From Hyphococcus sp. (lineage in GTDB: Bacteria; Pseudomonadota; Alphaproteobacteria; Caulobacterales; Parvularculaceae): DNA of 64,000 nucleotides. Shown here piece after piece: positions 1 to 64,000 of the stretch. The stretch is from the NCBI GenBank assembly GCA_021776245.1, contig JAJFGF010000039.1, forward strand, positions 62,001-126,000, in the 5' to 3' direction. Position 1 is the stretch's first letter. Each line of letters starts with the position of its first letter. Made by a program: the position numbers and the translations under genes. Under the pieces are notes generated by a model, which was given only the letters and a program-made list of their open reading frames with translations, ran no database searches and was not told the DNA's origin.

Positions 1-118
1 CGGACTTGATTTAAAGCGCGGCGACAATGAGTTACTTGTTGCTGTCTCAGAAACCTTTGGCGGCTGGGCCTGGGCTGGCGCGATTGAGGATCAATCCGGG
101 ATCACCATTGAAAATTGA
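1..118 (+). CDS. 3' end of an unidentified CDS (5' truncated by window edge)
   Basis: Reading in frame from base 2 gives 38 uninterrupted codons ending at TGA 116-118. The encoded tail contains NELLVAVSETFGGWAWAGAI, a glycine/tryptophan-rich sequence ending in a short acidic stretch. It reads like the end of a beta-rich secreted or sugar-binding domain rather than random translation, and a strong terminator follows on the same strand about 46 bases later. I cannot name the family. The gene is transcribed towards ftsH, so the two are convergent. The upstream sequence would settle the identity. Confidence 0.6.
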   Translation, partial: GLDLKRGDNELLVAVSETFGGWAWAGAIEDQSGITIEN

Positions 119-164
119 TTTCCAGCGGCGCCCGGGCTCAACCATTGGGCGCGTTGGATCTAGT

Positions 165-205
165 CCGGCGCCCCGCCAGCCCCAAGCAGCGGGCGCCGGT
201 TTTTT
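165..205 (+). terminator. Rho-independent terminator after the left-edge CDS
   Basis: A G+C-rich hairpin with left arm CCGGCGCCC(C)GC at 165-176 and right arm GCGGGCGCCGG at 189-199, one bulged C and a loop of about 12 bases, is followed directly by six T. It sits 46 bases after the stop of the left-edge CDS. Confidence 0.75.
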
Positions 206-264
206 GGGGGGGTTCCGAGACAAAGTAATTCCCGGTTTATCGTCCGGAAACGCCCAGATTCATA

Positions 265-322
265 CTTAAGCGCATTTCTCATCGGAAAACCGCTTCACAC
301 TTTTCCGGAAATGCGCTTGAAG
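265..322. repeat. Long imperfect palindrome resembling an alphaproteobacterial dispersed repeat
   Basis: Outer arms AAGCGCATTTC (268-278) and GAAATGCGCTT (308-318) are perfect reverse complements. Inner arms CGGAAAA (283-289) and TTTTCCG (301-307) also match, leaving a TCAT bulge on the left and an 11-base loop. CTT/AAG flanks extend the stem past one bulged G. The sequence resembles, from memory, intergenic palindromes found in many copies in Rhizobiales and relatives. It lies about 95 bases beyond the ftsH stop, between the convergent ends of two genes. I found no second copy in the window. Confidence 0.6.
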
Positions 323-416
323 CGTGATCAGAAGTTGAAAGCGCCGCTTTTGCGGAAACCGTTTGACGGCTCTCGCCGCCAAACTTCCGATTCGATCAAG
401 CGACAAACAGAAAGGA

Positions 417-2351
417 TCAGGCCCCTTGCGGGCTCGGCTCCATACCGCCAGCGCCATCGTCTTTTTTCTTGGCTGTCGCCGGCGCACCGGATGAAGGCAC
501 AGAAGACGGCGGCGTGTGGTCCTGGGGATCGGACGGATCTTCACGGACGATTTTTTCGCCTTTTATCAATCCATCGATTTCAGCGCCGGTCAGGGTTTCA
601 AATTCCAACAGCGCCTGCGCCACCGCTTCCCATTCCTTGTTGCGGTCGGTCAGAATCTGACGTGCTTTGTCGTAACCCTCGGTTACAAATCGGCGGATTT
701 CATCTTCGATTGTTTTTGCAGTATCGCCGGAGATCGCCTTCGACCGGGCAATTGACTGTCCAAGAAAGACTTCGCCTTCATCTTCGGCATAGGCAATCGG
801 TCCGAGTTTTTCGGAAAGTCCATATTGCGTGACCATCGCCCGCGCCAATTTCGTCGCATGATCAATATCCGAAGAGGCGCCGGAAGTGACGTGTTCTTTG
901 CCGAATTTCAGTTCTTCGGCGACGCGCCCGCCCATGGCCATGGCGATGCGCGCTTTCATTTGCTCGAGCGAGAAGGAAAGCTTGTCGCGTTCGGGGAGAT
1001 ACTGAACCATACCAAGAGCGCGACCACGCGGAATAATCGTCGCTTTGTGAACCGGATCGGAACCAGGCATCGTCAGCCCGACAATCGCATGCCCTGCCTC
1101 ATGATACGCGGTGAGCATTTTTTCGTCCTCGGTCATCACCATGGAGCGGCGTTCCGCGCCCATCATGACTTTATCCTTGGCGTCGTCGAATTCCTTCGCT
1201 GTAACAAAACGCTTACCGCGACGCGCCGCCAGTAGCGCAGATTCATTGACTAGATTAGCAAGATCCGCCCCGGAAAAGCCCGGCGTGCCGCGCGCAATCG
1301 TTCGGATATTGACATCGGGCGCCAGCGGCACTTTTTTGACATGCACCTGAAGGATCTTTTCACGGCCGACGACATCAGGGTTCGGCACAACAACCTGACG
1401 GTCAAACCGGCCCGGCCGCAAAAGCGCCGGGTCCAGAACATCCGGCCGATTAGTCGCAGCGATTAATATGATGCCTTCGTTGGATTCAAAGCCGTCCATC
1501 TCAACAAGGAGCTGATTGAGAGTTTGTTCGCGTTCATCATTGCCGCCGCCAAGTCCGGCGCCGCGGTGACGTCCAACGGCGTCGATCTCATCGATAAAGA
1601 TAATGCAGGGCGCATTCTTTTTTGCCTGGTCGAACATATCGCGCACCCGCGAGGCGCCGACGCCGACAAACATTTCAACAAAGTCCGAACCCGAGATCGT
1701 AAAGAACGGTACATTGGCTTCGCCGGCAATAGCGCGCGCCAGCAGCGTTTTACCTGTGCCCGGCGGGCCAATCAGCAAGGCGCCTTTCGGAATCTTGCCG
1801 CCAAGACGCTGAAACTTCATCGGGTCTTTTAGATATTCGACAATTTCCTCGAGCTCTTCCTTGGCCTCGTCGATACCGGCGACGTCATCGAATGTGACGC
1901 GGCCCTGGCGCTCGGTCAAAAGTTTTGCGCGCGATTTGCCAAAGCCCATGGCCTTGCCGCCGGCGCCTTGCATCTGGCGCATCACAAAGAAAAAGAAGGC
2001 AAGAAAAATCAGGAGCGGTAATATGTTGAACAAAAGCGACAGGAGCAAAGGAAGCTCTTCTTCCTTTTTTATTTCGGTCTGAACGCCAGCACTGTTCAGT
2101 CGATCAGCGATGGTCGTCTGCCCGTCTTCCGGAATAGTGGTGATATAATCTGAACCATTGGCGAGCTCACCCGTGATTTCTGTTTTGGCGACAGCAGCAC
2201 TGGTCACACCACCATTGTCGATCTTTTCAATGAAATCAGAATAGGTGAGTTCCGAAGGGGTCGGGCCCGGCGGAGAAAACTGAAAAAGCTGGAGCGCAAC
2301 AAAGAAAAAGACGATTACAAGGCCCCAAATTAGTACATTACGTCCGTTCAT
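417..2351 (-). CDS. ftsH: ATP-dependent zinc metalloprotease FtsH
   Basis: Membrane-anchored AAA+ protease that degrades misfolded membrane proteins and short-lived regulators. At 644 residues it has the usual length. A first membrane helix lies at about residues 5-25, a short periplasmic part at 30-100, and a second helix at about 101-124. The AAA module has Walker A GPPGTGKT (195-202), Walker B IIFIDEID (near 250) and the SRH arginine region around 310-317. The protease part has the zinc motif HEAGH (417-421). A proline-rich cytoplasmic tail ends the protein. It follows tilS by about 137 bases, a conserved pairing. The ATG at 2349-2351 is preceded by AGGAAGAAG. The leader contains repeats, listed separately. 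Confidence 0.97.
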
Positions 2352-2375
2352 GCCGTCTTCTTCTTCCTCATTATC

Positions 2376-2426
2376 GTGCGGCCCACATTACAACCAATTC
2401 CTGGCCGCACGCCGCACATTACAACC
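2376..2426 (-). promoter_or_regulatory. Repeat-containing leader upstream of ftsH
   Basis: CACATTACAACC occurs twice (2384-2395 and 2415-2426), 31 bases apart, close to three helical turns. An 8-base inverted repeat, GTGCGGCC at 2376-2383 and GGCCGCAC at 2403-2410, brackets the first copy. On the ftsH sense strand the hairpin ends about 25 bases before the start codon. This could be an operator pair or a 5' UTR structure; no recognisable sigma-32 promoter was found. Confidence 0.4.
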
Positions 2427-2488
2427 TATTAGATAGGCGTTAAAAAAGCCCAGCGCTACGGCATAAAGCCCCAAAAAGCGCCATACAT

Positions 2489-3799
2489 CTAATACCTAAC
2501 AATTCCGCCGGAAAATCGCTCCTTAACCAACGCTTCGGCCTGGATACCGCCTGAAACCATAAATGGGAGCGCAGGCGCGCCGGTCAATGCACACCGCTGA
2601 TAAATTCCAGGTGATGTTGAAATCGCCTCACCAGGCCCGGAGAACCCTTCTGCCCCGGGGCCAAGTGCGCTGTGGTCTTTACCGATGGGCGCTACAGTAG
2701 CGCTGCGAGCGCCCTCTAGCCGCTTCAAAATAAATCGCCCGTCCCATAAAAGGGCGCTGGCGACGGCCTTTGGGGGCATCGGCGCGACCCCGGTGCGGCC
2801 AAGGACAGCGCCGGGCTCGCGCAGAAACCACAGACGACCTTTCCAGGATTTAATCAGCGCACCGCCAAGGGTCGCGGCGCCGTCGCTCGCCGCCCCGTCG
2901 ACAGCCGCCTGTGCCGCGGCTTCGTCGGCAGCGTAGTCTTCACCGCTGACAGCATGAATTAATCTTGCGCCGAGGCCACCAAGCGCGAGATTCGCCTCCA
3001 GCCGATCAAGCGAAGCGCCGCCCCACGAATAAAAACAGCCGCCAAGCGCGGTAAAAAGATCATCTTCCTGGCGCCGCAATCGCGCCGCCGCGGAAGAAAG
3101 CCGCGCTACGGTTCGATTAAGCGCGGCGCCGGTAAGGAGGTTTTGCTCTTCAAGGGCTGCAAGCAGCGCACGCATTCTTACACGCTCATAGAGTGGATCT
3201 TCGTTGGACGGGTCATCGAAAAAATCCTGACCGGCATTTTTGACGATTGCCGTTAATCGCGCGCGGGAAAGAAATAATAGCGGCCGCAACAACCGCACTG
3301 GCGCTCCGGGGCCTGCGGCGATCAATATCTCATCGTCCATTGCGGCAAGTCCATGCGGTCCGGCCCCGCGGGCAAGCCGCATAAAAACCGTTTCGGCCTG
3401 ATCATCCGCGCTATGAGCGGTCAGCACGGCTTCACAGCCATCTTCGGCGGCCGCCTGCGCCAACAGCCGGTAGCGCGCCGCGCGCGCGGCAGCCTGTATG
3501 CCGGTCACGGGCTTTGCGCCCCCCCATGTCAGGATACGATGGGTAAGACCAATTGCGTTGCACCACGCGCCCGCTTGCGCGGCTTCAGCCGCTGCCTCAG
3601 ACCGCAGACCATGGTCAACGCTATAGGCAATAATCTGCGCGCCGTTGTCTCGCCCATAATCGGCGGCAAGGTGCGCCAGCGCCATGGAATCGCGCCCGCC
3701 GGATATGGCGATCGCAAAGCAGCGCGGAACATTTAATGCGCGAAGCCGCGCAATAAATGCTTTCAAAACCGCCGGCTGGGAAATTTCGCCCGACGGCAA
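2489..3799 (-). CDS. tilS: tRNA(Ile)-lysidine synthase TilS
   Basis: Modifies the CAU anticodon wobble cytidine of tRNA-Ile to lysidine using ATP and lysine. The PP-loop ATP-binding motif ISGGRDSMALAHL lies near the N-terminus, followed by the LTAHSADDQAETVFMRL region typical of the N-type ATP pyrophosphatase fold. The C-terminal part is divergent, as is usual in alphaproteobacteria. An in-frame ATG at 3866-3868 would overlap cpoB by 62 bases. The TTG at 3797-3799, seven bases after the cpoB stop and preceded by AGAAAG, fits better and gives 436 residues. Sits between cpoB and ftsH, all on the minus strand. Confidence 0.9.
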   Translation of the reverse strand: MPSGEISQPAVLKAFIARLRALNVPRCFAIAISGGRDSMALAHLAADYGRDNGAQIIAYSVDHGLRSEAAAEAAQAGAWCNAIGLTHRILTWGGAKPVTGIQAAARAARYRLLAQAAAEDGCEAVLTAHSADDQAETVFMRLARGAGPHGLAAMDDEILIAAGPGAPVRLLRPLLFLSRARLTAIVKNAGQDFFDDPSNEDPLYERVRMRALLAALEEQNLLTGAALNRTVARLSSAAARLRRQEDDLFTALGGCFYSWGGASLDRLEANLALGGLGARLIHAVSGEDYAADEAAAQAAVDGAASDGAATLGGALIKSWKGRLWFLREPGAVLGRTGVAPMPPKAVASALLWDGRFILKRLEGARSATVAPIGKDHSALGPGAEGFSGPGEAISTSPGIYQRCALTGAPALPFMVSGGIQAEALVKERFSGGIVRY

Positions 3800-3806
3800 T
3801 GTCTTT

Positions 3807-4628
3807 CTACTGGCAGTTGATGCGGGCCATTTCCAAATCGGCGCGCTGCCTGACCGGCGTCGGCGCATTTGGAAATTTCGTTTTCATGGTTTTAAAAACC
3901 GTGCAGGCTTCGCTTGATTTTTCCAATCGCACAAAAGAGGTGCCGAGTTTCAAATAGGCTTCCGCCGCACGCTGATCATTTGGGTAGTTGCGAATATGGC
4001 TGATGAAAACATCGGCAGCCGCAGCGTTCTCGCCAAGCGCAAGGTGGATTTCGCCCAGCCGGAATTGCGCTTCCGGCGTGCGGCTGTGATTGGGAAACGC
4101 TTCGACATAAAGCTCAAATGCGGATTTTGCGCTTTGATAATCGCTCTGCATCAAAAAGCCTGAGGCGTAAATAAACGCCGCATCGGGATCAAGCGGCAAA
4201 GTGATATCGCCGCCGCCGAATGAGCTTGCTTGATCAGGCACGTTGCTTTGGTCGATTTGATCCCCAATCGGATCGCCTGATGCAAGGTCAACTGGCCCGC
4301 GCGCCGCTGCTCCTGCACGCGAAACGCCGCCGCCCGCAGGCATCGCCGCATCGCCAGAAAGCGCAGCGCTGATCGCATTAAGACGCTGGTTTGACAGTTC
4401 AAGACGATAGGTAAGTTCTTCGACCTGCCCGGTTAACAGCTGAATTTCGCGCTCTAATTCACCGACCCGAACTGCCGCAGCGCTTTGCGCCGAAAGGCTC
4501 TTTTCAGCAATTTCCATGCGCGCCTGAAGGTCGCGAACATCATCTTTTGTACTGGCCGAGGCGGGGCCTGCGGCGGCGGTCAAAAGCACTACGCCCAAAA
4601 TGACGGAGAAGTTCTTATTGATGTTCAT
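3807..4628 (-). CDS. cpoB: Tol-Pal associated periplasmic protein CpoB (YbgF)
   Basis: Periplasmic TPR protein that coordinates Tol-Pal action with peptidoglycan synthesis at division. Residues 1-25 are a signal peptide ending in ASA. A heptad-rich coiled coil follows (about 28-75), then a low-complexity linker of A, G, P and S, then three TPR-like repeats from about residue 150, recognisable by the FRLGEIHLALGENAAAADVF and YLKLGTSFVRL patterns. 273 residues is normal. It is separated from pal by a terminator, so it probably has its own promoter in the 4629-4809 gap, and is followed closely by tilS. Confidence 0.92.
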   Translation of the reverse strand: MNINKNFSVILGVVLLTAAAGPASASTKDDVRDLQARMEIAEKSLSAQSAAAVRVGELEREIQLLTGQVEELTYRLELSNQRLNAISAALSGDAAMPAGGGVSRAGAAARGPVDLASGDPIGDQIDQSNVPDQASSFGGGDITLPLDPDAAFIYASGFLMQSDYQSAKSAFELYVEAFPNHSRTPEAQFRLGEIHLALGENAAAADVFISHIRNYPNDQRAAEAYLKLGTSFVRLEKSSEACTVFKTMKTKFPNAPTPVRQRADLEMARINCQ

Positions 4629-4809
4629 TGCTCAAATTCCTTCAGACTGCCGGTCCGGGTCAAAATAGTTCCGCTTTGCGGACCGCTTCACGTTCACTGT
4701 TTCCCACTGTCACGACCGACCTCAAAACTACATCCTGACAGCGACAAAACTAAGGCAAAATCTGCGGCGTTCAGAAACCGCCATAATCAACAAAACTAGC
4801 CACATAAAA

Positions 4810-4843
4810 AGAGCGCGCCGGCTGAATGCCAAAGGCGCGCTCT
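4810..4843 (-). terminator. Rho-independent terminator after pal
   Basis: Perfect 10-base arms AGAGCGCGCC (4810-4819) and GGCGCGCTCT (4834-4843) with a 14-base loop. Read on the minus strand the stem runs into TTTTATG. It lies 31 bases downstream of the pal stop, so it should end the pal transcript before cpoB. Confidence 0.85.
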
Positions 4844-4873
4844 CGCTTATTCATAGTCGGCATGCGCGGCCGT

Positions 4874-5377
4874 TTAGGCCCCGACCGACTTAATCGTCGT
4901 CGTCGCATTACGATTCATGGACCAGGCTTCCTCGGTCGAACGCGGATCAATAGGACGTTCTTTGCCGTAAGAAACAGTCGTGATCCGGGCGCGATCAACG
5001 CCAAGGCTCACAAGATATGCCCGCGCTGCTTCGGAACGGCGTGCGCCGAGCGCGAGGTTATATTCGCGCGTACCGCGTTCATCGCAATTGCCAGCAAGCA
5101 AAATGCGCGCTTCCGGGTATTCCTGAAGCCATGCCGCCTGACGCGCAAGCGTTGCCTGGGCCTGTGGCGTCAGCGTATATTGGTCATAGGCAAAAAACAC
5201 GCGGTGTCCTGCATTTTCTTCAAGATCCGCCTGGCTGCCCGGCGCATAGCCTGTTGGCTGTTGGCCGACATTCGTACCGGCATTCGGATCGGTAGTGATA
5301 TCTGGCCCCGTAGTTGTACATGCGGCAAGCAGCGCAAGTGACGCGAAAACCCCTGCGATTTTGATGAAATTTGTCAT
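4874..5377 (-). CDS. pal: Peptidoglycan-associated lipoprotein Pal
   Basis: Outer-membrane lipoprotein that binds peptidoglycan and TolB. The N-terminal signal ends in the lipobox LAAC with Cys20 as the lipidated residue. The OmpA-like domain occupies roughly residues 60-160 and has the diaminopimelate-binding signature, with GNCDERGTREYNLALGARR at about residues 97-115. 167 residues is typical. Unlike many genomes, it is 291 bases away from tolB and followed by its own terminator, which suggests independent transcription. AGAGAT lies upstream of the ATG. Confidence 0.96.
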   Translation of the reverse strand: MTNFIKIAGVFASLALLAACTTTGPDITTDPNAGTNVGQQPTGYAPGSQADLEENAGHRVFFAYDQYTLTPQAQATLARQAAWLQEYPEARILLAGNCDERGTREYNLALGARRSEAARAYLVSLGVDRARITTVSYGKERPIDPRSTEEAWSMNRNATTTIKSVGA

Positions 5378-5668
5378 GTTGATCTCTATTGCTCCACTTT
5401 CCCCAATGATTGGGCGATTCTTTCTGGGCCATGCGATCGCGCCCCCGCGACAAAGCCCCTCTGATTAGGCACGCAACCCTGTCCGGGCCGTGAGGCGCGC
5501 ATTGATAGCCGCGGAATACTAAAATCCCCGCCTTTCAATTTAATGTCAGTCAAATGCTAAAATTTAACCAACGGCAAGAACCGTAACCCCAGCCGCAGGC
5601 CCAATCAAGAACGGCTGTTCCGGTCTGGGAATGATTTTTCGGTTACGAATTGGCAAGTTTTTCCCCAA
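5378..5668. other. Non-coding spacer between tolB and pal
   Basis: 291 bases without a credible ORF. It includes an AT-rich stretch around 5520-5570, the likeliest place for a pal promoter on the minus strand; a TTGACT occurs there but I see no well-spaced -10. CGTAACC near 5582 and GGTTACG near 5640 are distant reverse complements with AGCCG/CGGCT between them, so a folded tolB 3' end is possible. No tRNA or sRNA was recognised. Confidence 0.4.
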
Positions 5669-7000
5669 TTACGGGAGCAAAGGCGACCAGGCCGGGTCTG
5701 ACGCGTCCGCAGGGGTCCGAACACGGCGCAAATTGCGGCCTGTTAAATCAACGGACCAAAGCGACGAATTGCCTCCACTGCCGTCCCGGCGGGTCGGCGT
5801 CTGGCGGTAATACATCAAAACCCGGCCGTTCGGAGACCAGGTTGGCCCTTCATCGAGATAGCTTTCCGTCAATAATCGCTCACCGGTGCCATCAGGACGG
5901 ATAACACCGATATAAAAACGCCCCTTATATTGGCGCGTAAAGGCAATGAGGTCGCCCCGCGGACTCCACACCGGAGTCTGGTAGCGGCCTTCGCCAAACG
6001 TAATGCGCCGCTGGTCGGATCCGTCAGCGCCCATCGTATAGATTTGCTGCGAACCGCCGCGATCAGAAGCAAACGCAAAGCGCTGTCCATCCGGCGACAT
6101 CGTCGGCGACACGTCGATCGCCGGGTGTTCTGTGAGCCGCGTCAACCGCCGCGTGGCCAAATCCATCTTGAAAACGTCGGAATTGCCATTGCGCTCCATC
6201 GACATGATCACCTGCCGCCCGTCAGGTGAAAAGCGCGGCGCAAAAGTCATTCCGCGAAATGTGCCAAGCTGTTCCTGCTCGCCGGTTTCAATATTAAAGA
6301 GATAGACCTGACCCGGACGATTATCGAACAGCGCCATATAGGTGATCTGTTGTTGTGTCGGTGAAAAGCGCGGCGTCAGCACCTGATAATTCAGCCCATC
6401 GGTCAGCGGCACCGGATTGGCGCCGTCCTGATCCATGATCATCAGCCGTTTAACGCGCTTTTCCTTGGGGCCTGTCTCATGCACAAAAACCACGCGCGTG
6501 TCGAAATACCCTTCCTCGCCGGTCAGCGTCTTGTACACAAAATCGGCAACCTTATGGGCTGCCCGGCGCCAATTATCCGCAGGCGTCTTAAAGGCGACAG
6601 CGCCAAGCTGTTCGTCCGCATAGACGTCCCAGATGCGCGTTGAAACCTGCATGCGCCCATCCGGCAGCTCTTCTACGCCGCCGACAATCAGCACTTGCGC
6701 GTTTATGATGCGCCAATCGGCAAATCGCGGACGTATATTCACACCCTCAGGCTTTTCGATATAGGCGCGCTGGTCGATCACCTGAAACAGGCCTGATCGC
6801 TCAAGGTCAGTCATCAAAACGCCGGTGATATCGCGCCCGAGCGACGCAGTTGAATCGTCGTCGCCCAAAAAGTCAGGTGCCGCGACCGGCATCGGATCAA
6901 TATTGCCCTGGGTAATATCGATGGTGACGCGCGCCGAAGCCGCATTGGCGCTAAATGCCGCAAATATTGTCAGGAGTATCGCAAATATTCGTTTCATCAT
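5669..7000 (-). CDS. tolB: Tol-Pal system protein TolB
   Basis: Periplasmic beta-propeller protein that shuttles between TolA and Pal. Residues 1-23 form a signal peptide. The N-terminal alpha/beta domain is followed from about residue 200 by WD40-like TolB repeats, visible as recurring blades such as PRFSPDGRQVIMSM, PTMSPDGQRFAFASDR, PVWSPRGDLIAFTR and PTWSPNGRVLMYYR. 443 residues matches the family. AGAGAG lies before the double ATG at 6995-7000; the first is chosen. It begins 38 bases after the tolA stop in the tolQRAB operon. Confidence 0.96.
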   Translation of the reverse strand: MMKRIFAILLTIFAAFSANAASARVTIDITQGNIDPMPVAAPDFLGDDDSTASLGRDITGVLMTDLERSGLFQVIDQRAYIEKPEGVNIRPRFADWRIINAQVLIVGGVEELPDGRMQVSTRIWDVYADEQLGAVAFKTPADNWRRAAHKVADFVYKTLTGEEGYFDTRVVFVHETGPKEKRVKRLMIMDQDGANPVPLTDGLNYQVLTPRFSPTQQQITYMALFDNRPGQVYLFNIETGEQEQLGTFRGMTFAPRFSPDGRQVIMSMERNGNSDVFKMDLATRRLTRLTEHPAIDVSPTMSPDGQRFAFASDRGGSQQIYTMGADGSDQRRITFGEGRYQTPVWSPRGDLIAFTRQYKGRFYIGVIRPDGTGERLLTESYLDEGPTWSPNGRVLMYYRQTPTRRDGSGGNSSLWSVDLTGRNLRRVRTPADASDPAWSPLLP

Positions 7001-7038
7001 TTTACTCTCTTTCAGGCCCCCTGAATATTTTTCTTAAG

Positions 7039-7872
7039 CTATCGGCCAACCATCTGGCCCGGATCGAAATTCAGACGCATATCTTTCCAGGTTTCAAACT
7101 GTTCGAGCGGCAGAAAATCATAAGGCGCGCATTTAATCACCGCACTGATAGCCTCCCGCTCGGCGACTTTCCAGAACCGATTTCCTGATAAATTGATCTG
7201 CGTGGCGTTGGCAACGCGCGGTTGAGAGGCGAGCGTCCCGTCACGGTTCAATTCAAATTCCAAACTAACGACTAGTTTTTCCGGCTCCGGCGCGCCAATA
7301 ATTGAGCTAACCGACCAGCATTCTTTAATCGCCGCCAGCATTTTTGCGTTCATGCTTGCCGTCAGGCGGTCTCCTGCGCCGACGGCGGCCCGGGCCCTGT
7401 CAGCGGTCTCGGTCGTCTGCGACGGCGCATCGCGCGGCGCGGCGGCGCGCTCGTTTTCTTTCTCTTTATTAATCAATTGTGACAGCGCGTCGAAGTCCAG
7501 TTCGTCATTTTTGGGTTTGGGCGGCGCTGGTTTAGGTTGCGGTTTGATCTCCGGTTCGATTTTTTTGATCACCTCTTCAGCGACCGGTTCGGGTTCCGGC
7601 GCCGGTTCCGGCTTTACCTCCTCAACCGGCGCTGGCGGCTCGTCAACCTCCGGTTCCGGCAGGTCGGGCTCAGGCTCTTCGATTTCCGGCTCGGTTTCAG
7701 GCAATGCCGCCGGCACGCTGGTCGTCAAATCAAGCTCGGCCTCGCGGATCAGTTCCAGCGGAATAAAAGGCTCGGCCGTCACATCAGGACGCCATCCGGC
7801 GGGCAGCGAAAAATACGCCGCGCCGACAATTGCGAGGTGAAATAATAGAGATGCAAAGACGCCCAAACGCAT
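7039..7872 (-). CDS. tolA: Cell envelope integrity protein TolA
   Basis: Inner-membrane energy-transducing protein linking the TolQ/TolR motor to TolB and Pal. There is one N-terminal membrane helix (about residues 5-25). Residues about 55-115 form a proline/glutamate-rich spacer in place of the long alanine-rich helix of enteric TolA. The C-terminal TonB/TolA-like domain starts near residue 165, with the pattern LELIKECW-like KEC and a closing region around RLNFDPGQM. 277 residues is short against E. coli but usual for alphaproteobacteria. Position between tolR and tolB secures the call. Confidence 0.92.
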   Translation of the reverse strand: MRLGVFASLLFHLAIVGAAYFSLPAGWRPDVTAEPFIPLELIREAELDLTTSVPAALPETEPEIEEPEPDLPEPEVDEPPAPVEEVKPEPAPEPEPVAEEVIKKIEPEIKPQPKPAPPKPKNDELDFDALSQLINKEKENERAAAPRDAPSQTTETADRARAAVGAGDRLTASMNAKMLAAIKECWSVSSIIGAPEPEKLVVSLEFELNRDGTLASQPRVANATQINLSGNRFWKVAEREAISAVIKCAPYDFLPLEQFETWKDMRLNFDPGQMVGR

Positions 7873-7910
7873 GAAACCGGCGGCCTTCCTTTACGAGTAG
7901 TCCGTGTGCG

Positions 7911-8345
7911 TCACTGCAATTCAGGGTCGGTGACAAGACCGATCCGGCGAAACCCTGCCGCATTAATACGGCCCATGACGCGCACAACGTCGCCATAGGC
8001 GCGATTTTGATCGCCGCGAATAAAAATCCGCTGATCATAGCCGGCGGTTGCGATCGCTTCGAGATGCGGGACAAGATTTTCAAATTCGACCGGCGTTTCC
8101 TGAACATAAATCGTGCCGTCTTCTGAAACCGTGACGGTCAAAGGCTCACCGGTGTCCTGAATCGGGTTGGCCGCCGTTTCAGGCAGATCAACGGCGACGC
8201 CAACGGTCAACAAAGGCGCTGCAACCATGAAAACAATCAACAGCACCAGCATCACGTCAACCAGCGGCGTAACGTTGATTTCAGCCATGGGCCGCGTACG
8301 GCCAGGCCGATGCCGCCCGCCGCCAGGGTTCAGATTAACGCCCAT
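7911..8345 (-). CDS. tolR: Tol-Pal motor subunit TolR (ExbD family)
   Basis: Proton-driven motor subunit of the inner membrane. The first 20 residues are cytoplasmic, followed by EINVTPLVDVMLVLLIVFMV, the single membrane helix carrying the proton-channel aspartate (Asp30). The periplasmic domain ends at residue 144. The ATG overlaps the tolQ stop as TGATG, showing translational coupling. Confidence 0.96.
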   Translation of the reverse strand: MGVNLNPGGGRHRPGRTRPMAEINVTPLVDVMLVLLIVFMVAAPLLTVGVAVDLPETAANPIQDTGEPLTVTVSEDGTIYVQETPVEFENLVPHLEAIATAGYDQRIFIRGDQNRAYGDVVRVMGRINAAGFRRIGLVTDPELQ

Positions 8346-9055
8346 CAGCGCGACCTCTCATCAAGCTGGCGCGACAGGATCGCCGAGAATTCGTCGGCAA
8401 ATCCTTGCAGCCGCACCGCATAGGAATTGAGCGCTGAAGAATAACGGTTGTATCCGACCACCGCCGGAATCGCCGCGAGCAGACCAAGGGCGGTTGCAAA
8501 CAGCGCCTCGGCGATACCGGGCGCAACGACAGCAAGGTTTGTGTCCTTTGTCACGGCGATTGCCTGGAAGGCGTTCATAATGCCCCAAACCGTACCGAGC
8601 AGCCCGACAAACGGCGCCGCTGACCCCACGGTCGCGAGAAAGCCAAGATTGGCTTCGGTTTTTTCCAGTTCTCGGGAAACAGAAACATTGAGGATTTTGT
8701 CGATCCGCTCCTTGGCGCCGGCAACCAGCGCCGTAGAACGGCTTGCTTCTTTCGAGCGCGCCCATTCTTCCATGGCCGCTGCAAAGACACGCGCCATCGG
8801 ATGATCGCGCTTGTCGCCCATCTTGCGATAAAGATCGTCAAGCGGCTTGCCCGACCAGAACATATCTTCAAAGCGGGTTGATTTGCGCTTCAATCGCCCG
8901 AAGGTCAGCGATTTGTCGATGATCACCGCCCACGACCAGATTGAGGCGCCCACCAGAATGCCCATCACCGTTTTGACCACAGGGTCGGCGCGCAAAAACA
9001 AACTCCAAAGGCTGAAATCGCCCCCAAGCGCGGCTGCTGCGACTTCTGATTCCAT
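8345..9055 (-). CDS. tolQ: Tol-Pal motor subunit TolQ (ExbB family)
   Basis: Inner-membrane channel subunit that with TolR converts the proton gradient into TolA movement. Three membrane segments are visible: about residues 18-45, 138-165 (ending LGTVWGIMNAF, the conserved MotA/TolQ/ExbB signature) and 180-205. 236 residues is standard. The ATG at 9053-9055 is preceded by AGGGGAT. The 236-base gap from ybgC (9056-9291) holds no ORF and could contain a tolQ promoter, though none stands out. Confidence 0.96.
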   Translation of the reverse strand: MESEVAAAALGGDFSLWSLFLRADPVVKTVMGILVGASIWSWAVIIDKSLTFGRLKRKSTRFEDMFWSGKPLDDLYRKMGDKRDHPMARVFAAAMEEWARSKEASRSTALVAGAKERIDKILNVSVSRELEKTEANLGFLATVGSAAPFVGLLGTVWGIMNAFQAIAVTKDTNLAVVAPGIAEALFATALGLLAAIPAVVGYNRYSSALNSYAVRLQGFADEFSAILSRQLDERSR

Positions 9056-9291
9056 TTTTTTATCCCCTGATAGGGCCCGCTTTCGCAGGACTGAACGAAA
9101 CTTGACGCGCCGGATTTCGGCGCAAACGATCCTCTACGCGCATATGCCCCGCGCCGGGCTGAAACATCGTTAACATCGATAGGCCCCGGGTTTAATCCCT
9201 GATCGCCCGGAAATTGGGCGATTGATGGGCCCTGGGAAGCCGCGAAGGCGGCGATTGCCAAAGTTTAATGGGGTTAGATGATGATTTGACC

Positions 9292-9705
9292 TCAATCGCC
9301 GGTCAAGAATTTTGCTGTAACATCAACAGGTAGACGCCGCGCCCGGCCCGCCAAAGACATACAGACGGCCTCAACTTCTGCGCGCGCGATCAGAATTTCT
9401 TCCCGCCAGATTTCCTGGTCAATCAGCATCCGCGCGCCTTTAACGGCCGCAAATCGCGTACGGACGTCGATCAAATCGTCGATGCGCGCCGGCGAGATCC
9501 ATTCCGTCGTCATTTTACGAATTGCAAAAGCAAGCGGCTCATCGCGCGCCAAAAGTTCCGTATGCGTGACGCCGAAATGCCGCAGGCTTTCCGTCCGTCC
9601 GCGCTCAAAAAACTTCAAATAGGACGCATGATAGACGACGCCGGAAAAATCCGTGTCCTCGTAATAGATGCGGATCGGAAGCGATAAAAGATGTTGATCG
9701 TTCAT
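9292..9705 (-). CDS. ybgC: Acyl-CoA thioesterase YbgC (tol-pal cluster)
   Basis: Hotdog-fold thioesterase found with Tol-Pal genes in most proteobacteria. The N-terminal signature YYEDTDFSGVVYHASYLKFF contains the catalytic aspartate of the 4-hydroxybenzoyl-CoA thioesterase type. The longest frame begins at 9747, but the ATG at 9703-9705 aligns with the start of E. coli YbgC and gives a normal 137-residue protein; neither start has a strong ribosome site. It heads the Tol-Pal block on the minus strand and is divergent from the GT61-like gene. Confidence 0.9.
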   Translation of the reverse strand: MNDQHLLSLPIRIYYEDTDFSGVVYHASYLKFFERGRTESLRHFGVTHTELLARDEPLAFAIRKMTTEWISPARIDDLIDVRTRFAAVKGARMLIDQEIWREEILIARAEVEAVCMSLAGRARRLPVDVTAKFLTGD

Positions 9706-9815
9706 GGCGATTTGTGATCCCGGGCGCCCGGCGTCTAAGGCGATCATATTCTAAAAAGCAAGACGCGACAGGGTCCTGCTAACACGGGATCGCGTTTGAG
9801 CCCATGAAATTATGC

Positions 9816-9855
9816 CGCTTGCGCCGTAAGGCTCAAGCGCTGTAACGCTTGCGCC
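9816..9855 (+). promoter_or_regulatory. Repeats just upstream of the GT61-like gene
   Basis: CGCTTGCGCC occurs at 9816-9825 and again at 9846-9855, exactly 30 bases apart, the second copy touching the ATG at 9856. Between them CAAGCG (9834-9839) and CGCTTG (9846-9851) form an inverted repeat with a 6-base spacer. The arrangement could bind a regulator or occlude the ribosome site. Confidence 0.3.
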
Positions 9856-10905
9856 ATGAAGATCCTCGGCAATCTGGACTGGCGCCATCCGCTTGTACGC
9901 GCACGGGTGATGATTGCTGCGCCGCTGCAAAAAGCGCTCGCAGCCGCGGGGCGCTGGGAAGCGTTGACGCAAAAGGAATTGGCGTGTGTTCAGACAGACG
10001 CTGTATCCGTTTCGGGCGACCGCCCCACCCAACGCCGAGTTGAATACAAAAACCCCCGGCCTGAATATCTTGATGTCGAAAATTTGCTCTACACGCCCGC
10101 CGGCCTTGCAGCGAAGAACGGGCGCTATGTCGCCCGCTATTCGATCCGGCCGCCATCAACCGCGGAAATATTAAAAGCGCCAAAAAGCAGCGGCGCCGAA
10201 GAAGCCGACACAGGCACGGTGGTCGAAACAGAAACGCCCTACACTTATGGCGATTGGATCGCCGACTATGTTTTGTCCCTGGTTACCACAGACAACATCG
10301 TCGCACCGCTCCTTGTACCGTCATTTCTCGCGCAAAAACCTTATGTCATCCGTGACGTTGAAGCGCTTGGGTTGAACTATGTCGTCGTAGACGAACCGGT
10401 TCACATTAAAAAAGCGCGCGTGATCCGAAAGCGCGTCCCCAGTTACTATTGGGGGCCCGATGAAGTTGCCGCCTATCGCAGCGCCTTTGGCGTTGTTCCG
10501 CCGCCGGCGCGCAAAGGCTCGATCACCTATTTGGGACGATTCGACACCGAAAGTGAAGCCGCCCAACGGAACTATCCGTCTGACGAGATCGCACGCATCG
10601 TTCAATCGATTGGCGGGACGGTCATTGATACGCGCGGCGCGTCGCCGGAAAAGTTTGATGAATGGGCGCCGGAGATGGAGACCGTCATTGCCGATCAGGG
10701 CTCCGCGCTTTTCGGCGTCATGCATGCGCAATCCAAAAATGTCATCGAACTCGCCGAAGATGACTGGTGGCACAGCGCCAATCTCTTCATTGCCAACGGA
10801 TCGGGCGTACAAAACTATGCGGTGATCCATATTTACGGCAAAAGCGAAACGCAGCTCCGTGAACGGATCGAGGGTCATTTGAGGGAGTTTGACGTCGAGA
10901 TGTAG
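9856..10905 (+). CDS. Putative glycosyltransferase, GT61/DUF563-like
   Basis: 349 residues with no signal peptide or membrane helix. The C-terminal half reads like the family 61 (capsular polysaccharide biosynthesis) fold. IARIVQSIGGTVIDTRGASP is followed by DQGSALFGVMHAQSKNVIEL, which matches the family pattern of a loop resembling 'G-x-x-L-x-N-x-x-x-A' before 'VIEL'. A surface polysaccharide or glycan role is likely, but donor and acceptor are unknown. No strong ribosome site precedes the ATG. It is convergent with ruvB, with 18 bases between the stops, and has no pathway partners nearby. Confidence 0.6.
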   Translation: MKILGNLDWRHPLVRARVMIAAPLQKALAAAGRWEALTQKELACVQTDAVSVSGDRPTQRRVEYKNPRPEYLDVENLLYTPAGLAAKNGRYVARYSIRPPSTAEILKAPKSSGAEEADTGTVVETETPYTYGDWIADYVLSLVTTDNIVAPLLVPSFLAQKPYVIRDVEALGLNYVVVDEPVHIKKARVIRKRVPSYYWGPDEVAAYRSAFGVVPPPARKGSITYLGRFDTESEAAQRNYPSDEIARIVQSIGGTVIDTRGASPEKFDEWAPEMETVIADQGSALFGVMHAQSKNVIELAEDDWWHSANLFIANGSGVQNYAVIHIYGKSETQLRERIEGHLREFDVEM

Positions 10906-10923
10906 GTCGTCAACTTCGGAAGT

Positions 10924-11973
10924 CTATTTCTCGTTGAACAAATCCGCGCCCGCGCCTTTGGGCGCCGCTAGCCCCAAATGTTTCCAGGCACTGGCGGAAA
11001 GAACCCGCCCGCGCGGCGTGCGCTGGATAAGACCCTGCTGCAACAGGAATGGCTCAACAACGTCTTCGACAGCGTCGCGCGCTTCGGCGAGCGCCGCCGC
11101 AAGTGTTTCAACGCCAACGGGACCGCCGCCGAAATGTTCTGCGATCAAACGAAGATAGCGGCGATCGAGCGGGTCGAGCCCAAGCCCGTCGATTTCGAGA
11201 CGCTTCAGCGCTTTGTCGGCGACACCGGCATCGATCAGCCCTGCGCCCTCGACCGTCGCAACATCGCGCACCCGGCGTAACAGCCGGCCGGCAACGCGCG
11301 GCGTGCCCCGCGACCGGCGGGCGATTTCCATGGCGCCGTCCTCAGCCATGTCGGCGCCGAGTTTGTCGGCGCCGCGAGAGACGATGGCGCACAAATCAAC
11401 ATGGGAATAAAAATCCAGGCGGATCGGAATTCCAAACCGGTCAAGCAAGGGTTTGGCAAGCAGCCCAGAGCGCGTCGTCGCGCCGATCAGGGTAAAGCGC
11501 GGCAAATCGATCTTCACCGAACGCGCCGACGGGCCTTCGCCGATCATCAGATCAAGGGCGTAATCTTCCATCGCCGGATAAAGGACTTCCTCGACCACTG
11601 GCGAAAGACGATGGATTTCGTCGATGAATAAAACATCGCCCGCTTCAAGATTGGTCAGAAGCGCCGCAAGATCGCCGGGCTTTGTGATCACCGGACCCGA
11701 AGTTGATCTGAAATTGACACCCAACTCATTGGCGACGATCTGCGCGAGCGTCGTTTTGCCCAGTCCCGGCGGTCCATGAAACAGAACATGATCGAGCGCC
11801 TCGGAACGGTGCCGCGCCGCCGCGGTAAAAACCCGCAGATTATCCTTGGCGCTGGGCTGACCGATAAAGTCCTCAAGACGCTTTGGCCGCAGCGCCGCAT
11901 CGGCGTCTTCAGTCTTTCGCGCGCCGTCGATCAATCGGTCTTCAGGAACATCCAGTCTACTTGTTGATTGCAT
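10924..11973 (-). CDS. ruvB: Holliday junction branch migration helicase RuvB
   Basis: AAA+ motor of the RuvAB complex that drives Holliday junction branch migration. Walker A GPPGLGKT is at residues 67-74 and Walker B is in [11 protein letters not shown]. The sensor region [19 protein letters not shown] and the C-terminal winged helix ending in [17 protein letters not shown] are present. An upstream in-frame start exists at 12024, but the ATG at 11971-11973, with GAGG eight bases before it, gives the usual 349 residues. It overlaps the end of the preceding membrane-protein gene by 17 bases, and two extra genes separate it from ruvA. Confidence 0.96.
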
Positions 11974-12430
11974 GTGCGGCCTCACAGTCGCACGGGTCCG
12001 GTGAAACCTGGCCGTGCGCCTCAATATTCAAAACCAACAAACCCACACCCAGCATCCAACTTAATAGCCAACAAACACTACACACGCGTTGCCAACAAAC
12101 ATGAAATCGGTGTTGCGCAGCTATGTTCGTATTTCCGCTAACTTCGAAAAACGGAGGAAACGACATTATCGCGGAAACAAATACAGCAATCCCAATCAAG
12201 ACCAACGGTGCCAAAAGGGATCGAAGTTGAATTGCTATCCCCAAATCAACAAAGAATGGCAATATGGCGAATGACCCAGCCGAGATAGAGAAGAAGAATT
12301 TCGAAAGTTGGAAATACCTAGTATCAACGTTCTTGATCTCTTCTAATACCCAATTCTCCAGGGCGTTCTGGACTTTGTCAGCTTTGATCTTTGGATGTTG
12401 ATCCGTTTCCATTTCCTTGTCAGCACTCAT
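11957..12430 (-). CDS. Hypothetical three-helix membrane protein between ruvA and ruvB
   Basis: About 157 residues, not recognised. The first 35 residues are charged and helical. Three hydrophobic segments follow: about residues 44-66 ([16 protein letters not shown]), 72-96 ([18 protein letters not shown]) and 112-133 ([19 protein letters not shown]). The short tail contains CDC. The coding region is visibly AT-richer than its neighbours (lines 12121 and 12241 each count 25 G+C in 60), which suggests recent acquisition. Start chosen at the ATG 12428-12430, overlapping the H1-like gene by 11 bases; the longer frame to 12553 would run through that gene. Function unknown. Confidence 0.65.
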
Positions 12431-12668
12431 GTTTGTCGCCAGCGAAATATTGCACCATACATACAGCGCATTGTAAAATATCGCCCGGGAAAATCGACAT
12501 AACACTCTTTCGTGCGGATTTGCGGCGAGCGCCACGTGCCTTCGTAGCAGCACCCCCGGTCGAGCGTTTATACAATTTCCTCGCAGTTTTTTTCTTCGCC
12601 GTCTTCTTGGCGGTTTTTCGCTTTACTGATTTCTTTCCAGTTTTTTTCTTTGTTGTTTTTCTTACCAT
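12420..12668 (-). CDS. Small lysine-rich histone H1-like protein with atypical tail
   Basis: 82 residues. The first 56 are almost entirely K, R, T and A with repeats such as KKTAKKKTARK, like the bacterial histone H1-like (Hc1/AlgP-type) DNA-binding proteins. The last 26 (from MSIFPGDILQCAVC) are hydrophobic with three cysteines and a different base composition, as if the original end had been replaced. A GGAG ribosome site lies upstream of the ATG at 12666-12668. It starts 16 bases after ruvA and overlaps the next gene. A nucleoid role is inferred from composition only. Confidence 0.65.
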   Translation of the reverse strand: MVRKTTKKKTGKKSVKRKTAKKTAKKKTARKLYKRSTGGAATKARGARRKSARKSVMSIFPGDILQCAVCMVQYFAGDKHEC

Positions 12669-12684
12669 CGCTAAATCTCCATGC

Positions 12685-13317
12685 TCACGCTGGGGCCAGC
12701 TCTTTCAACGCAGCCTTGATCAAATCCTCAACGCCGGCGCTGTCACGAATTTCAGCCGCAAGCGAAACAGCACGGCGCGCCTCGACCCCGTCATAGCCCA
12801 GATGGGCCAAAGCCGACACCGCATCGGCGCGGGCCGCCAGCGCCGGGTCAAAGACAGCAGCGACCCCTGCTTTCTGCCGGGCGGCAATTTTAAAACTCTC
12901 CCCGCCAGCGCCCGCAATCACGCCAAGTTTTGACTGGAGTTCCGTTGCTATTCGCTGCGCGATTTTTTTGCCGACGCCATGGGCTCTTGAGATTGCTGTC
13001 ACATCCTCGGCCGCGATGGCGTCATAAAGCGCTGCCGGCGGCAGGATTTGCAACAGCGCCAGCGCATGTTTGGCGCCGACCCCCTGCACTGACTGTAATA
13101 ACCGAAAGCATTGGCGCTCCGCGTCATTTTCAAAACCGAAAAGCCGTATCAGATCTTCACGCACCAAGGTTTCGATCGACAGCGTCGCCGCTTCGCCCAC
13201 GCCGAGGCGCTGCAACAGACGCGGCGTTGCGTAAATCTCATAACCCACGCCCATGACATCGATCAGCGCGGTTTCGTCGCCGACTGCGGCGACCGTGCCT
13301 TTGAGCCTGCCGATCAT
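12685..13317 (-). CDS. ruvA: Holliday junction branch migration subunit RuvA
   Basis: Tetrameric junction-binding subunit that loads RuvB. The start [13 protein letters not shown] is the canonical RuvA N-terminus, so the ATG at 13315-13317 is chosen over the longer frame to 13359. The OB fold is followed by two helix-hairpin-helix motifs ([17 protein letters not shown] and [16 protein letters not shown]), and the C-terminal RuvB-contacting domain ends at KELAPA. 210 residues is normal. The start codon overlaps the ruvC stop (ATGA). Confidence 0.96.
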
Positions 13318-13826
13318 GACGCCTCCAACCGGCGCATATCGAGATGATGCGCGTGACAAATCGCGACCGCAAGCGCGTCCGCTTCATCGCTTGCGAGCTT
13401 TTTTTCGTTTGCGGTGCACAGTGGCAAGAGGATTTTTACCATGGCTTCGACCTGATGCTTATCCGCATGCCCCCGTCCAACGACCGATTTTTTGACCGAA
13501 TTTGCGGCATATTCCGCAACCGGCACGCCCGCATGCGAGGGCGCCAGGAGCGCAATCCCCCGCGCCGCGCCCAGAACCAGCGCATCGCGCGGAGAGGCAT
13601 TGACAAAAGTTTCCTCAACCGCCGCCTCATCAGGATGATGCTCGGCAATGAGACCCTCAAGCGCCGAAAAAATCTGCGCCAGCTTTTCAGCCTGGGCGGC
13701 CCCCCGCTTTGGCCGAATGACGCCTGAGGCGACATAAGAAAGGCGCGTTCCCGCGCGATCAACAACGCCCCAGCCCGTCGCCGCCGAACCGGGATCAATC
13801 CCGAAAATGCGAATCACTGAACTCAT
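13314..13826 (-). CDS. ruvC: Crossover junction endodeoxyribonuclease RuvC
   Basis: Resolves Holliday junctions. The catalytic acidic residues lie in [13 protein letters not shown] near the N-terminus, AAVEETFVN near residue 70, and [13 protein letters not shown] near the C-terminus. The ATG at 13824-13826 starts [14 protein letters not shown] and gives 170 residues, the usual size; the longer frame to 13904 adds an unrelated extension that overlaps thiE. It is translationally coupled to ruvA by an ATGA overlap. Confidence 0.95.
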
Positions 13827-13881
13827 GGCGTGAGCATAAGCGGTTTGGAACGAAACGGGAATCTTTTGTCGCCAGCAACAA

Positions 13882-14526
13882 TTAGGTGCTGGCGATCGCA
13901 GCAATAAATTCCTTCACCGCCGCCGCGGGCCCCTCAGGATGGTTCCAGACTGCTGACGATACGGCAAGAAAATCCGCACCGGCCTTTACCAGTGGCCCAC
14001 AATTTTCCGGGGTGATCCCGCCAATAGCGACCGACGGGACCGTCGTCGCGTAAGACCACCAATCAAGAATCTCGGGTTCAGCTGTCGTGGCCGCTGTTTT
14101 TGTTGTCGTCGGAAAGAAGGCGCCAAAGGCGACATAATCGGCGCCGGCCTCACCGGCGACCAGCGCTAAATGTTTTGAGTTGTGACAGGTAACCCCAACC
14201 GTGGCATCCTCGCCAAGGAGCGCGCGCGCCGCCTCATAGGTTCCATCGGATTGACCAATATGAACGCCGTCGGCGCCCGCCTTTGCGGCAAGGTCTGGCC
14301 GGTCATTGATTAAAAATGCGGCGTCGTGAGCGCGGGCGATTGGCGCCAGTTTTTCAGCGGCGCGCAAAATATCATTGTCAGACGCAGCGCCTGTTTCTGA
14401 TTTGAGACGCAGTTGAACGCAGGCGACATCTCCTGCGCCAAGCGCCGCGTCAAACTCACGGCCAAAGACCGTCAGATCATCGATCCGCGGCGGCGTAATT
14501 AGATATAATTGGCATTCGTTGCTCAT
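13882..14526 (-). CDS. thiE: Thiamine phosphate synthase
   Basis: TIM-barrel enzyme joining the pyrimidine and thiazole moieties of thiamine. Family landmarks are [20 protein letters not shown] (the phosphate and pyrimidine-binding strand), [34 protein letters not shown] and the C-terminal [20 protein letters not shown]. 214 residues is usual. No other thi genes are nearby, so it is probably a stand-alone copy. It lies between coq4 and ruvC on the same strand. A TenI-type paralogue is less likely because the substrate-binding motifs are conserved. Confidence 0.87.
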
Positions 14527-14579
14527 AGGCCCGCCTTATAAGCGGCGGCAGCCGCTAAGACGAGAGGAGAAAACGGCCT

Positions 14580-15440
14580 TCAAGCGACAGGCTGCGCCTC
14601 GTTCAAATTCTCTCGCTCGGCCTGGGTTTGTGCGGATTTAGGTTTCAGCAAATTCTGCTTAATCTCATCGGGCACGGCATTGTAAATCTCTGGCCGCGGC
14701 ATGTTGAGCCGCCTACGCGCTTCGTCCAGTGGCAGCTTTAAAAGTTCCTCAATATCATACTCAAGAATCCATTTGGCATTCCGGCCAATATGCGCGCCTT
14801 CGGCAACCGCTTTCATCAAAGGCGCCACAGGTTGTTCAAGCTTTTGAGCGATCAGACCGATAAAGATAATCAGCCGGAAACCCGGATTGCGCGTTTGCGT
14901 GTGCGTATAGGCAAGATTGCAAAGTTCACCCAATGCGTCCCGCCCATATCCGGTCAGCACATGCCAAAGGTCGTGGGAAACGTCGAGATGCAGAAACAGG
15001 CGGCGATAATCTTCAAACTGCGTTTCCCCGCGAAAATCGATGCCCGCTTCTTCAGCGGCGTCAATCAGACCGTCCGCAGTCAGATTACCGCCTTCCATGA
15101 AATCGAGATAAGCCCGTCCGAGGCTTCCTTCCGGCAAAGCGCGCAAAGCATCGCGATCGCTAAGAATTTCTTCAAGCTTGACGGGTTCGCTGATCACCCG
15201 GCGCCCATACGGCGTATCGGTGAACCGACGGAAAAGCTTCTTGCCGTTGCCGCCGGAAAGCGCAGACACCGCTTCGAACACCTGACGGGTGTCCTCCTTG
15301 TTGCGGATCAGCTTGAGGACCGCTGCGAAGGCGTGGAACGGGCGCACAGGCGGCGCCGGCGGCGTCGCAAAACCATTGATCCACTCAATATCTTCGGGCG
15401 GGACGACTTCGATTTCGGCAGCGGCGTTACTGGCGCTCAT
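14580..15440 (-). CDS. coq4: Coq4 family protein (ubiquinone biosynthesis)
   Basis: Carries the Coq4 hallmark metal motif HDxxHx(11)E: HDLWH at residues 156-160 with Glu172. The surrounding sequence (RRLFLHLDVSHDLWH, then the NPGFRLIIFIGLIAQ helix) fits the family. Coq4 organises the ubiquinone enzyme complex in mitochondria and has been linked to oxidative decarboxylation at ring carbon 1. A bacterial homologue may do the same in quinone synthesis. No signal peptide. 286 residues, with a variable charged tail. The genes on either side (thiE, fba) are not quinone genes. Confidence 0.85.
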   Translation of the reverse strand: MSASNAAAEIEVVPPEDIEWINGFATPPAPPVRPFHAFAAVLKLIRNKEDTRQVFEAVSALSGGNGKKLFRRFTDTPYGRRVISEPVKLEEILSDRDALRALPEGSLGRAYLDFMEGGNLTADGLIDAAEEAGIDFRGETQFEDYRRLFLHLDVSHDLWHVLTGYGRDALGELCNLAYTHTQTRNPGFRLIIFIGLIAQKLEQPVAPLMKAVAEGAHIGRNAKWILEYDIEELLKLPLDEARRRLNMPRPEIYNAVPDEIKQNLLKPKSAQTQAERENLNEAQPVA

Positions 15441-15537
15441 TCATGTCTCCGGGCCCAAGCATGGGTGATTTTGGGGCCAGTGATAAGATAGCATTACACT
15501 GACCAGTTTACCTGCAGGCTAAAATGCGCCATCGCGG

Positions 15538-15573
15538 CAGGAAATCAAGGGCAAGGGTCGGACTTATTTCCTG
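15538..15573 (-). repeat. Inverted repeat at the end of the aldolase gene
   Basis: CAGGAAAT (15538-15545) and ATTTCCTG (15566-15573) are perfect 8-base arms around a 20-base loop, directly next to the fba stop. No T-run follows on the minus strand, so it may protect the 3' end or act with Rho rather than terminate intrinsically. Confidence 0.4.
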
Positions 15574-16605
15574 TCAGGCGGCTTTTTCGAGCCCGGCAGA
15601 CCAGTCGCCCAGCTGCGCAAGGCCATTCATTTTGGCGCGATGCATAAAGGCGGCCTGGGCGGCGGCGACATTTTCGGCCTTGCCGCCCCAGGCTTTTAAC
15701 GGCGCAGCCTGCAGGGCGCGACCATAGGAAAATGAAAGCGCCCAGGGCATTCGATCTTTGTAGCCGGCGTTCATGGCGTTGAGATTGGCCGTTGCGTCTT
15801 CATCGGACTGACCACCTGAAAGAAAAACGATTCCCGGCAGCGCCGCCGGAACGGATGAACGAAAACACCTCACTGTCTTTTCAGCGATTTCCTCCGCGCC
15901 AGCCTGCTTTGAACATTTCTTTCCGGAAATCACCATGTTCGGTTTCAGGATCGTCCCTTCGAGCGCCACATCCTGCGCATAGAGTTCGTCAAAGAGCGAT
16001 TTCAACGTAAATTCCGTCACGTCATAACAACGGTCAATATCATGATCGCCGTCCATCAACACTTCCGGTTCGACGATCGGCACGATGCCCGCTTCCTGGC
16101 AAAGGGCTGCGTAACGCGCAAGCGCATGGGCGTTGGTTGATATACAGTATCCGGAAGGGATTTCATCGCCGGCGATATCAATCACTGCGCGCCATTTCGC
16201 AAACCGTGCGCCGAGATCGTAATATTCTTTGAGGCGGTCGCGCAGGCCATCGAGCCCTTCGGTTACCTTCTCACCTTCCGCGCCCGCAAGCGCATGGGCG
16301 CCCTTGTCAACTTTGATGCCGGGGATTGCGCCCGTATCCTGAATGAGTTTAACGAGCGGCGTGCCGTCCTTGGCGTTCTGGCGGATGGTCTCGTCAAACA
16401 AAATGACGCCGGAGATACAGTCCTTCATCGCTTGCTCGGTACGGAACAGCATTTCACGATAATCGCGGCGATTATCCTCGGTCGATTCCGCATTGATCGA
16501 ATCAAAGCGTTTCTTGATGGTGCCGGAACTTTCGTCCGCCGCGAGAATGCCCTTGCCGGGCGCCACCATTGCAACGGCGATTTTGTTTAGCGCTTCAAGA
16601 TCCAT
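15574..16605 (-). CDS. fba: Class I fructose-bisphosphate aldolase
   Basis: Schiff-base aldolase interconverting fructose 1,6-bisphosphate with the triose phosphates. The N-terminal MVAPGKGILAADESSGTIKK is the class I signature, and ILKPNMV carries the Schiff-base lysine. FLSGGQSDEDATANLNAMN and the C-terminal LSFSYGRALQAAPLKAWGG are conserved. The ATG at 16603-16605 lies one base after the pgk stop with GGGGAA upstream; the longer frame to 16776 would run back into pgk. 343 residues. It is the last gene of the tkt-gap-pgk-fba operon. Confidence 0.95.
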   Translation of the reverse strand: MDLEALNKIAVAMVAPGKGILAADESSGTIKKRFDSINAESTEDNRRDYREMLFRTEQAMKDCISGVILFDETIRQNAKDGTPLVKLIQDTGAIPGIKVDKGAHALAGAEGEKVTEGLDGLRDRLKEYYDLGARFAKWRAVIDIAGDEIPSGYCISTNAHALARYAALCQEAGIVPIVEPEVLMDGDHDIDRCYDVTEFTLKSLFDELYAQDVALEGTILKPNMVISGKKCSKQAGAEEIAEKTVRCFRSSVPAALPGIVFLSGGQSDEDATANLNAMNAGYKDRMPWALSFSYGRALQAAPLKAWGGKAENVAAAQAAFMHRAKMNGLAQLGDWSAGLEKAA

Positions 16606-16606
16606 C

Positions 16607-17827
16607 TTATTTCCCCTTATTTTCTTGCGCCGCCGACGCTTCCAATATAGCGACTCCTGGCAATGTTTTGCCTTCCAGCCATTCAAGAAATGCGCCGCCG
16701 GCTGTCGATACATAGGTAAAATCATCGGCGACTTGCGCATGGTTGAGCGCCGCCACCGTATCGCCGCCGCCGGCAACCGCCGTCAGCGCGTCTTCCTTGA
16801 CCCTTTTTGCCGCAAAGCGCGCCGCCTCAACGGTCGCGGTATCGAACGGCCGCGTTTCAAAGGCGCCAAGCGGGCCATTCCACACAAGGGTCTTCGCACT
16901 TTCAATCTTTTGCGCGATCAAATCGACTGTCTCCGGCCCGAGATCAAGGATCATATCGCCGGTTTTGACTTGATCGACACTGACGACTTCGCGATCGGCG
17001 CCTTCCTTGAATTCCCTTGCAACCACGACATCGGTCGGCAGGACGAAATCGCAACCAGAATTTTTTGCTTGCGCGATAATCTCTCTGGCCGTGTCGCCAA
17101 GATCGGGCTCGCACAACGATTTCCCGACATTAAAACCTGTGGCATACAAAAATGTGTTCGCCATGCCGCCGCCGACAACAAGAATATCCGCCTTGCCCAC
17201 AAGATTGAGCAGAAGATCAATCTTTGAGGAAACCTTGGCGCCGCCGACTACGGCCATCATAGGACGTATCGGGTCTGAGAGCGCAGCGCCCAAATAGTCG
17301 AGCTCGCGCTCCATAGCGCGCCCGGCGGCCGCCGGCAGGATGCGCGCAACGCCTACAGTCGATCCATGCGCCCGATGCGCCGCGGAAAACGCGTCATTGA
17401 TGTAGAGATCGCCATGTCTGGCGAGGGCTGCTGCAAAAGCCGGATCATTTTCTTCTTCGCCAGCGTGAAAACGCGTATTTTCCAGGAGCGCCACATCGCC
17501 GTCGAGCATATTCTTTGAAAGCTTTGTTACTGCATCACCAATGCAATCTTCAGCAAACTCAACCGGCCCGCCAAGCTTGGCGCTTAAGGCTTTTGCGACC
17601 GGCGCCAAAGACATCGCCGGATCGATCTTTCCTTTGGGGCGTCCGTAATGGGACAGCAAAAGGACTTTCGCGCCCTTTTGCGACAGCTCTTTGATGGTCG
17701 GCAACGCACGATCAATACGCGTTGCATCGCTGATGACGCCGTCTTTCATTGGGACGTTGAAATCAACGCGCAATAGCACGCGCTTTCCAGCGACATCCAG
17801 ATCATCAAGCGTGCGATAACGCGCCAT
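16607..17827 (-). CDS. pgk: Phosphoglycerate kinase
   Basis: Transfers phosphate between 1,3-bisphosphoglycerate and [18 protein letters not shown] and [10 protein letters not shown] are the substrate-binding motifs of the N-domain. The nucleotide-binding C-domain has [13 protein letters not shown] and [12 protein letters not shown]. The ATG at 17825-17827 ([11 protein letters not shown]) gives 406 residues; the longer frame to 17896 overlaps gap. It begins 11 bases after the gap stop, consistent with one transcript. Confidence 0.96.
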
Positions 17828-17838
17828 TGTTTTCGGGC

Positions 17839-18846
17839 CTAAAAGTGTTTCGCCATTTCGAGCGCCGTGTCGGTCATCCGTGTCGAAAATCCCCACTCAT
17901 TGTCATACCAGGAAAGGACGCGCACGAGTTTGCCTTCGAGGATTTGCGTCTGCGGCAATGCAAATGTCGAGGAATGGGGGTCATGATTAAAGTCTGACGA
18001 GACCAGCGGTTTGTCAGTAACGCCCAGGACGCCTTTGAGATATCCGTTTGCCGCTTCGATCATCGCGCCATTGACTTCATCGACATTGGTGTCGCGCTTT
18101 GGCGTAAAAACAAGATCGACAACAGATACGTTCGCTGTCGGGACGCGGATCGACGAGCCGTCAAGCTTGCCGTTAAGGTCGGGCAATACCAGGCCCACCG
18201 CTTTCGCGGCGCCGGTCGATGTGGGGATCATATTCGTCGCCGCGCCGCGCGCGCGGTAAAGATCTTTGTGCAGCGTATCAAGCGTTGGCTGATCGCCCGT
18301 ATAAGAGTGGATCGTCGTCATATAGCCGCGCTCTATGCCGACCGTGTCATTCAAAACTTTTGCGACGGGCGCGAGGCAGTTGGTCGTGCATGACGCATTT
18401 GAAACAACCAAATCGTCGCTTGTGAGGCTGCCGTGATTAACGCCATAGACAATTGTCTTGTCAGCGCCGGACGCCGGCGCCGATACGAGAACACGTTTGG
18501 CGCCCGCCTCAAGATGCATCGCGGCTTTATCGCGGGCGGCAAATATGCCGGTGCATTCAAAGACGATATCGACGCCCATCTCTCCCCAGGGCAGCTTGGT
18601 CGGGTCGCGCTCCGCCAGTACTTTGATCGGGCCCATGCCCACATCAATCGTGTCATTTGTGGTTTTAACTTCATGAGGAAAGCGCCCATGCACCGAATCA
18701 TACTGCACGAGATGCGCATTGGTCTCGACCGGACCAAGATCATTGATCGCGACAACGTCGACGCCCTTGCGTCCCGTCTCAACAATCGAGCGCAGCGCCA
18801 GACGGCCGATGCGGCCAAATCCGTTAATTGCAATTTTTAAAGCCAT
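17839..18846 (-). CDS. gap: Glyceraldehyde-3-phosphate dehydrogenase
   Basis: NAD(P)-dependent enzyme of glycolysis and gluconeogenesis. [14 protein letters not shown] is the Rossmann dinucleotide-binding start. The active-site motif [13 protein letters not shown] holds the catalytic cysteine (near residue 151), and [13 protein letters not shown] ends the catalytic domain. 335 residues from the ATG at 18844-18846, which has AGAGGA eight bases upstream; the frame to 18867 only adds seven residues. Lies between a small secreted protein gene and pgk. Confidence 0.97.
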
Positions 18847-18876
18847 TTCACTGATCCTCTTTCTCAATAACTTATT

Positions 18877-19149
18877 TCAAAGCGCGCCGCGATAGGCCGC
18901 ATCAAATCGGGCTCTCCAATTTGGATAACGCGAGCAAGGCCGAGCAAATTCCGCTTCCTGAATTGCTTTTATTGTTTTCAGCATGCTGCGTCGCTCAGAG
19001 TCCTTTTGCACTGCCGTGGGAACAACCGAAAATGAAGCCAGCACATCTTCGCATGCTTCCTCCGAAACCTGGGCCGCAGAAACATTTGCGCATGCAATCG
19101 GCGCCAATGCTCCAGACAAAACCCCCAACAGCTTCCGAGACACAGTCAT
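18877..19149 (-). CDS. Small predicted exported protein in the tkt-gap-pgk operon
   Basis: 90 residues, no family recognised. Residues 1-25 look like a signal peptide (basic start, hydrophobic LLGVLSGALAPIA, ending VSA). The mature part is short and has cysteines near residues 33 and 77 that could form a disulfide. It starts 8 bases after the tkt stop and ends 30 bases before gap, so it is almost certainly co-transcribed with central carbon genes, an odd place for a periplasmic protein. No good Shine-Dalgarno is visible. Confidence 0.6.
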   Translation of the reverse strand: MTVSRKLLGVLSGALAPIACANVSAAQVSEEACEDVLASFSVVPTAVQKDSERRSMLKTIKAIQEAEFARPCSRYPNWRARFDAAYRGAL

Positions 19150-19157
19150 TGCAAAAT

Positions 19158-21146
19158 TTAGTCCCTGATCAGGCGTTTTGCTTCGCGCGCAACTGCCTTC
19201 GCCGTAATGCCGAAATATTTGTAAAGATCGACTGCCGGCGCCGACCCGCCGAAACTCGACATACCGATGAACTTGTCCTTGCGTCGCAATATCTGGTCCC
19301 AGCCCTGGCTGATCGCCGCTTCTACGCCGATGCGCGGTTTCTTGCCCAGCACTTCAGCGCGATAATCCTCCGACTGCATTTGAAAAAGCTCAAATGACGG
19401 CGCCGATACGACACGCGCCTTTACGCCGTCCTGCTTCAGCTGGCGGCGGGCTTCAAGCGCAATTTCCACTTCCGAGCCGGTCGCGATAATCGTTACATCA
19501 TATTTCTCGCCGCCCGCAATGACATAAGCGCCGCGCGCCGACAGGTTGTCATCTTCATAGCTATTGCGCGCCGGTTCGAGGCCTTGCCGCGTCAGGGCAA
19601 TGACTGACGGCGCTGCAATGTGTTTGAGCGCCAGCTCCCAGCATTCAGCTGTCTCCACCGCATCACAGGGCCGGAACACATTGAGGTTCGGGATCGCGCG
19701 CAGCGCCGCAAGATGTTCCACAGGCTGGTGCGTCGGACCGTCCTCGCCGAGCCCGATGGAATCATGGGTCATAACAAAGACAACACGCAGGCCCATCAAA
19801 GCAGCCAGCCGGATCGCCGGCCGGCAATAATCGGTAAACACCATAAACGTGCCGCCATAGGGCACAACACCGCCATGCAAGGCCATGCCGTTCATAGCGG
19901 CCGCCATGCCGTGCTCGCGAACGCCATAATAAATATAGCGCCCGGCGTAATCTTCTGCAGACAGAATGCCTTGATTTTTAGTCTTGGTGTTATTTGATCC
20001 GGTGAGATCGGCGGAGCCGCCAATCGTTTCATCAATCACATCATTAATAATTTCGAGCGCCAGTTCCGAGGCCTTGCGGGTGGCGATTTTTTTCGGTTCC
20101 GCCGCCAGCGACTTTTTATAATCTCGGATCCGCGGGACGAGCGCGCCGGCATAATCGCCGGCAAGCGCAATCCTGAACGCTTCACATTGCGGATCGCTTC
20201 CGAACCGGCCTTCCCAGGCGCTTCGACCCTCACTGCCGCGAGCGCCGGCCAGCCTCCATGCGCTCAATATCTCGTCAGGGATTTCAAAAGGCGCATGGGG
20301 CCAGCCCAGAATCTCACGCGCGCCCGCAATTTCATCACTGCCTAACGGCGCCCCATGGGCGCCCGCCGTGCCGGCTTTTTTTGGCGCGCCGCGCCCAATC
20401 ACGGTGCGGCAGGCGATCAATGTGGGGTGTTCGGACCCTTGCGCCGTCTTAATTGCTTCAGCAATGGCGGCAGGATCGTGCCCGTCGATGCGCGCTGTCG
20501 CCCAGCCCGACGCAGCGAACCGCTCAAGCTGATTGGTCGAATCTGAAAGCGACACGGGTCCGTCAATGGAAATGTTATTATCGTCAAATAGAACAATCAG
20601 CTTGCCGAGTTTTAAATGGCCGGCAAGCGCCAGCGCTTCCTGGCTGATCCCTTCCATCAGGCAACCATCGCCAGCTATGACATAAGTGTGGTGATCCACA
20701 AGATCGGCGCCGAACCGTGCGCTCAAATGCGCTTCGGCGATCGCCATGCCGACCGCATTGCCCAGTCCCTGACCGAGGGGCCCGGTGGTCGTCTCCACCG
20801 CTGGCGCATGGCCATATTCGGGGTGTCCGGCGGTTTTCGATCCAAGCTGGCGAAAATTTTTAATGTCCTCAATCGTCATTCCCTCATAGCCGAGTAAATA
20901 GGCGAGAGAATAAAGCAGCATCGAGCCGTGACCGGCGGAAAGGACGAAACGGTCGCGATCCGGCCAAGCTGGGTCAGCGGCGTCAAACTTCAAAAACTGC
21001 GTAAACAGGACTGTTGCGACATCAGCCATGCCCATGGGCATGCCGGGATGGCCGGACTTTGCGCGCTCGACAGCATCCATCGAGAGCGCCCGGATCGCAT
21101 TCGCCATCTGTGGAAAATCTGCCTGCGACGGGGCGGCGCCAGTCAT
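19158..21146 (-). CDS. tkt: Transketolase
   Basis: Thiamine-diphosphate enzyme moving two-carbon units between sugar phosphates. The N-terminal LSAGHGSMLLYSL and the ThDP/Mg motif beginning GDGCLMEGISQEA and closing with FDDNNISIDG are present. The pyrimidine domain has GVREHGMAAAMNG and the transketolase signature region around THDSIGLGEDGPTHQPVEHL. 662 residues is standard. AGAGGTT precedes the ATG. It heads the operon and is divergent from the coiled-coil/zapA pair across a 155-base region that must hold both promoters. Confidence 0.97.
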   Translation of the reverse strand: MTGAAPSQADFPQMANAIRALSMDAVERAKSGHPGMPMGMADVATVLFTQFLKFDAADPAWPDRDRFVLSAGHGSMLLYSLAYLLGYEGMTIEDIKNFRQLGSKTAGHPEYGHAPAVETTTGPLGQGLGNAVGMAIAEAHLSARFGADLVDHHTYVIAGDGCLMEGISQEALALAGHLKLGKLIVLFDDNNISIDGPVSLSDSTNQLERFAASGWATARIDGHDPAAIAEAIKTAQGSEHPTLIACRTVIGRGAPKKAGTAGAHGAPLGSDEIAGAREILGWPHAPFEIPDEILSAWRLAGARGSEGRSAWEGRFGSDPQCEAFRIALAGDYAGALVPRIRDYKKSLAAEPKKIATRKASELALEIINDVIDETIGGSADLTGSNNTKTKNQGILSAEDYAGRYIYYGVREHGMAAAMNGMALHGGVVPYGGTFMVFTDYCRPAIRLAALMGLRVVFVMTHDSIGLGEDGPTHQPVEHLAALRAIPNLNVFRPCDAVETAECWELALKHIAAPSVIALTRQGLEPARNSYEDDNLSARGAYVIAGGEKYDVTIIATGSEVEIALEARRQLKQDGVKARVVSAPSFELFQMQSEDYRAEVLGKKPRIGVEAAISQGWDQILRRKDKFIGMSSFGGSAPAVDLYKYFGITAKAVAREAKRLIRD

Positions 21147-21301
21147 GAGGGGAACCTCTAATCGCTGGAGAAAAAAACGGAAATTTAATGCGCGCTACAT
21201 GCATTGCGGTGATCCGGGGGTCAAGGGCGGCGAAGAGCCCGCTGGACAGAATCACTCAGGAGCGTCACATTGACTGCAGACATGGTGACAAAAAGGCGAC
21301 G

Positions 21302-21550
21302 ATGGCCATGACCGTTCTTGAAAATGCTGTCCGTGATTTGGCAAGCGCGCTCGAAAATCTCGAATCGAACCTCGAAAACCGGCTCGATGATTTATCGGCT
21401 GCAGGCGAAGCGATCGCTGCTGCTCGACGCCAGGCCTATGCGGCCAGGAAGCATGCTGGCGACGCGAGCAGCGGCCTTGCCGCTTCGATCAGCGACTTAA
21501 GAGCGCTGCTCAACGCAAACGTGAAAGATGAACCCCATGGCGGAAGTTGA
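21302..21550 (+). CDS. Small coiled-coil protein upstream of zapA (DUF4164-like)
   Basis: 82 residues, nearly all helical, with heptads through LENAVRDLASALENLESNLE and a second helix rich in alanine and arginine. It resembles the short DUF4164-type proteins encoded just before zapA in other alphaproteobacteria. AAGG sits five bases before the ATG at 21302; ATG 21308 is an alternative. Its end overlaps zapA by 23 bases, so the two are translationally coupled and probably act together, perhaps in Z-ring assembly. That role is inferred from neighbourhood only. Confidence 0.75.
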   Translation: MAMTVLENAVRDLASALENLESNLENRLDDLSAAGEAIAAARRQAYAARKHAGDASSGLAASISDLRALLNANVKDEPHGGS

Positions 21551-21866
21551 TATTCGCGTGAATAGTCGCGACTACCGCGTAACTTGTGAGGACGGGCAGG
21601 AAGATCGGCTGAACCAGCTCGCAGCCTATTACGACCGTCATGTGACGGATCTTGCATCGGAACTCGGCCAGATCGGCGATGCGCGGCTCATGTTGCTTTC
21701 TGCGCTGACGATTTGCGACGAATTATTTGAGGCGAAAGCGCGCGCTGGAGATTTGGAACAGGCGGCTGATGCGCTTACGCCGGAAACGCTCGGCGGCGCG
21801 AGCAGGGCCGTCGAAGCAGCGGTTGTCCGCGTCAACGAGATTGCAGAGCGTCTCGATCAAGCCTGA
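21528..21866 (+). CDS. zapA: Cell division protein ZapA
   Basis: Promotes FtsZ bundling at mid-cell. The start MAEVDIRVNSRDYRVTCEDG followed by QEDRLNQLAAYYD matches the ZapA globular head. A long C-terminal helix for coiled-coil dimerisation follows. 112 residues from ATG 21528, or 109 from ATG 21537, which is the better match to the E. coli start. It overlaps the coiled-coil gene and is convergent with gpmA, with 3 bases between stops. The 6S RNA often found after zapA is not here. Confidence 0.88.
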   Translation: MNPMAEVDIRVNSRDYRVTCEDGQEDRLNQLAAYYDRHVTDLASELGQIGDARLMLLSALTICDELFEAKARAGDLEQAADALTPETLGGASRAVEAAVVRVNEIAERLDQA

Positions 21867-21869
21867 CCT

Positions 21870-22592
21870 TCAGGAAACAGGCGGCAGCGCCTCCGCGCGC
21901 GACGGATCGAGATAGCGGGCTGCAGAAGGCTTTATCGAGCCGTCATTTAAATCAATGAGCAGCGGATTGCCGGTGGGAATTTCGATATTGACAATGTCAC
22001 TATCAGAAACATTAAACAAAATCTTGATGAGCGCCCGCAGCGAGTTTCCATGCGCAGCGATGATCAGCGATTGGTTCTCTTTGAGCTTTGGCGCGATTTC
22101 TTGTTCAAAATACGGCTCCACGCGATCAAGGGTTGATTTTAGCGATTCAGCGATCGGTACAGACGCATTGTAGAGTTTGTATCGCGGATCATGCGACATA
22201 TTATGTTCGCTCGCCGGGTCGAGCGGCGGCGGCGGCGTATCGTAACTGCGCCGCCAGATTTTCACCTGATCAACTCCGTGTTTTTCTGCTGTTTCCGCCT
22301 TATTGAGCCCGGTGAGCCCGCCATAATGGCGCTCATTTAATTGCCATGCCCGCGTCACCGGCAACCACGCCCGGTCCATTTCATCCAGCGCGATCCACAG
22401 CGTTTTGATGGCGCGCTTTTGCACCGAGGTAAAACAGGCGGAAAAATCAATGCCGGTTTCCTTCAACAATTGGCCCGCCTGATGCGCTTCAGCGCGGCCC
22501 TTATCCGTCAGATCCACATCGACCCAGCCGGTAAACCGGTTGTCCAGATTCCACTGGCTTTGTCCGTGCCTGATCAGCGCAAGGCGCGTCAT
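21870..22592 (-). CDS. gpmA: 2,3-bisphosphoglycerate-dependent phosphoglycerate mutase
   Basis: Interconverts 3- and 2-phosphoglycerate through a phosphohistidine. [18 protein letters not shown] carries catalytic His9, [20 protein letters not shown] is the insertion typical of the dependent type, and [13 protein letters not shown] holds the second active-site histidine. 240 residues is normal. The tail EALPPVS is unremarkable. It complements the tkt-gap-pgk-fba operon on the other side of zapA. The 200-base gap to iaaA contains promoters for both genes. Confidence 0.95.
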
Positions 22593-22728
22593 CTTTTTCT
22601 CCCGATTAGCGGCGTTCGCGCTCTCATAATAGCTGCGCGGTCAGTTGGCTAGGCGCATAAACGGCCCGGGATTATGCAAAGCGCCCATTTGTCGGAAGCT
22701 CATCGCTGCGGCAATGGACGCATCATGT

Positions 22729-22768
22729 TAAAAGCGTCGCTTTTACAGTCACAAATGCTCTAGACTGT
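22729..22768. promoter_or_regulatory. Palindromes in the gpmA/iaaA divergent spacer
   Basis: TAAAAGCG-T-CGCTTTTA (22729-22745) is a perfect inverted repeat with 8-base arms and one central base. It is followed by ACAGTC (22745-22750) and GACTGT (22763-22768), 12 bases apart. They lie 25-64 bases before the iaaA start. A dimeric regulator site is plausible; no regulator gene adjoins. Confidence 0.4.
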
Positions 22769-22792
22769 ACCGGAAATTTTCAAGGACGCGTC

Positions 22793-23689
22793 ATGACGAA
22801 AACACAAAAAGTCGCCCTGGCTATTCACGGCGGCGCCGGCGCGCGCGCGGGCCGCGATTATTCAAAGGCGGAAGCGCATCTTTTAGGCCTGGTGCAACGC
22901 GGCGAAGCCATGCTGAAAGGCGGCGGCGACGCCGTCGACATCGTAGAAGACCTGGTGACGGAAATGGAAAAATCCGGTCTCTATATTGCCGGCAAAGGCG
23001 CAGCGCCGAACAAGGCCGGATACACAGAACTTGACGCGTCAATCATGGCGAGTGCGCCCGGTTCCCACAACCGCTTCGCCGGCGCTATTGCGGCGGTCAA
23101 GAATCTCAAATGCCCGATCAGGGCGGCGCGGGCGGTGATGGATGAAACACCCCATGTCATGCTCGCCGGACGCGGCGCCGAAAATTTCTGCCGCGAGCGT
23201 GGTTTTGATTTCATCGACGACCCGGAAAATTATTATGTCGTCCCTGTGGGCGTCGAGCCTGAGGAAATGACGCAAGCAGAACTGGGGCACGGAACCGTTG
23301 GCGCAGTGGCGCTTGACGTCAATGGTCGGCTTGCCGCGGCGACATCGACGGGCGGCGTCTTTGGAAAACTCGAAGGCCGCGTCGGCGACACGCCGCTGAT
23401 CGGATCGGGGACATGGGCTGATGAACATGTCGCCGCATCCTGCACGGGGCTTGGCGAATATTTTATTCTGGCCGGCGGCGCTCAGGATGTGGCAAGCCGG
23501 GTCCGCTATCAGGGCTCGGACCTGCAGCAAGCGACAGCAGGGCTGATCAAAGATGTTGCCCGCCTCGGGGGCAACGGCGGCGTTATTGCCGTTTCCAGCG
23601 ATGGCGACATCGCTTTTGCCTGGAATTCGGATGGCATGAAACGCGCCGGATTTGGTCCCGATCAGGATCTCTTTGCAGCGACATTTTAA
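22793..23689 (+). CDS. iaaA: Isoaspartyl peptidase/L-asparaginase (plant type)
   Basis: N-terminal nucleophile hydrolase that removes isoaspartyl residues and can hydrolyse asparagine. The precursor should self-cleave before Thr168 in [35 protein letters not shown] and [20 protein letters not shown] are the other family motifs. Residues 11-16 (IHGGAG) form the oxyanion-associated loop. 298 residues is slightly short but complete. AAGGA lies seven bases before the ATG. No signal peptide, so cytoplasmic. Confidence 0.92.
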
Positions 23690-23713
23690 AGCGTTGATGA
23701 GCTAAGAGCGACA

Positions 23714-24172
23714 ATGGGCGCCAAATTCGATCCGTTGCATGCCGGCTCAATAGTCGACGCGGCCATGGTTGCACGTATTCATAACGGCCTGCGCGCGCGA
23801 ACGCTGCCAAAACCGGAATGGACCCACGCGGCGCATTTGACCGTCGCAACAGCGCTCCTTGCCAAGCTGGGCCTGGCGGGCGCGGAAGCGGAAATGCCTG
23901 GTCTTATCCGTGCTTATAATGAAGCAACCGGCGTTCCCAACTCTGACAGCGAAGGATATCACCATAGCATGACGCTGTTCTTTCTGCGCCGGATCGATCA
24001 GTTTCTCGCGCCCCACAAAAATGAACCATTGCCCCTGCGCGTCACTCGATTACTCGCCTCGCCGCTCGCCGAGCGGTCATATCCGCTGACTTTTTATAGC
24101 CATAAAAAATTGTTTTCCGTTGAGGCGCGCCGTAATTGGACGCCGCCGGATCTGAAACCAATCGATGAATAG
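23714..24172 (+). CDS. Conserved hypothetical protein with WTHAAHL motif
   Basis: 152 residues, soluble and mostly helical. It has the motif PEWTHAAHLTVA near residue 33, which resembles the (F/W)-x-H-x-x-H-L pattern of a widespread uncharacterised proteobacterial family, and a second histidine pair in EGYHHSMTLFFL. The clustered histidines suggest a metal or active site, but no function is established. It begins 25 bases after iaaA on the same strand and may be co-transcribed, and is convergent with the EEP lipoprotein gene. Confidence 0.75.
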   Translation: MGAKFDPLHAGSIVDAAMVARIHNGLRARTLPKPEWTHAAHLTVATALLAKLGLAGAEAEMPGLIRAYNEATGVPNSDSEGYHHSMTLFFLRRIDQFLAPHKNEPLPLRVTRLLASPLAERSYPLTFYSHKKLFSVEARRNWTPPDLKPIDE

Positions 24173-24204
24173 TGAAAAACTAATTATTCGACTGATCCTC
24201 AAAG

Positions 24205-25467
24205 TCACTCATTATTAGTGAGGATAAGATCGCGCCAAACCAGACGATGATCAGAACTTTCGACCGGAAAACCCGGGCCGACTAAATCGTAATGCGGCTC
24301 TCCCGGGCCCGGCCAGAAAATACCCGACGCCGCTTCCCGAAAACCGGATTTTGAAAACAAGACATAATCCAGATGCAGATTGCCGATGCCGAAATCTCCC
24401 TCGTCATTGAAATCCGCAGTATCCTCCGACGGCGGACCGGTATGTGCGAGATTGGCGCCGGCCTGTAACTGCGATTGTTGCGCGCCGCCTGCGCTTTTCG
24501 GCGCGGCAGCCGGGCTAACGGCCGGCGAATTCATCAATTGTTCGATGGCGCCGTCGATGCCGCTGCCATCATGGGGATCCGCATTAAGATCGCCCATGAT
24601 CACAAAGCGCGCTCCCGCCGGCAGCGCAGCAGCCTCGCCCGTATCGTCATAGATATAGGCCATTGCCTCGGGCGTCAGATAATCGGCGAGCAGCCTTATC
24701 TCATCATGATTTCGTTTGCCGTTTCGGTCTTCCGCGCCATCAAAACCCGGCGGCGTTGGGTGGGCCGCCAGCACATGCACGATATTCTCATCAATCATGA
24801 CCGGTACGTCCCAATGGCTTTTTGATGACAGGCGAAATTCTTCGAGCGCTTCAGCGCTGTACCAGTCATTTGGTTCTGGCGTCGCCGGATCATCGGGCAG
24901 CAAGGCGCCTGGCATATCTTTCCACCGGAATTTTTGAAAACTGCGCACTGATCCTTCATCGATTGGATATTTTGACAGGATCGCCATGGCGTACTGGCCC
25001 GGAAACTCGCCATAGCCGAAAGCATCGCCGCCATAAGCGCGCGACCCCGGTTCGGTTGTCACAGTCCCGTCGCGATCAAGGTCATGGCCGGAAGCCGTCC
25101 CCGTGTTTGAGGGCGCGGCAAAAACGAAAGGATAAATCGCCGGTGCGGCGCCATTCTGGCTTTGCTCAAGATAATTTTCGCGAAACAGGCGCAACCCCTC
25201 GCCAGTCTCATCATAATCAAATTCATTCAAGAGCAGCACATCCGGCGCCGCACGTTGAATAATTTCCGCGATCTTTTGCGCCTGAGGATTATCCGGCGTT
25301 GCGAGATCTGCGATTAACGCACCTTCCGTGGGCCGATTGAGATAGACATTATAGGTGGCAAATCGAACGCTTGGCGCAGGCGATTCTCGGGTCGCAGCCG
25401 GTTCGTCGTCCACAGTACAGCCCGACAACAGCGAGGCTCCGAAGGCAAGAATGGCAAATGAGCGCAT
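24205..25467 (-). CDS. Lipoprotein of the endonuclease/exonuclease/phosphatase family
   Basis: The signal ends in lipobox LLSGC with Cys17, so it is membrane-anchored and faces the periplasm or outside. EEP-fold landmarks are VRFATYNVYLN (first strand and Asn), DVLLLNEFDY (metal-binding Glu), HVLAAHPTPP, VIMGDLNADPHDG (the GDxN motif) and the C-terminal SSDHRLVW catalytic histidine. An insertion with Q, A and S (about 330-350) interrupts the core. The closest functional idea is an extracellular phosphodiesterase or phosphatase; the substrate is unknown. 420 residues. Confidence 0.83.
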   Translation of the reverse strand: MRSFAILAFGASLLSGCTVDDEPAATRESPAPSVRFATYNVYLNRPTEGALIADLATPDNPQAQKIAEIIQRAAPDVLLLNEFDYDETGEGLRLFRENYLEQSQNGAAPAIYPFVFAAPSNTGTASGHDLDRDGTVTTEPGSRAYGGDAFGYGEFPGQYAMAILSKYPIDEGSVRSFQKFRWKDMPGALLPDDPATPEPNDWYSAEALEEFRLSSKSHWDVPVMIDENIVHVLAAHPTPPGFDGAEDRNGKRNHDEIRLLADYLTPEAMAYIYDDTGEAAALPAGARFVIMGDLNADPHDGSGIDGAIEQLMNSPAVSPAAAPKSAGGAQQSQLQAGANLAHTGPPSEDTADFNDEGDFGIGNLHLDYVLFSKSGFREAASGIFWPGPGEPHYDLVGPGFPVESSDHRLVWRDLILTNNE

Positions 25468-25517
25468 GAAACCTATCCTTTTGCGGCGGACGCCAAGATT
25501 AGTCGATGATGCCTACT

Positions 25518-25892
25518 CTACACAATCTCCTTTGATTGCAGCTTTGCAACCTGCAGTTCGACGCGCTTGACCTCACGTATTACACGATTGGATTCCACGC
25601 GCATCCAGAACCACACCTTCATAAACCCGACCGCGGTCATCAGGAACCATGCAAGACTTCCCCACCTTACCGCGAGAACAGTATCGCCGGATTGAATAAA
25701 CATCCACGCAGAATAGAAAGCCCCAAATGTAAATATAAGCATGGCAACACTCGCCGCCATTGCGATCCAACGAAATTTTCCCCGATAAACGCCAAAGGCT
25801 TGCTCGATTAACCCCTGCTCGCCAAACTCGTCGAACAGTGTACGATCTTCAGCAGCAAGGGCTTCTTCAATCTCTCGATCAAGATCAGACAT
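25518..25892 (-). CDS. DUF6768-like membrane protein paired with an ECF sigma factor
   Basis: 124 residues. An acidic N-terminal cytoplasmic segment (MSDLDREIEEALAAEDRTLF), a conserved GLIEQAFGVYRG stretch, two membrane helices (about 52-74 and 82-105) and a basic C-terminal helix. This matches the DUF6768 layout as I recall it. The ATG at 25890-25892 overlaps the sigma factor gene by 8 bases, indicating translational coupling. By position it could be the anti-sigma factor or sensor partner, but it lacks a recognisable anti-sigma domain. Confidence 0.78.
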   Translation of the reverse strand: MSDLDREIEEALAAEDRTLFDEFGEQGLIEQAFGVYRGKFRWIAMAASVAMLIFTFGAFYSAWMFIQSGDTVLAVRWGSLAWFLMTAVGFMKVWFWMRVESNRVIREVKRVELQVAKLQSKEIV

Positions 25893-26448
25893 TTGACTTC
25901 CTTTCTTCCAAAGCTGCGCGCAATTTTCGGCGTGCATGCATGAGGCGAGTCTTGATGGTGCCCGCCGGAACCTTCAGCGCGGCGGCGATTTCCGCAACGC
26001 TAAATTCCTCTTGATAAAAAAGCCCGATGGCAGCGCGCTGATCAGGCGGCAACGCCGCCAATGCAGCGGCCAACGGGCCCGCATTGACCGCGTTTTCAAA
26101 AATCGCCGCCGAAGGCGCTTCCGGCGCCGGCTCGGCCGCAAATGCGCTGGTCGTTTTTCGCCGCTGCTGCGCCTTGCGAATTGAATCGGCGGCGCGGCGG
26201 GTCACAATGCGATAAGCCCAGGCTGGAAAGACGTTCGCATCCGTTAAAGACGGCAAGCCTTTAACAATATCGGCCCATGCATCCTGGACAATGTCACGTG
26301 CAGCATCGCTGTCACCCGACAGGCGATAGGCGTGACGCAACAGCCTCGGCTGCCAACGCTGAGCCAGGCGATCAAATGCGTCACGATCGCCGGTGCGCGC
26401 CGCCGCGGCCAGGTATTCGTCGAATATGCGCGCTTTGTCCCGGCGCAT
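25885..26448 (-). CDS. ECF RNA polymerase sigma factor
   Basis: 187 residues with the two sigma-70 domains of extracytoplasmic-function factors. Region 2 is around residues 20-95 (YRLSGDSDAARDIVQDAWAD, then VFPAWAYRIVTRRAADSIRK). Region 4 is around 130-180, with the helix-turn-helix FSVAEIAAALKVPAGTIKTR. The linker is alanine-rich. It is co-transcribed with the DUF6768-like gene. TGAACC lies on the coding strand at 26510-26515, about 60 bases upstream, and could be an autoregulatory ECF -35 element, but this is weak. Confidence 0.92.
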   Translation of the reverse strand: MRRDKARIFDEYLAAAARTGDRDAFDRLAQRWQPRLLRHAYRLSGDSDAARDIVQDAWADIVKGLPSLTDANVFPAWAYRIVTRRAADSIRKAQQRRKTTSAFAAEPAPEAPSAAIFENAVNAGPLAAALAALPPDQRAAIGLFYQEEFSVAEIAAALKVPAGTIKTRLMHARRKLRAALEERKSNV

Positions 26449-26575
26449 CGCCGCCCCGCTATCTGTTTATGCCGTCATTCAAATAGTAAGTCGGCGGCGC
26501 GGCCAAAATGGTTCAATCGCTGGAAACAATAATATAAAGACCTGAAATTATTATGATTTTCAGAGGTGAGGCAAA

Positions 26576-27604
26576 TTATTCAGCGGCCGCTGTCTCGCGC
26601 GCTGGCCGGACTGCGCCGTCTTTTGCATCCTGGGCGTATATTTCGTCAACGATATAAATTGGACGCTGTTTCGCCTCGACAAAAAGCCGGGATATATATT
26701 CGCCGAGCACGCCAACAGAAATAAGCTGTACACTGCCGAAAAATAAAACGAAGACAAGCAAGGACGCATAACCGGGCACGTCGACGCCGCTGACAATTGT
26801 TTGCAGGATAATCATTGATGCATAAATTACGGATAACAGCGCCACAGCCGCGCCGACATAACTCCATACCCGCAATGGCACGGTTGAAAAACTGACGAAA
26901 CCGTCAACGGCAAAATTCCAGAGGCGCCAAAAGCTGAACTTGGTTTCGCCTGCCGCACGCTCAGGGCGGACATATAAAACGCCCGTCGATTTATAACCGA
27001 CCCAGGCAAACAACCCTTTCATAAAACGTGATCGCTCCGGCAGCGACTTAATGGTGTCAACGACACGGCGATCGATCAGGCGGTAATCGCCCGTGTTCTG
27101 TGGAATTCTGACACCGGAAATCTTGTTAAAGAGCCGGTAAAATCCGTTTGCCGTTATGCGTTTTGCCGCCGTGTCTGACGCACGGTCTTCGCGCATGCCG
27201 TAGACAACTTCAAATCCCTCGCGCCATTTTTCGATGAAGGTGAGGATCAGTTCCGGCGGATCCTGCAGGTCAACATCCATGACAATAACGGCGTCGCCCG
27301 CAGCGTAATCAAGACCGGCCGTAAGGGCTGCTTCCTTGCCAAAATTGCGGGAAAAAACCACAAGCCGGATTTCTGAATGCCGGTCGGCAAGGGCGGATAA
27401 TTTTTCGCGAGTTTTGTCGGTGCTGCCGTCTTCGACGAAAACAAGCTCAACCTCAAAATCCTTGCCTGAGAGGATCGAAAAAATCGTCTCAACAAAAAGA
27501 TCAACGCTTTCCGCCTCATTGTAGCAAGGGGCCACAATAGAAATCAGCGGCCGCGCTGGGCGCATCCGATGTCCGGTTCGTGATGGGCTGTCCGTCGTCA
27601 TCAT
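26576..27604 (-). CDS. Family 2 glycosyltransferase (polyprenyl-phosphate sugar type)
   Basis: 342 residues. The catalytic domain runs from IVAPCYNEAESVDLFV (about 23-38) through MDVDLQDPPELIL, which holds the acidic metal-binding residues, to QNTGDYRLIDRRVVD. Two membrane helices lie at about residues 235-260 and 270-295, the layout of the DPM1-like, GtrB and ArnC branch that charges undecaprenyl or dolichyl phosphate with a sugar. That suggests a role in envelope glycan modification, but the sugar is unknown. Two ATG codons begin the frame. No partner flippase is adjacent. Confidence 0.88.
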   Translation of the reverse strand: MMTTDSPSRTGHRMRPARPLISIVAPCYNEAESVDLFVETIFSILSGKDFEVELVFVEDGSTDKTREKLSALADRHSEIRLVVFSRNFGKEAALTAGLDYAAGDAVIVMDVDLQDPPELILTFIEKWREGFEVVYGMREDRASDTAAKRITANGFYRLFNKISGVRIPQNTGDYRLIDRRVVDTIKSLPERSRFMKGLFAWVGYKSTGVLYVRPERAAGETKFSFWRLWNFAVDGFVSFSTVPLRVWSYVGAAVALLSVIYASMIILQTIVSGVDVPGYASLLVFVLFFGSVQLISVGVLGEYISRLFVEAKQRPIYIVDEIYAQDAKDGAVRPARETAAAE

Positions 27605-27704
27605 TCGAATTCTTATCGCGCCGGGCGGAAATGAGCCGTTAACAATTCACAAGCGTTATATCATAATCCGCAGCCTTGCGCCGAACTACGCGCATTTTAA
27701 CTTC

Positions 27705-28721
27705 CTAAGGCAGAAAACCGACAATTTCCTTGACTTCGGCGACCACTGGATCGGCGACGGCAGCCGCACGCTCAGCGCCATTTCTAAGGACTTGTTGCAG
27801 ATAACCCGGATCAGCCTCAAGACGGCGCAATTCCGCACTGATGGGCGCAAGTTTTTCGACTACAAGCTCGGCAAGGGCCGGTTTGAACGCGCCAAATCCC
27901 TGACCGCCAAATTCCTTAAGAACATCAGCATCGGGTTTGCCGGAAAGCGCAGCATAAATACCGACCAGATTTGCCGCTTCCAGGCGGCCCTCTAGTCCTT
28001 TCGGTTCCGAGGGCAAGGGTTCGGAATCGGTTTTTGCCTTTTTGATCTTGCGGGCGATCACGTCGGAATCATCGCTCAAAAAAATACATGCGTTTTCGGA
28101 TGGGTCCGATTTCGACATTTTCGCGGCGCCGTCACGCAGCGACATGATCCGCGCACCGGGCCCCTTGATCAACGGTTCCGGCAATGGAAAAAAATCGTCC
28201 GCATCAAAATCATGATTGAATTTTCCGGCAATATCCCGCGACAATTCAAGATGCTGTTTCTGGTCTTCGCCCACAGGCACGTGGGTCGCTTTATAGACAA
28301 GAATATCGGCGGCCTGCAGCACCGGGTATGTGTATAATCCCACGGACGCCCGCTCTTTATCCTTTCCGGCCTTGTCCTTGAACTGCGTCATGCGGTCGAT
28401 CCAACCCAGGCGAGCGACGCAATTGAAAATCCACGCAAGCTCCGCATGGGCGCCAACCGCAGATTGATGAAATACCGTCGCGATGTTCGGGTCAACGCCC
28501 GCCGCCAAATAGCTTGCCGCAATATGAAAGGTTTGCTCACGCAGCTTTTCCGGGTCCTGCCACACCGTGATCGCATGCATGTCAACGACGCAATAGTAAC
28601 ACTCATATTGGTGCTGCAACTCGACGAATTTGCGAATGGCGCCGAGATAATTACCCAGTTGCATACCACCCGATGGCTGTATGCCAGACAAAACCCGCAT
28701 AGGACCCCGATAACCGCTCAT
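27705..28721 (-). CDS. trpS: Tryptophanyl-tRNA synthetase
   Basis: Class I aminoacyl-tRNA synthetase. [21 protein letters not shown] is the HIGH-type motif (here with Q where T or H is common), and [15 protein letters not shown] carries [25 protein letters not shown] is the conserved ATP-site helix. 338 residues. Two possible ATG starts (28721 and 28700) have upstream purine runs; the first is kept. It closes the mutS-glnD-murJ-trpS series, a conserved alphaproteobacterial order. Confidence 0.95.
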
Positions 28722-28752
28722 GAAACCTGCTCTTTACTGGATGAAAGCGAAG

Positions 28753-30348
28753 TTATTTTCCGCCGGTGAGGTCCTTGTAGTCAGAAGGGCGCACGGCGCC
28801 AAGCGCCAGCGCTAAAACTCCATAGATGATAATGCCCGCACAGGAAATTGCGATGATCGCGAGCCACGAACGGTCCCATAAATAATCCGCAATAAGGTCC
28901 GTGTAGCCTAGCGACCAGTTTAGAAACATCGATAACCCGAAGCTTGCAAGCAGTATTCGCAATAGCCGAGCGGCCAGCCGGCCTCCAGGCTGAAATCGGC
29001 GTTGGCGATAAAGCTTCTGCCCCAGCAAAAAGACCTGGATCCATGCCGCGACCACGGTGGCGAAGGCAACGGCCATGAAACCAAATGCCGGGAAAAGCGC
29101 CAGCGCCAATGCCGTGTTGAGAAATATAGCGACAAGCGCATAGTTCATTGGCGTTCTGGTGTCTTCGCGCGCAAAAAAAGCTGGCGAGAAGATTTTGTGC
29201 CAGACAAAGGCGGGCAGGCCCCAACCGAATATTGCAAGCGCGCCGCCGGTCTTCACGACATCGGTTTCTGTAAAGGCCGATTGCCGGGCGCCGAATAGCG
29301 AAAGCGCCTCACTGGCGACGCCGCGAAAAAGCGCATCGCAAATTGGGGCGCCCATGACGATGAACGCAGCTGCAGCCGGGAAACACAATAATGCGGAAAT
29401 TTCCAGCGAACGATTGATGGCGCGGGAAGCGCCGGCTTCATCGCCCTGCTTTACCCGCAACGACAACATCGGCAGGAGCACTGCGGCAAGCGCAATACCG
29501 ATCACCGCCAATGGCAGTTGATAAAGCTGGTCCGCGTTCATGAGCCAGGAAACAGCGCCCGGCTCGCGGCTGGCGATATTTGTGCCAATAATAAGATTAA
29601 TCTGAATGGCACCGGCGCTGATAAAACCAGGCGCACCAAGAACAAACAATCGTTTGGCGGCGGGCGTCAGGCGCGGCATCCGCAGCCTAAGCAAAAACCC
29701 CTGGCGGGCAGCCCCGTAGATTAACAGCGTCAATTGCACGACGCCGCCGAAAAATACGCCCCAAGCCGCCGCCTGGCCGGTAATTTCCGTATCCGCATCA
29801 GCGTAAAGAAGGATTGCCGTAATGAGGCATATATTAAGCGCAAGCGGCGCGCCGGCGGACGCCGCAAACCTACCAAGAGAATTCAAAATGCCGCTCATCA
29901 AACCGACAAGCGACATCATCATCAAATAGGGAAACATGATCCGCGTATAAAGTGTGGTCAGAGCAAATTTCTCAGGGTCGTCCCCAAAACCAGATGCAAT
30001 TAAATAGACAAAAGCAGGCGCTGCAAGTTCAACCAGCGCTGTTAGCAAGGTCAGCAAAAACACCAGGCCGGCCAACACTTCTTCGGCGAATAATTTGGCC
30101 GCAACGTTTCCGTCTTCGACTTTTCGGCCTTGAAACATCGGAATAAACGCGGCATGAAACGCGCCCTCCGCAAACAAACGGCGAAACATATTCGGCAGGC
30201 GAAAGGCCGCCCAAAAGGCGTCCGCAACCGGGTTGCCGCCGGCGCCGATAATCCCCGCCATTAAAATCTGTCGCACAAACCCCAATACACGCGACATCAT
30301 GGTCAAGCCGCTGACGGTCGCGAGAGATTTGAATATTTTGCCGCTCAT
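28753..30348 (-). CDS. murJ: Lipid II flippase MurJ (MviN)
   Basis: Polytopic membrane protein moving lipid II across the inner membrane for peptidoglycan synthesis. The start SLATVSGLTMMSRVLGFVRQ and the following ADAFWAAFRLPNMFRRLFAEGAF are the family signature. About 14 membrane helices follow. 531 residues from the ATG at 30346-30348; the preceding TTG adds one residue. It follows glnD after a small hairpin-T structure. Confidence 0.95.
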   Translation of the reverse strand: MSGKIFKSLATVSGLTMMSRVLGFVRQILMAGIIGAGGNPVADAFWAAFRLPNMFRRLFAEGAFHAAFIPMFQGRKVEDGNVAAKLFAEEVLAGLVFLLTLLTALVELAAPAFVYLIASGFGDDPEKFALTTLYTRIMFPYLMMMSLVGLMSGILNSLGRFAASAGAPLALNICLITAILLYADADTEITGQAAAWGVFFGGVVQLTLLIYGAARQGFLLRLRMPRLTPAAKRLFVLGAPGFISAGAIQINLIIGTNIASREPGAVSWLMNADQLYQLPLAVIGIALAAVLLPMLSLRVKQGDEAGASRAINRSLEISALLCFPAAAAFIVMGAPICDALFRGVASEALSLFGARQSAFTETDVVKTGGALAIFGWGLPAFVWHKIFSPAFFAREDTRTPMNYALVAIFLNTALALALFPAFGFMAVAFATVVAAWIQVFLLGQKLYRQRRFQPGGRLAARLLRILLASFGLSMFLNWSLGYTDLIADYLWDRSWLAIIAISCAGIIIYGVLALALGAVRPSDYKDLTGGK

Positions 30349-30360
30349 CAATTCATTTCG

Positions 30361-30380
30361 AAAAAAGCCGAAGACCGGCT
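30361..30380 (-). terminator. Short hairpin with T-run between glnD and murJ
   Basis: On the minus strand AGCCG-GTCTT-CGGCT is followed by TTTTT. The stem is only 5 base pairs, so it may be a weak attenuating terminator that lowers read-through from mutS-glnD into murJ. Confidence 0.45.
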
Positions 30381-30407
30381 AATGGAGGCGACGAGGGATA
30401 AAGCGGT

Positions 30408-33128
30408 TCATGGGTGAGAACCAGCAGAAAGAACCTGCATCAGGCTTTTTTCAATACGCGCCAGCAATTTTGTGTCGGTAATTTTTTCACCGGAACTGGT
30501 TTTAAGATAAAATGCGTCCACAGCGCGTTCTCCATATGTCGCAATATGGGCGGACGCAATCGTCAGCCCGAGACGCGATAATGCCGACGTCAGGTCAAAC
30601 AGGAGGCCCGGGCGATCAAGGCCTTCCGTTTCAATTACCGTGGCGTCCTGCGAAGCGTTGTCTTCAATCCGCACCGCTGGCGCGACCGTAAAGATAGATC
30701 GCCGGTCGCCAAATCCGCGTTTGAAAGATGGCTTTTTTTCAGGTCGCACGCTTGCAACGGCGAGCAACGCGCGATGAACGCGGCGCGCCTGTTCGATATC
30801 ATCGATGGGAAGGCCGTCTGATGACTGAACGGCAAAAACATCAATCGCCTTTCCGTCCCGGGTTGTCAGCACATGGACGCCACGCACGCTCATCCCACTG
30901 GCTGCAATAGCTCCCGCGAGATCGGCCAAAAGGCCCCGCCGGTCGTCAGCGTAAACAATGACTTCAAGATCGCCATCTCGCGGCGTTACCGTAACAGCGC
31001 TGGCCGCCTTGTCGTTTTCGGCCGCTCGCACGAGATGCGCAAAACGCAGAATGATCTCGGCGTCGACGGAACGCAATATAGGGCCGGTCAGCCGGTTTAA
31101 GAAATTCTCTTTGTCTTTTTCTTTCCAATCGGAAAGTCTTTCCTTCGTCTCTATACGAACTGCTTCCGCTCGTTTTTCAAATCTTTCGATCACTGCACTT
31201 TCGCCATGAGTGAACCAGGTTTTCGCGCACTCATAAAGCTCTGTCAGCTGGCGGCGCGTAATTTCATCCCAGGAGTTAACGCCGACAATCCGCAGATGAC
31301 AAACTGACAAAACAAGCATCAGGTCCAGGCGCTCAAGGGAGCCGACATTCTGCGCAAATTTTGAAATAACGCGTTCATCGGCAAGATTTCTGCGCTCAGC
31401 GATGCGCACCATTAGTAAATGCCTCGCCGCCGCCCATCCAGCAAGCGACGCTTGTTCGGCGTCCAAGCCCAATCGTTTCGATACGCGTGCGACAAGTTTT
31501 TCGCAGTCAGCGACGGATTTTCCCTTTATCGACCACACGGATTCATGAAGCAGAAGGGCTACATAGAATAGCAATGGATCGCCCGCTTGCCGCACAATCC
31601 GCGTCGCAACAGGGTGTCGTTTCCTTAACACGCCCTTGCGGATCTGCTTCAGCAGCCCGATGCAGCGCAAGACGTGCTCGTCGAGCGTGAAGCGGCGGTA
31701 AAGACCATAATCGATGCGCCCAACAATCGAGCCAAAAGCAGGAATATATTTTCCAAGCAATCCAGTTTCAGTCATGATCCGCAAGACCCGAACGGGATCG
31801 GCGGCATCGGTCAAAATGGCGGCAAAGAGCTTGGCGACAACCGGGTCTTTGCGAATTTCTAATGTGACCTGCGGGACCTGTTCCGTGACGATGGCGAGCG
31901 CTGCCGGATGAAAATCTATTTTGGGCTTTTTTGAATAGGCTCTGAACAACCGGAAGAGATCGCGCGGCTGGCGGCGCGCTTTGGCTGCGCTTGCGAAATC
32001 GAGGCGGCCATTGCGGATGCGCAGATTGGGTTTGCCGGGGGCTTCATCTTCTTGCAGAGCGCGCGGCAAAAGCTTCGGCAAATGCGGCATGCGTTTGGCG
32101 CGCTCCTCCTCAAGGCGGGCGCAAAGTATTCGCGTCAGACGCCCGACCTCGACAGTGTTGACAAAGTAGTGCTTCATCAGCCGTTCGGCGGCGGTGATGT
32201 CGGGCCGGTCCTGATATCCAAGGCGCGCGGCGATGTCGGGTTGAATGTCAAATGTGAGCTTTTCATCCGCCCGACCGCGAAAATCATGCATATGCGCGCG
32301 GACCGACCACAAAAACCGTTCAGCCTTGGCGAGCGCCCGCCGCTCTGACGGCTCCATTACTTTGCCAATGCTGCGTGCGCCGCCCGTCGATCCGCCATAG
32401 ACATATTTATAAAGCCAGCGGATTGTTTGAAGGTCGCGCAGCCCCCCCTTACCTTCTTTAACATCGGGCTCAACCAGGTAACGCGTTTCGAAAAATTTCG
32501 CCTGGCGCTCATTTTGCTCGGCGAGCTTGGCCGCAACGAATTGGTTTTTCGTTTTTTTGCGCAGCTTGTCGTAACCCGACCGAAATGCATCGTAGGTCCT
32601 TGGCGGTCCGCTTACCAAGCGACCGTCAAGATAGGCGGTTCGCGCAATAATGTCATTTTTGGCAAATTGGACGGCGCTTTGTGGAGAATGAGCAGCATAT
32701 CCAAGCTTCAACCCGGAATCCCACAATGGATACAGGAAAAAATCGAGCGCAGCGCTCAATCGACCTTCAAATTCCGGCTTGTAAAGAAACAAAAGATCAA
32801 TGTCTGAAAAAGGCGCCAGCTCGCTGCGCCCATATCCGCCAACCGCAACAATAGCCAGCTCATTGCGAATGTCTTCCGGCGCGGCGGCAAAAAGTCCGTG
32901 AATGACAAGATCGATACCAGCCGCCAGCTGTGCGGCAATTTGATCGCCGCGCTCAAAACGGCGCAGCGTTTGACGGCGGAGATCAATGACTGTGTTTCTC
33001 AACAGTTTGCCTGCAAGACCAAATGCCTGTCCGGCGCGTTCGTCGGCAATCGCATCAGCAATGGCTTTATTGATTGCAGCGCGCTCAACGACCTGTTGAC
33101 CGCCGCTCGGTGTTGTTGATTTCGTCAC
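30408..33128 (-). CDS. glnD: PII uridylyltransferase GlnD with degenerate HD domain
   Basis: Nitrogen-status enzyme that uridylylates PII proteins (N-terminal domain) and normally removes the group through an HD domain. The nucleotidyltransferase motif AVGGYGRSELAPFSDIDLLF (about 95-114) is intact, and two ACT domains lie at about 720-790 and 828-900. The HD domain (about 480-615) is altered. The usual HD dyad reads LLHES (His528-Glu529), the GRGGDHS-type stretch is replaced by WSIKGKSVAD, and the VAD aspartate position reads VCH (Cys610-His611). DEH (485) and RHLLM (570) remain. Starts with GTG at 33126-33128. 906 residues. Confidence 0.93.
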   Translation of the reverse strand: MTKSTTPSGGQQVVERAAINKAIADAIADERAGQAFGLAGKLLRNTVIDLRRQTLRRFERGDQIAAQLAAGIDLVIHGLFAAAPEDIRNELAIVAVGGYGRSELAPFSDIDLLFLYKPEFEGRLSAALDFFLYPLWDSGLKLGYAAHSPQSAVQFAKNDIIARTAYLDGRLVSGPPRTYDAFRSGYDKLRKKTKNQFVAAKLAEQNERQAKFFETRYLVEPDVKEGKGGLRDLQTIRWLYKYVYGGSTGGARSIGKVMEPSERRALAKAERFLWSVRAHMHDFRGRADEKLTFDIQPDIAARLGYQDRPDITAAERLMKHYFVNTVEVGRLTRILCARLEEERAKRMPHLPKLLPRALQEDEAPGKPNLRIRNGRLDFASAAKARRQPRDLFRLFRAYSKKPKIDFHPAALAIVTEQVPQVTLEIRKDPVVAKLFAAILTDAADPVRVLRIMTETGLLGKYIPAFGSIVGRIDYGLYRRFTLDEHVLRCIGLLKQIRKGVLRKRHPVATRIVRQAGDPLLFYVALLLHESVWSIKGKSVADCEKLVARVSKRLGLDAEQASLAGWAAARHLLMVRIAERRNLADERVISKFAQNVGSLERLDLMLVLSVCHLRIVGVNSWDEITRRQLTELYECAKTWFTHGESAVIERFEKRAEAVRIETKERLSDWKEKDKENFLNRLTGPILRSVDAEIILRFAHLVRAAENDKAASAVTVTPRDGDLEVIVYADDRRGLLADLAGAIAASGMSVRGVHVLTTRDGKAIDVFAVQSSDGLPIDDIEQARRVHRALLAVASVRPEKKPSFKRGFGDRRSIFTVAPAVRIEDNASQDATVIETEGLDRPGLLFDLTSALSRLGLTIASAHIATYGERAVDAFYLKTSSGEKITDTKLLARIEKSLMQVLSAGSHP

Positions 33129-33238
33129 GTTGGCGGAATCCCGTCCGGCGCCGCTAATTCTCCGGGTGCGCTATAGTTGCCTTGGCGCATGAGGGAATTC
33201 AACCGGCCCCTGTTCAGCGTCTAAAAAATCCCGCGCGC

Positions 33239-35977
33239 CTATGAATGGTCCAAAAACGATTTCAATTTATAAAGAGCGTCAAGAGCTTCACGAGGCGACA
33301 GCGCATCGGGATCGAGGTCTTGCAACGCCGCCCTTAGCGCCCCGCCATCCGCCTCCGCTGCCGCCGCCCCGTCGGCAGGGTGGCGCAGCCCGGCAGCGGC
33401 GAAAAGCGGCAGATCGTCGATAGCAGCGCCGTTTGCCCGCTGCTTTTCAAGCAGGGCCAAAACCGCTTCGGCGCGTGCGATAACTGCCGCCGGAAGACCC
33501 GCGAGACGCGCCACCGCGACGCCGTAAGATCGGTCCGCCGGGCCCGGCGCGACTTCATGGAGGAAAACAACATCCTTTTTCCATTCGCGCACCTTCATCG
33601 ACATATTAAACAGGCGTGCAAGACGATCCGCCAGCGCCGTCAATTCATGATAATGGGTTGCAAATAATCCGCGACAGCGGTTTGTTTCATGGAGGTGCTC
33701 CACCGCCGCCCAGGCAATGGATAGACCATCAAAGGTCGACGTTCCGCGCCCGATTTCATCCAGCACAACCAGCGATCGCTCGCTCGCCTGATTAAGAATG
33801 GCCGCCGTTTCGACCATTTCGACCATAAAAGTCGAGCGGCCCTTTGCGAGATCATCCGCAGCGCCGACCCGTGAAAAGACGCGATCAACAACACCGATAT
33901 GCGCCGATGCGGCAGGTACAAAAGATCCGGCCTGGGCGAGAATAGCGATGAGCGCATTCTGGCGCAGAAATGTTGATTTTCCTGCCATATTTGGCCCGGT
34001 GATGAGCCACAAATGGGCATCGCCGTCCTTGCTTAAGACGCAATCATTAGCGACAAACCCAGTATCGCCGGCCGCGCTTGTGCGTTCGACTATCGGGTGC
34101 CGTCCGCCCCTGATGTCAAAGGCTACGGAGTTATCGATCTTTGGTCGAACAAATGATTGCTCAGCTGCGAGATGGGCGAGCCCCGCGGCGACGTCAAGAT
34201 CGGCGAGCGCCGCCGCCGCCGCCGACAATGTATCTTGACGCTTGAGAATGGCGCTTGAAATATCGTCAAAAATTTCAAGTTCCCGCGCCAGCGCCCCGTC
34301 GCGCGCGCGGGTTATTTTTGCATCGAGTTCTGCAAGTTCTGTTGTTGTGAAACGCACGGCGCTCACCAGCGTCTGACGATGAATAAAAGTTTCATCGAGC
34401 GGCGATGCGAATAGCCGGTCGCCTTGCGTGGGCGGCGTCTCAACGAAATAGCCGAGCACATTATTGTGGCGAATTTTTAACGCCTTAACACCTGCAAGTT
34501 CGCGGTATTTGCTTTCAAGCCCAGCGATCACCCGGCGGGATTCATCTCGCAAGACGCGCGCTGCATCCAGCGCCGGGTCAAAACCTTTGGCGATAAATCC
34601 GCCATCGCGGGCCAAAAGCGGCGGGTTCCCGTCAAGCGCCTCACGAAGCTTGTCGATCAAGGCCGAAAATCCTTCGCCGCCGCAATCTTCCAGCGCAGCG
34701 GCGCGCGATCCGATCAAAGCCGGTGCGCTGTCGAGGTGCTTTGCGCCAGCAATCTCATTTGCAATCCTGCGTGCATACATCAGGGCATCGCGAATGGCGA
34801 CAAGGTCCCGGGGGCCGCCGCGAGCCAGCGAAAGGCGCGACAATGATCGCGCAATGTCCGGCGTTTCTTTGAGATGCCCGCGCACGGCGCCTCGCAGGCT
34901 AGGCGCGTGGTCGAAAAAACTGATCGCATCATGGCGCGCTGCAATGGAGGAAACATCGCACAACGGTCTGGCAAGACGGGTTGCTAAAAGCCGCGCGCCG
35001 GCGCCGGTGACCGTATGATCCACCGCCCAAAATAGCGAGCCTTTTCGGCCTCCATTTTGAGTCTGCAGCAACTCGAGAGAGGCTCTTGTCGCCGCATCGA
35101 TTGTCATTGTCTCTGCGGCGGTCGCGCGGCGCGGTGGGTTGAGCGCGGGCATGCGCCCGGCCTGCGTTATTCCCACATAAGATAAAAGTGCGCCAAGGGC
35201 GCTGCATTCCGCCCTTGAAAAACTGCCAAAACCATCAAGCGATGCAACGCCAAATGTCTCCATGATCCGGCGCTGGCCAGCGGTTGAGTCAAAATATTGC
35301 ATCGGTTGCCATGTCAACGAAAGATCGTCCTCGAGGCCGGAGAGCCTTGAGCGCCAATCATCCACATCGACAAGATCCGGCGCCAGGAGTTCCTTTGGTG
35401 AAATGGCGGCGATATCCGCGGTGAGTGCGTCGAAACTGGTGTCGCGCACAAATAGCTCGCCGGTCGATACGTCAACCCAGGCGAACGCCGCCTCCTCGCC
35501 GCCCCGCAACACCGCCACAGCGCCAAGAAAATTATTGGCGCGCGCATCAAGCAGCGCGTCCTCCAAAATTGTGCCGGGGGTCACAGTGCGAACTATTTCC
35601 CGGCGCACGACGGATTTTGAACCGCGCTTTTTCGCAGCCTCCGGACTTTCCATCTGTTCGCAGATCGCCACCTTGAATCCCGCGCAGATCAGCTTGGCGA
35701 GATAAGATTCCTGTGCGTGAAACGGCACGCCGCACATCGGTATGTCTTCGCCGCCATGCTGGCCGCGTTTGGTCAGGGTGATGTCAAGCGCGCCGGCGGC
35801 TATGATCGCGTCGTCAAAAAACAATTCGTAAAAATCGCCCATCCGATAAAAGAGTAATGCGTCTCCCGCTTTTTCTTTGATCGATAGATACTGCATCATC
35901 ATAGGCGTCGGTTGCGCGATCGATGGCGCACGCGCCGATTTTTTTGTACTCGTTGATAAAGGTGCGGTTTTGGACAT
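33239..35977 (-). CDS. mutS: DNA mismatch repair protein MutS
   Basis: ATPase that recognises mismatches. The mismatch-wedge motif FYE is at residues 49-51 ([13 protein letters not shown]). The ATPase domain carries Walker A in [16 protein letters not shown], then [17 protein letters not shown], Walker [17 protein letters not shown] and the ATHYHELT motif. 912 residues, with a short Ser/Thr/Lys-rich N-terminal extension before MMMQYLSIK. It heads the mutS-glnD-murJ-trpS group; the 110-base spacer to glnD contains no clear structure. Confidence 0.97.
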
Positions 35978-36111
35978 CGTTCATGCAGTCTTTTCTATAT
36001 AACGGGCAGGCGAACACTGATCTTACTGGCCGGCGCCAAACGCGATTGATCTTTTGGCGAAACAAGCGAGGATACGCTGCTGGAAACCCGGCGTTGGATC
36101 ATAGTATAGTC

Positions 36112-36843
36112 ATGCCCGTAAATTACATCACCAGAACTGAAATCAATATCGGCGAGCGAGTTGTGCCGCTGGTCGCCCGGGTCAATCGTCGCGCTAAGCG
36201 ATTGATCATCAAAGTCGATCCCGTCGCTGGGGAAATTCTGGTGACCGCGCCGTCCAAGCGCACAATGCCGGAAGCGATCCGATTCGCCAATGAACGCACC
36301 GACTGGATCTCCGGCCAGTTGAGCGACGACCTACGGGGAAAACCATTTATCGAGGGTCTGAAAATTCCCTTTCGCGGTGTTGATCACCTGATTCTCAACA
36401 GCGGCGGCCTTCGCGCGCCTATACGCGTTGAGCATGAATATCTGCCGGTTATCCGGGTTGGCGGAGAGCCCGCACACATAAACCGCCGCCTGACGGATTG
36501 GCTAAAAAGCCAGGCGCGCCAAAAACTGGTCGAGCGCGTCGATTACTATTGCGAACGCCTCGGCAAAAAACGTGGCTCCCTGAAGATTCGCGACACGCGC
36601 ACACGCTGGGGGTCATGCTCGTCAGACGGGACATTGTCATTTTCCTGGCGCCTTATATTGGCCCCTCCGACGATCCTCGAATATGTCGCGGCGCATGAAT
36701 GCGTTCATTTAATCCATTTAAATCATGCGCCGGCATTCTGGCGGCAGCTGGCGGCTCTCAATGTTGACGCACGGGCCGCCGCCAATTGGTTTGATAATTT
36801 TGGGACAACGCTATTTTCTTACGGGGCCAGCGCTGCACAATAA
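36112..36843 (+). CDS. YgjP-like zinc metallopeptidase family protein
   Basis: About 243 residues of the DUF45/YgjP (SprT-related) type. Landmarks are VNRRAKRLIIKVDPVAGEIL near the N-terminus, IRDTRTRWGSCSSDGTLSFS before the active site, and the zinc motif AAHECVHLIHLNH, which has HExxH plus a following histidine. No export signal. The longest frame starts at 35923 inside the mutS 5' region; the ATG at 36112 (MPVNYITRTEI) fits the family but has no ribosome site, and TATAGT lies just before it, so a leaderless message is possible. Convergent with the PBP gene, 4 bases apart. Confidence 0.88.
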   Translation: MPVNYITRTEINIGERVVPLVARVNRRAKRLIIKVDPVAGEILVTAPSKRTMPEAIRFANERTDWISGQLSDDLRGKPFIEGLKIPFRGVDHLILNSGGLRAPIRVEHEYLPVIRVGGEPAHINRRLTDWLKSQARQKLVERVDYYCERLGKKRGSLKIRDTRTRWGSCSSDGTLSFSWRLILAPPTILEYVAAHECVHLIHLNHAPAFWRQLAALNVDARAAANWFDNFGTTLFSYGASAAQ

Positions 36844-36847
36844 GAAT

Positions 36848-38716
36848 TCAACCGCCAGGTTCCAGCAGCGCAGCAATCGGGTCTTCCTGGGCAAATGCAG
36901 GCGTTGGTCCTTGCGTTTCCAATGTCCGCGACATCATTTCGCGCCAAATCACGGCAGGCGCCCGCCCCCCGGTAACGCCGGGCATCGGGCCGTTATCGTC
37001 ACGCCCGACCCACACGACTGCAACAATCCCCCCGGCATGACCCGCAAACCACGCATCGCGGCTGTCCTGAGACGTGCCGGTTTTGCCGGCGGCGCGATAA
37101 CCAGGAATTGCCGCAGCCCTGCCGGTGCCCCACTCGACTACGCTGCGCAACATCTCATTCATTTGCGCGATCGCCTGAGGCGGCGCCGCTTCACCGACAA
37201 TTGAGCCGGCGCGTTTGAACACGAGGTCGCCATCGGTGGTCTCAATCCGATCAATAACATAAGGCTCGATGCGTAACCCGCCATTTGCGAACGGCGCGTA
37301 AGCGGCGGCAAGGTCGAGCGGCGACACTGCATCAACCCCAAGCGCCAGCGAGGGTCCGCTGGTCAACGCGCCCCGCCAGCCCATCGCCCGCGCCGTGCTG
37401 CGGACAAATTTTCGCCCGGTCTTTTCCTGAACGCGAATCGCAGCGCTGTTCAGCGAACGCGCCAGCGCCTCGCGCAGTGTTATCTCCCCATAAAACTTGC
37501 TGTTGTAATTGTCCGGCGCCCATTTGCCGATTTTGAGCGGCGCGTCGAGGACAATATCATCCTCGACGCTGCCGCTCTTGAGCGCTGCCAGATAGACAAA
37601 GGGCTTGAAAGCGGATCCTGGCTGGCGTCGCGCCTGAATGGCTCGATTAAACTGGCTTTTTTGGTAATCGCGCCCGCCAATTACAGCCCGGACCGCCCCT
37701 TCCTTATCGACAATCACCGCCGCTGCTTGCACTCCATCGAGATTGTCCGGCGCACTGGCAAGCCCGGCGACCAGGCCCATCTCAGCGGCAGACTGGATTT
37801 CGGGCTCAAATGTGGTGTGCACAATCAAATCGGCGTCAACGCCTCCTAGTCGCTGGCGCGCCTCGCGCAATGCATAATCTGCAAAATAGGGCGCTGCGGA
37901 AAAGCGCGGCGTAGTAAGCTTTATTGGATGCGCAATCACTTCGTCAGCTTTATCGCGGTGCAGAAATCCCGCTGCAACCATCTGTTCAATAACAAGCCGG
38001 CCGCGCCGTCCCGCGTCTTCAGGGTGGCTTGTCGGCGCAAAACGCGACGGAGCCTTTAATAGCCCTGCAAGCACAGCCGCCTCACCGACCGACAAATACC
38101 GCGCCTGTTTACCGAAATAGCGGTAACTCGCCGCATCGACCCCATAGGCTCCGGCGCCAAAATAGACGCGGTTCAAATAAAGCGTCAGGATTTCGTGCTT
38201 GGTGAATTTCTGCTCCAGCCAGACTGCCAACAGCAATTCCTGTACTTTTCGTTTGATCGTGCGATCCGCATTGAGAAATATGTTTTTCGCCAATTGCTGG
38301 GTAATCGTTGAACCGCCCTGACGTATTTCGCCTTTTTGCGCGTTGACGATAAACGCGCGGAGGACAGAGACGGGATTAACGCCAAAATGGTGATAGAAAT
38401 TACGATCCTCGACAGCAAGAATGGCGTTGGGAACATGGGCCGGCAAATCCGCCAGACGCACAGGCGCGCCGGCGCTGGCGCCGTGAATCAGAATCGGTGA
38501 TCCGTCTGCGGCAAGAAGGGTTATTTTGGGCGCACCGGTATCGCGCCATAAGGCCTGCGTGTCCGGCAAATCACGCGCGAAATAAGCAAAAAGCGCGGCC
38601 AGGCCGATCATCAGTGTGATACAAAAAACCCCAATATCGCCCAATAATCTCGTTAAGGGCGCGGCCCGTGATCTGCGGTTCTGTTTCCGCCGGAATTTTT
38701 GCCGTTTGCGCGCCAT
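36848..38716 (-). CDS. Class A penicillin-binding protein (PBP1-type)
   Basis: Bifunctional glycosyltransferase/transpeptidase that polymerises and cross-links peptidoglycan. A cytoplasmic basic start is followed by one membrane helix (about 26-48). The GT51 domain has AVEDRNFYHHFGVNP with the catalytic glutamate, then QGGSTITQQLAKNIFL and LYLNRVYFGAGAYG. The transpeptidase domain has the SxxK serine in QPGSAFKPFVY, SLN in ARSLNSAAI, and KTGTS. At 622 residues it is shorter than PBP1A, without the large insertion. It is divergent from the TetR gene. Confidence 0.95.
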   Translation of the reverse strand: MARKRQKFRRKQNRRSRAAPLTRLLGDIGVFCITLMIGLAALFAYFARDLPDTQALWRDTGAPKITLLAADGSPILIHGASAGAPVRLADLPAHVPNAILAVEDRNFYHHFGVNPVSVLRAFIVNAQKGEIRQGGSTITQQLAKNIFLNADRTIKRKVQELLLAVWLEQKFTKHEILTLYLNRVYFGAGAYGVDAASYRYFGKQARYLSVGEAAVLAGLLKAPSRFAPTSHPEDAGRRGRLVIEQMVAAGFLHRDKADEVIAHPIKLTTPRFSAAPYFADYALREARQRLGGVDADLIVHTTFEPEIQSAAEMGLVAGLASAPDNLDGVQAAAVIVDKEGAVRAVIGGRDYQKSQFNRAIQARRQPGSAFKPFVYLAALKSGSVEDDIVLDAPLKIGKWAPDNYNSKFYGEITLREALARSLNSAAIRVQEKTGRKFVRSTARAMGWRGALTSGPSLALGVDAVSPLDLAAAYAPFANGGLRIEPYVIDRIETTDGDLVFKRAGSIVGEAAPPQAIAQMNEMLRSVVEWGTGRAAAIPGYRAAGKTGTSQDSRDAWFAGHAGGIVAVVWVGRDDNGPMPGVTGGRAPAVIWREMMSRTLETQGPTPAFAQEDPIAALLEPGG

Positions 38717-38863
38717 CGCTCTATGCTTCGGAGCCGATGGTTAACGCGAGGTAAACGAGCCGCGGCCTGTGCGACAGCGACTGCGCGCGCAAGTTCCATA
38801 TGAGCGCAAAATCAGCGATAATCAGCGCCGCCATCGGGGAGACGAAAGGAAGGGGGCTGGACA

Positions 38864-39490
38864 ATGCCGGAACTGGCCGTGCAAATTGACGCGCCAATCG
38901 ACGAAAAAACCGCCGCTATCGTCGATGCGGCGCGGAAAACCTTCCTCTCGCGGGGGTTTGACGCTGCAAGCATGGATCACATTGCCCTGACTGCCGGCGT
39001 ATCGAAAAGAACGGTCTATAATCGCTTCCGCTCAAAAGAAGAGCTTTTTGGCGCTGCAATTACCGAGACCTGTCAGAATCTTCTGCCCGTCAATGTAGAC
39101 GACATCGAAGCCAGCCTTGAGCCCCACGAACTTGTCCTTGAACTCAGCAGACAGGTCGTGCGCGGCATTCTTCAACCGGAGGCTTTGTCGCTGCGCAGGA
39201 TCGCCGCTTTCGAGGCAGAACGTACGCCCGCCATAGGACAGGCCTTTCTGGAACATGGGCCGCAATGGATGGTTGATAAATACGCACCGATAATGGAGCG
39301 CCTCGCCGAAAAAGGCGTTTTTGAAATTGCCGACGCCAGGCAGGCGATCTGGCAGCTTGGCGCCCTTATTACCGAACCCTTGCATACGATGGTTCTCATG
39401 GGCGCCGGACCGGATAACCTCGAAAAAGCAATTGACGATCAGGTCAATCGCGGCGTTGCCGCCTTTATGAAGATTTACAGCCCTTCTTAA
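38864..39490 (+). CDS. TetR family transcriptional regulator
   Basis: 208 residues. The N-terminal DNA-binding domain (about 14-62) shows the family pattern: AARKTFLSRGFDAASMDHIA then TAGVSKRTVYNRFRSKEELF. The C-terminal ligand domain resembles the AefR-like type. A GGAAGGGGG run precedes the ATG. It is divergent from the PBP gene across 147 bases, so that gene or its own promoter may be a target, but no palindromic operator stands out. Convergent with the OmpA-like gene across a strong bidirectional terminator. Confidence 0.93.
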   Translation: MPELAVQIDAPIDEKTAAIVDAARKTFLSRGFDAASMDHIALTAGVSKRTVYNRFRSKEELFGAAITETCQNLLPVNVDDIEASLEPHELVLELSRQVVRGILQPEALSLRRIAAFEAERTPAIGQAFLEHGPQWMVDKYAPIMERLAEKGVFEIADARQAIWQLGALITEPLHTMVLMGAGPDNLEKAIDDQVNRGVAAFMKIYSPS

Positions 39491-39539
39491 ACGGACAAGG
39501 CCCACCGATATTTAAGGCGGCAAGACCACCTCATTAAAA

Positions 39540-39571
39540 AAAGCCGGCGCGGTTTTCACCGCGCCGGCTTT
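39540..39571. terminator. Bidirectional Rho-independent terminator
   Basis: Perfect arms AAAGCCGGCGCGG (39540-39552) and CCGCGCCGGCTTT (39559-39571) around a 6-base loop. There is a T-run after the hairpin on the plus strand and a run of A before it that becomes T on the minus strand. It serves both tetR and the OmpA-like gene. Confidence 0.9.
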
Positions 39572-39592
39572 CTTGTTTTTTCTGGACGATTC

Positions 39593-40723
39593 TTATTCGA
39601 AGCTGATCGTCACATCCGTGCGACGGTTAAGCGGCTCGCGCACGCCGTCCGCCGTTGGTTTCGCCGGGTTATCTTCGCCAAAAGCTTCCGTGCGAATCGC
39701 ATCCGCGGAAACGCCGTTGACGACCAATGCGTCAGTGACAACGCGAGCGCGACGCTCGGAAAGCGCCTGATTATAAGCGGAATTACCTGATCGGTCCGCA
39801 TTACCCTGAACGACGACTGTGTCGATGTCGTTAGCCAGCGCACGTGCGGCGGCTTCCTGAACCAGGGTCGCAGCCTGTGCGGTCAGGTTCGATTTGTCAT
39901 AGTCGAAATAGACAGTGAAATTGACCGGATCGAGATCGGCGCTCGCGTCTTCGACAAGTTGCGGAGGACATTGAGACGTCATCGGAACGCTGGAACCGTC
40001 CCAGCAATCCTTATATTGCGGCGCTTGAGCTGGCGCTTCGCCAAAGTTCCAGCGCAGCCCTGCAAAAAAGCTATGTGCGCCATATCCGGCCGCGATGCTC
40101 GCGGGGGCGCCGTTTAGCGTCGACGTTAGATTATTCTTGGTTGTACCAAAATAGCGGTAAGAAACGTCAAGCGCCAGACTTTCCGCCAGTTCAACGGCAA
40201 CGCCGGCAATCCCCTGATACGCAAAGGTCCGATTGTGTACGCCATAGCCAATCGCGATCGGGGCGTTCGCTCCGATGATGTCATGGTCTACATCTGCAAC
40301 ACCAATGCCGCCGCCAATATAAGGCGTAAACCGCGACCCCATGTCGAAGTCGCGCAAAATATTGAACATCAAAGCGACCGCTGTGCTGTCACCAGCGATC
40401 GTGCCCGCAGGAAAGCCGATGAAGCCCGGTTTCGCGGCGATACTGTTGATGTCATTATTGCGATGAGAAAACTCAAGCTCCGTGCGCCAGCTATTGCCCC
40501 AATCATAACCGAGTGCGGCATAGACGCCGATCCCGCTGGAGTGATCGGCATCGCTGTCGAAAATAAACGCGCCGCCGCCGCCAGGGCCGTCATTGCTGAC
40601 ATCGCCATCTTTCAAAAGGTTAAGTCCGGCGCCAATTGCGCCATAAAGGCCTTCATAAGCGTGTGCTGCCGGTGTGATCGCCAATGTTGCGGCTGCCGCA
40701 AGCAAAGTAGTTCTGATTTTCAT
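39593..40723 (-). CDS. OmpA family outer membrane protein
   Basis: 376 residues with a signal peptide (about 1-22, ending AHA). The N-terminal part is an 8-strand beta-barrel pattern with alternating aromatic residues (YAALGYDWGNSWRTELEFS, FTPYIGGGIGVADVDH). A linker with two cysteines (about 242-255) leads to the OmpA-like peptidoglycan-binding domain, recognisable by VVQGNADRSGNSAYNQALSE. It links outer membrane and cell wall. GAGGAGGGG precedes the ATG, indicating strong translation. It is longer than E. coli OmpA, as is usual here. Confidence 0.93.
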   Translation of the reverse strand: MKIRTTLLAAAATLAITPAAHAYEGLYGAIGAGLNLLKDGDVSNDGPGGGGAFIFDSDADHSSGIGVYAALGYDWGNSWRTELEFSHRNNDINSIAAKPGFIGFPAGTIAGDSTAVALMFNILRDFDMGSRFTPYIGGGIGVADVDHDIIGANAPIAIGYGVHNRTFAYQGIAGVAVELAESLALDVSYRYFGTTKNNLTSTLNGAPASIAAGYGAHSFFAGLRWNFGEAPAQAPQYKDCWDGSSVPMTSQCPPQLVEDASADLDPVNFTVYFDYDKSNLTAQAATLVQEAAARALANDIDTVVVQGNADRSGNSAYNQALSERRARVVTDALVVNGVSADAIRTEAFGEDNPAKPTADGVREPLNRRTDVTISFE

Positions 40724-40980
40724 ATTTCCCCTCCTCAGGTGCTTCGTTCATTTACCGCCAGCATATCTGCGCGGAATCCGGCAAAATTCAGGCAAGTCGT
40801 ATCCGGTTTGAATCCCAAAATATAGACAATTCGGTGTCAATCACCCGGTTTCTGGCAAATTCACATTAACGATGTTGCATCATCGCATCGCTCTCGGCAA
40901 GACTGGCGGTAAATTTGCCGCTGGTGGCTGTTGCGCGGCAATGGATTCGACGTCGAAATCACCCAAACGGAGGGATTTTC

Positions 40981-42339
40981 ATGCGCCTCGCCGCCATTTC
41001 ATTGCTGTTTTTTACACCGTTTACGACAGCGCTCGCCGCTGGCGACAATGACGCACGCCTGCATGAATTGCAGGCCGCTGTTTCCGCTGAGAGAATTCAG
41101 GCGGATATCGAGCGGCTTGTGGGTTTTGGAACGCGCCATACATTGTCGGAAACCGCCTCCGAATCACGTGGCATCGGCGCCGCAAGACGCTGGATAAAGG
41201 CGGAATTTGAACGCATTTCCGCCGATTGTCGCGGCTGCCTTGAGGTGCGCTTTGTCAGCGATTTCGTCGAGGGCGAACCGCGCATTCCTGAGCGTACAGA
41301 AGTCGTCAGCGTGGTCGCGATACAACGCGGGCGTTTGGACCCTGACCGAATGGTGATGATGAGCGGCGATATTGATTCGCGGGTCAGTGATCCTCTCAAC
41401 GGAACTTCGGACAGCCCTGGCGCCAATGATAACGCGTCCGGGCTCGCAGGCGTCCTCGAAGCCGCCCGCGTCTTATCCAAAGAAAAATTTGACGGCACAA
41501 TTGTTTATGCAGCGCTCGCCGGCGAAGAGCAGGGATTGTTTGGCGGCAAAATCCTCGCGGCCAAGGCCCTTGAAGAAGGCTGGCGCATCAAGGCTGTCCT
41601 TAACAACGATATGATCGGAAATATCGAGGGCGTCGACGGTGTCATCGACAATGCCACGGCGCGGGTTTTTTCTGAAGGCACGCGCGCCGTTGAAACGCCT
41701 GCAGAGGCGATCCTGCGCCGTTTCAGAGGCGGCGAAGTTGATTCGCCCTCGCGCAACCTTGCCCGGTATATTGATCGGCTGGCCGATCAATATATTCCAA
41801 ATCTCAATGTGATGATGGTCTACCGGCTCGATCGATTTCGCCGCGGCGGTCACCATCGGCCATTCAACGATGTCGGCATTCCGGGCGTTCGCATTATGGA
41901 AACCCATGAAAACTATAATCGTCAGCATCAGGATATACGGAACGAAAATGGCGTTGACTATGGCGACGTCTTGAGCGGCGTGAATTTCGATTATGCACGC
42001 AAATTGACTTCATTAAACGTCGTGGCCCTCGCTTCAATGTCCGCAGCGCCGCCTTTCCCAGCCGGGGTTGAAATCGAGGGCGCGGTTTCGCGATCAACAA
42101 CCCTGAAATGGGTGCGCCCGGAAGGCCGCGCCGCGCGGCATCTCGCCGGTTATCGTATTTATTGGCGTCTCACCGACGCACCGCAATGGACCCATAGCGT
42201 TTATGTCGGCGATGTATCCGAGCACACGCTCGAAAATATTGTCATCGATAATTACTATTTTGGGGTCGCGTCGGTCGCCGATGACGGCGCCGAAAGCCCG
42301 GTGGTTTTCCCCGGACCCGCCGGCAGTTTTGGCGACTAA
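40981..42339 (+). CDS. Exported M28-family peptidase with C-terminal Fn3-like domain
   Basis: 452 residues from the ATG preceded by GGAGGGA. Signal peptide at about 1-20. The M28 aminopeptidase core has zinc-site positions GANDNASG (bridging Asp150), ALAGEEQGLFG (Glu182/183), LNNDMIGN (Asp210) and RGGHHRPFND (His291/292). The first-ligand position, normally H in a HxD motif, reads SGDIDSR, with Asp130 instead of His. Residues from about 360 (PFPAGVEIEG to the end) look like a fibronectin type III domain. Likely a periplasmic or secreted aminopeptidase. Confidence 0.88.
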   Translation: MRLAAISLLFFTPFTTALAAGDNDARLHELQAAVSAERIQADIERLVGFGTRHTLSETASESRGIGAARRWIKAEFERISADCRGCLEVRFVSDFVEGEPRIPERTEVVSVVAIQRGRLDPDRMVMMSGDIDSRVSDPLNGTSDSPGANDNASGLAGVLEAARVLSKEKFDGTIVYAALAGEEQGLFGGKILAAKALEEGWRIKAVLNNDMIGNIEGVDGVIDNATARVFSEGTRAVETPAEAILRRFRGGEVDSPSRNLARYIDRLADQYIPNLNVMMVYRLDRFRRGGHHRPFNDVGIPGVRIMETHENYNRQHQDIRNENGVDYGDVLSGVNFDYARKLTSLNVVALASMSAAPPFPAGVEIEGAVSRSTTLKWVRPEGRAARHLAGYRIYWRLTDAPQWTHSVYVGDVSEHTLENIVIDNYYFGVASVADDGAESPVVFPGPAGSFGD

Positions 42340-42521
42340 ATGACAATATCGCTGGCGGCGACACGCCGCCGCATATCAGGCGAGTAGGCTTCGCGTTCTG
42401 CAACCGCGCTGCGAATTAGGGCGCATTGCCGCGCCCCTATTGGCATTCTTTCCGGTGGAAATTAAAAATTGGACGTTTATAGTCGAACGCTGGGGAATGG
42501 ACGAAACCGTGGGGTATCCAA

Positions 42522-42650
42522 ATGAAGGCTCTTATCTGGCTAATTCTTTTATTGCTGGCGGCAGCCGGCGTTGCGTCAATCGTTGACTACACAGGCGTCT
42601 ATGACGTGCCAATGATTGAGGTTTCCAAACAAGCCGACGCTCAAGAATAA
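42522..42650 (+). CDS. Small predicted membrane or exported protein, 42 residues
   Basis: ATG at 42522 to TAA at 42648, preceded by GTGGGG seven bases upstream. The product starts MKALIWLILLLLAAAGVASI, a hydrophobic helix, followed by a polar tail that starts VDYTGVYDVPM and ends DAQE. It could be a single-pass microprotein or a signal peptide plus a tiny secreted peptide. It sits alone in a 420-base gap between two larger genes and is followed by a strong terminator, which supports a real transcript. No homologue recognised. Confidence 0.5.
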   Translation: MKALIWLILLLLAAAGVASIVDYTGVYDVPMIEVSKQADAQE

Positions 42651-42706
42651 TTTCGCTATCCGCCGGGCTCCTTGGAGGGCGCCGACGGCTGTTAAATGCA
42701 ATCAAA

Positions 42707-42736
42707 AAAGCCCGGCGCATGAATGCGCCGGGCTTT
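42707..42736. terminator. Bidirectional terminator between the small ORF and the POT transporter
   Basis: Arms AAAGCCCGGCGCA (42707-42719) and TGCGCCGGGCTTT (42724-42736) are perfect complements with a 4-base loop TGAA. The plus strand continues into ATTTTTT and the minus strand into TTTGATT. Confidence 0.9.
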
Positions 42737-42759
42737 ATTTTTTGGATTACTGGTTCCGT

Positions 42760-44604
42760 CTATTCAGCGGGTTGTTCTTTTTGCGGAGGATGAACGCCGC
42801 CAGCGCCACGCTGACCCAGTTGAGGCTCTCCCGCCAGAGCATGCGCCGGATCGCCCTTCATCGTATCAAGATGCATGAGCTTTTTGATGATCGGCGAGAT
42901 CAACAACATCACAACGCCGACGCCCATCGCCACATAGGCCACATTCGCATAGACCTCTGCATATCCCGCTTTTGCTGCAGCGACATCTGTCAGCTGACCG
43001 CCGATTGTCTCGGCGCCTGTCGTGCGCGCAATAACGCCTGCAAGATAATTCGACAGACCGGAATAAAGGAACCAGGCGCCCATGCTCATGCCGACCGCGC
43101 GCGCTGGCGCCAGTTTTGTCACTTGTGACAAGCCGACAGGAGACAGCATCAACTCGCCCATAGTGTGAATCCAGTAAATCAGGAAGATGAAATAAACCGC
43201 AGTAAGCCCCGCGCCCGCACCGGAGGCCCCAATGCCGCCCACAAGAGACAGGAAACCCAAGCCCGCAAGGAAAACACCAAACGCAAATTTTACCGGCGCT
43301 GAGGGTTCCAATCTACGTTTGGAAAGAGCAACCCACATCCACGCAAAAAGCGGTGCGAACATGACAATAAATCCCGCGTTCAGCGCTTGAAAAACTGGCG
43401 TCTCTACGTGCCATCCGAAAATATCACGATCGACAAACCTGTCGGTGAACAAAGTCAGCGACGAGCCCGCCTGCTCGAACAACGCCCAGAAGGGAATTTG
43501 CGCGAGAATAAAATATATTGCCGCCAACATGCGGTCCCGCTCTTCACCGGCCAATTTCGTGATCGCATAACCAACGAGAAACAAAAATACAAAGATACCC
43601 AGCATGCCCACGAACCACTCTGGAACCAGATGTGCGTTCATGACGGTGAGCATGGCGAACACGATAATGCCTACACCGGCGAGGTAACACGCCCATTCAA
43701 CATTGATTGGTCCGAAAACTTTTTCTTTGAGTTTTTCGAGGCTTGGCGGATCGGCGCGGCCTTCAAGCCAAGGTTGAAAAATCAGGAACGTCAACAAGCC
43801 CGCAAGCATCCCTACGCCAGCGAGCCCGAAACCCCAATTCCAACCATAACGGATGCCAATAATGCCGACTGTAAAAGACGATATTAGTGAGCCAAGGTTG
43901 ATCCCCATGTAAAATATGGTGAATCCGGAATCGCGTCTTGTGTCGCCAAGCCCGTAAAGCGAGCCGACAATGGTGGAAATATTCGCTTTGAGAAAACCAA
44001 CACCAGCAATGATCAGAGCCAATGCCAGATAGAGGATGTTGACGTATAGTTCCTGTTTTTCGACTCTCGTTGTAAACGCTTCAGTCGAAATCGTTGACGG
44101 CAACCCCACGGCGGCAGGATCGTCAAGAATCAATTCTGTGGCGCGCTCATTAAACTTCATTAGCGAGCGACCGGTATCAGATATCAAAACCCGCGGCGCA
44201 TTACTGCCGCGTCCATCCACCTCGATCTGATAATCTTGCCCCTCAAAGGTCAGAAATTCTTTCGAACCGCCGCCTTCGAACGCCATCAGGCCATGGCCCA
44301 TGACGAGGAGTATTGCGCCAAAGGTCACGGCTTTTCGCTGGCCAAGATAGCGATCGGCGAGCGAACCGCCGATGATCGTCATCACATAAACCAGCGCGGT
44401 GTAAGCGCCATACATTACGGCGGAACGTTCATCGGAAAACAAAAAATGCTGGGTAAGATAGAGGATTAAGAGGCCGCGCATCCCGTAATAGGAAAACCGC
44501 TCCCACATTTCTGTAAAAAACAAGATGTAAAGCCCGCGCGGATGGCCGAAAATGGTTTTTTCGCCAGCCGGCATGCCGCCCGGCGCTGCTGCCGCTTCGC
44601 TCAT
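42760..44604 (-). CDS. POT family proton-dependent peptide transporter
   Basis: 614 residues, about 14 membrane helices. The start region FTEMWERFSYYGMRGLLILYL is the ExxERFxYYG proton-coupling signature of the POT/PTR family. An insertion of roughly 60 residues between early helices (about 120-180, with little hydrophobicity) is a lineage feature. The C-terminal tail is polar. Imports di- or tripeptides with protons. The 211 bases upstream (44605-44816) hold its promoter and no other recognisable feature. Confidence 0.93.
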   Translation of the reverse strand: MSEAAAAPGGMPAGEKTIFGHPRGLYILFFTEMWERFSYYGMRGLLILYLTQHFLFSDERSAVMYGAYTALVYVMTIIGGSLADRYLGQRKAVTFGAILLVMGHGLMAFEGGGSKEFLTFEGQDYQIEVDGRGSNAPRVLISDTGRSLMKFNERATELILDDPAAVGLPSTISTEAFTTRVEKQELYVNILYLALALIIAGVGFLKANISTIVGSLYGLGDTRRDSGFTIFYMGINLGSLISSFTVGIIGIRYGWNWGFGLAGVGMLAGLLTFLIFQPWLEGRADPPSLEKLKEKVFGPINVEWACYLAGVGIIVFAMLTVMNAHLVPEWFVGMLGIFVFLFLVGYAITKLAGEERDRMLAAIYFILAQIPFWALFEQAGSSLTLFTDRFVDRDIFGWHVETPVFQALNAGFIVMFAPLFAWMWVALSKRRLEPSAPVKFAFGVFLAGLGFLSLVGGIGASGAGAGLTAVYFIFLIYWIHTMGELMLSPVGLSQVTKLAPARAVGMSMGAWFLYSGLSNYLAGVIARTTGAETIGGQLTDVAAAKAGYAEVYANVAYVAMGVGVVMLLISPIIKKLMHLDTMKGDPAHALAGEPQLGQRGAGGVHPPQKEQPAE

Positions 44605-44816
44605 AAAAACTCCCTCAAATGCGTGACCTGATGCGGCCTGCGCAATTTATCTGCCCTGTTCGCGCCCGTCCGGGCGCCCCAAATTAGCGCGCACTCTATG
44701 CCAGATTTCCCCGGAAAATCCAGCATTTACCGGATTTTACACAAAGCGGCGCCTGACTACGCTACCAGACCAGCCGAACTTTATGGCGAAAAATGGACGG
44801 CGCCAGCGATTTCCTC

Positions 44817-45077
44817 CTATTCGCGGCGATTTGATCGATTGCGGAGCGCACGTAGCAGGCCGACCGTGGATATGGCGAGCCAGAACCCCTCTACGACGAC
44901 AGATGCGGCGTTGAATGTGAAGTAGAGCGAAAACAAAATCAAAAGGGCGCCCACCCCGTTGAGCGCGGGATAAAGCGGGCGGCCAACATCCATGCGGCCC
45001 AGTTGCGACAGGAAATAAGTCGCGACAATCAAGCTGACGCCAACAAAGCCGACAATATCCGGTGCAGTGAGGTTCAT
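44817..45077 (-). CDS. CBU_0592-like small membrane protein
   Basis: 86 residues with three hydrophobic segments: DIVGFVGVSLIVATYFL, PALNGVGALLILFSLYF and VVVEGFWLAISTVGLL. The pattern (VGFxGVxLIVxxYFL, then RPLYPALNGVGALLIL) matches the CBU_0592 family of uncharacterised membrane proteins. The frame reaches 45230, but the ATG at 45077 is the sensible start; 45095 is an alternative. It follows the GNAT gene downstream of lpd. Confidence 0.7.
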   Translation of the reverse strand: MNLTAPDIVGFVGVSLIVATYFLSQLGRMDVGRPLYPALNGVGALLILFSLYFTFNAASVVVEGFWLAISTVGLLRALRNRSNRRE

Positions 45078-45120
45078 GCGCGCATGTCTAGCCATGCCGT
45101 GATTGAAAACAAGGGGCCGT

Positions 45121-45582
45121 TCAGGCGCGCGGCCGCCATCCGCATTTGCCGGTTTCAACATACCGCGCGCCCAGTTTTCTGTAAAACGCAATCGCGCGTT
45201 CATTGTCTGGCTGAACAGTCCAACTGACAAACGCGCCGGTTTCTTCTGCCAGCGCGAACACGCGCTTCATTAACATATGCCCGAGACCATAACGGCGAAA
45301 TCCGGGCTGCACATATAGATCGTCGATGACAATCCTCGGCGCGCCGCTCCAGATATGGAAATCTTCCGTATAGGTTGCATAGGCCGCGGCTTTGCTTTCG
45401 GCTTCCGCAATAAAGCCGCGCCATTTCGGGCGCTCGCCAAAACCGGTTTCTTTCAACCGCGCAGGCGATGTCGTAACAAATTCGCGCTCGCCTTCATGGT
45501 CTGCGAGCGCACAAAGCATATCGAAGACGGCGTCAATATCGCGTGGCTCAATTGAACGAATGGAAAATGTCGGCGCGGTCAT
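45121..45582 (-). CDS. GNAT family N-acetyltransferase
   Basis: 153 residues. The acetyl-CoA-binding motif A is VQPGFRRYGLGHMLMKRVF, and motif B has SWTVQPDNERAIAFYRKLG. The substrate is unknown. The ATG at 45580-45582 follows the lpd stop by one base, showing tight coupling to the dehydrogenase operon; the frame to 45693 would run into lpd. Confidence 0.88.
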   Translation of the reverse strand: MTAPTFSIRSIEPRDIDAVFDMLCALADHEGEREFVTTSPARLKETGFGERPKWRGFIAEAESKAAAYATYTEDFHIWSGAPRIVIDDLYVQPGFRRYGLGHMLMKRVFALAEETGAFVSWTVQPDNERAIAFYRKLGARYVETGKCGWRPRA

Positions 45583-45583
45583 T

Positions 45584-46987
45584 TCAGGCCTGCATGGTCC
45601 AACCCTCAACACCCATGGCCGCCTGACGCACCGCCTCGGAACGCGTGGGATGGGCATGACAAGTGCGCGCGATGTCTTCAGAGGCGCCGCCAAACTCCAT
45701 CACGCTGACAGCTTCGGCGATGAGTTCGCCCGCGTCGACGCCCACAATATGACATCCAAGCACGCGGTCCGTTTCAGCGTCAGCGAGAATTTTAACGAAT
45801 CCGTCGGTCTCGTGATTGGTTTTGGCGCGGCTGTTTGCGGCGAACGGAAATTTGCCGATTTTATAAGCGATGCCAGCTTCTTTTAATTCTTCTTCGGTTT
45901 TTCCGACGCTGGCGACTTCCGGCCACGTGTAAACAACATTCGGTACGGTGTCGTAATTGACATGCCCCGCTTTGCCGGCAATCAATTCGACGCACGCAGT
46001 CCCGTCATCTTCCGCTTTATGGGCGAGCATCGGCCCGGTGATGCAATCGCCGATCGCCCAGACGCCGGGGGCTGTCGTCTTGAAATGATCGGTGACAATG
46101 AACCCCCGCTTGTCAGTTTCAACACCGACATTAGCGAGCCCAAGACCATCCGTATGGGGCCGGCGGCCAATTGCGACAAGCACCGCGTCGGCGTCGATGG
46201 TTTCCACGTCACCGCCCGCCGCAGGCTCAACGTTGAGCTTAACTTTGGTTTTTAGCTTTTCGGCGCCCGTAACCTTTGAAGAAAGTTTGAAATCAACGCC
46301 CTGCTTTTTGAGCATGCGCTGAAACTGTTTTGATACTTCTCCGTCCATCGTCGGCAGGATGCGATCAAGAAATTCCACTACGGTGACTTTCGACCCCAGC
46401 CGGCGCCAGACCGACCCGAGCTCAAGTCCGATAACGCCGCCGCCGATCACAACCAGATGCTTGGGAACTGCGGGCAGAGCCAATGCGCCGGTCGACGAAA
46501 CAATTTGCACTTCGTCGATTTCAACGCCAGGCAACGGCGTCACCTCCGACCCTGTCGCAATGATTATGTTTTTGGCCTCAAGCTCTGTCGGCGCATCGCC
46601 GGTAACGCGCACTTTGCCGGGCGCAACGATTTCGCCTGCGCCGAAAAACGTTTCGACCTTGTTTTTCTTCATCAAAAACGCAACGCCTTTGGTAAGACCG
46701 TCAACAGCGTCATCTTTTTGCTTGAGCATTTGAATCAGATCGAGCGATATTTTCCCGGTATTGATGCCCAGATTGGCAAAGCTCTTTCCCGCCGTCTCAA
46801 AAAGCTCAGATGCGTGCAGCAGCGCTTTTGAAGGAATACAACCGACATTGAGACATGTGCCGCCAAGTTTTTTTGTCTCGCGCTTTTCAATCAGCGCCGC
46901 CTTCAAACCGAGCTGTCCAGCGCGTATCGCGGCATTGTAACCGCCGGGTCCGGCGCCGATGATGATGACGTCATACTGTTCAGTCAT
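45584..46987 (-). CDS. lpd: Dihydrolipoamide dehydrogenase (E3)
   Basis: FAD flavoprotein that reoxidises lipoyl groups of 2-oxoacid dehydrogenases. FAD-binding IIGAGPGGYNAAIRAGQLG, redox disulfide GGTCLNVGCIPSKALL (Cys45, Cys50), NAD-binding VIGGGVIGLELGSVW and the C-terminal active-site histidine in CHAHPTRSEA are all present. 467 residues. Its place in the odhA-odhB cluster suggests it serves 2-oxoglutarate dehydrogenase. Confidence 0.97.
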   Translation of the reverse strand: MTEQYDVIIIGAGPGGYNAAIRAGQLGLKAALIEKRETKKLGGTCLNVGCIPSKALLHASELFETAGKSFANLGINTGKISLDLIQMLKQKDDAVDGLTKGVAFLMKKNKVETFFGAGEIVAPGKVRVTGDAPTELEAKNIIIATGSEVTPLPGVEIDEVQIVSSTGALALPAVPKHLVVIGGGVIGLELGSVWRRLGSKVTVVEFLDRILPTMDGEVSKQFQRMLKKQGVDFKLSSKVTGAEKLKTKVKLNVEPAAGGDVETIDADAVLVAIGRRPHTDGLGLANVGVETDKRGFIVTDHFKTTAPGVWAIGDCITGPMLAHKAEDDGTACVELIAGKAGHVNYDTVPNVVYTWPEVASVGKTEEELKEAGIAYKIGKFPFAANSRAKTNHETDGFVKILADAETDRVLGCHIVGVDAGELIAEAVSVMEFGGASEDIARTCHAHPTRSEAVRQAAMGVEGWTMQA

Positions 46988-47082
46988 AATATTCTTTTCA
47001 TTGTTGTGCGTTTGCGACGGACGTAATCGCCTGCATCTACGGCGTCAAGCGGACTAATTGTTGCTAACAGTTTCGGCAATCC

Positions 47083-47475
47083 TCAACGCCCGACAAGACG
47101 GAGCGCACCGAACGCACCCCCAAGGGTGACGAGAATTGAGCCTACGATCATCCAGCTCGGGTGTGGGATTTGAATCATCGTGATAGCAGCCCCGGCGTAC
47201 AATAGTGCGGCGACCCACCAAACCGCAACGGAGGAACCGTGCGCTATCAATTTCGCGGAAGCGCCGCCGACGAAAACGCCAAGTCCCCAGGCAATCAGAA
47301 CTGATATTTTGGCGCCAACCGGGATCTCATGCATGATTGCCTTCAAGGCTTGCGGGTCTTTTAAATCCACTCCCTCAGGCGGTGGGAACACCAAATGACC
47401 AAGCGATTCCGCAACAAAGACTACAAGCACGCCAACCAAGACACCGGCCAAGACACCTGCAATTGTGCGAACCAT
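47083..47475 (-). CDS. Small membrane protein between odhB and lpd
   Basis: 130 residues with about four hydrophobic segments (5-27, 57-75, 82-99, 106-125), rich in Gly, Ala and Val. One conserved-looking soluble loop is rich in prolines and acids (FPPPEGVDLKDP). Not recognised. It starts about 41 bases after odhB and ends about 95 bases before lpd, so it is probably in the same transcript, but a link to the enzyme complex is not evident. Confidence 0.7.
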   Translation of the reverse strand: MVRTIAGVLAGVLVGVLVVFVAESLGHLVFPPPEGVDLKDPQALKAIMHEIPVGAKISVLIAWGLGVFVGGASAKLIAHGSSVAVWWVAALLYAGAAITMIQIPHPSWMIVGSILVTLGGAFGALRLVGR

Positions 47476-47516
47476 GCGAGTCCTCCTAAATTTCAGCTCG
47501 CATTGATTATCGCAGC

Positions 47517-49016
47517 CTAAAGATCAAGCAGCAACCGTTGCGGATCCTCGAGGTTTTCCTTGACGCGCACGAGGAATGTGACGGCGCCTTTGCCATCGAC
47601 AATGCGATGATCATAGGACAGCGCCAGATACATCATCGGGCGAATAACAACCTCGCCATTGCGTGCGATGGGCCGTTCTTCAATGCGGTGCATACCCAAG
47701 ATGCCCGATTGCGGCTGATTAAGGATCGGCGTCGACAATAGCGAGCCGTAAATTCCGCCATTTGAAATTGTAAACGTACCGCCTTGCATTTCTTCAAGCG
47801 TTAGATCACCCGAACGGGCCTTTCGTCCATATTCGGCAATAGCAAGCTCGATCTCTGCAAGAGACATCATATCCGCATCGCGCACTACCGGCACCACAAG
47901 ACCTTTATCCGAGCCGACGGCAACGCCAATATCATAGTGGTTTTTGAAGATGAAATCATTTCCATCAATTTCAGCGTTGACTTCAGGCACTTCTTTCAGC
48001 GCATGGACGCACGCTTTGACAAAGAGCGACATGAAGCCGAGTTTGATGCCGTGCTTCTTTTCAAATAATTCTTTGTACTGTTTTCTGAGATCGATCACCG
48101 CAGACATATCGACATCATTAAATGTCGTGAGAATCGCTGCCGATGATTGTGCTTCTTTGAGGCGCCGGGCAATCGTTTGACGCATACGGGACATTTTAAC
48201 GCGTTCTTCACGCGCGCCAGTTTCACGCGGCGCCGACGGCGCCCGCGCCATTGCCGGTTGCGCCGGCGCAGCCGTCGCCGCAAGTGCGTCACCCTTGGTG
48301 ACGCGCCCGCCCTTGCCGGTTCCCCGGATCGCCGCCGGATCAAGCCCGCTCTCGGTGATAACGCGCCGCGGCGCAGGAGACAGGGAGGACGATATAGAAG
48401 GCTGAACGGATGACGCGGCAGCAGCGGGCGCAGCAGCCTCCTTCGCGGCGCCGTTCGATTTAGCGGCGCCGGTTTCAATGATTGCGAGGAGCGCGCCCAC
48501 TTCAACGGTATCGCCAGCTTTGGCGACGATCTTTTTAAGAATTCCGGCGGCCGGCGCCGGCACATCCATCGCCGCCTTGTCGGTTTCAAGGCTGACCACC
48601 GGCTCATCGACGGCGACGGCGTCGCCTTCTTGCTTCAGCCATTCGCCGATATCGGCTTCGGTGACCGATTCGCCGGCGGCCGGGACGCGCAATTCGATTT
48701 CCTGTCCCGCGGCAGCAGCGGTCTTTGCCTCAGCCTGAGCCCGTGTGCTTTGCGCTGGCGCAACCTTGGCTGCAGCGCCATTGGCGTCAATTGAGCCGAG
48801 CAGTGCATTGACTTCAACTGTATCGCCTTCGGCAACACTGATGCTTGCAAGTACGCCAGCGGCGGGCGCGGGCACTTCGACGGAGACTTTGTCGGTCTCA
48901 AGTTCAACCAGCGGTTCGTCGACACGCACGGTGTCGCCAGCTTGCTTCATCCATTTGCCGATCGTCGCCTCGGTAATGGATTCGCCGAGCGCAGGAACGC
49001 GAATTTCGGTGGCCAT
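47517..49016 (-). CDS. odhB: 2-oxoglutarate dehydrogenase E2 (dihydrolipoyl succinyltransferase), two lipoyl domains
   Basis: Transfers the succinyl group to CoA. Two lipoyl domains are present, with lysines Lys43 in [12 protein letters not shown] and Lys147 in [12 protein letters not shown], where E2o usually has one. A peripheral-subunit-binding domain follows (about 215-245, [20 protein letters not shown]). The catalytic domain ends with [13 protein letters not shown] carrying the active histidine. The frame begins with TTG at 49019; the ATG at 49014-49016 ([13 protein letters not shown]) is chosen. 499 residues. Confidence 0.95.
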
Positions 49017-49047
49017 CAAAATATTCTCCGTATCATGAAGATATGCG

Positions 49048-52014
49048 TCATAATTTCAGCGCCTCTTCCATAAAGTCATCAAGCTCTTTTTTATGCCTGC
49101 TGGCAAGCCCCGTCGCCGGCGACGCCGACGCCGCGCGGCCCACATAGCGTGCGCGCTTGTGCTTTGCGCCAATCTGATTGAGCGTCCATTCGAGATTTGG
49201 CTCCATAAAGAACCACGAACCCATATTCTTAGGCTCTTCCTGGCACCAGATCATTTCCGCATCTTTGAAACGCTGTAATTCGGCGATCAGGGAATGCGCC
49301 GGAAATGGGTAAAACTGCTCGACACGCATCAAATAAACATTGTCAACGCCGCGCTTTTCGCGCTCTTCCAGAAGGTCATAATAAACCTTTCCAGAACAAA
49401 GAACGACGCGCTTGATCTTGGCGTCAGAGACCAGCTTCACTGTCGAGCCGGGTTTCGATTCCGCATCGTCCCACAACACGCGGTGGAAAGACGAACCGGG
49501 GCCCATTTCCTCAAGCGTAGAAACGCAGCGCTTGTGACGCAACAGAGATTTCGGCGTCATCAAAATGAGGGGTTTGCGAAAATTCCGGCGCATCTGGCGG
49601 CGCAGAATGTGGAAATAATTTGCCGGCGTCGTGCAGTTCGCCACCTGCATATTATCCTGCGCGCAAAGCTGCAGGAAACGCTCAAGGCGGGCTGAAGAGT
49701 GCTCGGGTCCCTGACCTTCATAACCGTGCGGCAATAACAATACGAGCCCGCACAGGCGAAGCCATTTGCGCTCACCCGAAGAAATGAACTGGTCGATAAT
49801 GACCTGCGCGCCATTGGCAAAATCGCCGAACTGGGCTTCCCACAAAACGAGAAATTTCGGATTGGCGAGGGAATAGCCATATTCAAAACCCATCACGGCA
49901 AATTCTGAAAGATTTGAATCATGCACTTCGAATGTCGCATTGGCGCTGTCGAGGTGACGTAATGGCGTATAGGTGTTCTCGGTTTCCTGATCGATAAATA
50001 CCGCATGCCGCTGGGAAAAAGTGCCGCGCCGCGAATCCTGACCTGACAGCCGAACGCCAAACCCGTCCTGCAGGAGCGACCCAAACGCCAAAGCTTCCGC
50101 GGTCGCCCAGTCAACGCCTTCCCCGGTTTCAAAAATCTTTTGTTTCTGGCTGAGAATGCGTTTTAGAGTTCTGTGGGCGTTGAAGGTTTTGGGATATTCG
50201 CTCAACACCGTGCCGATGCTTTTCAGGTTTTCGATTTCCAGTGCGGTATCGCCGCGCCGGTCATCGTCGACCGGAGGCACAAAACCAGACCATTGGCCGT
50301 CAAGCCAATCAGCCTTGTTGGGTTTGAATGAATTTGCGGAAGAAAACTCCTCATCAAGGAATTGACGGAAGGTCTCTCGTTCTTTTTCTCCGTCCTCTGC
50401 GCTGATGACGCCTTCCGCCGCCAGGCGTTCGCTATAAATCTGGCGCGTCGTCGGCAGGGCGCGGATTTTTTTGTACATGCGCGGCTGCGTAAAGCTCGGC
50501 TCATCGCCCTCATTATGGCCGAACCGGCGATAGCAAAACATGTCGATGACCGCGTCGGCGCCGAATTTCTGCCGAAACTCCGTTGCAATTTTCGCCGCAT
50601 AGACCACAGCCTCAGGATCGTCGCCATTGGCGTGGAAAATCGGCGCCTCAACCATTTTCGCCACATCGGACGGATAAGGCGATGAGCGTGAAAATTTCGG
50701 ACTGGTGGTAAAACCAATCTGATTATTGACGATAAAGTGGATCGTACCGCCTGCATTATAACCGCGCAGTCCCGAAAACCCGAAACACTCCGCAACAATG
50801 CCCTGTCCGGCAAAGGCCGCATCGCCATGCAAAAGCAGCGGCAGCACATGGGTGCGCGGCGCATCAAGATCAGGCGGCTCAATCCGATCCTGCTTCGAGC
50901 GCGCTTTGCCGATAACAACCGGGTTGACCGCTTCCAGATGCGACGGGTTTGCGGTCAGCGATAAATGCACCCTGTTGCCGTCAAATTCGCGGTCGGATGA
51001 GGCCCCAAGGTGATATTTTACATCGCCCGACCCGCCGACATCGTCCGGCGTCACCGAGCCGCCCTTAAATTCGTGGAATATATGATAGTAAGGTTTGCCC
51101 ATCACCGCAGCGAGCACATTGAGACGCCCGCGATGGGGCATGCCGATGACGATTTCTTTGACGCCAAGAGCGCCGCCGCGTTTGATGATTTGTTCCAGCG
51201 CCGGCACCATCGATTCAGCGCCATCAACGCCAAAACGTTTTGTGCCGGTATATTTGACGTTCATGAAGTTTTCGAAACCCTCAGCTTCGACAAGCTTGTT
51301 GAGGATCGCTTTCTTGCCTTCGGGCGTGAAGGAAATGTCTTTATCCGGACCTTCAATGCGGTGCTGAATCCAGGCTTTTTGCTCCGGATTGGTGATATGC
51401 ATGAATTCAACCGCAAAGGTCCCGCAATAAGTGCGGCGAAGAATTTCAAGAATCTCGCGCAAGCTTGCAGTTTCAAGACCAAGGACATGATCGATAAAAA
51501 TCGGCCGGTCCATGTCCGCTTCGGTAAAACCAAGCGATTTGGGATCGAGTTCCGGATGGACGGTTTTTCCCTGCAGACCCAAGGGATCCAGATCAGCGAT
51601 CAAATGCCCGCGTATTCTGTAGGCGCGGATCAACATCAGCGCGCGCAACGAATCTTTTGTCGCCTGGCGCACATCTTCGGCGCCCGCAGCCGGCGTGCGT
51701 TGTTCGATCTTCGTTTTGAGCTTTTGTTCAGCTTCGCCCCAATTGCCGTCAAGCGCCGAGGTCCACTCGCCATTTACGGCCAGCGGCCAATCTTTGCGCG
51801 CCCAGCTCGGACCGTCGGCCGCTGTCGCGCCCCCTGAGGGGCCGGCTTCCTTTTCAAAAAAGGCGCGCCATTCAGCGCTCACCGATGCAGGCTCAGCGCG
51901 ATAGCGCGCATATAACTGTTCGAGATATTGCGCGTTGGCGCCCGATAAGAGCGTTTCAGTATCCGCTATTCGACTGTGATCCACGCCTGGGGGAGCGTTG
52001 CCGTCCTTGGCCAT
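49048..52014 (-). CDS. odhA: 2-oxoglutarate dehydrogenase E1
   Basis: Thiamine-diphosphate decarboxylase of the complex. The N-terminal [20 protein letters not shown] is the E1o-specific lead region. [19 protein letters not shown] and the ThDP-binding [20 protein letters not shown] to NNQIGFTT span are conserved, as is [17 protein letters not shown]. 988 residues is standard. It follows sucD by 99 bases. Confidence 0.97.
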
Positions 52015-52113
52015 TTTCCGTTCCGTTCATCGCCGGCTGGCATATGCTCCCTAGATACGCCAAGCGCCATTTGTTTCAATCATTAACCATCTCACCATTA
52101 ATCAAAAAAGTGT

Positions 52114-53025
52114 TTATTTTTTAAGAATTTCAAGAAGCGTGCGGCCCATGGCGGCCGGCGTTGGCGAAACCGCAATGCCGGCGCTTTTCATTGCATCAAT
52201 TTTTGCCGCCGCCGTATCGTCAGCGCCTGAAACAAGCGCGCCCGCATGGCCCATGCGCCGGCCCGGGGGGGCGGTAACGCCAGCGATAAAACCAACTGTC
52301 GGCTTTTTGACTTTGTTGCCGGCCAAAAATTTCGCTGCGTCCGCTTCCGCAGAACCGCCAATTTCGCCGATCATGATGATGGAATGAGTCTCATCATCGC
52401 CAAGAAACATGTCGAGGATTTCGATGAAGTCCGTGCCTTTAACCGGGTCGCCGCCAATGCCGACGCACGTCGACTGGCCAAGGCCGGCGACAGTCGTTTG
52501 ATGCACCGCCTCATAAGTAAGCGTGCCGGAACGCGAGATAATCCCCACATGGCCCTTCCGGTGAATATGGCCGGGCATGATGCCGATCTTACATTCATCG
52601 GGGGTAATCACGCCCGGGCAATTGGGGCCGACGAGACGGGTCCGGGAGCCGTCGAGTGCGCGTTTCACCTTGACCATATCGAGCACCGGAATGCCCTCAG
52701 TGATGCAGATGACAAGGGGAATTTCCGCCGCAATCGCCTCCAGGATCGAATCCGCAGCAAAGGGCGGCGGCACGTAAATCACCGATGCGTCAGCGCCGGT
52801 TTTCTCGCGCGCCTCGGCAACAGTGTCAAAAACAGGCAGCGTCGCGCCTTTTGCGCCGTCCGGCGCTCCGTCCGTCGCCGCCCAAGTCTGGCCGCCTTTG
52901 CCTGGCGTGACGCCGCCGACCATTTGCGTGCCATAGGCAATCGCCTGCTCGGTATGGAAGGTGCCGGTCTCGCCGGTCATCCCCTGGCAGATAACTTTGG
53001 TGGTCTTGTCGATTAGGATGGACAT
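52114..53025 (-). CDS. sucD: Succinyl-CoA synthetase alpha subunit
   Basis: Forms succinate and a nucleoside triphosphate with SucC. Rossmann CoA-binding [39 protein letters not shown] and the phosphohistidine region [10 protein letters not shown] are present. Start at the ATG 53023-53025 ([15 protein letters not shown]) gives about 303 residues; the frame to 53214 would overlap the cupin gene. Separated from sucC by the cupin gene, whereas the pair is usually adjacent. Confidence 0.95.
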
Positions 53026-53123
53026 GGATGCTGCGGGCTCCTGCGGAGGATGAAAAGGCTTCTTGATCCGCGAGGTCTTAGGACCGCACGCACCCTTCGG
53101 CAACAGGCCGGAGCGGCGAAAGC

Positions 53124-53498
53124 TTAAAGGACCGGCAAATCCGTTTTTGTCTTGTCGGTCACTTTGTCGCCGGTATTCAGCGTACCGGAATTTTCGATCA
53201 TCATGATCCAGCATTCAGCGTCGGCGACAGGCATATGCTCGACCCCGGCTGGGACAACCAGAAAGTCGCCCTTATTCATCGCCACATCGTGATCGCGAAA
53301 GCGCATGGTGAAGCGTCCCTTGACCACAAAGAACGCCTCATCGACGCCTTCATGATCGTGCCACTCAAACGGGCCCTCGATTTTCGCCAGACGTACCTCC
53401 TGGCCGTTGACGCGCCCGGCGATATGCGGCGACCAGGTTTCCGGGATGCGATCAAAGGCGGATGGGATGTTGAGTTTGTGAATGCGGGTGTTTTTCAT
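53124..53498 (-). CDS. Cupin-domain protein between sucC and sucD
   Basis: 124 residues, single beta-barrel. The metal site is visible as [17 protein letters not shown] (two histidines and a glutamate) and the second motif [10 protein letters not shown] (histidine). No other domain. The start codon lies 11 bases after the sucC stop. A small-molecule-binding or isomerase/dioxygenase-like role is possible, but the ligand is unknown. The insertion in the sucC-sucD operon is unusual. Confidence 0.85.
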
Positions 53499-53509
53499 CC
53501 GAATGACGC

Positions 53510-54703
53510 TTATCCCTGCACCGCCGCAACGACTTTCTTGGCCGCGTCTTCCAAATCATCGGCCGGGGTAATCTTCAACCCGGAATTGGCGAGAATCTCT
53601 TTGCCTTTTTCGACATTGGTGCCTTCAAGGCGGACGACCAGCGGATCTTCAAGGCCGACTTCTTTGACTGCCGCAACTATCCCTTCAGCGATGATGTCAC
53701 AACGCATGATGCCGCCGAAAATATTGACGAGAATGCCTTTGACGCCGGGATCGGTGGTAATGATCTTGAACGCCTCGGTGACTTTTTCTTTGGTGGCGCC
53801 GCCGCCGACATCGAGAAAATTCGCCGGTTCCGCGCCATAATGCTTGATGATGTCCATGGTCGCCATGGCGAGCCCGGCCCCGTTGACCATGCAGCCGATA
53901 TTGCCGTCGAGCTTCACATAGGAAAGATCAAATTCCGACGCTTTTAATTCCATCGGATCTTCTTCCGACACATCGCGCATTTCCAGAATATTCTCATGGC
54001 GGAACAAAGCGTTCGGATCAAACCCGACCTTGGCGTCGAGAACCAGAAGATCGCCCGCCTTGGTGACGATAAGCGGATTGATCTCCAGCATGCTCATGTC
54101 TTTTGTAGTGAACGCCTTATAAAGCACCGGGATCAGCTTGCCGCATTGTTTCGCCTGCGCGCCTTTAAGGCCCAGCGCCTGAGCAATGCGCCGCGCATGA
54201 TGCGGCATGCAGCCGGTTACAGGATCGATGCTGATGGTCACGATTTTTTCCGGCGTTTCTTCTGCGACCTCTTCGATATTCATGCCGCCTTCAGTCGATG
54301 CGATGAAAGCGATGCGGCCGGTCCCGCGATCAACGAGGGCGGATAGATAAAGTTCGGTCTCAATGTCCGAGCCGTTTTCTATATAGATGCGGCCAACCTG
54401 TTTGCCTGCAGGGCCAGTTTGTTTCGTCACCAAAGTGGCGCCGAGCATTTGTTTGGCGAACTCGGCCGCTTCGCCGGGTGATTTGGCGAGTCTGACGCCG
54501 CCGGCGGCGCCAGCGGACGCTTCCTTGAATTTGCCCTTTCCCCGTCCGCCCGCATGGATTTGCGCTTTGACCACATAAAGTGGGCCCGGTAGCTCTTTGG
54601 CCGCCGATTCGGCATCCTTTGCGGAAAACACCGCGCGGCCCTCTGAAACCGGCGCGCCGAATTCTTTCAGGAGGCGCTTGGCCTGATATTCGTGGATATT
54701 CAT
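53510..54703 (-). CDS. sucC: Succinyl-CoA synthetase beta subunit
   Basis: ATP-grasp subunit. [22 protein letters not shown] is the start signature (first residues). [20 protein letters not shown] is the nucleotide loop, and [16 protein letters not shown] and [16 protein letters not shown] define the C-terminal CoA-ligase domain. 397 residues. It is the first gene of the sucC-cupin-sucD-odhA-odhB-lpd series. Confidence 0.97.
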
Positions 54704-54778
54704 CGGAAGGACTCCGCGTCAAAAGATGGGATAGTTGGGGCGGTTATAGCTGCGCCCTTGCGCCAGACAAGCGCGCGC

Positions 54779-55456
54779 TCACAAGAGCTCGCGAATATCT
54801 TGAAGAGGCCGTTTTTGCTGACCCGCATTGTCAAAATTTGCCGGCGCGAGCCAAATTTCGAACGCCTCCCGCATGTCTGGCCACTCGCTGTCGATGATCG
54901 AGTACCAGGCCGTGTTGCGATTTTTGCTTTTCACCACCATGTCCTGACGGAAGACGCCCTCAAAACTAAAGCCGAGCCGCACCGCCGCGCGCTTCGACGC
55001 TTCATTGCCGTCGTGGCATTTCCACTCATAGCGGCGATAGCCGAGATCATCGAATAGATGCCGCGCGAGCAGATACATCGCCTCTGTCGCTGCCGGGGTC
55101 CTTTGCAGGGCTTTTGATAAAACAATGCAGCCGATTTCCGCCGACCCAGCCTCCGGCCGGATACGCATATAGTTCGACATCCCGAGAACATCGCCTGTTT
55201 CAGGTTTGCGAAAAATATAAGTCATCCAGTGCTGGCGTTGGGCGACCAAAACCATGCCGGCGCCAAGCGCAGCGGCGTTTTCAAACGGCCCAAAAGGAAT
55301 GTACCGCCACAAATCGTCATTGCCGGGCCCGCCGATTGCCGCAAAGAGCGCCTCGGCGTCACGGGGAAACTGCGCCCGGTCAATTTGAACAAACCGGCCC
55401 TCAATCGATAAGAGATTTGGTTCGGGCCTTCCTGTCCATTGACTGAGATCGCGCAT
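54779..55456 (-). CDS. GNAT family N-acetyltransferase (RimL-like)
   Basis: 225 residues of the acetyltransferase_3 type. RRYEWKCHDGNEASKRAAVR followed by LGFSFEGVFRQDMVVKSKNR is the characteristic C-terminal motif with Asn and the AxxxLGF pattern. RimL-like enzymes acetylate protein N-termini or small molecules; the substrate is unknown. Separated from sucC by 75 bases on the same strand. Confidence 0.88.
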   Translation of the reverse strand: MRDLSQWTGRPEPNLLSIEGRFVQIDRAQFPRDAEALFAAIGGPGNDDLWRYIPFGPFENAAALGAGMVLVAQRQHWMTYIFRKPETGDVLGMSNYMRIRPEAGSAEIGCIVLSKALQRTPAATEAMYLLARHLFDDLGYRRYEWKCHDGNEASKRAAVRLGFSFEGVFRQDMVVKSKNRNTAWYSIIDSEWPDMREAFEIWLAPANFDNAGQQKRPLQDIRELL

Positions 55457-55546
55457 AAATAATCCCGTTTACTACCGCAAATTCGATTAGACCTGCACCG
55501 ACGCGGAGCGCATGTTCGCCCTAATTAATTGAAAGGAAGCATTCGC

Positions 55547-55852
55547 ATGATCGTTGTCTCAGGCAAAGCAAAAGTTGCCCCCGGCGCCATCGACAAAGTG
55601 CGCGATGTGATGGAGACGACCATCCGCGCGACGCGTAAGGAACAAGGTTGCATCGATTATTCCTATGGCGTTGACGTCCTTGATCCGGATGCGATCCTGA
55701 TCCTCGAATATTGGGACGACTGGGCGGCCCTCGAAGCCCATTTCACCCAGCCGCATATGGCTGAATGGATCAAGGCGCTCGGCGAAGCTGGCGTTGTCTC
55801 GCGCGATATCAAATTCATTGAGGCGGGTGAAGAGCGCAAGCTGTTCGGCTAG
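55547..55852 (+). CDS. Antibiotic biosynthesis monooxygenase (ABM) domain protein
   Basis: 101 residues, a single ABM/ferredoxin-like domain. Landmarks are RATRKEQGCIDYSYGVDVLD and LILEYWDDWAALEAHFTQPH. These proteins act as small monooxygenases or isomerase-like enzymes. GAAAGGAAG precedes the ATG at 55547; an upstream start at 55529 is possible. The TAG stop overlaps the Mur-ligase TAG on the opposite strand within the palindromic CTAG. Confidence 0.85.
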   Translation: MIVVSGKAKVAPGAIDKVRDVMETTIRATRKEQGCIDYSYGVDVLDPDAILILEYWDDWAALEAHFTQPHMAEWIKALGEAGVVSRDIKFIEAGEERKLFG

Positions 55853-57243
55853 AGCGCTTGCAAAAGATCGGCGGCGAAGATCGACAAAGTGTCGTCGCGG
55901 GCGCCCATCACCACAATGCGGTCGCCGGATTGCGCCAGTTCAAGCAGCCGCTCGCCGCATGCATCACGGTCGACAAGCGCTTCGGCATTCCGGCCGGCCG
56001 CAGTGACGCCCTGAGCGATATCGTTGCTCGACACCGACCGGTCAACGGCGCCGCCGAAATATACCGGTTCCGGCATCAGCAAGATGTCATCGTCCAAAAG
56101 ATTTTCTGAGAAACAGGCGATAAATTCGGCCTTCATTTTGTTCAGCGGGCCAAAACCATGCGGCTGAAACATCACCAGGAGCCGCCCCGGGAAATCATGA
56201 AGCGTTTTCAACGTCGCCGATATTTTATCCGGGTTGTGGCCGAAATCATCGACAACCGTCACGCCGCGCACTTCGCCGACATATTCGAGGCGGCGCTTGA
56301 CGCCGGTAAATTCACCAAGCGCTTTGGCGGCGCGCTCGAGCGATATGCCAGCTGCCTTCACAGCCCCGAGCGCCGCAAGCGCATTGGATACGTTGTGGCG
56401 TCCCGGCATTTTCAGTGAAACAGCAGCGCTTGTTTCGCGTGCGGCGTCTCGTACGGTGAAGGAAATCCCGTAAGGTTGCGGCTTGATCGCTTCAGCGGCC
56501 AAATCCGCATCAGCGCCTGCAATTGAATAAGTAATGGCTTTACCTTTGCGCCTGGCCGCGAGGTTCGCGGTTTCTTCATTATCGCGATTTAGAATTGCGA
56601 TCTCGGCTTTGTCGACAAAACCGCCAAACAGCGCCCGAAGCTCATCCATGCTTTTATGATCGAGCGCGATGTTATTGAGGACTGCAATGCGCGGATTGAA
56701 CATGGCGATCGATCCGTCGCTTTCATCAACCTCGCTGACAAAGGCCTCGCCCTTGCCCACAAGCGCACTGGCGAATAGCGCGTCCGGTTTGATAAAATTC
56801 TTCATCACTGCGCCGTTCATCACCGTCGGATCTTTGCCCGCATGGTGCAAAATCCAGCCGATCATCGCAGTGGTTGTCGATTTGCCGCTGGTGCCGGCGA
56901 TCCCGACGGGGCAAAGCGCCGCGTTAAAAAGCTGCGCCAAAAGCTCAGCGCGGGATAGCCGCACAGCGCCGGCGGCGTTGGCTGCTGCGACATCGGGGAC
57001 AGTCTCTTCCACCGCCGCAGAGGCGACAAGGATCTGACCAGCGCGAATGACGCCTGAGCCGTCCTGGGGGTGGAGCGCGACGCCCAAGGACCGTAGATAG
57101 TCGAATTTCGCCGCTGTCCGGCCCTGGTCGAGCGCTCGGTCAGACCCTTCGACGCGATGGCCCGCCGCCTTGACGATCATCGCCAGAGGCAGCATGCCCG
57201 AACCGCCAATGCCGCAGAAAAAATAGTCTTTTGTTTCACTCAT
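55849..57243 (-). CDS. Mur ligase family protein (Mpl/MurC-like)
   Basis: 464 residues with the three-domain Mur ligase layout. The N-terminal CGIGGSGMLPLA Rossmann motif, P-loop GTSGKST at 117-123 (the MurC family has GTHGKTT), EVDESDGS, and GRHNVSNALAALG are present. The C-terminal motif reads DDFGHNPDKI where MurC and Mpl have DD[YF]AHHPT. An LD-carboxypeptidase is divergent from it, which favours the peptide-ligating recycling enzyme Mpl over a second MurC. Start at ATG 57241-57243; the frame to 57369 is unlikely. Substrate unproven. Confidence 0.82.
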   Translation of the reverse strand: MSETKDYFFCGIGGSGMLPLAMIVKAAGHRVEGSDRALDQGRTAAKFDYLRSLGVALHPQDGSGVIRAGQILVASAAVEETVPDVAAANAAGAVRLSRAELLAQLFNAALCPVGIAGTSGKSTTTAMIGWILHHAGKDPTVMNGAVMKNFIKPDALFASALVGKGEAFVSEVDESDGSIAMFNPRIAVLNNIALDHKSMDELRALFGGFVDKAEIAILNRDNEETANLAARRKGKAITYSIAGADADLAAEAIKPQPYGISFTVRDAARETSAAVSLKMPGRHNVSNALAALGAVKAAGISLERAAKALGEFTGVKRRLEYVGEVRGVTVVDDFGHNPDKISATLKTLHDFPGRLLVMFQPHGFGPLNKMKAEFIACFSENLLDDDILLMPEPVYFGGAVDRSVSSNDIAQGVTAAGRNAEALVDRDACGERLLELAQSGDRIVVMGARDDTLSIFAADLLQAL

Positions 57244-57301
57244 TACCGGATCGCTGTAATCGAAATTAAGAAATAAGTGGTAATCACAGAACCGTTGTTT
57301 G

Positions 57302-58147
57302 ATGGCAAAAACCACCACCCATATCGCCCTAGTCTGTCCCGGCGGACCGATTACGCAGGATTTGGCCAAAAAAACCGGCGAAATTGCGGCAGCGCGCTAT
57401 GGCGACAGCGTGAGGCTCCATTTTCACTCGCAATGCTTCCTTAGGGCCGGGCATTTCGCCGGAACTGACGCGGCGCGAAGCGCAGCGTTTCTTGACGTCG
57501 CCAATGATCCGCAATTTGACGCGGTATGGTTTGCGCGCGGCGGCTACGGCGCAGGGCGTCTTGACGAAAACATTTTCACGCAATTGGCGGATGCGGCGCG
57601 CAACAAAACCTATCTTGGCTATTCAGATGCGGGGGTCTTGCTGGCCCGGCTTTATAAGGAGCGCATCGGCAGCCCCGTACACGGACCAATGCCGACGGAC
57701 CTCACGCGCGACGGCGGCGATGAGGCGGTCGCCCGGGCGATTGACTATCTCGTCCAGCAAAACGTTGATGCGCTGGAGCCCGCGGCAAAATCGGGCAAAA
57801 AGACTGCCGCTTTCAACATTACGATCCTTTCCCATCTGGTTGGGACACAATGGATGCCGGACCTTGCCGGTCACATCCTCATGCTCGAGGATGTTGGCGA
57901 ATATCTTTACCGGATTGATCGCGCGATGTTCACAATCATTGCCGATCACGGGATCAAAAAAGCCGCCGGGATCATGCTCGGCCGGGTCGCCGATGTCCCG
58001 GAAAATGACCGGCCTTTTGGCCAGACCGAAGAAGAGATCACTCAATATTGGTGCGCCAAGGCTGGCGTTCCCTATCTTGGCCGCGCCGATATCGGTCATG
58101 ATGCGGCAAACAAAATTGTTCCCTTTGGCGGCGCCCGAATTTCTTAA
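57302..58147 (+). CDS. LD-carboxypeptidase (S66 family)
   Basis: 281 residues. Catalytic serine in LGYSDAGVLLARLY (the GxSD nucleophile elbow), glutamate in MLEDVGEYLY and histidine in RADIGHDAANKIVPFG make up the S66 triad. The oxyanion region FARGGYGAGRLDE is also typical. It removes the terminal D-alanine from murein tetrapeptides, giving the tripeptide used by Mpl. ATG at 57302; a TTG just before it is weaker. Divergent from the Mur ligase, with a 58-base spacer. No signal peptide, so cytoplasmic, as in LdcA. Confidence 0.93.
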   Translation: MAKTTTHIALVCPGGPITQDLAKKTGEIAAARYGDSVRLHFHSQCFLRAGHFAGTDAARSAAFLDVANDPQFDAVWFARGGYGAGRLDENIFTQLADAARNKTYLGYSDAGVLLARLYKERIGSPVHGPMPTDLTRDGGDEAVARAIDYLVQQNVDALEPAAKSGKKTAAFNITILSHLVGTQWMPDLAGHILMLEDVGEYLYRIDRAMFTIIADHGIKKAAGIMLGRVADVPENDRPFGQTEEEITQYWCAKAGVPYLGRADIGHDAANKIVPFGGARIS

Positions 58148-58182
58148 GACAGGTTTAACGCAGCACCGCTAAACCCACACAT

Positions 58183-58815
58183 ATGACGGCGCCGCCAAAA
58201 ATATTCTGTCTTGGCTTTCACAAAACCGGCACAACCTCGCTCTATGCGGCGTTGACAGAGCTCGGCTATCGCGTTTCCGGCACTATTGGCGATAGTTGGA
58301 CGGCAGACGAGATCATGGCGCGCGGCGCCCAGTTCTGCATCGATACAATGGATGATTTCGATGCGGCGGAAGACATGCCGTGGCCGCATTTTTTTCGCGA
58401 ACTCGACGACGCATTTCCCGGCTCCAAATTCATTCTGACTGTACGTGAGCCTGACGTCTGGTTCCAGTCCCTCGATAATCATTTTGGCCATCAGGCTACG
58501 GAGCTGAACGCTTTCGCTTATGGCCGAGAATTTGCGCATGCGCGCGGACACAAAGATCAATGGGTCAGCGTCTTTGAAGCGCATAACGAGGCCGTTCGCG
58601 ATTATTTTCAGGCGCGACCCGGCGATCTGCTGGAAATGAACCTCTCGGAAGGCGACGGCTGGGACAAGCTTTGTTCGTTTCTTGACAGACCGGCGCCTGA
58701 GGCGCCGTTCCCGGTTAAAAACACCAGCGCCCGGCGCCGCTCCTTTGCCTGTCGGCTTAAGCGCAAATTGCTGCTGCTGATGGGCGTCGCGCCCAATCCC
58801 GAGCGCCTTCAATAG
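58183..58815 (+). CDS. Sulfotransferase family protein
   Basis: 210 residues. The PAPS-binding 5' loop is CLGFHKTGTTSLYAAL at the very start, and the 3'-phosphate region is FILTVREPDVWFQSL with Arg and Ser positions. These cytosolic enzymes move sulfate from PAPS to lipids, sugars or proteins. The gene ends 135 bases before asd on the same strand. No PAPS synthesis genes are in the window. Confidence 0.88.
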   Translation: MTAPPKIFCLGFHKTGTTSLYAALTELGYRVSGTIGDSWTADEIMARGAQFCIDTMDDFDAAEDMPWPHFFRELDDAFPGSKFILTVREPDVWFQSLDNHFGHQATELNAFAYGREFAHARGHKDQWVSVFEAHNEAVRDYFQARPGDLLEMNLSEGDGWDKLCSFLDRPAPEAPFPVKNTSARRRSFACRLKRKLLLLMGVAPNPERLQ

Positions 58816-58913
58816 CAATAGCTGTGCGCCCACCGGGATTTGATAGTGCGCCTATCGCGCCTGTTATTATTTTTCACTGGAAAACCGGGGGCCCATGCTC
58901 GAAAAGCACGCGC

Positions 58914-58942
58914 TTGACACGTCGCGCATATCGGCGTCTGTC
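58914..58942 (+). promoter_or_regulatory. Possible sigma-70 promoter for asd
   Basis: CTTGACA, a good alphaproteobacterial -35, lies at 58913-58919. Seventeen bases later the -10 position reads TCTGTC, a poor match, about 24 bases before the likely asd start. Weak evidence. Confidence 0.25.
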
Positions 58943-58965
58943 GCAGGCGCATGATGGAGTTTGAA

Positions 58966-59988
58966 ATGGAAGTTAATGTCGCAATTGTCGGCGCCACCGG
59001 CAATGTCGGCCAGGAAATACTCGCCATCCTTGAGGAGCGAATGTTCCCGGTCGGTGAGATTTTTGCGCTCGCCTCACGTCAGTCAATCGGCCGTGAAGTT
59101 TCCTTTGGCGACAAGACCCTGAAGTGCCAGGACCTGGAGAATTTTGATTTTTCAAAGGTTCAAATTGCACTCTTCGCCGCAGGCGGCGAGATTTCCAGCA
59201 AATGGGCGCCGAAAGCCGCCAAAGCCGGCGCCGTCGTCATCGACAACTCATCGCATTTTCGCATGGATCCGGATGTGCCGCTGATTGTGCCCGAAGTGAA
59301 TGCGGATGCGGTGCGCGGATTTTCAAAAAAGAACATTATCGCCAACCCCAACTGCTCAACGGCGCAACTCGTTGTCGCCCTTAAACCTTTGCATGACGTT
59401 GCGACGATCAAACGCGTCGTTGTATCGACCTATCAATCGACATCCGGCAAAGGCAGAGCTGCGATGGACGAACTCTTCACGCAAACCAAAGGCATATTCG
59501 TCAATGACGATGCAACGCCGACGGAATTTACCAAGCAGATCGCATTCAATGTCATTCCGCATATTGACGTCTTCATGGAAGACGGCTTCACCAAAGAAGA
59601 ATGGAAGATGATGGCGGAAACAAAGAAAATTCTCGACCCAAAAATAAAATTGACAGCGACCTGCGTGCGTGTCCCGACAGTTGTTGGCCATGCCGAGTCG
59701 GTCAATGTTGAATTTGAAAATGAGATTTCTGACGATCAAGCCCGCGAGATATTGCGCGAAGCGCCCGGCCTTCTGGTTGTCGATAAGCGCGAGGACGGCG
59801 GCTATATAACGCCGGTGGACTGTGTGGGCGATTTTGCAACCTTTGTCAGTCGCATCAGGGTCGATCCAACGGTTGATAACGGCCTCGCCTTTTGGTGTGT
59901 GTCCGACAATTTACGCAAAGGCGCCGCACTCAATGCAGTTCAGATTGCCGAAACGCTGATCAATCGCAGCCTTTTGGCGGCGGCCTAG
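58966..59988 (+). CDS. asd: Aspartate-semialdehyde dehydrogenase
   Basis: Reduces aspartyl phosphate to aspartate semialdehyde, the branch point to lysine/diaminopimelate, threonine and methionine. NADP-binding VAIVGATGNVGQEI, active cysteine Cys130 in NPNCSTAQLV and SGKGRAAMDEL are present. The ATG at 58966 has GGAG six bases upstream; ATGs at 58951 and 58954 also exist. 340 residues. Lies between two sulfotransferase genes. Confidence 0.95.
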   Translation: MEVNVAIVGATGNVGQEILAILEERMFPVGEIFALASRQSIGREVSFGDKTLKCQDLENFDFSKVQIALFAAGGEISSKWAPKAAKAGAVVIDNSSHFRMDPDVPLIVPEVNADAVRGFSKKNIIANPNCSTAQLVVALKPLHDVATIKRVVVSTYQSTSGKGRAAMDELFTQTKGIFVNDDATPTEFTKQIAFNVIPHIDVFMEDGFTKEEWKMMAETKKILDPKIKLTATCVRVPTVVGHAESVNVEFENEISDDQAREILREAPGLLVVDKREDGGYITPVDCVGDFATFVSRIRVDPTVDNGLAFWCVSDNLRKGAALNAVQIAETLINRSLLAAA

Positions 59989-59997
59989 CAATTCATT

Positions 59998-61422
59998 GTG
60001 GCGGCGCTCCAGCAAATCTCTGACATGATCGCGGCGCGTCAGCTCGCTGACGCAGCCGCAGCGCTCCAGAAAACAGTCAGGAAAAAAAACAAGGCGCCTG
60101 CCGACTGGAATGCGGTGATGCGCATGGCGGCCGGTCTTGGCGATCAGGATACGGCGCTTGCCGCAGCTGAGGCCTGGCTGGCGCAAGCGCCGAACGATCC
60201 GCACCGGCAAATCGCCGTTATCGATGCTCTCGGCGGCGTTGCAAAACACAAAGAAGCAGCGGTCCTTTCTCGAGCATTGCAGAAAACCCCCGCAGCTGCT
60301 GCGGACGGGTTTTATCTTGAAGGCGCATTTCAAGCCCGCCTGGGCAAGCAAACCGAGGCGCTTTCCTTATTTCGCCGCGCTCTGGCGCTTAACCCAAATC
60401 ACAGCCCGGTTTGGGAGCAAATTGCATTGCTCAACGGCTATGAGGATTTGGACGCAGATTTGGCGGAAATGAGCGCTCTGGCAAATCGGTTAAAAACGCC
60501 GAATATGCTGATCCCGTTATATTATGCGCTGGGGCGCGCGTTTGATTATGCAGACGAGATTGATAAGGCCTTTGATTGGATCGCGAATGGCGCGGCGCTG
60601 CGCCGTCGCCTCTCGCCGTTCAATCTGCAACCGCAGCTCGCTTATCTGGAACGCCTTCGCACTACGTTCACGCCAGCCCTGATAAATCAGCTGCAAAGCG
60701 AGGCAAGCGACGATAATATCATTTTCATTCTGACGGCGCCGCGATCAGGCTCAACTCTTATCGAACAGATCCTCGCCACTGCGTCCAGCATTACCCCCAC
60801 TGGCGAACATCTATTGATGCGCCTTGCGACATTGCCATTGGGCAGTATGGAGCCGCCGGATATGCAACGCGCGCTGAATTATAAAAACAGCGACTGGCGT
60901 AAAATGGCGCAAATTTATTTATCAGCGGTACGGCGGCGATTCGGCGCCGGAAAAACCTACACAGACAAATCTGTGACCAACTATTGGTATGCCGGCGTGA
61001 TCAGGATCATGTTTCCTGCGGTAAAGCTGGTCTGGGCCAAACGCGACCCGCGCGATGTTGTCTGGTCATGCTTCCGGTCGCGGATATCGGCCAATCAATG
61101 GACGCAAAGCCTGGACAATTGCGCCGGAGCGATCCTCGCACAAGACCGCTTGAGCAAACATTGGGCGGAAATTTATGGCGACGATCTTATTGAAACACCG
61201 TATGAAGACCTTGTCACAGCTCCAGACAAAACAACCTCCGATCTGTTCACGCGGCTTGATAAGGAGCGCCCGGATACTTGGGAGAATTTTTACAAGGATG
61301 ACAATGCGGTCGCGACCGCAAGTCTGGCGCAGGTTCGCCAGCCCCTGAACAACAAAGCTGTCGGGTCATGGCGGCGCTATGAAAAACATCTGGCGCCCAT
61401 CTATGACAAATATTTCCAGTAA
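59998..61422 (+). CDS. TPR-sulfotransferase fusion protein
   Basis: 474 residues. The N-terminal 220 are helical repeats of TPR type (AGLGDQDTALAAAEAWLAQA, YLEGAFQARLGKQTEALSLF). The C-terminal half is a sulfotransferase with ILTAPRSGSTLIEQILATAS as the PAPS-binding loop and LVWAKRDPRDVVWSCFRSRI as the second motif. Membership of the TPR/sulfotransferase family of proteobacteria is clear; the acceptor is not. Starts with GTG 9 bases after the asd stop. Its end overlaps rarD by about 20 bases. Confidence 0.88.
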   Translation: MAALQQISDMIAARQLADAAAALQKTVRKKNKAPADWNAVMRMAAGLGDQDTALAAAEAWLAQAPNDPHRQIAVIDALGGVAKHKEAAVLSRALQKTPAAAADGFYLEGAFQARLGKQTEALSLFRRALALNPNHSPVWEQIALLNGYEDLDADLAEMSALANRLKTPNMLIPLYYALGRAFDYADEIDKAFDWIANGAALRRRLSPFNLQPQLAYLERLRTTFTPALINQLQSEASDDNIIFILTAPRSGSTLIEQILATASSITPTGEHLLMRLATLPLGSMEPPDMQRALNYKNSDWRKMAQIYLSAVRRRFGAGKTYTDKSVTNYWYAGVIRIMFPAVKLVWAKRDPRDVVWSCFRSRISANQWTQSLDNCAGAILAQDRLSKHWAEIYGDDLIETPYEDLVTAPDKTTSDLFTRLDKERPDTWENFYKDDNAVATASLAQVRQPLNNKAVGSWRRYEKHLAPIYDKYFQ

Positions 61423-62335
61423 GTCTTCGAGCGGCGAAGCGCACTTCAATGTCCGCAATGGTCTCTTGTTTGCTGCGGGCGCTTACACGCTTTGGGGATT
61501 GTTCCCGATTTATCTGAAATCTTTGGAGAATGTTTCCGCGCTGGAAATTCTGGCGCATCGCATCCTTTGGTCCGTGCCGTTTGGCGCCCTGCTGTTGACG
61601 CTTAGAAAGCAATGGCCGGAAGTAAAACGCGCTCTAAGCGACCGGCGCGTGTTGCTGATGCTGGCGATCGCAGCGGTTTCAATCTCTGCAAATTGGCTTG
61701 TATATGTTTGGGCCGTCATTCACGACAGAGTGCTTGAGGCAAGCCTGGGCTATTTTATCAACCCGATAATGTATGTCGCCGCCGGTGTTTTTATCCTGGG
61801 CGAAAAATTACGCAATATTCAGATCATCGCCGTTGTGCTGGCAACGGCCGGCGTCCTGGTTTTGACCTTCGGCGGCGGCGCCTTTCCCTGGGTTTCCATT
61901 GTGCTCGCTGTCTTGTTCACGGCCTATGGTTATATCCGCAAAACCACCAATGTAGGGGCGATGCCCGGCCTTTTTATCGAGGTCGTGATGCTGGCGCCCT
62001 TCGCGCTGCTTTTTCTCATCTGGCTGATACAGGCGGGCCGCGCGGTATTTCTTTCCGGCGATATCGGCATGGATAGTTTATTAATTTTGGCGGGGCCGGT
62101 TACGGTGTTGCCGCTTGTGCTTTTCGCGCTTGCCGCGCGGCGCCTGAAACTGACGACCCTGGGGTTCATGCAATATATCGGCCCGACATTGCAGTTTATT
62201 TTAGGGATCTATTATGGCGAAACCTTCACAATTGCACACGCCATTTGTTTTGGGCTGATCTGGACCGCCCTTGCAATTTTCAGTTTCGACGCCGTGCGCA
62301 CCAACCGTGCGGAACGGATCAGGAAATCCGCTTAA
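61403..62335 (+). CDS. rarD: EamA/RarD family transporter
   Basis: About 310 residues from the ATG at 61403; another ATG at 61379 would lengthen it by 8. Ten membrane helices are recognisable. FAAGAYTLWGLFPIYLKSLE, AHRILWSVPFGALLL and ANWLVYVWAV are the RarD signature. Members are drug/metabolite transporters, linked to chloramphenicol sensitivity in some species. Overlaps the preceding gene and, by 17 bases, the convergent thioesterase gene. Confidence 0.9.
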   Translation: MTNISSKSSSGEAHFNVRNGLLFAAGAYTLWGLFPIYLKSLENVSALEILAHRILWSVPFGALLLTLRKQWPEVKRALSDRRVLLMLAIAAVSISANWLVYVWAVIHDRVLEASLGYFINPIMYVAAGVFILGEKLRNIQIIAVVLATAGVLVLTFGGGAFPWVSIVLAVLFTAYGYIRKTTNVGAMPGLFIEVVMLAPFALLFLIWLIQAGRAVFLSGDIGMDSLLILAGPVTVLPLVLFALAARRLKLTTLGFMQYIGPTLQFILGIYYGETFTIAHAICFGLIWTALAIFSFDAVRTNRAERIRKSA

Positions 62336-62747
62336 GCGATCCGGAAAAGCTCAAAATTGATTTTCCGTTTGCAGTAATCAGTCCACGCGCAAATATCAGG
62401 CTCCTTCCGGCTTTGGTCATATCGCCCGTCGCCTCGATAAACTCGCCGACCGGTCCCGGACCGAGGAACTCAGCGTTCATGGTGACAGTTACAGCCTTGA
62501 GCCGCCCCAGCGCTCGAAAGCAAACATCAAACAGCGACATATCAGCGAGCGTCAATAAAGCGCCCCCGTGTATAACACCGCCAAGATTAGCGTGATGCGC
62601 TTCGGCGTAAAAACCAATGCCCGGCTCAGGACCATCCTCGCGGCGGTAAAACGGGCCGGCATGGCCGCTGAAGGTCTGCAAGTGGTTTTGCACGACCCAG
62701 CCGGATGGCGCAGCTTTGACGTGCTGAAGAGGAGCGTGATCTGTCAT
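62319..62747 (-). CDS. PaaI-type thioesterase (hotdog fold)
   Basis: 142 residues. The hotdog signature HHANLGGVIHGGALLTLADM carries the conserved HGG active-site loop, and TMNAEFLGPGPVGEFIEATG completes the fold. Likely hydrolyses acyl-CoA esters; the specificity is unknown. Convergent with rarD and divergent from the alpha/beta hydrolase. Confidence 0.88.
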   Translation of the reverse strand: MTDHAPLQHVKAAPSGWVVQNHLQTFSGHAGPFYRREDGPEPGIGFYAEAHHANLGGVIHGGALLTLADMSLFDVCFRALGRLKAVTVTMNAEFLGPGPVGEFIEATGDMTKAGRSLIFARGLITANGKSILSFSGSLKRIS

Positions 62748-62851
62748 AGATCACCGCGTCTAGCCGCGCATCGGATAAATGAAAACATAAAAGCGCAGCG
62801 ATGCTGCATCTTCGGATTGCGACACAGCCTTATTCAAAGCACATTGCAGCA

Positions 62852-63823
62852 ATGAGTGGTGATTTTCCCGAACGGCGACTCATCGACGCTGGCGGCGTCA
62901 GTCTCGCCATCTATGAGGCGGATGGAGACCCAGCGCGCATGCGCCCGCCGGTCCTTCTCATCCACGGTTGGCCGGAAATCGCCTATGCGTGGAAAAATCA
63001 AATTCATGCGCTCGCCAGCGCCGGATTTCGAACCATCGCTATCGATCTTAAGGGCTTTGGCTATTCAGATGCGCCCGCAGACAAGGCTCTTTACGATATT
63101 GAGCATATCACGGGCGATCTTGCCGCCCTGCTCGTTGCGCTGGACATTAAGCAAGCCTATTTCTGCGGCCATGATTGGGGCGGTGCTATCGTCTGGAGCA
63201 TGGGTCAATGGCGCGCTGACTGCGTTGCCGGGATCATCGGGGTCTGCACGCCATTACGTCCTCGCCCACCAGCGCCGCCCGTCACGATCCTTAAAAAGCG
63301 ATTTTCCAAAAAACACTATTTTGTGCAGTTCCAGGAACCGAATGTCGCGGAAAAGCTTTTTGAACGCGACATCGAACGCTTCGTTCAGATGATGTTTCGC
63401 AAGCCGGCGCCGCGGGAGCGATGGGCGGCGCTGATCCCGAATATTTATGATCTGCCAGGCCGGTTCCTGTCGGATATGCCTGCCCACAAAAATGATCTGA
63501 TTGTCTCAGACGAAATCATCAACATCTATATCGACGCTTTTCAGCACAGCGGGTTTCACGGCGGAATCAATCTTTACCGCAATGTCGACCGCAACTGGGC
63601 GCTAATGGAAGGCCGCGAAGAAACAGTGCGCGCGCCGGCCCTGTGGATCGGCGCTGACCTCGATCTGTTCCTGCCGCCTGAAAGCGCCGACGGTATGGAA
63701 AAAATTGTTCCCAATCTTGAAAAGCATGTGATCAAAGACAGCGGACATTGGGTCATGTGGGAACAGCCTGATCTATTGAACAAGCTCATCATCGACTGGC
63801 TGTTGCGGCAAATTTCAACTTAA
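62852..63823 (+). CDS. Alpha/beta hydrolase (epoxide hydrolase-like)
   Basis: 323 residues from ATG 62852; the frame to 62801 adds a poor extension. The oxyanion motif HGWPE (38-42), nucleophile Asp108 in FCGHDWGG, and the catalytic histidine in KDSGHWVMWEQPDLL match the epoxide hydrolase and haloalkane dehalogenase type. WIGADLDLFLPPE supplies the acid region. No signal peptide. Epoxide hydrolase is the best guess; ester or halide substrates are not excluded. Confidence 0.88.
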   Translation: MSGDFPERRLIDAGGVSLAIYEADGDPARMRPPVLLIHGWPEIAYAWKNQIHALASAGFRTIAIDLKGFGYSDAPADKALYDIEHITGDLAALLVALDIKQAYFCGHDWGGAIVWSMGQWRADCVAGIIGVCTPLRPRPPAPPVTILKKRFSKKHYFVQFQEPNVAEKLFERDIERFVQMMFRKPAPRERWAALIPNIYDLPGRFLSDMPAHKNDLIVSDEIINIYIDAFQHSGFHGGINLYRNVDRNWALMEGREETVRAPALWIGADLDLFLPPESADGMEKIVPNLEKHVIKDSGHWVMWEQPDLLNKLIIDWLLRQIST

Positions 63824-63932
63824 TTTGACGGAGTTTTGCCAGACAGTTTGAGGCAAAACCCGGGCGTTCGACTAAAATTTCAGTCACCTCGAGCTCACAC
63901 AATTTGGCCACAAGACAAAAGCGGAGGGACTT

Positions 63933-64000
63933 ATGAAACTTCGAGCAATTGCCTTTGCGACATTATTTACGTTTTGCAGCGCGCCGGCGCTGGCCATTGA
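63933..64000 (+). CDS. Start of an exported protein (truncated by window edge)
   Basis: The ATG at 63933 is preceded by GGAGGG. The 22 visible codons give MKLRAIAFATLFTFCSAPAL and two further residues, a clear signal peptide with a likely cleavage after ALA. The rest is outside the window, so no family can be assigned. Confidence 0.7.
   Translation, partial: MKLRAIAFATLFTFCSAPALAI

Follow-up and report, generated by a model that had tools for sequence, protein, structure and literature searches.

The window, i.e., the whole stretch of 64,000 nucleotides from Hyphococcus sp. (Parvularculaceae) that was analyzed, contains an open reading frame with a GTG start (30408..33128, minus strand) that encodes a GlnD of 906 amino acids, a PII uridylyltransferase with a degenerate HD domain. 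It is preceded by mutS (33239..35977, minus strand) and followed by murJ (28753..30351, minus strand), with trpS nearby (27705..28721, minus strand); these assignments are based on the open reading frames and on synteny. As a sequence-only reading of the window had proposed, the order mutS-glnD-murJ-trpS is conserved, with these neighbors flanking glnD in many other alphaproteobacteria, too. A search of 93 loci, which included at least two from Parvularculaceae, found matches to mutS, glnD, murJ and trpS together near glnD at 39.

The protein scored 675.4 bits with the NCBIfam model TIGR01693 (UTase_glnD), above the cut-off of 519.4, and 798.8 bits with NF003467, the best-scoring GlnD equivalog, below the cut-off of 959. 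PF08335 was matched with an E value of 1.2e-36, and two PF08335 proteins occur in the genome, namely this GlnD and one GlnE-like protein. An intact second GlnD making this copy redundant was considered as an objection, and none was found in the genome, which has one GlnD and the GlnE-like protein. In the nucleotidyltransferase (NT) motif GGYGRSELAPFSDID (residues 97-111; 32796..32840, minus strand), residues G97, G98, G100, S108, D109 and D111 are invariant in 69/69 aligned GlnDs, as is D137. Both ACT domains previously noted are also kept: PF01842 matched two stretches, corresponding to ACT domain 1 (about residues 720-800; 30729..30971, minus strand; best match 722-772, 3.5e-15) and ACT domain 2 (about residues 825-900; 30429..30656, minus strand), for which other ACT models matched residues 818-895. 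Judged by these motifs, the uridylyltransferase half of the protein is intact.

The HD site of GlnD in Parvularculaceae

The HD domain is described as the uridylyl-removing (UR) site in passages of a study on R. rubrum and of a review (PMC3480911, PMC4285133). The corresponding pseudo-HD domain of the window protein has approximate limits at residues 456-625 (31254..31763, minus strand), based on alignment, the AF2 model and the PDB match; the degenerate segment at 31290-31690 represents about residues 480-613 of the 906. E. coli K-12 GlnD (NP_414709.1) was the reference for residue mapping, and its H471, H514-D515 and D597 are taken here to be the HD metal ligands. In the alignment, E. coli H471, H514, D515, K518, H556 and D597 correspond to H485, H528, E529, W532, H570 and H611 of the window protein.

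The replacements noticed earlier in the window protein were all recovered. First, the HD dyad (E. coli H514-D515) reads His528-Glu529 (LLHES; 31542..31547, minus strand), with Glu529 in place of D515. Second, the GRGGDHS-type segment, i.e., the K-G-R-G-G-D-H-S loop, is replaced by WSIKGKSVAD (residues 532-541; 31506..31535, minus strand), with Trp532 at the position of K518. Third, the V-A-D site (E. coli A596-D597) reads Cys610-His611 (31296..31301, minus strand), with His611 at the position of D597. The residues said to survive are present as well, namely DEH485 (His485, corresponding to H471; 31674..31676, minus strand) and Arg569-His570 (31419..31424, minus strand); histidine is found at 485 in 40/53 and at 570 in 25/53 Parvularculaceae.

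Two of the four metal ligands of the HD site are gone, together with the lysine and the loop, and H485 and H528 remain. Window GlnD resembles the bifunctional E. coli enzyme in its domain order (NT, PF08335 region, HD-type region, two ACT domains), in its NT motif and in scoring above the TIGR01693 cut-off, but it lacks the HD aspartate, the lysine, the GRGGDHS loop and the final aspartate. None of the marks of a bifunctional GlnD (four HD ligands, the K-G-R-G-G-D-H-S loop, a score above the NF003467 cut-off) was found. H485, H528 and H570 are retained in the window protein. Since two of these are ligands (H485 and H528), weak UR activity would be conceivable from the sequence.

The same residues were compared in relatives, using an alignment of 53 Parvularculaceae GlnDs with the whole region and 16 order-mates, and the degeneration proved to be family-wide, with the order-mates intact. 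The HD aspartate is gone in 54/54 GlnD-bearing Parvularculaceae genomes, counting the 53 whole copies and the split copy of G060, which likewise reads LLHES and SVCHL. Aspartate at 529, aspartate at 611 and lysine at 532 are each found in 0/53 Parvularculaceae, whereas all three are kept in 16/16 order-mates. Instead, residue 529 is E (47) or Q (6) and residue 611 is H (38), R (12), Y (2) or N (1), with D at either position in all 16 order-mates; Cys610 is present in 53/53 Parvularculaceae. All four ligands are retained in none of the 53 Parvularculaceae GlnDs, two in 27, one in 23 and none in 3, as compared to four in 16/16 order-mates. Since 0/53 against 16/16 sequences keep the residues, chance or sequencing error does not account for the pattern, and a single-genome oddity was ruled out by HD loss in 54 genomes. 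Thus, loss of the uridylyl-removing site with retention of the transferase is supported as the best reading of the window sequence, and the HD domain is probably no longer able to hydrolyze PII-UMP.

The HD aspartate is kept at 93/93 other readable loci. When the order was scanned with an intact HD profile, order-mates outside Parvularculaceae reached E values of 3e-83 or lower in 159/159 cases, 14 of these order-mates having supplied the profile, and the 36 Parvularculaceae matches all had E values of 8e-52 or higher. In a class-wide scan of 337 genomes, 106 of them without a match, no HD loss elsewhere was found in the 17 low-scoring genomes read; the remainder was judged by score alone, and the low-scoring G328 and G406, which belong to the same genus as G100 (read), lie outside these 17. 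In a tree of 69 rows, all from within the order, the Parvularculaceae GlnDs form one clade (support 0.999) with a long stem branch of 0.75 substitutions per site. Because synteny is shared and the Parvularculaceae form one clade, vertical descent of glnD is the simplest explanation. Horizontal replacement is disfavored on the same grounds, with some doubt left by the long stem.

The pseudo-HD domain is predicted still to fold as an HD-type domain. The AF2 model of residues 365-665 had a mean pLDDT of 92.9 (intact control: 90.3) and the same helix order as the control. Its best PDB match was 3wfq_F (Z of 22.8, rmsd of 3.3, 260 aligned residues), which was also the best match of the intact control (Z of 25.7, rmsd of 3.0, 261 aligned residues); the lone HD hydrolase 2pq7 gave a Z of only 7.5 versus 9.3. 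A sequence search returned no solved GlnD structure (best E value 0.02). The HD region is under purifying selection, with dN/dS of about 0.03-0.14 where dS was defined. At NT identities of 0.6-0.7, the HD region was equally conserved in Parvularculaceae (0.61) and order-mates (0.62). At NT identities of 0.4-0.5, HD identity dropped relative to the NT domain (0.37 vs. 0.57).

A conserved fold might also mean that the site was rebuilt with other ligands, e.g., Glu529, Cys610, Glu484 and His611, and is still a hydrolase. Candidate ligands are conserved among the 53 Parvularculaceae (Cys610 in 53/53, Glu454 in 51/53, Glu484 in 50/53, Glu529 in 47/53), but Glu454 and Glu484 are invariant in the intact order-mates, too. 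In addition, residues such as N, Q, R, P and Y occur at positions 485, 528, 570 and 611, and the drop in HD identity at larger distances is more in keeping with loss of the site than with its replacement by a new one. A rebuilt hydrolase is therefore hardly credible. A mere shift of the metal ligands within the domain, the objection to be met by alignment, was likewise judged unlikely: all four ligand positions (485, 528, 529 and 611) vary among Parvularculaceae GlnDs.

PII, GlnE and NtrBC in the same genomes

The genome of the window (G000) encodes a GlnB-type PII (YRGAEYVVDF) and a GlnK-type PII (YRGAEYRVDF), both with Tyr51. PII residue 51 was read at 68 loci of 54 genomes, which do not comprise every copy of every genome. 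Tyrosine was found in 65 copies of 51 genomes, including 50/50 GlnD-bearing Parvularculaceae genomes with PII read; leucine was found in 3/3 g19 genomes, relatives that lack GlnD but keep PII. That Tyr51 is kept with GlnD and is Leu in the three relatives without it suggests that the writer half of GlnD is still active on PII. Tyr51 is also retained in PII of lineages without uridylylation. It is likewise kept in the alphaproteobacterium G133 (95% complete), which has no GlnD HD match and was the only genome with PII among 20 tried of the 106 without such a match. For these two reasons, Tyr51 retention on its own is modest evidence for uridylylation.

GlnD was not found in 3/3 g19 and 4/10 g18 genomes, and PII, GlnD and GlnE were all not found in four Parvularcula. 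GlnD without a PII match was seen in G011, G042 and G053 (88, 72 and 93% complete). The absences of GlnD in g19 and g18 and the long Parvularculaceae stem would fit a GlnD that no longer acts on PII and either senses glutamine in another role or is on its way out. This is a highly improbable reading, given that the NT motif residues are invariant, glnD is under purifying selection and all 50 GlnD-bearing genomes read retain Tyr51, which g19 has lost.

The GlnE of the window's genome, a GS adenylyltransferase/deadenylylase, resembles GlnD in its PF08335 domain and NT motif but is encoded by a separate gene and has two such motifs. GlnE performs both directions with NT domains. By this precedent from the same genome, and with the NT motif of GlnD kept, PII-UMP might be removed in the NT site of GlnD by pyrophosphorolysis or phosphorolysis; however, the aligned GlnDs showed no Parvularculaceae-specific change in the NT motif, and such a bidirectional NT domain is considered quite improbable. 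The GS loop LYDLPPEE was read in 11 genomes: it is decayed in the 4 without GlnE and kept in the other 7, with one change each in two of these.

The window's genome otherwise encodes PII, GlnE and a GS with the adenylylation loop, and UR activity may have moved elsewhere, with a separate HD protein or other phosphodiesterase stripping UMP (or AMP) from PII. Such a hydrolase is plausible because a one-way modification is hard to regulate, and two small HD proteins without assignment, C48 (212 aa) and C6 (258 aa), are encoded in the genome. Only four PF01966 proteins were found, however, two of them being, presumably from their motifs, dGTPase-like and RSH, although PF01966 misses some HD proteins. 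Moreover, no hydrolase-like gene was noticed beside glnB-glnA or glnK-amtB among the neighbors listed. Relocated UR activity is thus regarded as unlikely.

The presence of ntrB-ntrC was checked in six Parvularculaceae genomes and one order-mate. Both genes are absent between dusB and ntrY-ntrX at the five Parvularculaceae junctions read (G000, G004, G040, G067 and G071) and present at the dusB-ntrY junction of the order-mate G024; the contig of G075 ends before dusB. Two of the five genomes are from cultured organisms, G040 from Amphiplicatus metriothermophilus and G071 from Parvularcula oceani. Since the NtrC model TIGR01818 stayed below its cut-off in all seven genomes searched, the intact order-mate included, the absence of NtrC rests on synteny and pairwise identity, the latter comparison leaving out the remaining NtrC-like protein of G067.

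A proposed one-way, glutamine-gated uridylyltransferase

The sequence-only reading had offered two alternatives. A PII uridylyltransferase without its own reverse activity is the best reading of window GlnD, with the HD site apparently lost and the NT motif kept; deadenylylation of PII by another enzyme found no support in this analysis. With a probability of roughly two in three, we propose that Parvularculaceae GlnD acts on PII as a one-way uridylyltransferase gated by glutamine, with its pseudo-HD domain in a structural or regulatory role. At low glutamine, the NT domain would put UMP on Tyr51 of PII; at high glutamine, sensed by the ACT domains, uridylylation would stop, and unmodified PII would be restored mainly via new synthesis, dilution or turnover. 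The pseudo-HD domain may have been kept as a scaffold or as a switch through which the ACT domains signal to the NT domain, a role like that of the RelA pseudo-hydrolase. In the textbook system, unmodified PII switches NtrB-NtrC off. Loss of UR activity may have become tolerable because NtrB-NtrC is absent, with GlnE (GS adenylylation) and AmtB remaining as the main PII outputs.

A stronger version of this proposal is possible but tentative. PII-UMP would never be hydrolyzed in Parvularculaceae and would serve as a write-once record of earlier nitrogen limitation, cleared only by growth and turnover, with GS controlled via direct glutamine sensing by GlnE. This state would have arisen once, with the loss of NtrBC, and would be an early stage in the breakdown of PII control, ending in g19, where residue 51 is not uridylylatable, or in the four Parvularcula in which no PII, GlnD or GlnE was found.

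In textbooks, GlnD represents the reversible glutamine sensor. Its eraser half appears to be disabled across Parvularculaceae, which makes it directly testable to what extent PII signaling depends on reversible modification. Natural controls are provided by the intact order-mates, by the relatives without GlnD that have Leu at residue 51 and by those without GlnE that have a decayed GS loop. The data suggest that calling Parvularculaceae GlnDs bifunctional would mislead. In the titles and abstract openings of the open-access literature searched, no report of a GlnD without the UR active site was found.

If the proposal holds, GlnD would join RelA as a second example of a formerly two-way enzyme in which a dead hydrolase domain is kept under selection. 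In RelA of gammaproteobacteria, the hydrolase domain is described as decayed and the synthetic domain as kept, with the dead domain modulating synthesis (PMC8012599). Both RelA and window GlnD would represent a two-way enzyme type turned one-way, with a dead HD domain beside an intact synthetic domain. The two differ in synthetic domain and substrate; moreover, gammaproteobacteria retain SpoT as a second, active RSH, whereas no second GlnD copy was found in the window's genome.

Corynebacterium turns over GlnK by proteolysis. Actinobacterial GlnD adenylylates GlnK, and passages of two sources describe Tyr51 of PII as the target of GlnD (PMC4285133, PMC3612183). Actinobacterial GlnD is thus alike in acting on PII Tyr51, but belongs to another clade and transfers AMP instead of UMP.

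HD residues of GlnD in the window and in Parvularculaceae

The glnD gene (30408-33128, minus strand) encodes 906 residues, in which PF08335 and two ACT stretches were detected. The protein passed TIGR01693 (675.4 bits vs. a cut-off of 519.4) and failed the best-fitting equivalog, NF003467 (798.8 vs. 959). The sequence-only reading had described a degenerate uridylyl-removing (HD) domain beside a preserved nucleotidyltransferase (NT) motif and ACT domains; the residues it quoted match the protein exactly, and the observation was confirmed. In the alignment with E. coli K-12 GlnD, H471, H514, D515, K518, H556 and D597 corresponded pairwise to H485, H528, E529, W532, H570 and H611, so that D515, K518 and D597 are replaced.

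Relatives were compared within a family of 62 genomes, including that of the window (G000). Since G016 (Marinicaulis sp. MAG, the window's genus), G040 (Amphiplicatus metriothermophilus) and G071 (Parvularcula oceani) were identical to these named records over the compared stretch, the family was equated with Parvularculaceae; in the NCBI taxonomy, Amphiplicatus and Parvularcula belong to this family within a separate order, and the order used here is wider. GlnD was found in 54/62 genomes, and residues were counted in the 53 GlnDs whose HD region is complete within a single frame (a second copy in G056 and a split copy in G060 were omitted). As had been proposed, the same residues were examined in relatives, and the HD site was degenerate in 53/53 family GlnDs and intact in 16/16 order-mates from four other families. 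The dyad Asp (529) was present in none of the 53 (E 47, Q 6), nor was Lys (532) or the final Asp (611; H 38, R 12, Y 2, N 1), while His was retained at 485 (40/53), 528 (37/53) and 570 (25/53). In the order-mates, all four ligands, the Lys and His570 were intact. The split G060 copy also reads LLHES and SVCHL.

An intact-HD profile from 14 of the order-mates matched 195 of 200 genomes in the order, i.e., 159 outside Parvularculaceae (E <= 3e-83) and 36 within (E >= 8e-52); the five unmatched genomes were Parvularculaceae without a detected GlnD. Across the class, 231/337 genomes matched. The HD dyad was present in 93/93 readable loci outside the family (76 non-family loci and 17 genomes read from low scorers of the class scan; L228, a further fragment without the dyad stretch, was left out). 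In a GlnD tree of 69 rows with the HD columns removed, Parvularculaceae formed one clade with a support of 0.999 and a stem branch of 0.75 substitutions per site. Thus, a single loss on the Parvularculaceae stem is the simplest explanation.

The metal ligands might instead have shifted within the domain, and candidates conserved in the family are Glu454 (51/53), Glu484 (50/53), Glu529 (47/53) and Cys610 (53/53). A shift is improbable because Glu454 and Glu484 are also invariant in the intact order-mates and positions 485, 528 and 611, like 570, vary among family members (N, T, Q, E, R, P, Y, F, K); the site has probably not merely moved. Position 610 (31299-31301), just ahead of the lost final Asp, holds Cys in 53/53 family GlnDs vs. 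Ala in 13/16 order-mates.

The G060 gene (L077, contig 194, near 1600) lies in two overlapping frames of 529 and 419 aa, broken at the HD start by either an assembly frameshift or true fission. G056 has two contig ends with GlnD (L085 and L092; contigs 163 and 191) and similar HD motifs where read, either strain variants or a duplication.

Selection on and fold of the HD domain

At NT-region identities of 0.4-0.5 and 0.5-0.6, HD identity was 0.37 and 0.47 in the family vs. 0.57 and 0.60 in order-mates; at 0.6-0.7 it was level (0.61 vs. 0.62), and at 0.7-0.8 it was 0.69 vs. 0.74. HD dN/dS (Nei-Gojobori; rough where dS > 1) was about 0.03-0.14 in close family pairs with defined dS and about 0.003-0.02 in three such order-mate pairs. 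Thus, the family HD domain is still under purifying selection, weaker than in order-mates. The AlphaFold2 model of the window pseudo-HD was confident (pLDDT 92.9), and its best PDB match was 3wfq_F (Z 22.8, rmsd 3.3, 260 aligned), a tRNA-processing enzyme that bears an HD domain; the intact control HD likewise matched 3wfq_F best (Z 25.7, rmsd 3.0, 261 aligned). A decaying pseudogene was ruled out by the low dN/dS and the confident model.

PII, glutamine synthetase and NtrB-NtrC

Continued use of the transferase was judged from its NT motif, whose residues are invariant among aligned GlnDs, and from PII. Among 68 PII loci from 54 Parvularculaceae genomes, T-loop residue 51 was Tyr in 65 copies from 51 genomes; GlnD is present in 50 of these and was not found in the other, G007 (84% complete). 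Three small genomes of genus g19 (G075, G076 and G077; L105, L104 and L106), in which GlnD was not found, each have a single PII with Leu51 that, judged from this residue, cannot be uridylylated there; they retain GlnE and the glutamine synthetase (GS) adenylylation loop. G133, another alphaproteobacterium, retains Tyr51 without a GlnD HD match, which cautions against over-reading this control. No classic PII was readable in four GlnD-bearing genomes, G011, G042 and G053 (no match) and G060 (weak match); the first three are 88, 72 and 93% complete, and their missing PII may be gaps.

GlnE and its target were compared by the same reasoning. The GS loop, read in 11 genomes, was LYDLPPEE where GlnE was retained, with single changes in G065 (LYDLSPEE) and G077 (LYDLPPAE); the GlnE search left out the order-mate G024. 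In four Parvularcula (g18) genomes without PF08335 proteins or PII it was LYAM.. (G067, G069, G070 and G072, the last 89% complete; L238-L241). PII, GlnD and GlnE were not found there, and the entire cascade seems gone. As named from their motifs, G000 has a GlnE that carries two NT motifs, a glnB-glnA pair, and glnK-amtB adjoining glutamate synthase genes.

NtrB-NtrC is a main reader of unmodified PII. The order in G024 (L268) is dusB-ntrB-ntrC-ntrY-ntrX-trkA-like, and in the five family genomes with the junction read (G000, G004, G040, G067 and G071) ntrY-ntrX directly follows dusB (in G000, L271 1406-6353, contig 70), with a gap between open frames of <=171 bases or an overlap vs. 2473 bases in G024. 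In G075, ntrY-ntrX is present and the contig stops ahead of dusB. NtrX exceeded its NCBIfam cut-off in both genomes tested, G024 and G000. DusB exceeded its own in G000 and fell below in G024 (272.5 vs. 293.3), as did NtrB and NtrC of G024; thus, these G024 proteins are named by their best matches and by the order of the genes. In G000, G004, G040, G071 and G075, the other strong NtrC-like protein is orthologous not to G024 NtrC (31-33% identity in the three pairs listed) but to another G024 protein (57-59%). By gene order and orthology, NtrB-NtrC is missing from these family genomes, less fully shown for G067. In Caulobacter, both ntrC and ntrX are present, glnD deletion causes glutamine auxotrophy, and glnB, ntrC and glnA deletions recapitulate glnD phenotypes (PMC4848567).

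A putative one-way uridylyltransferase

In characterised GlnDs, the NT domain uridylylates PII, the HD domain deuridylylates it and glutamine is the switch (PMC4285133, PMC3480911). Comparison supports the earlier proposal that the uridylyl-removing half was lost and the transferase kept. Family GlnD would then likely be a forward-only transferase gated by glutamine. The retained pseudo-HD may serve as a scaffold or relay, by analogy with RelA, whose pseudo-hydrolase is a precedent (PMC8012599). We put the probability of a one-way PII uridylyltransferase with a structural or regulatory pseudo-HD at roughly 0.65.

An unrelated hydrolase could possibly remove UMP from PII, as could reversal of the NT reaction. 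Since none of the four PF01966 proteins in G000 is an obvious candidate for hydrolysing PII-UMP, dilution and turnover are our first choice for how PII-UMP would give way to PII. Family GlnD is thus a variant, shared across Parvularculaceae, of an enzyme already known, and the natural controls available for it are unusually good. A mirror case is the 948-aa GlnD-like frame of L227, from another alphaproteobacterial family (G331 contig 1, about 1515482-1515856), with the HD residues LFHDMGK, WLIQHH and MADL and a decayed NT motif (HASGELAHDRLAPFSTVQLLF).
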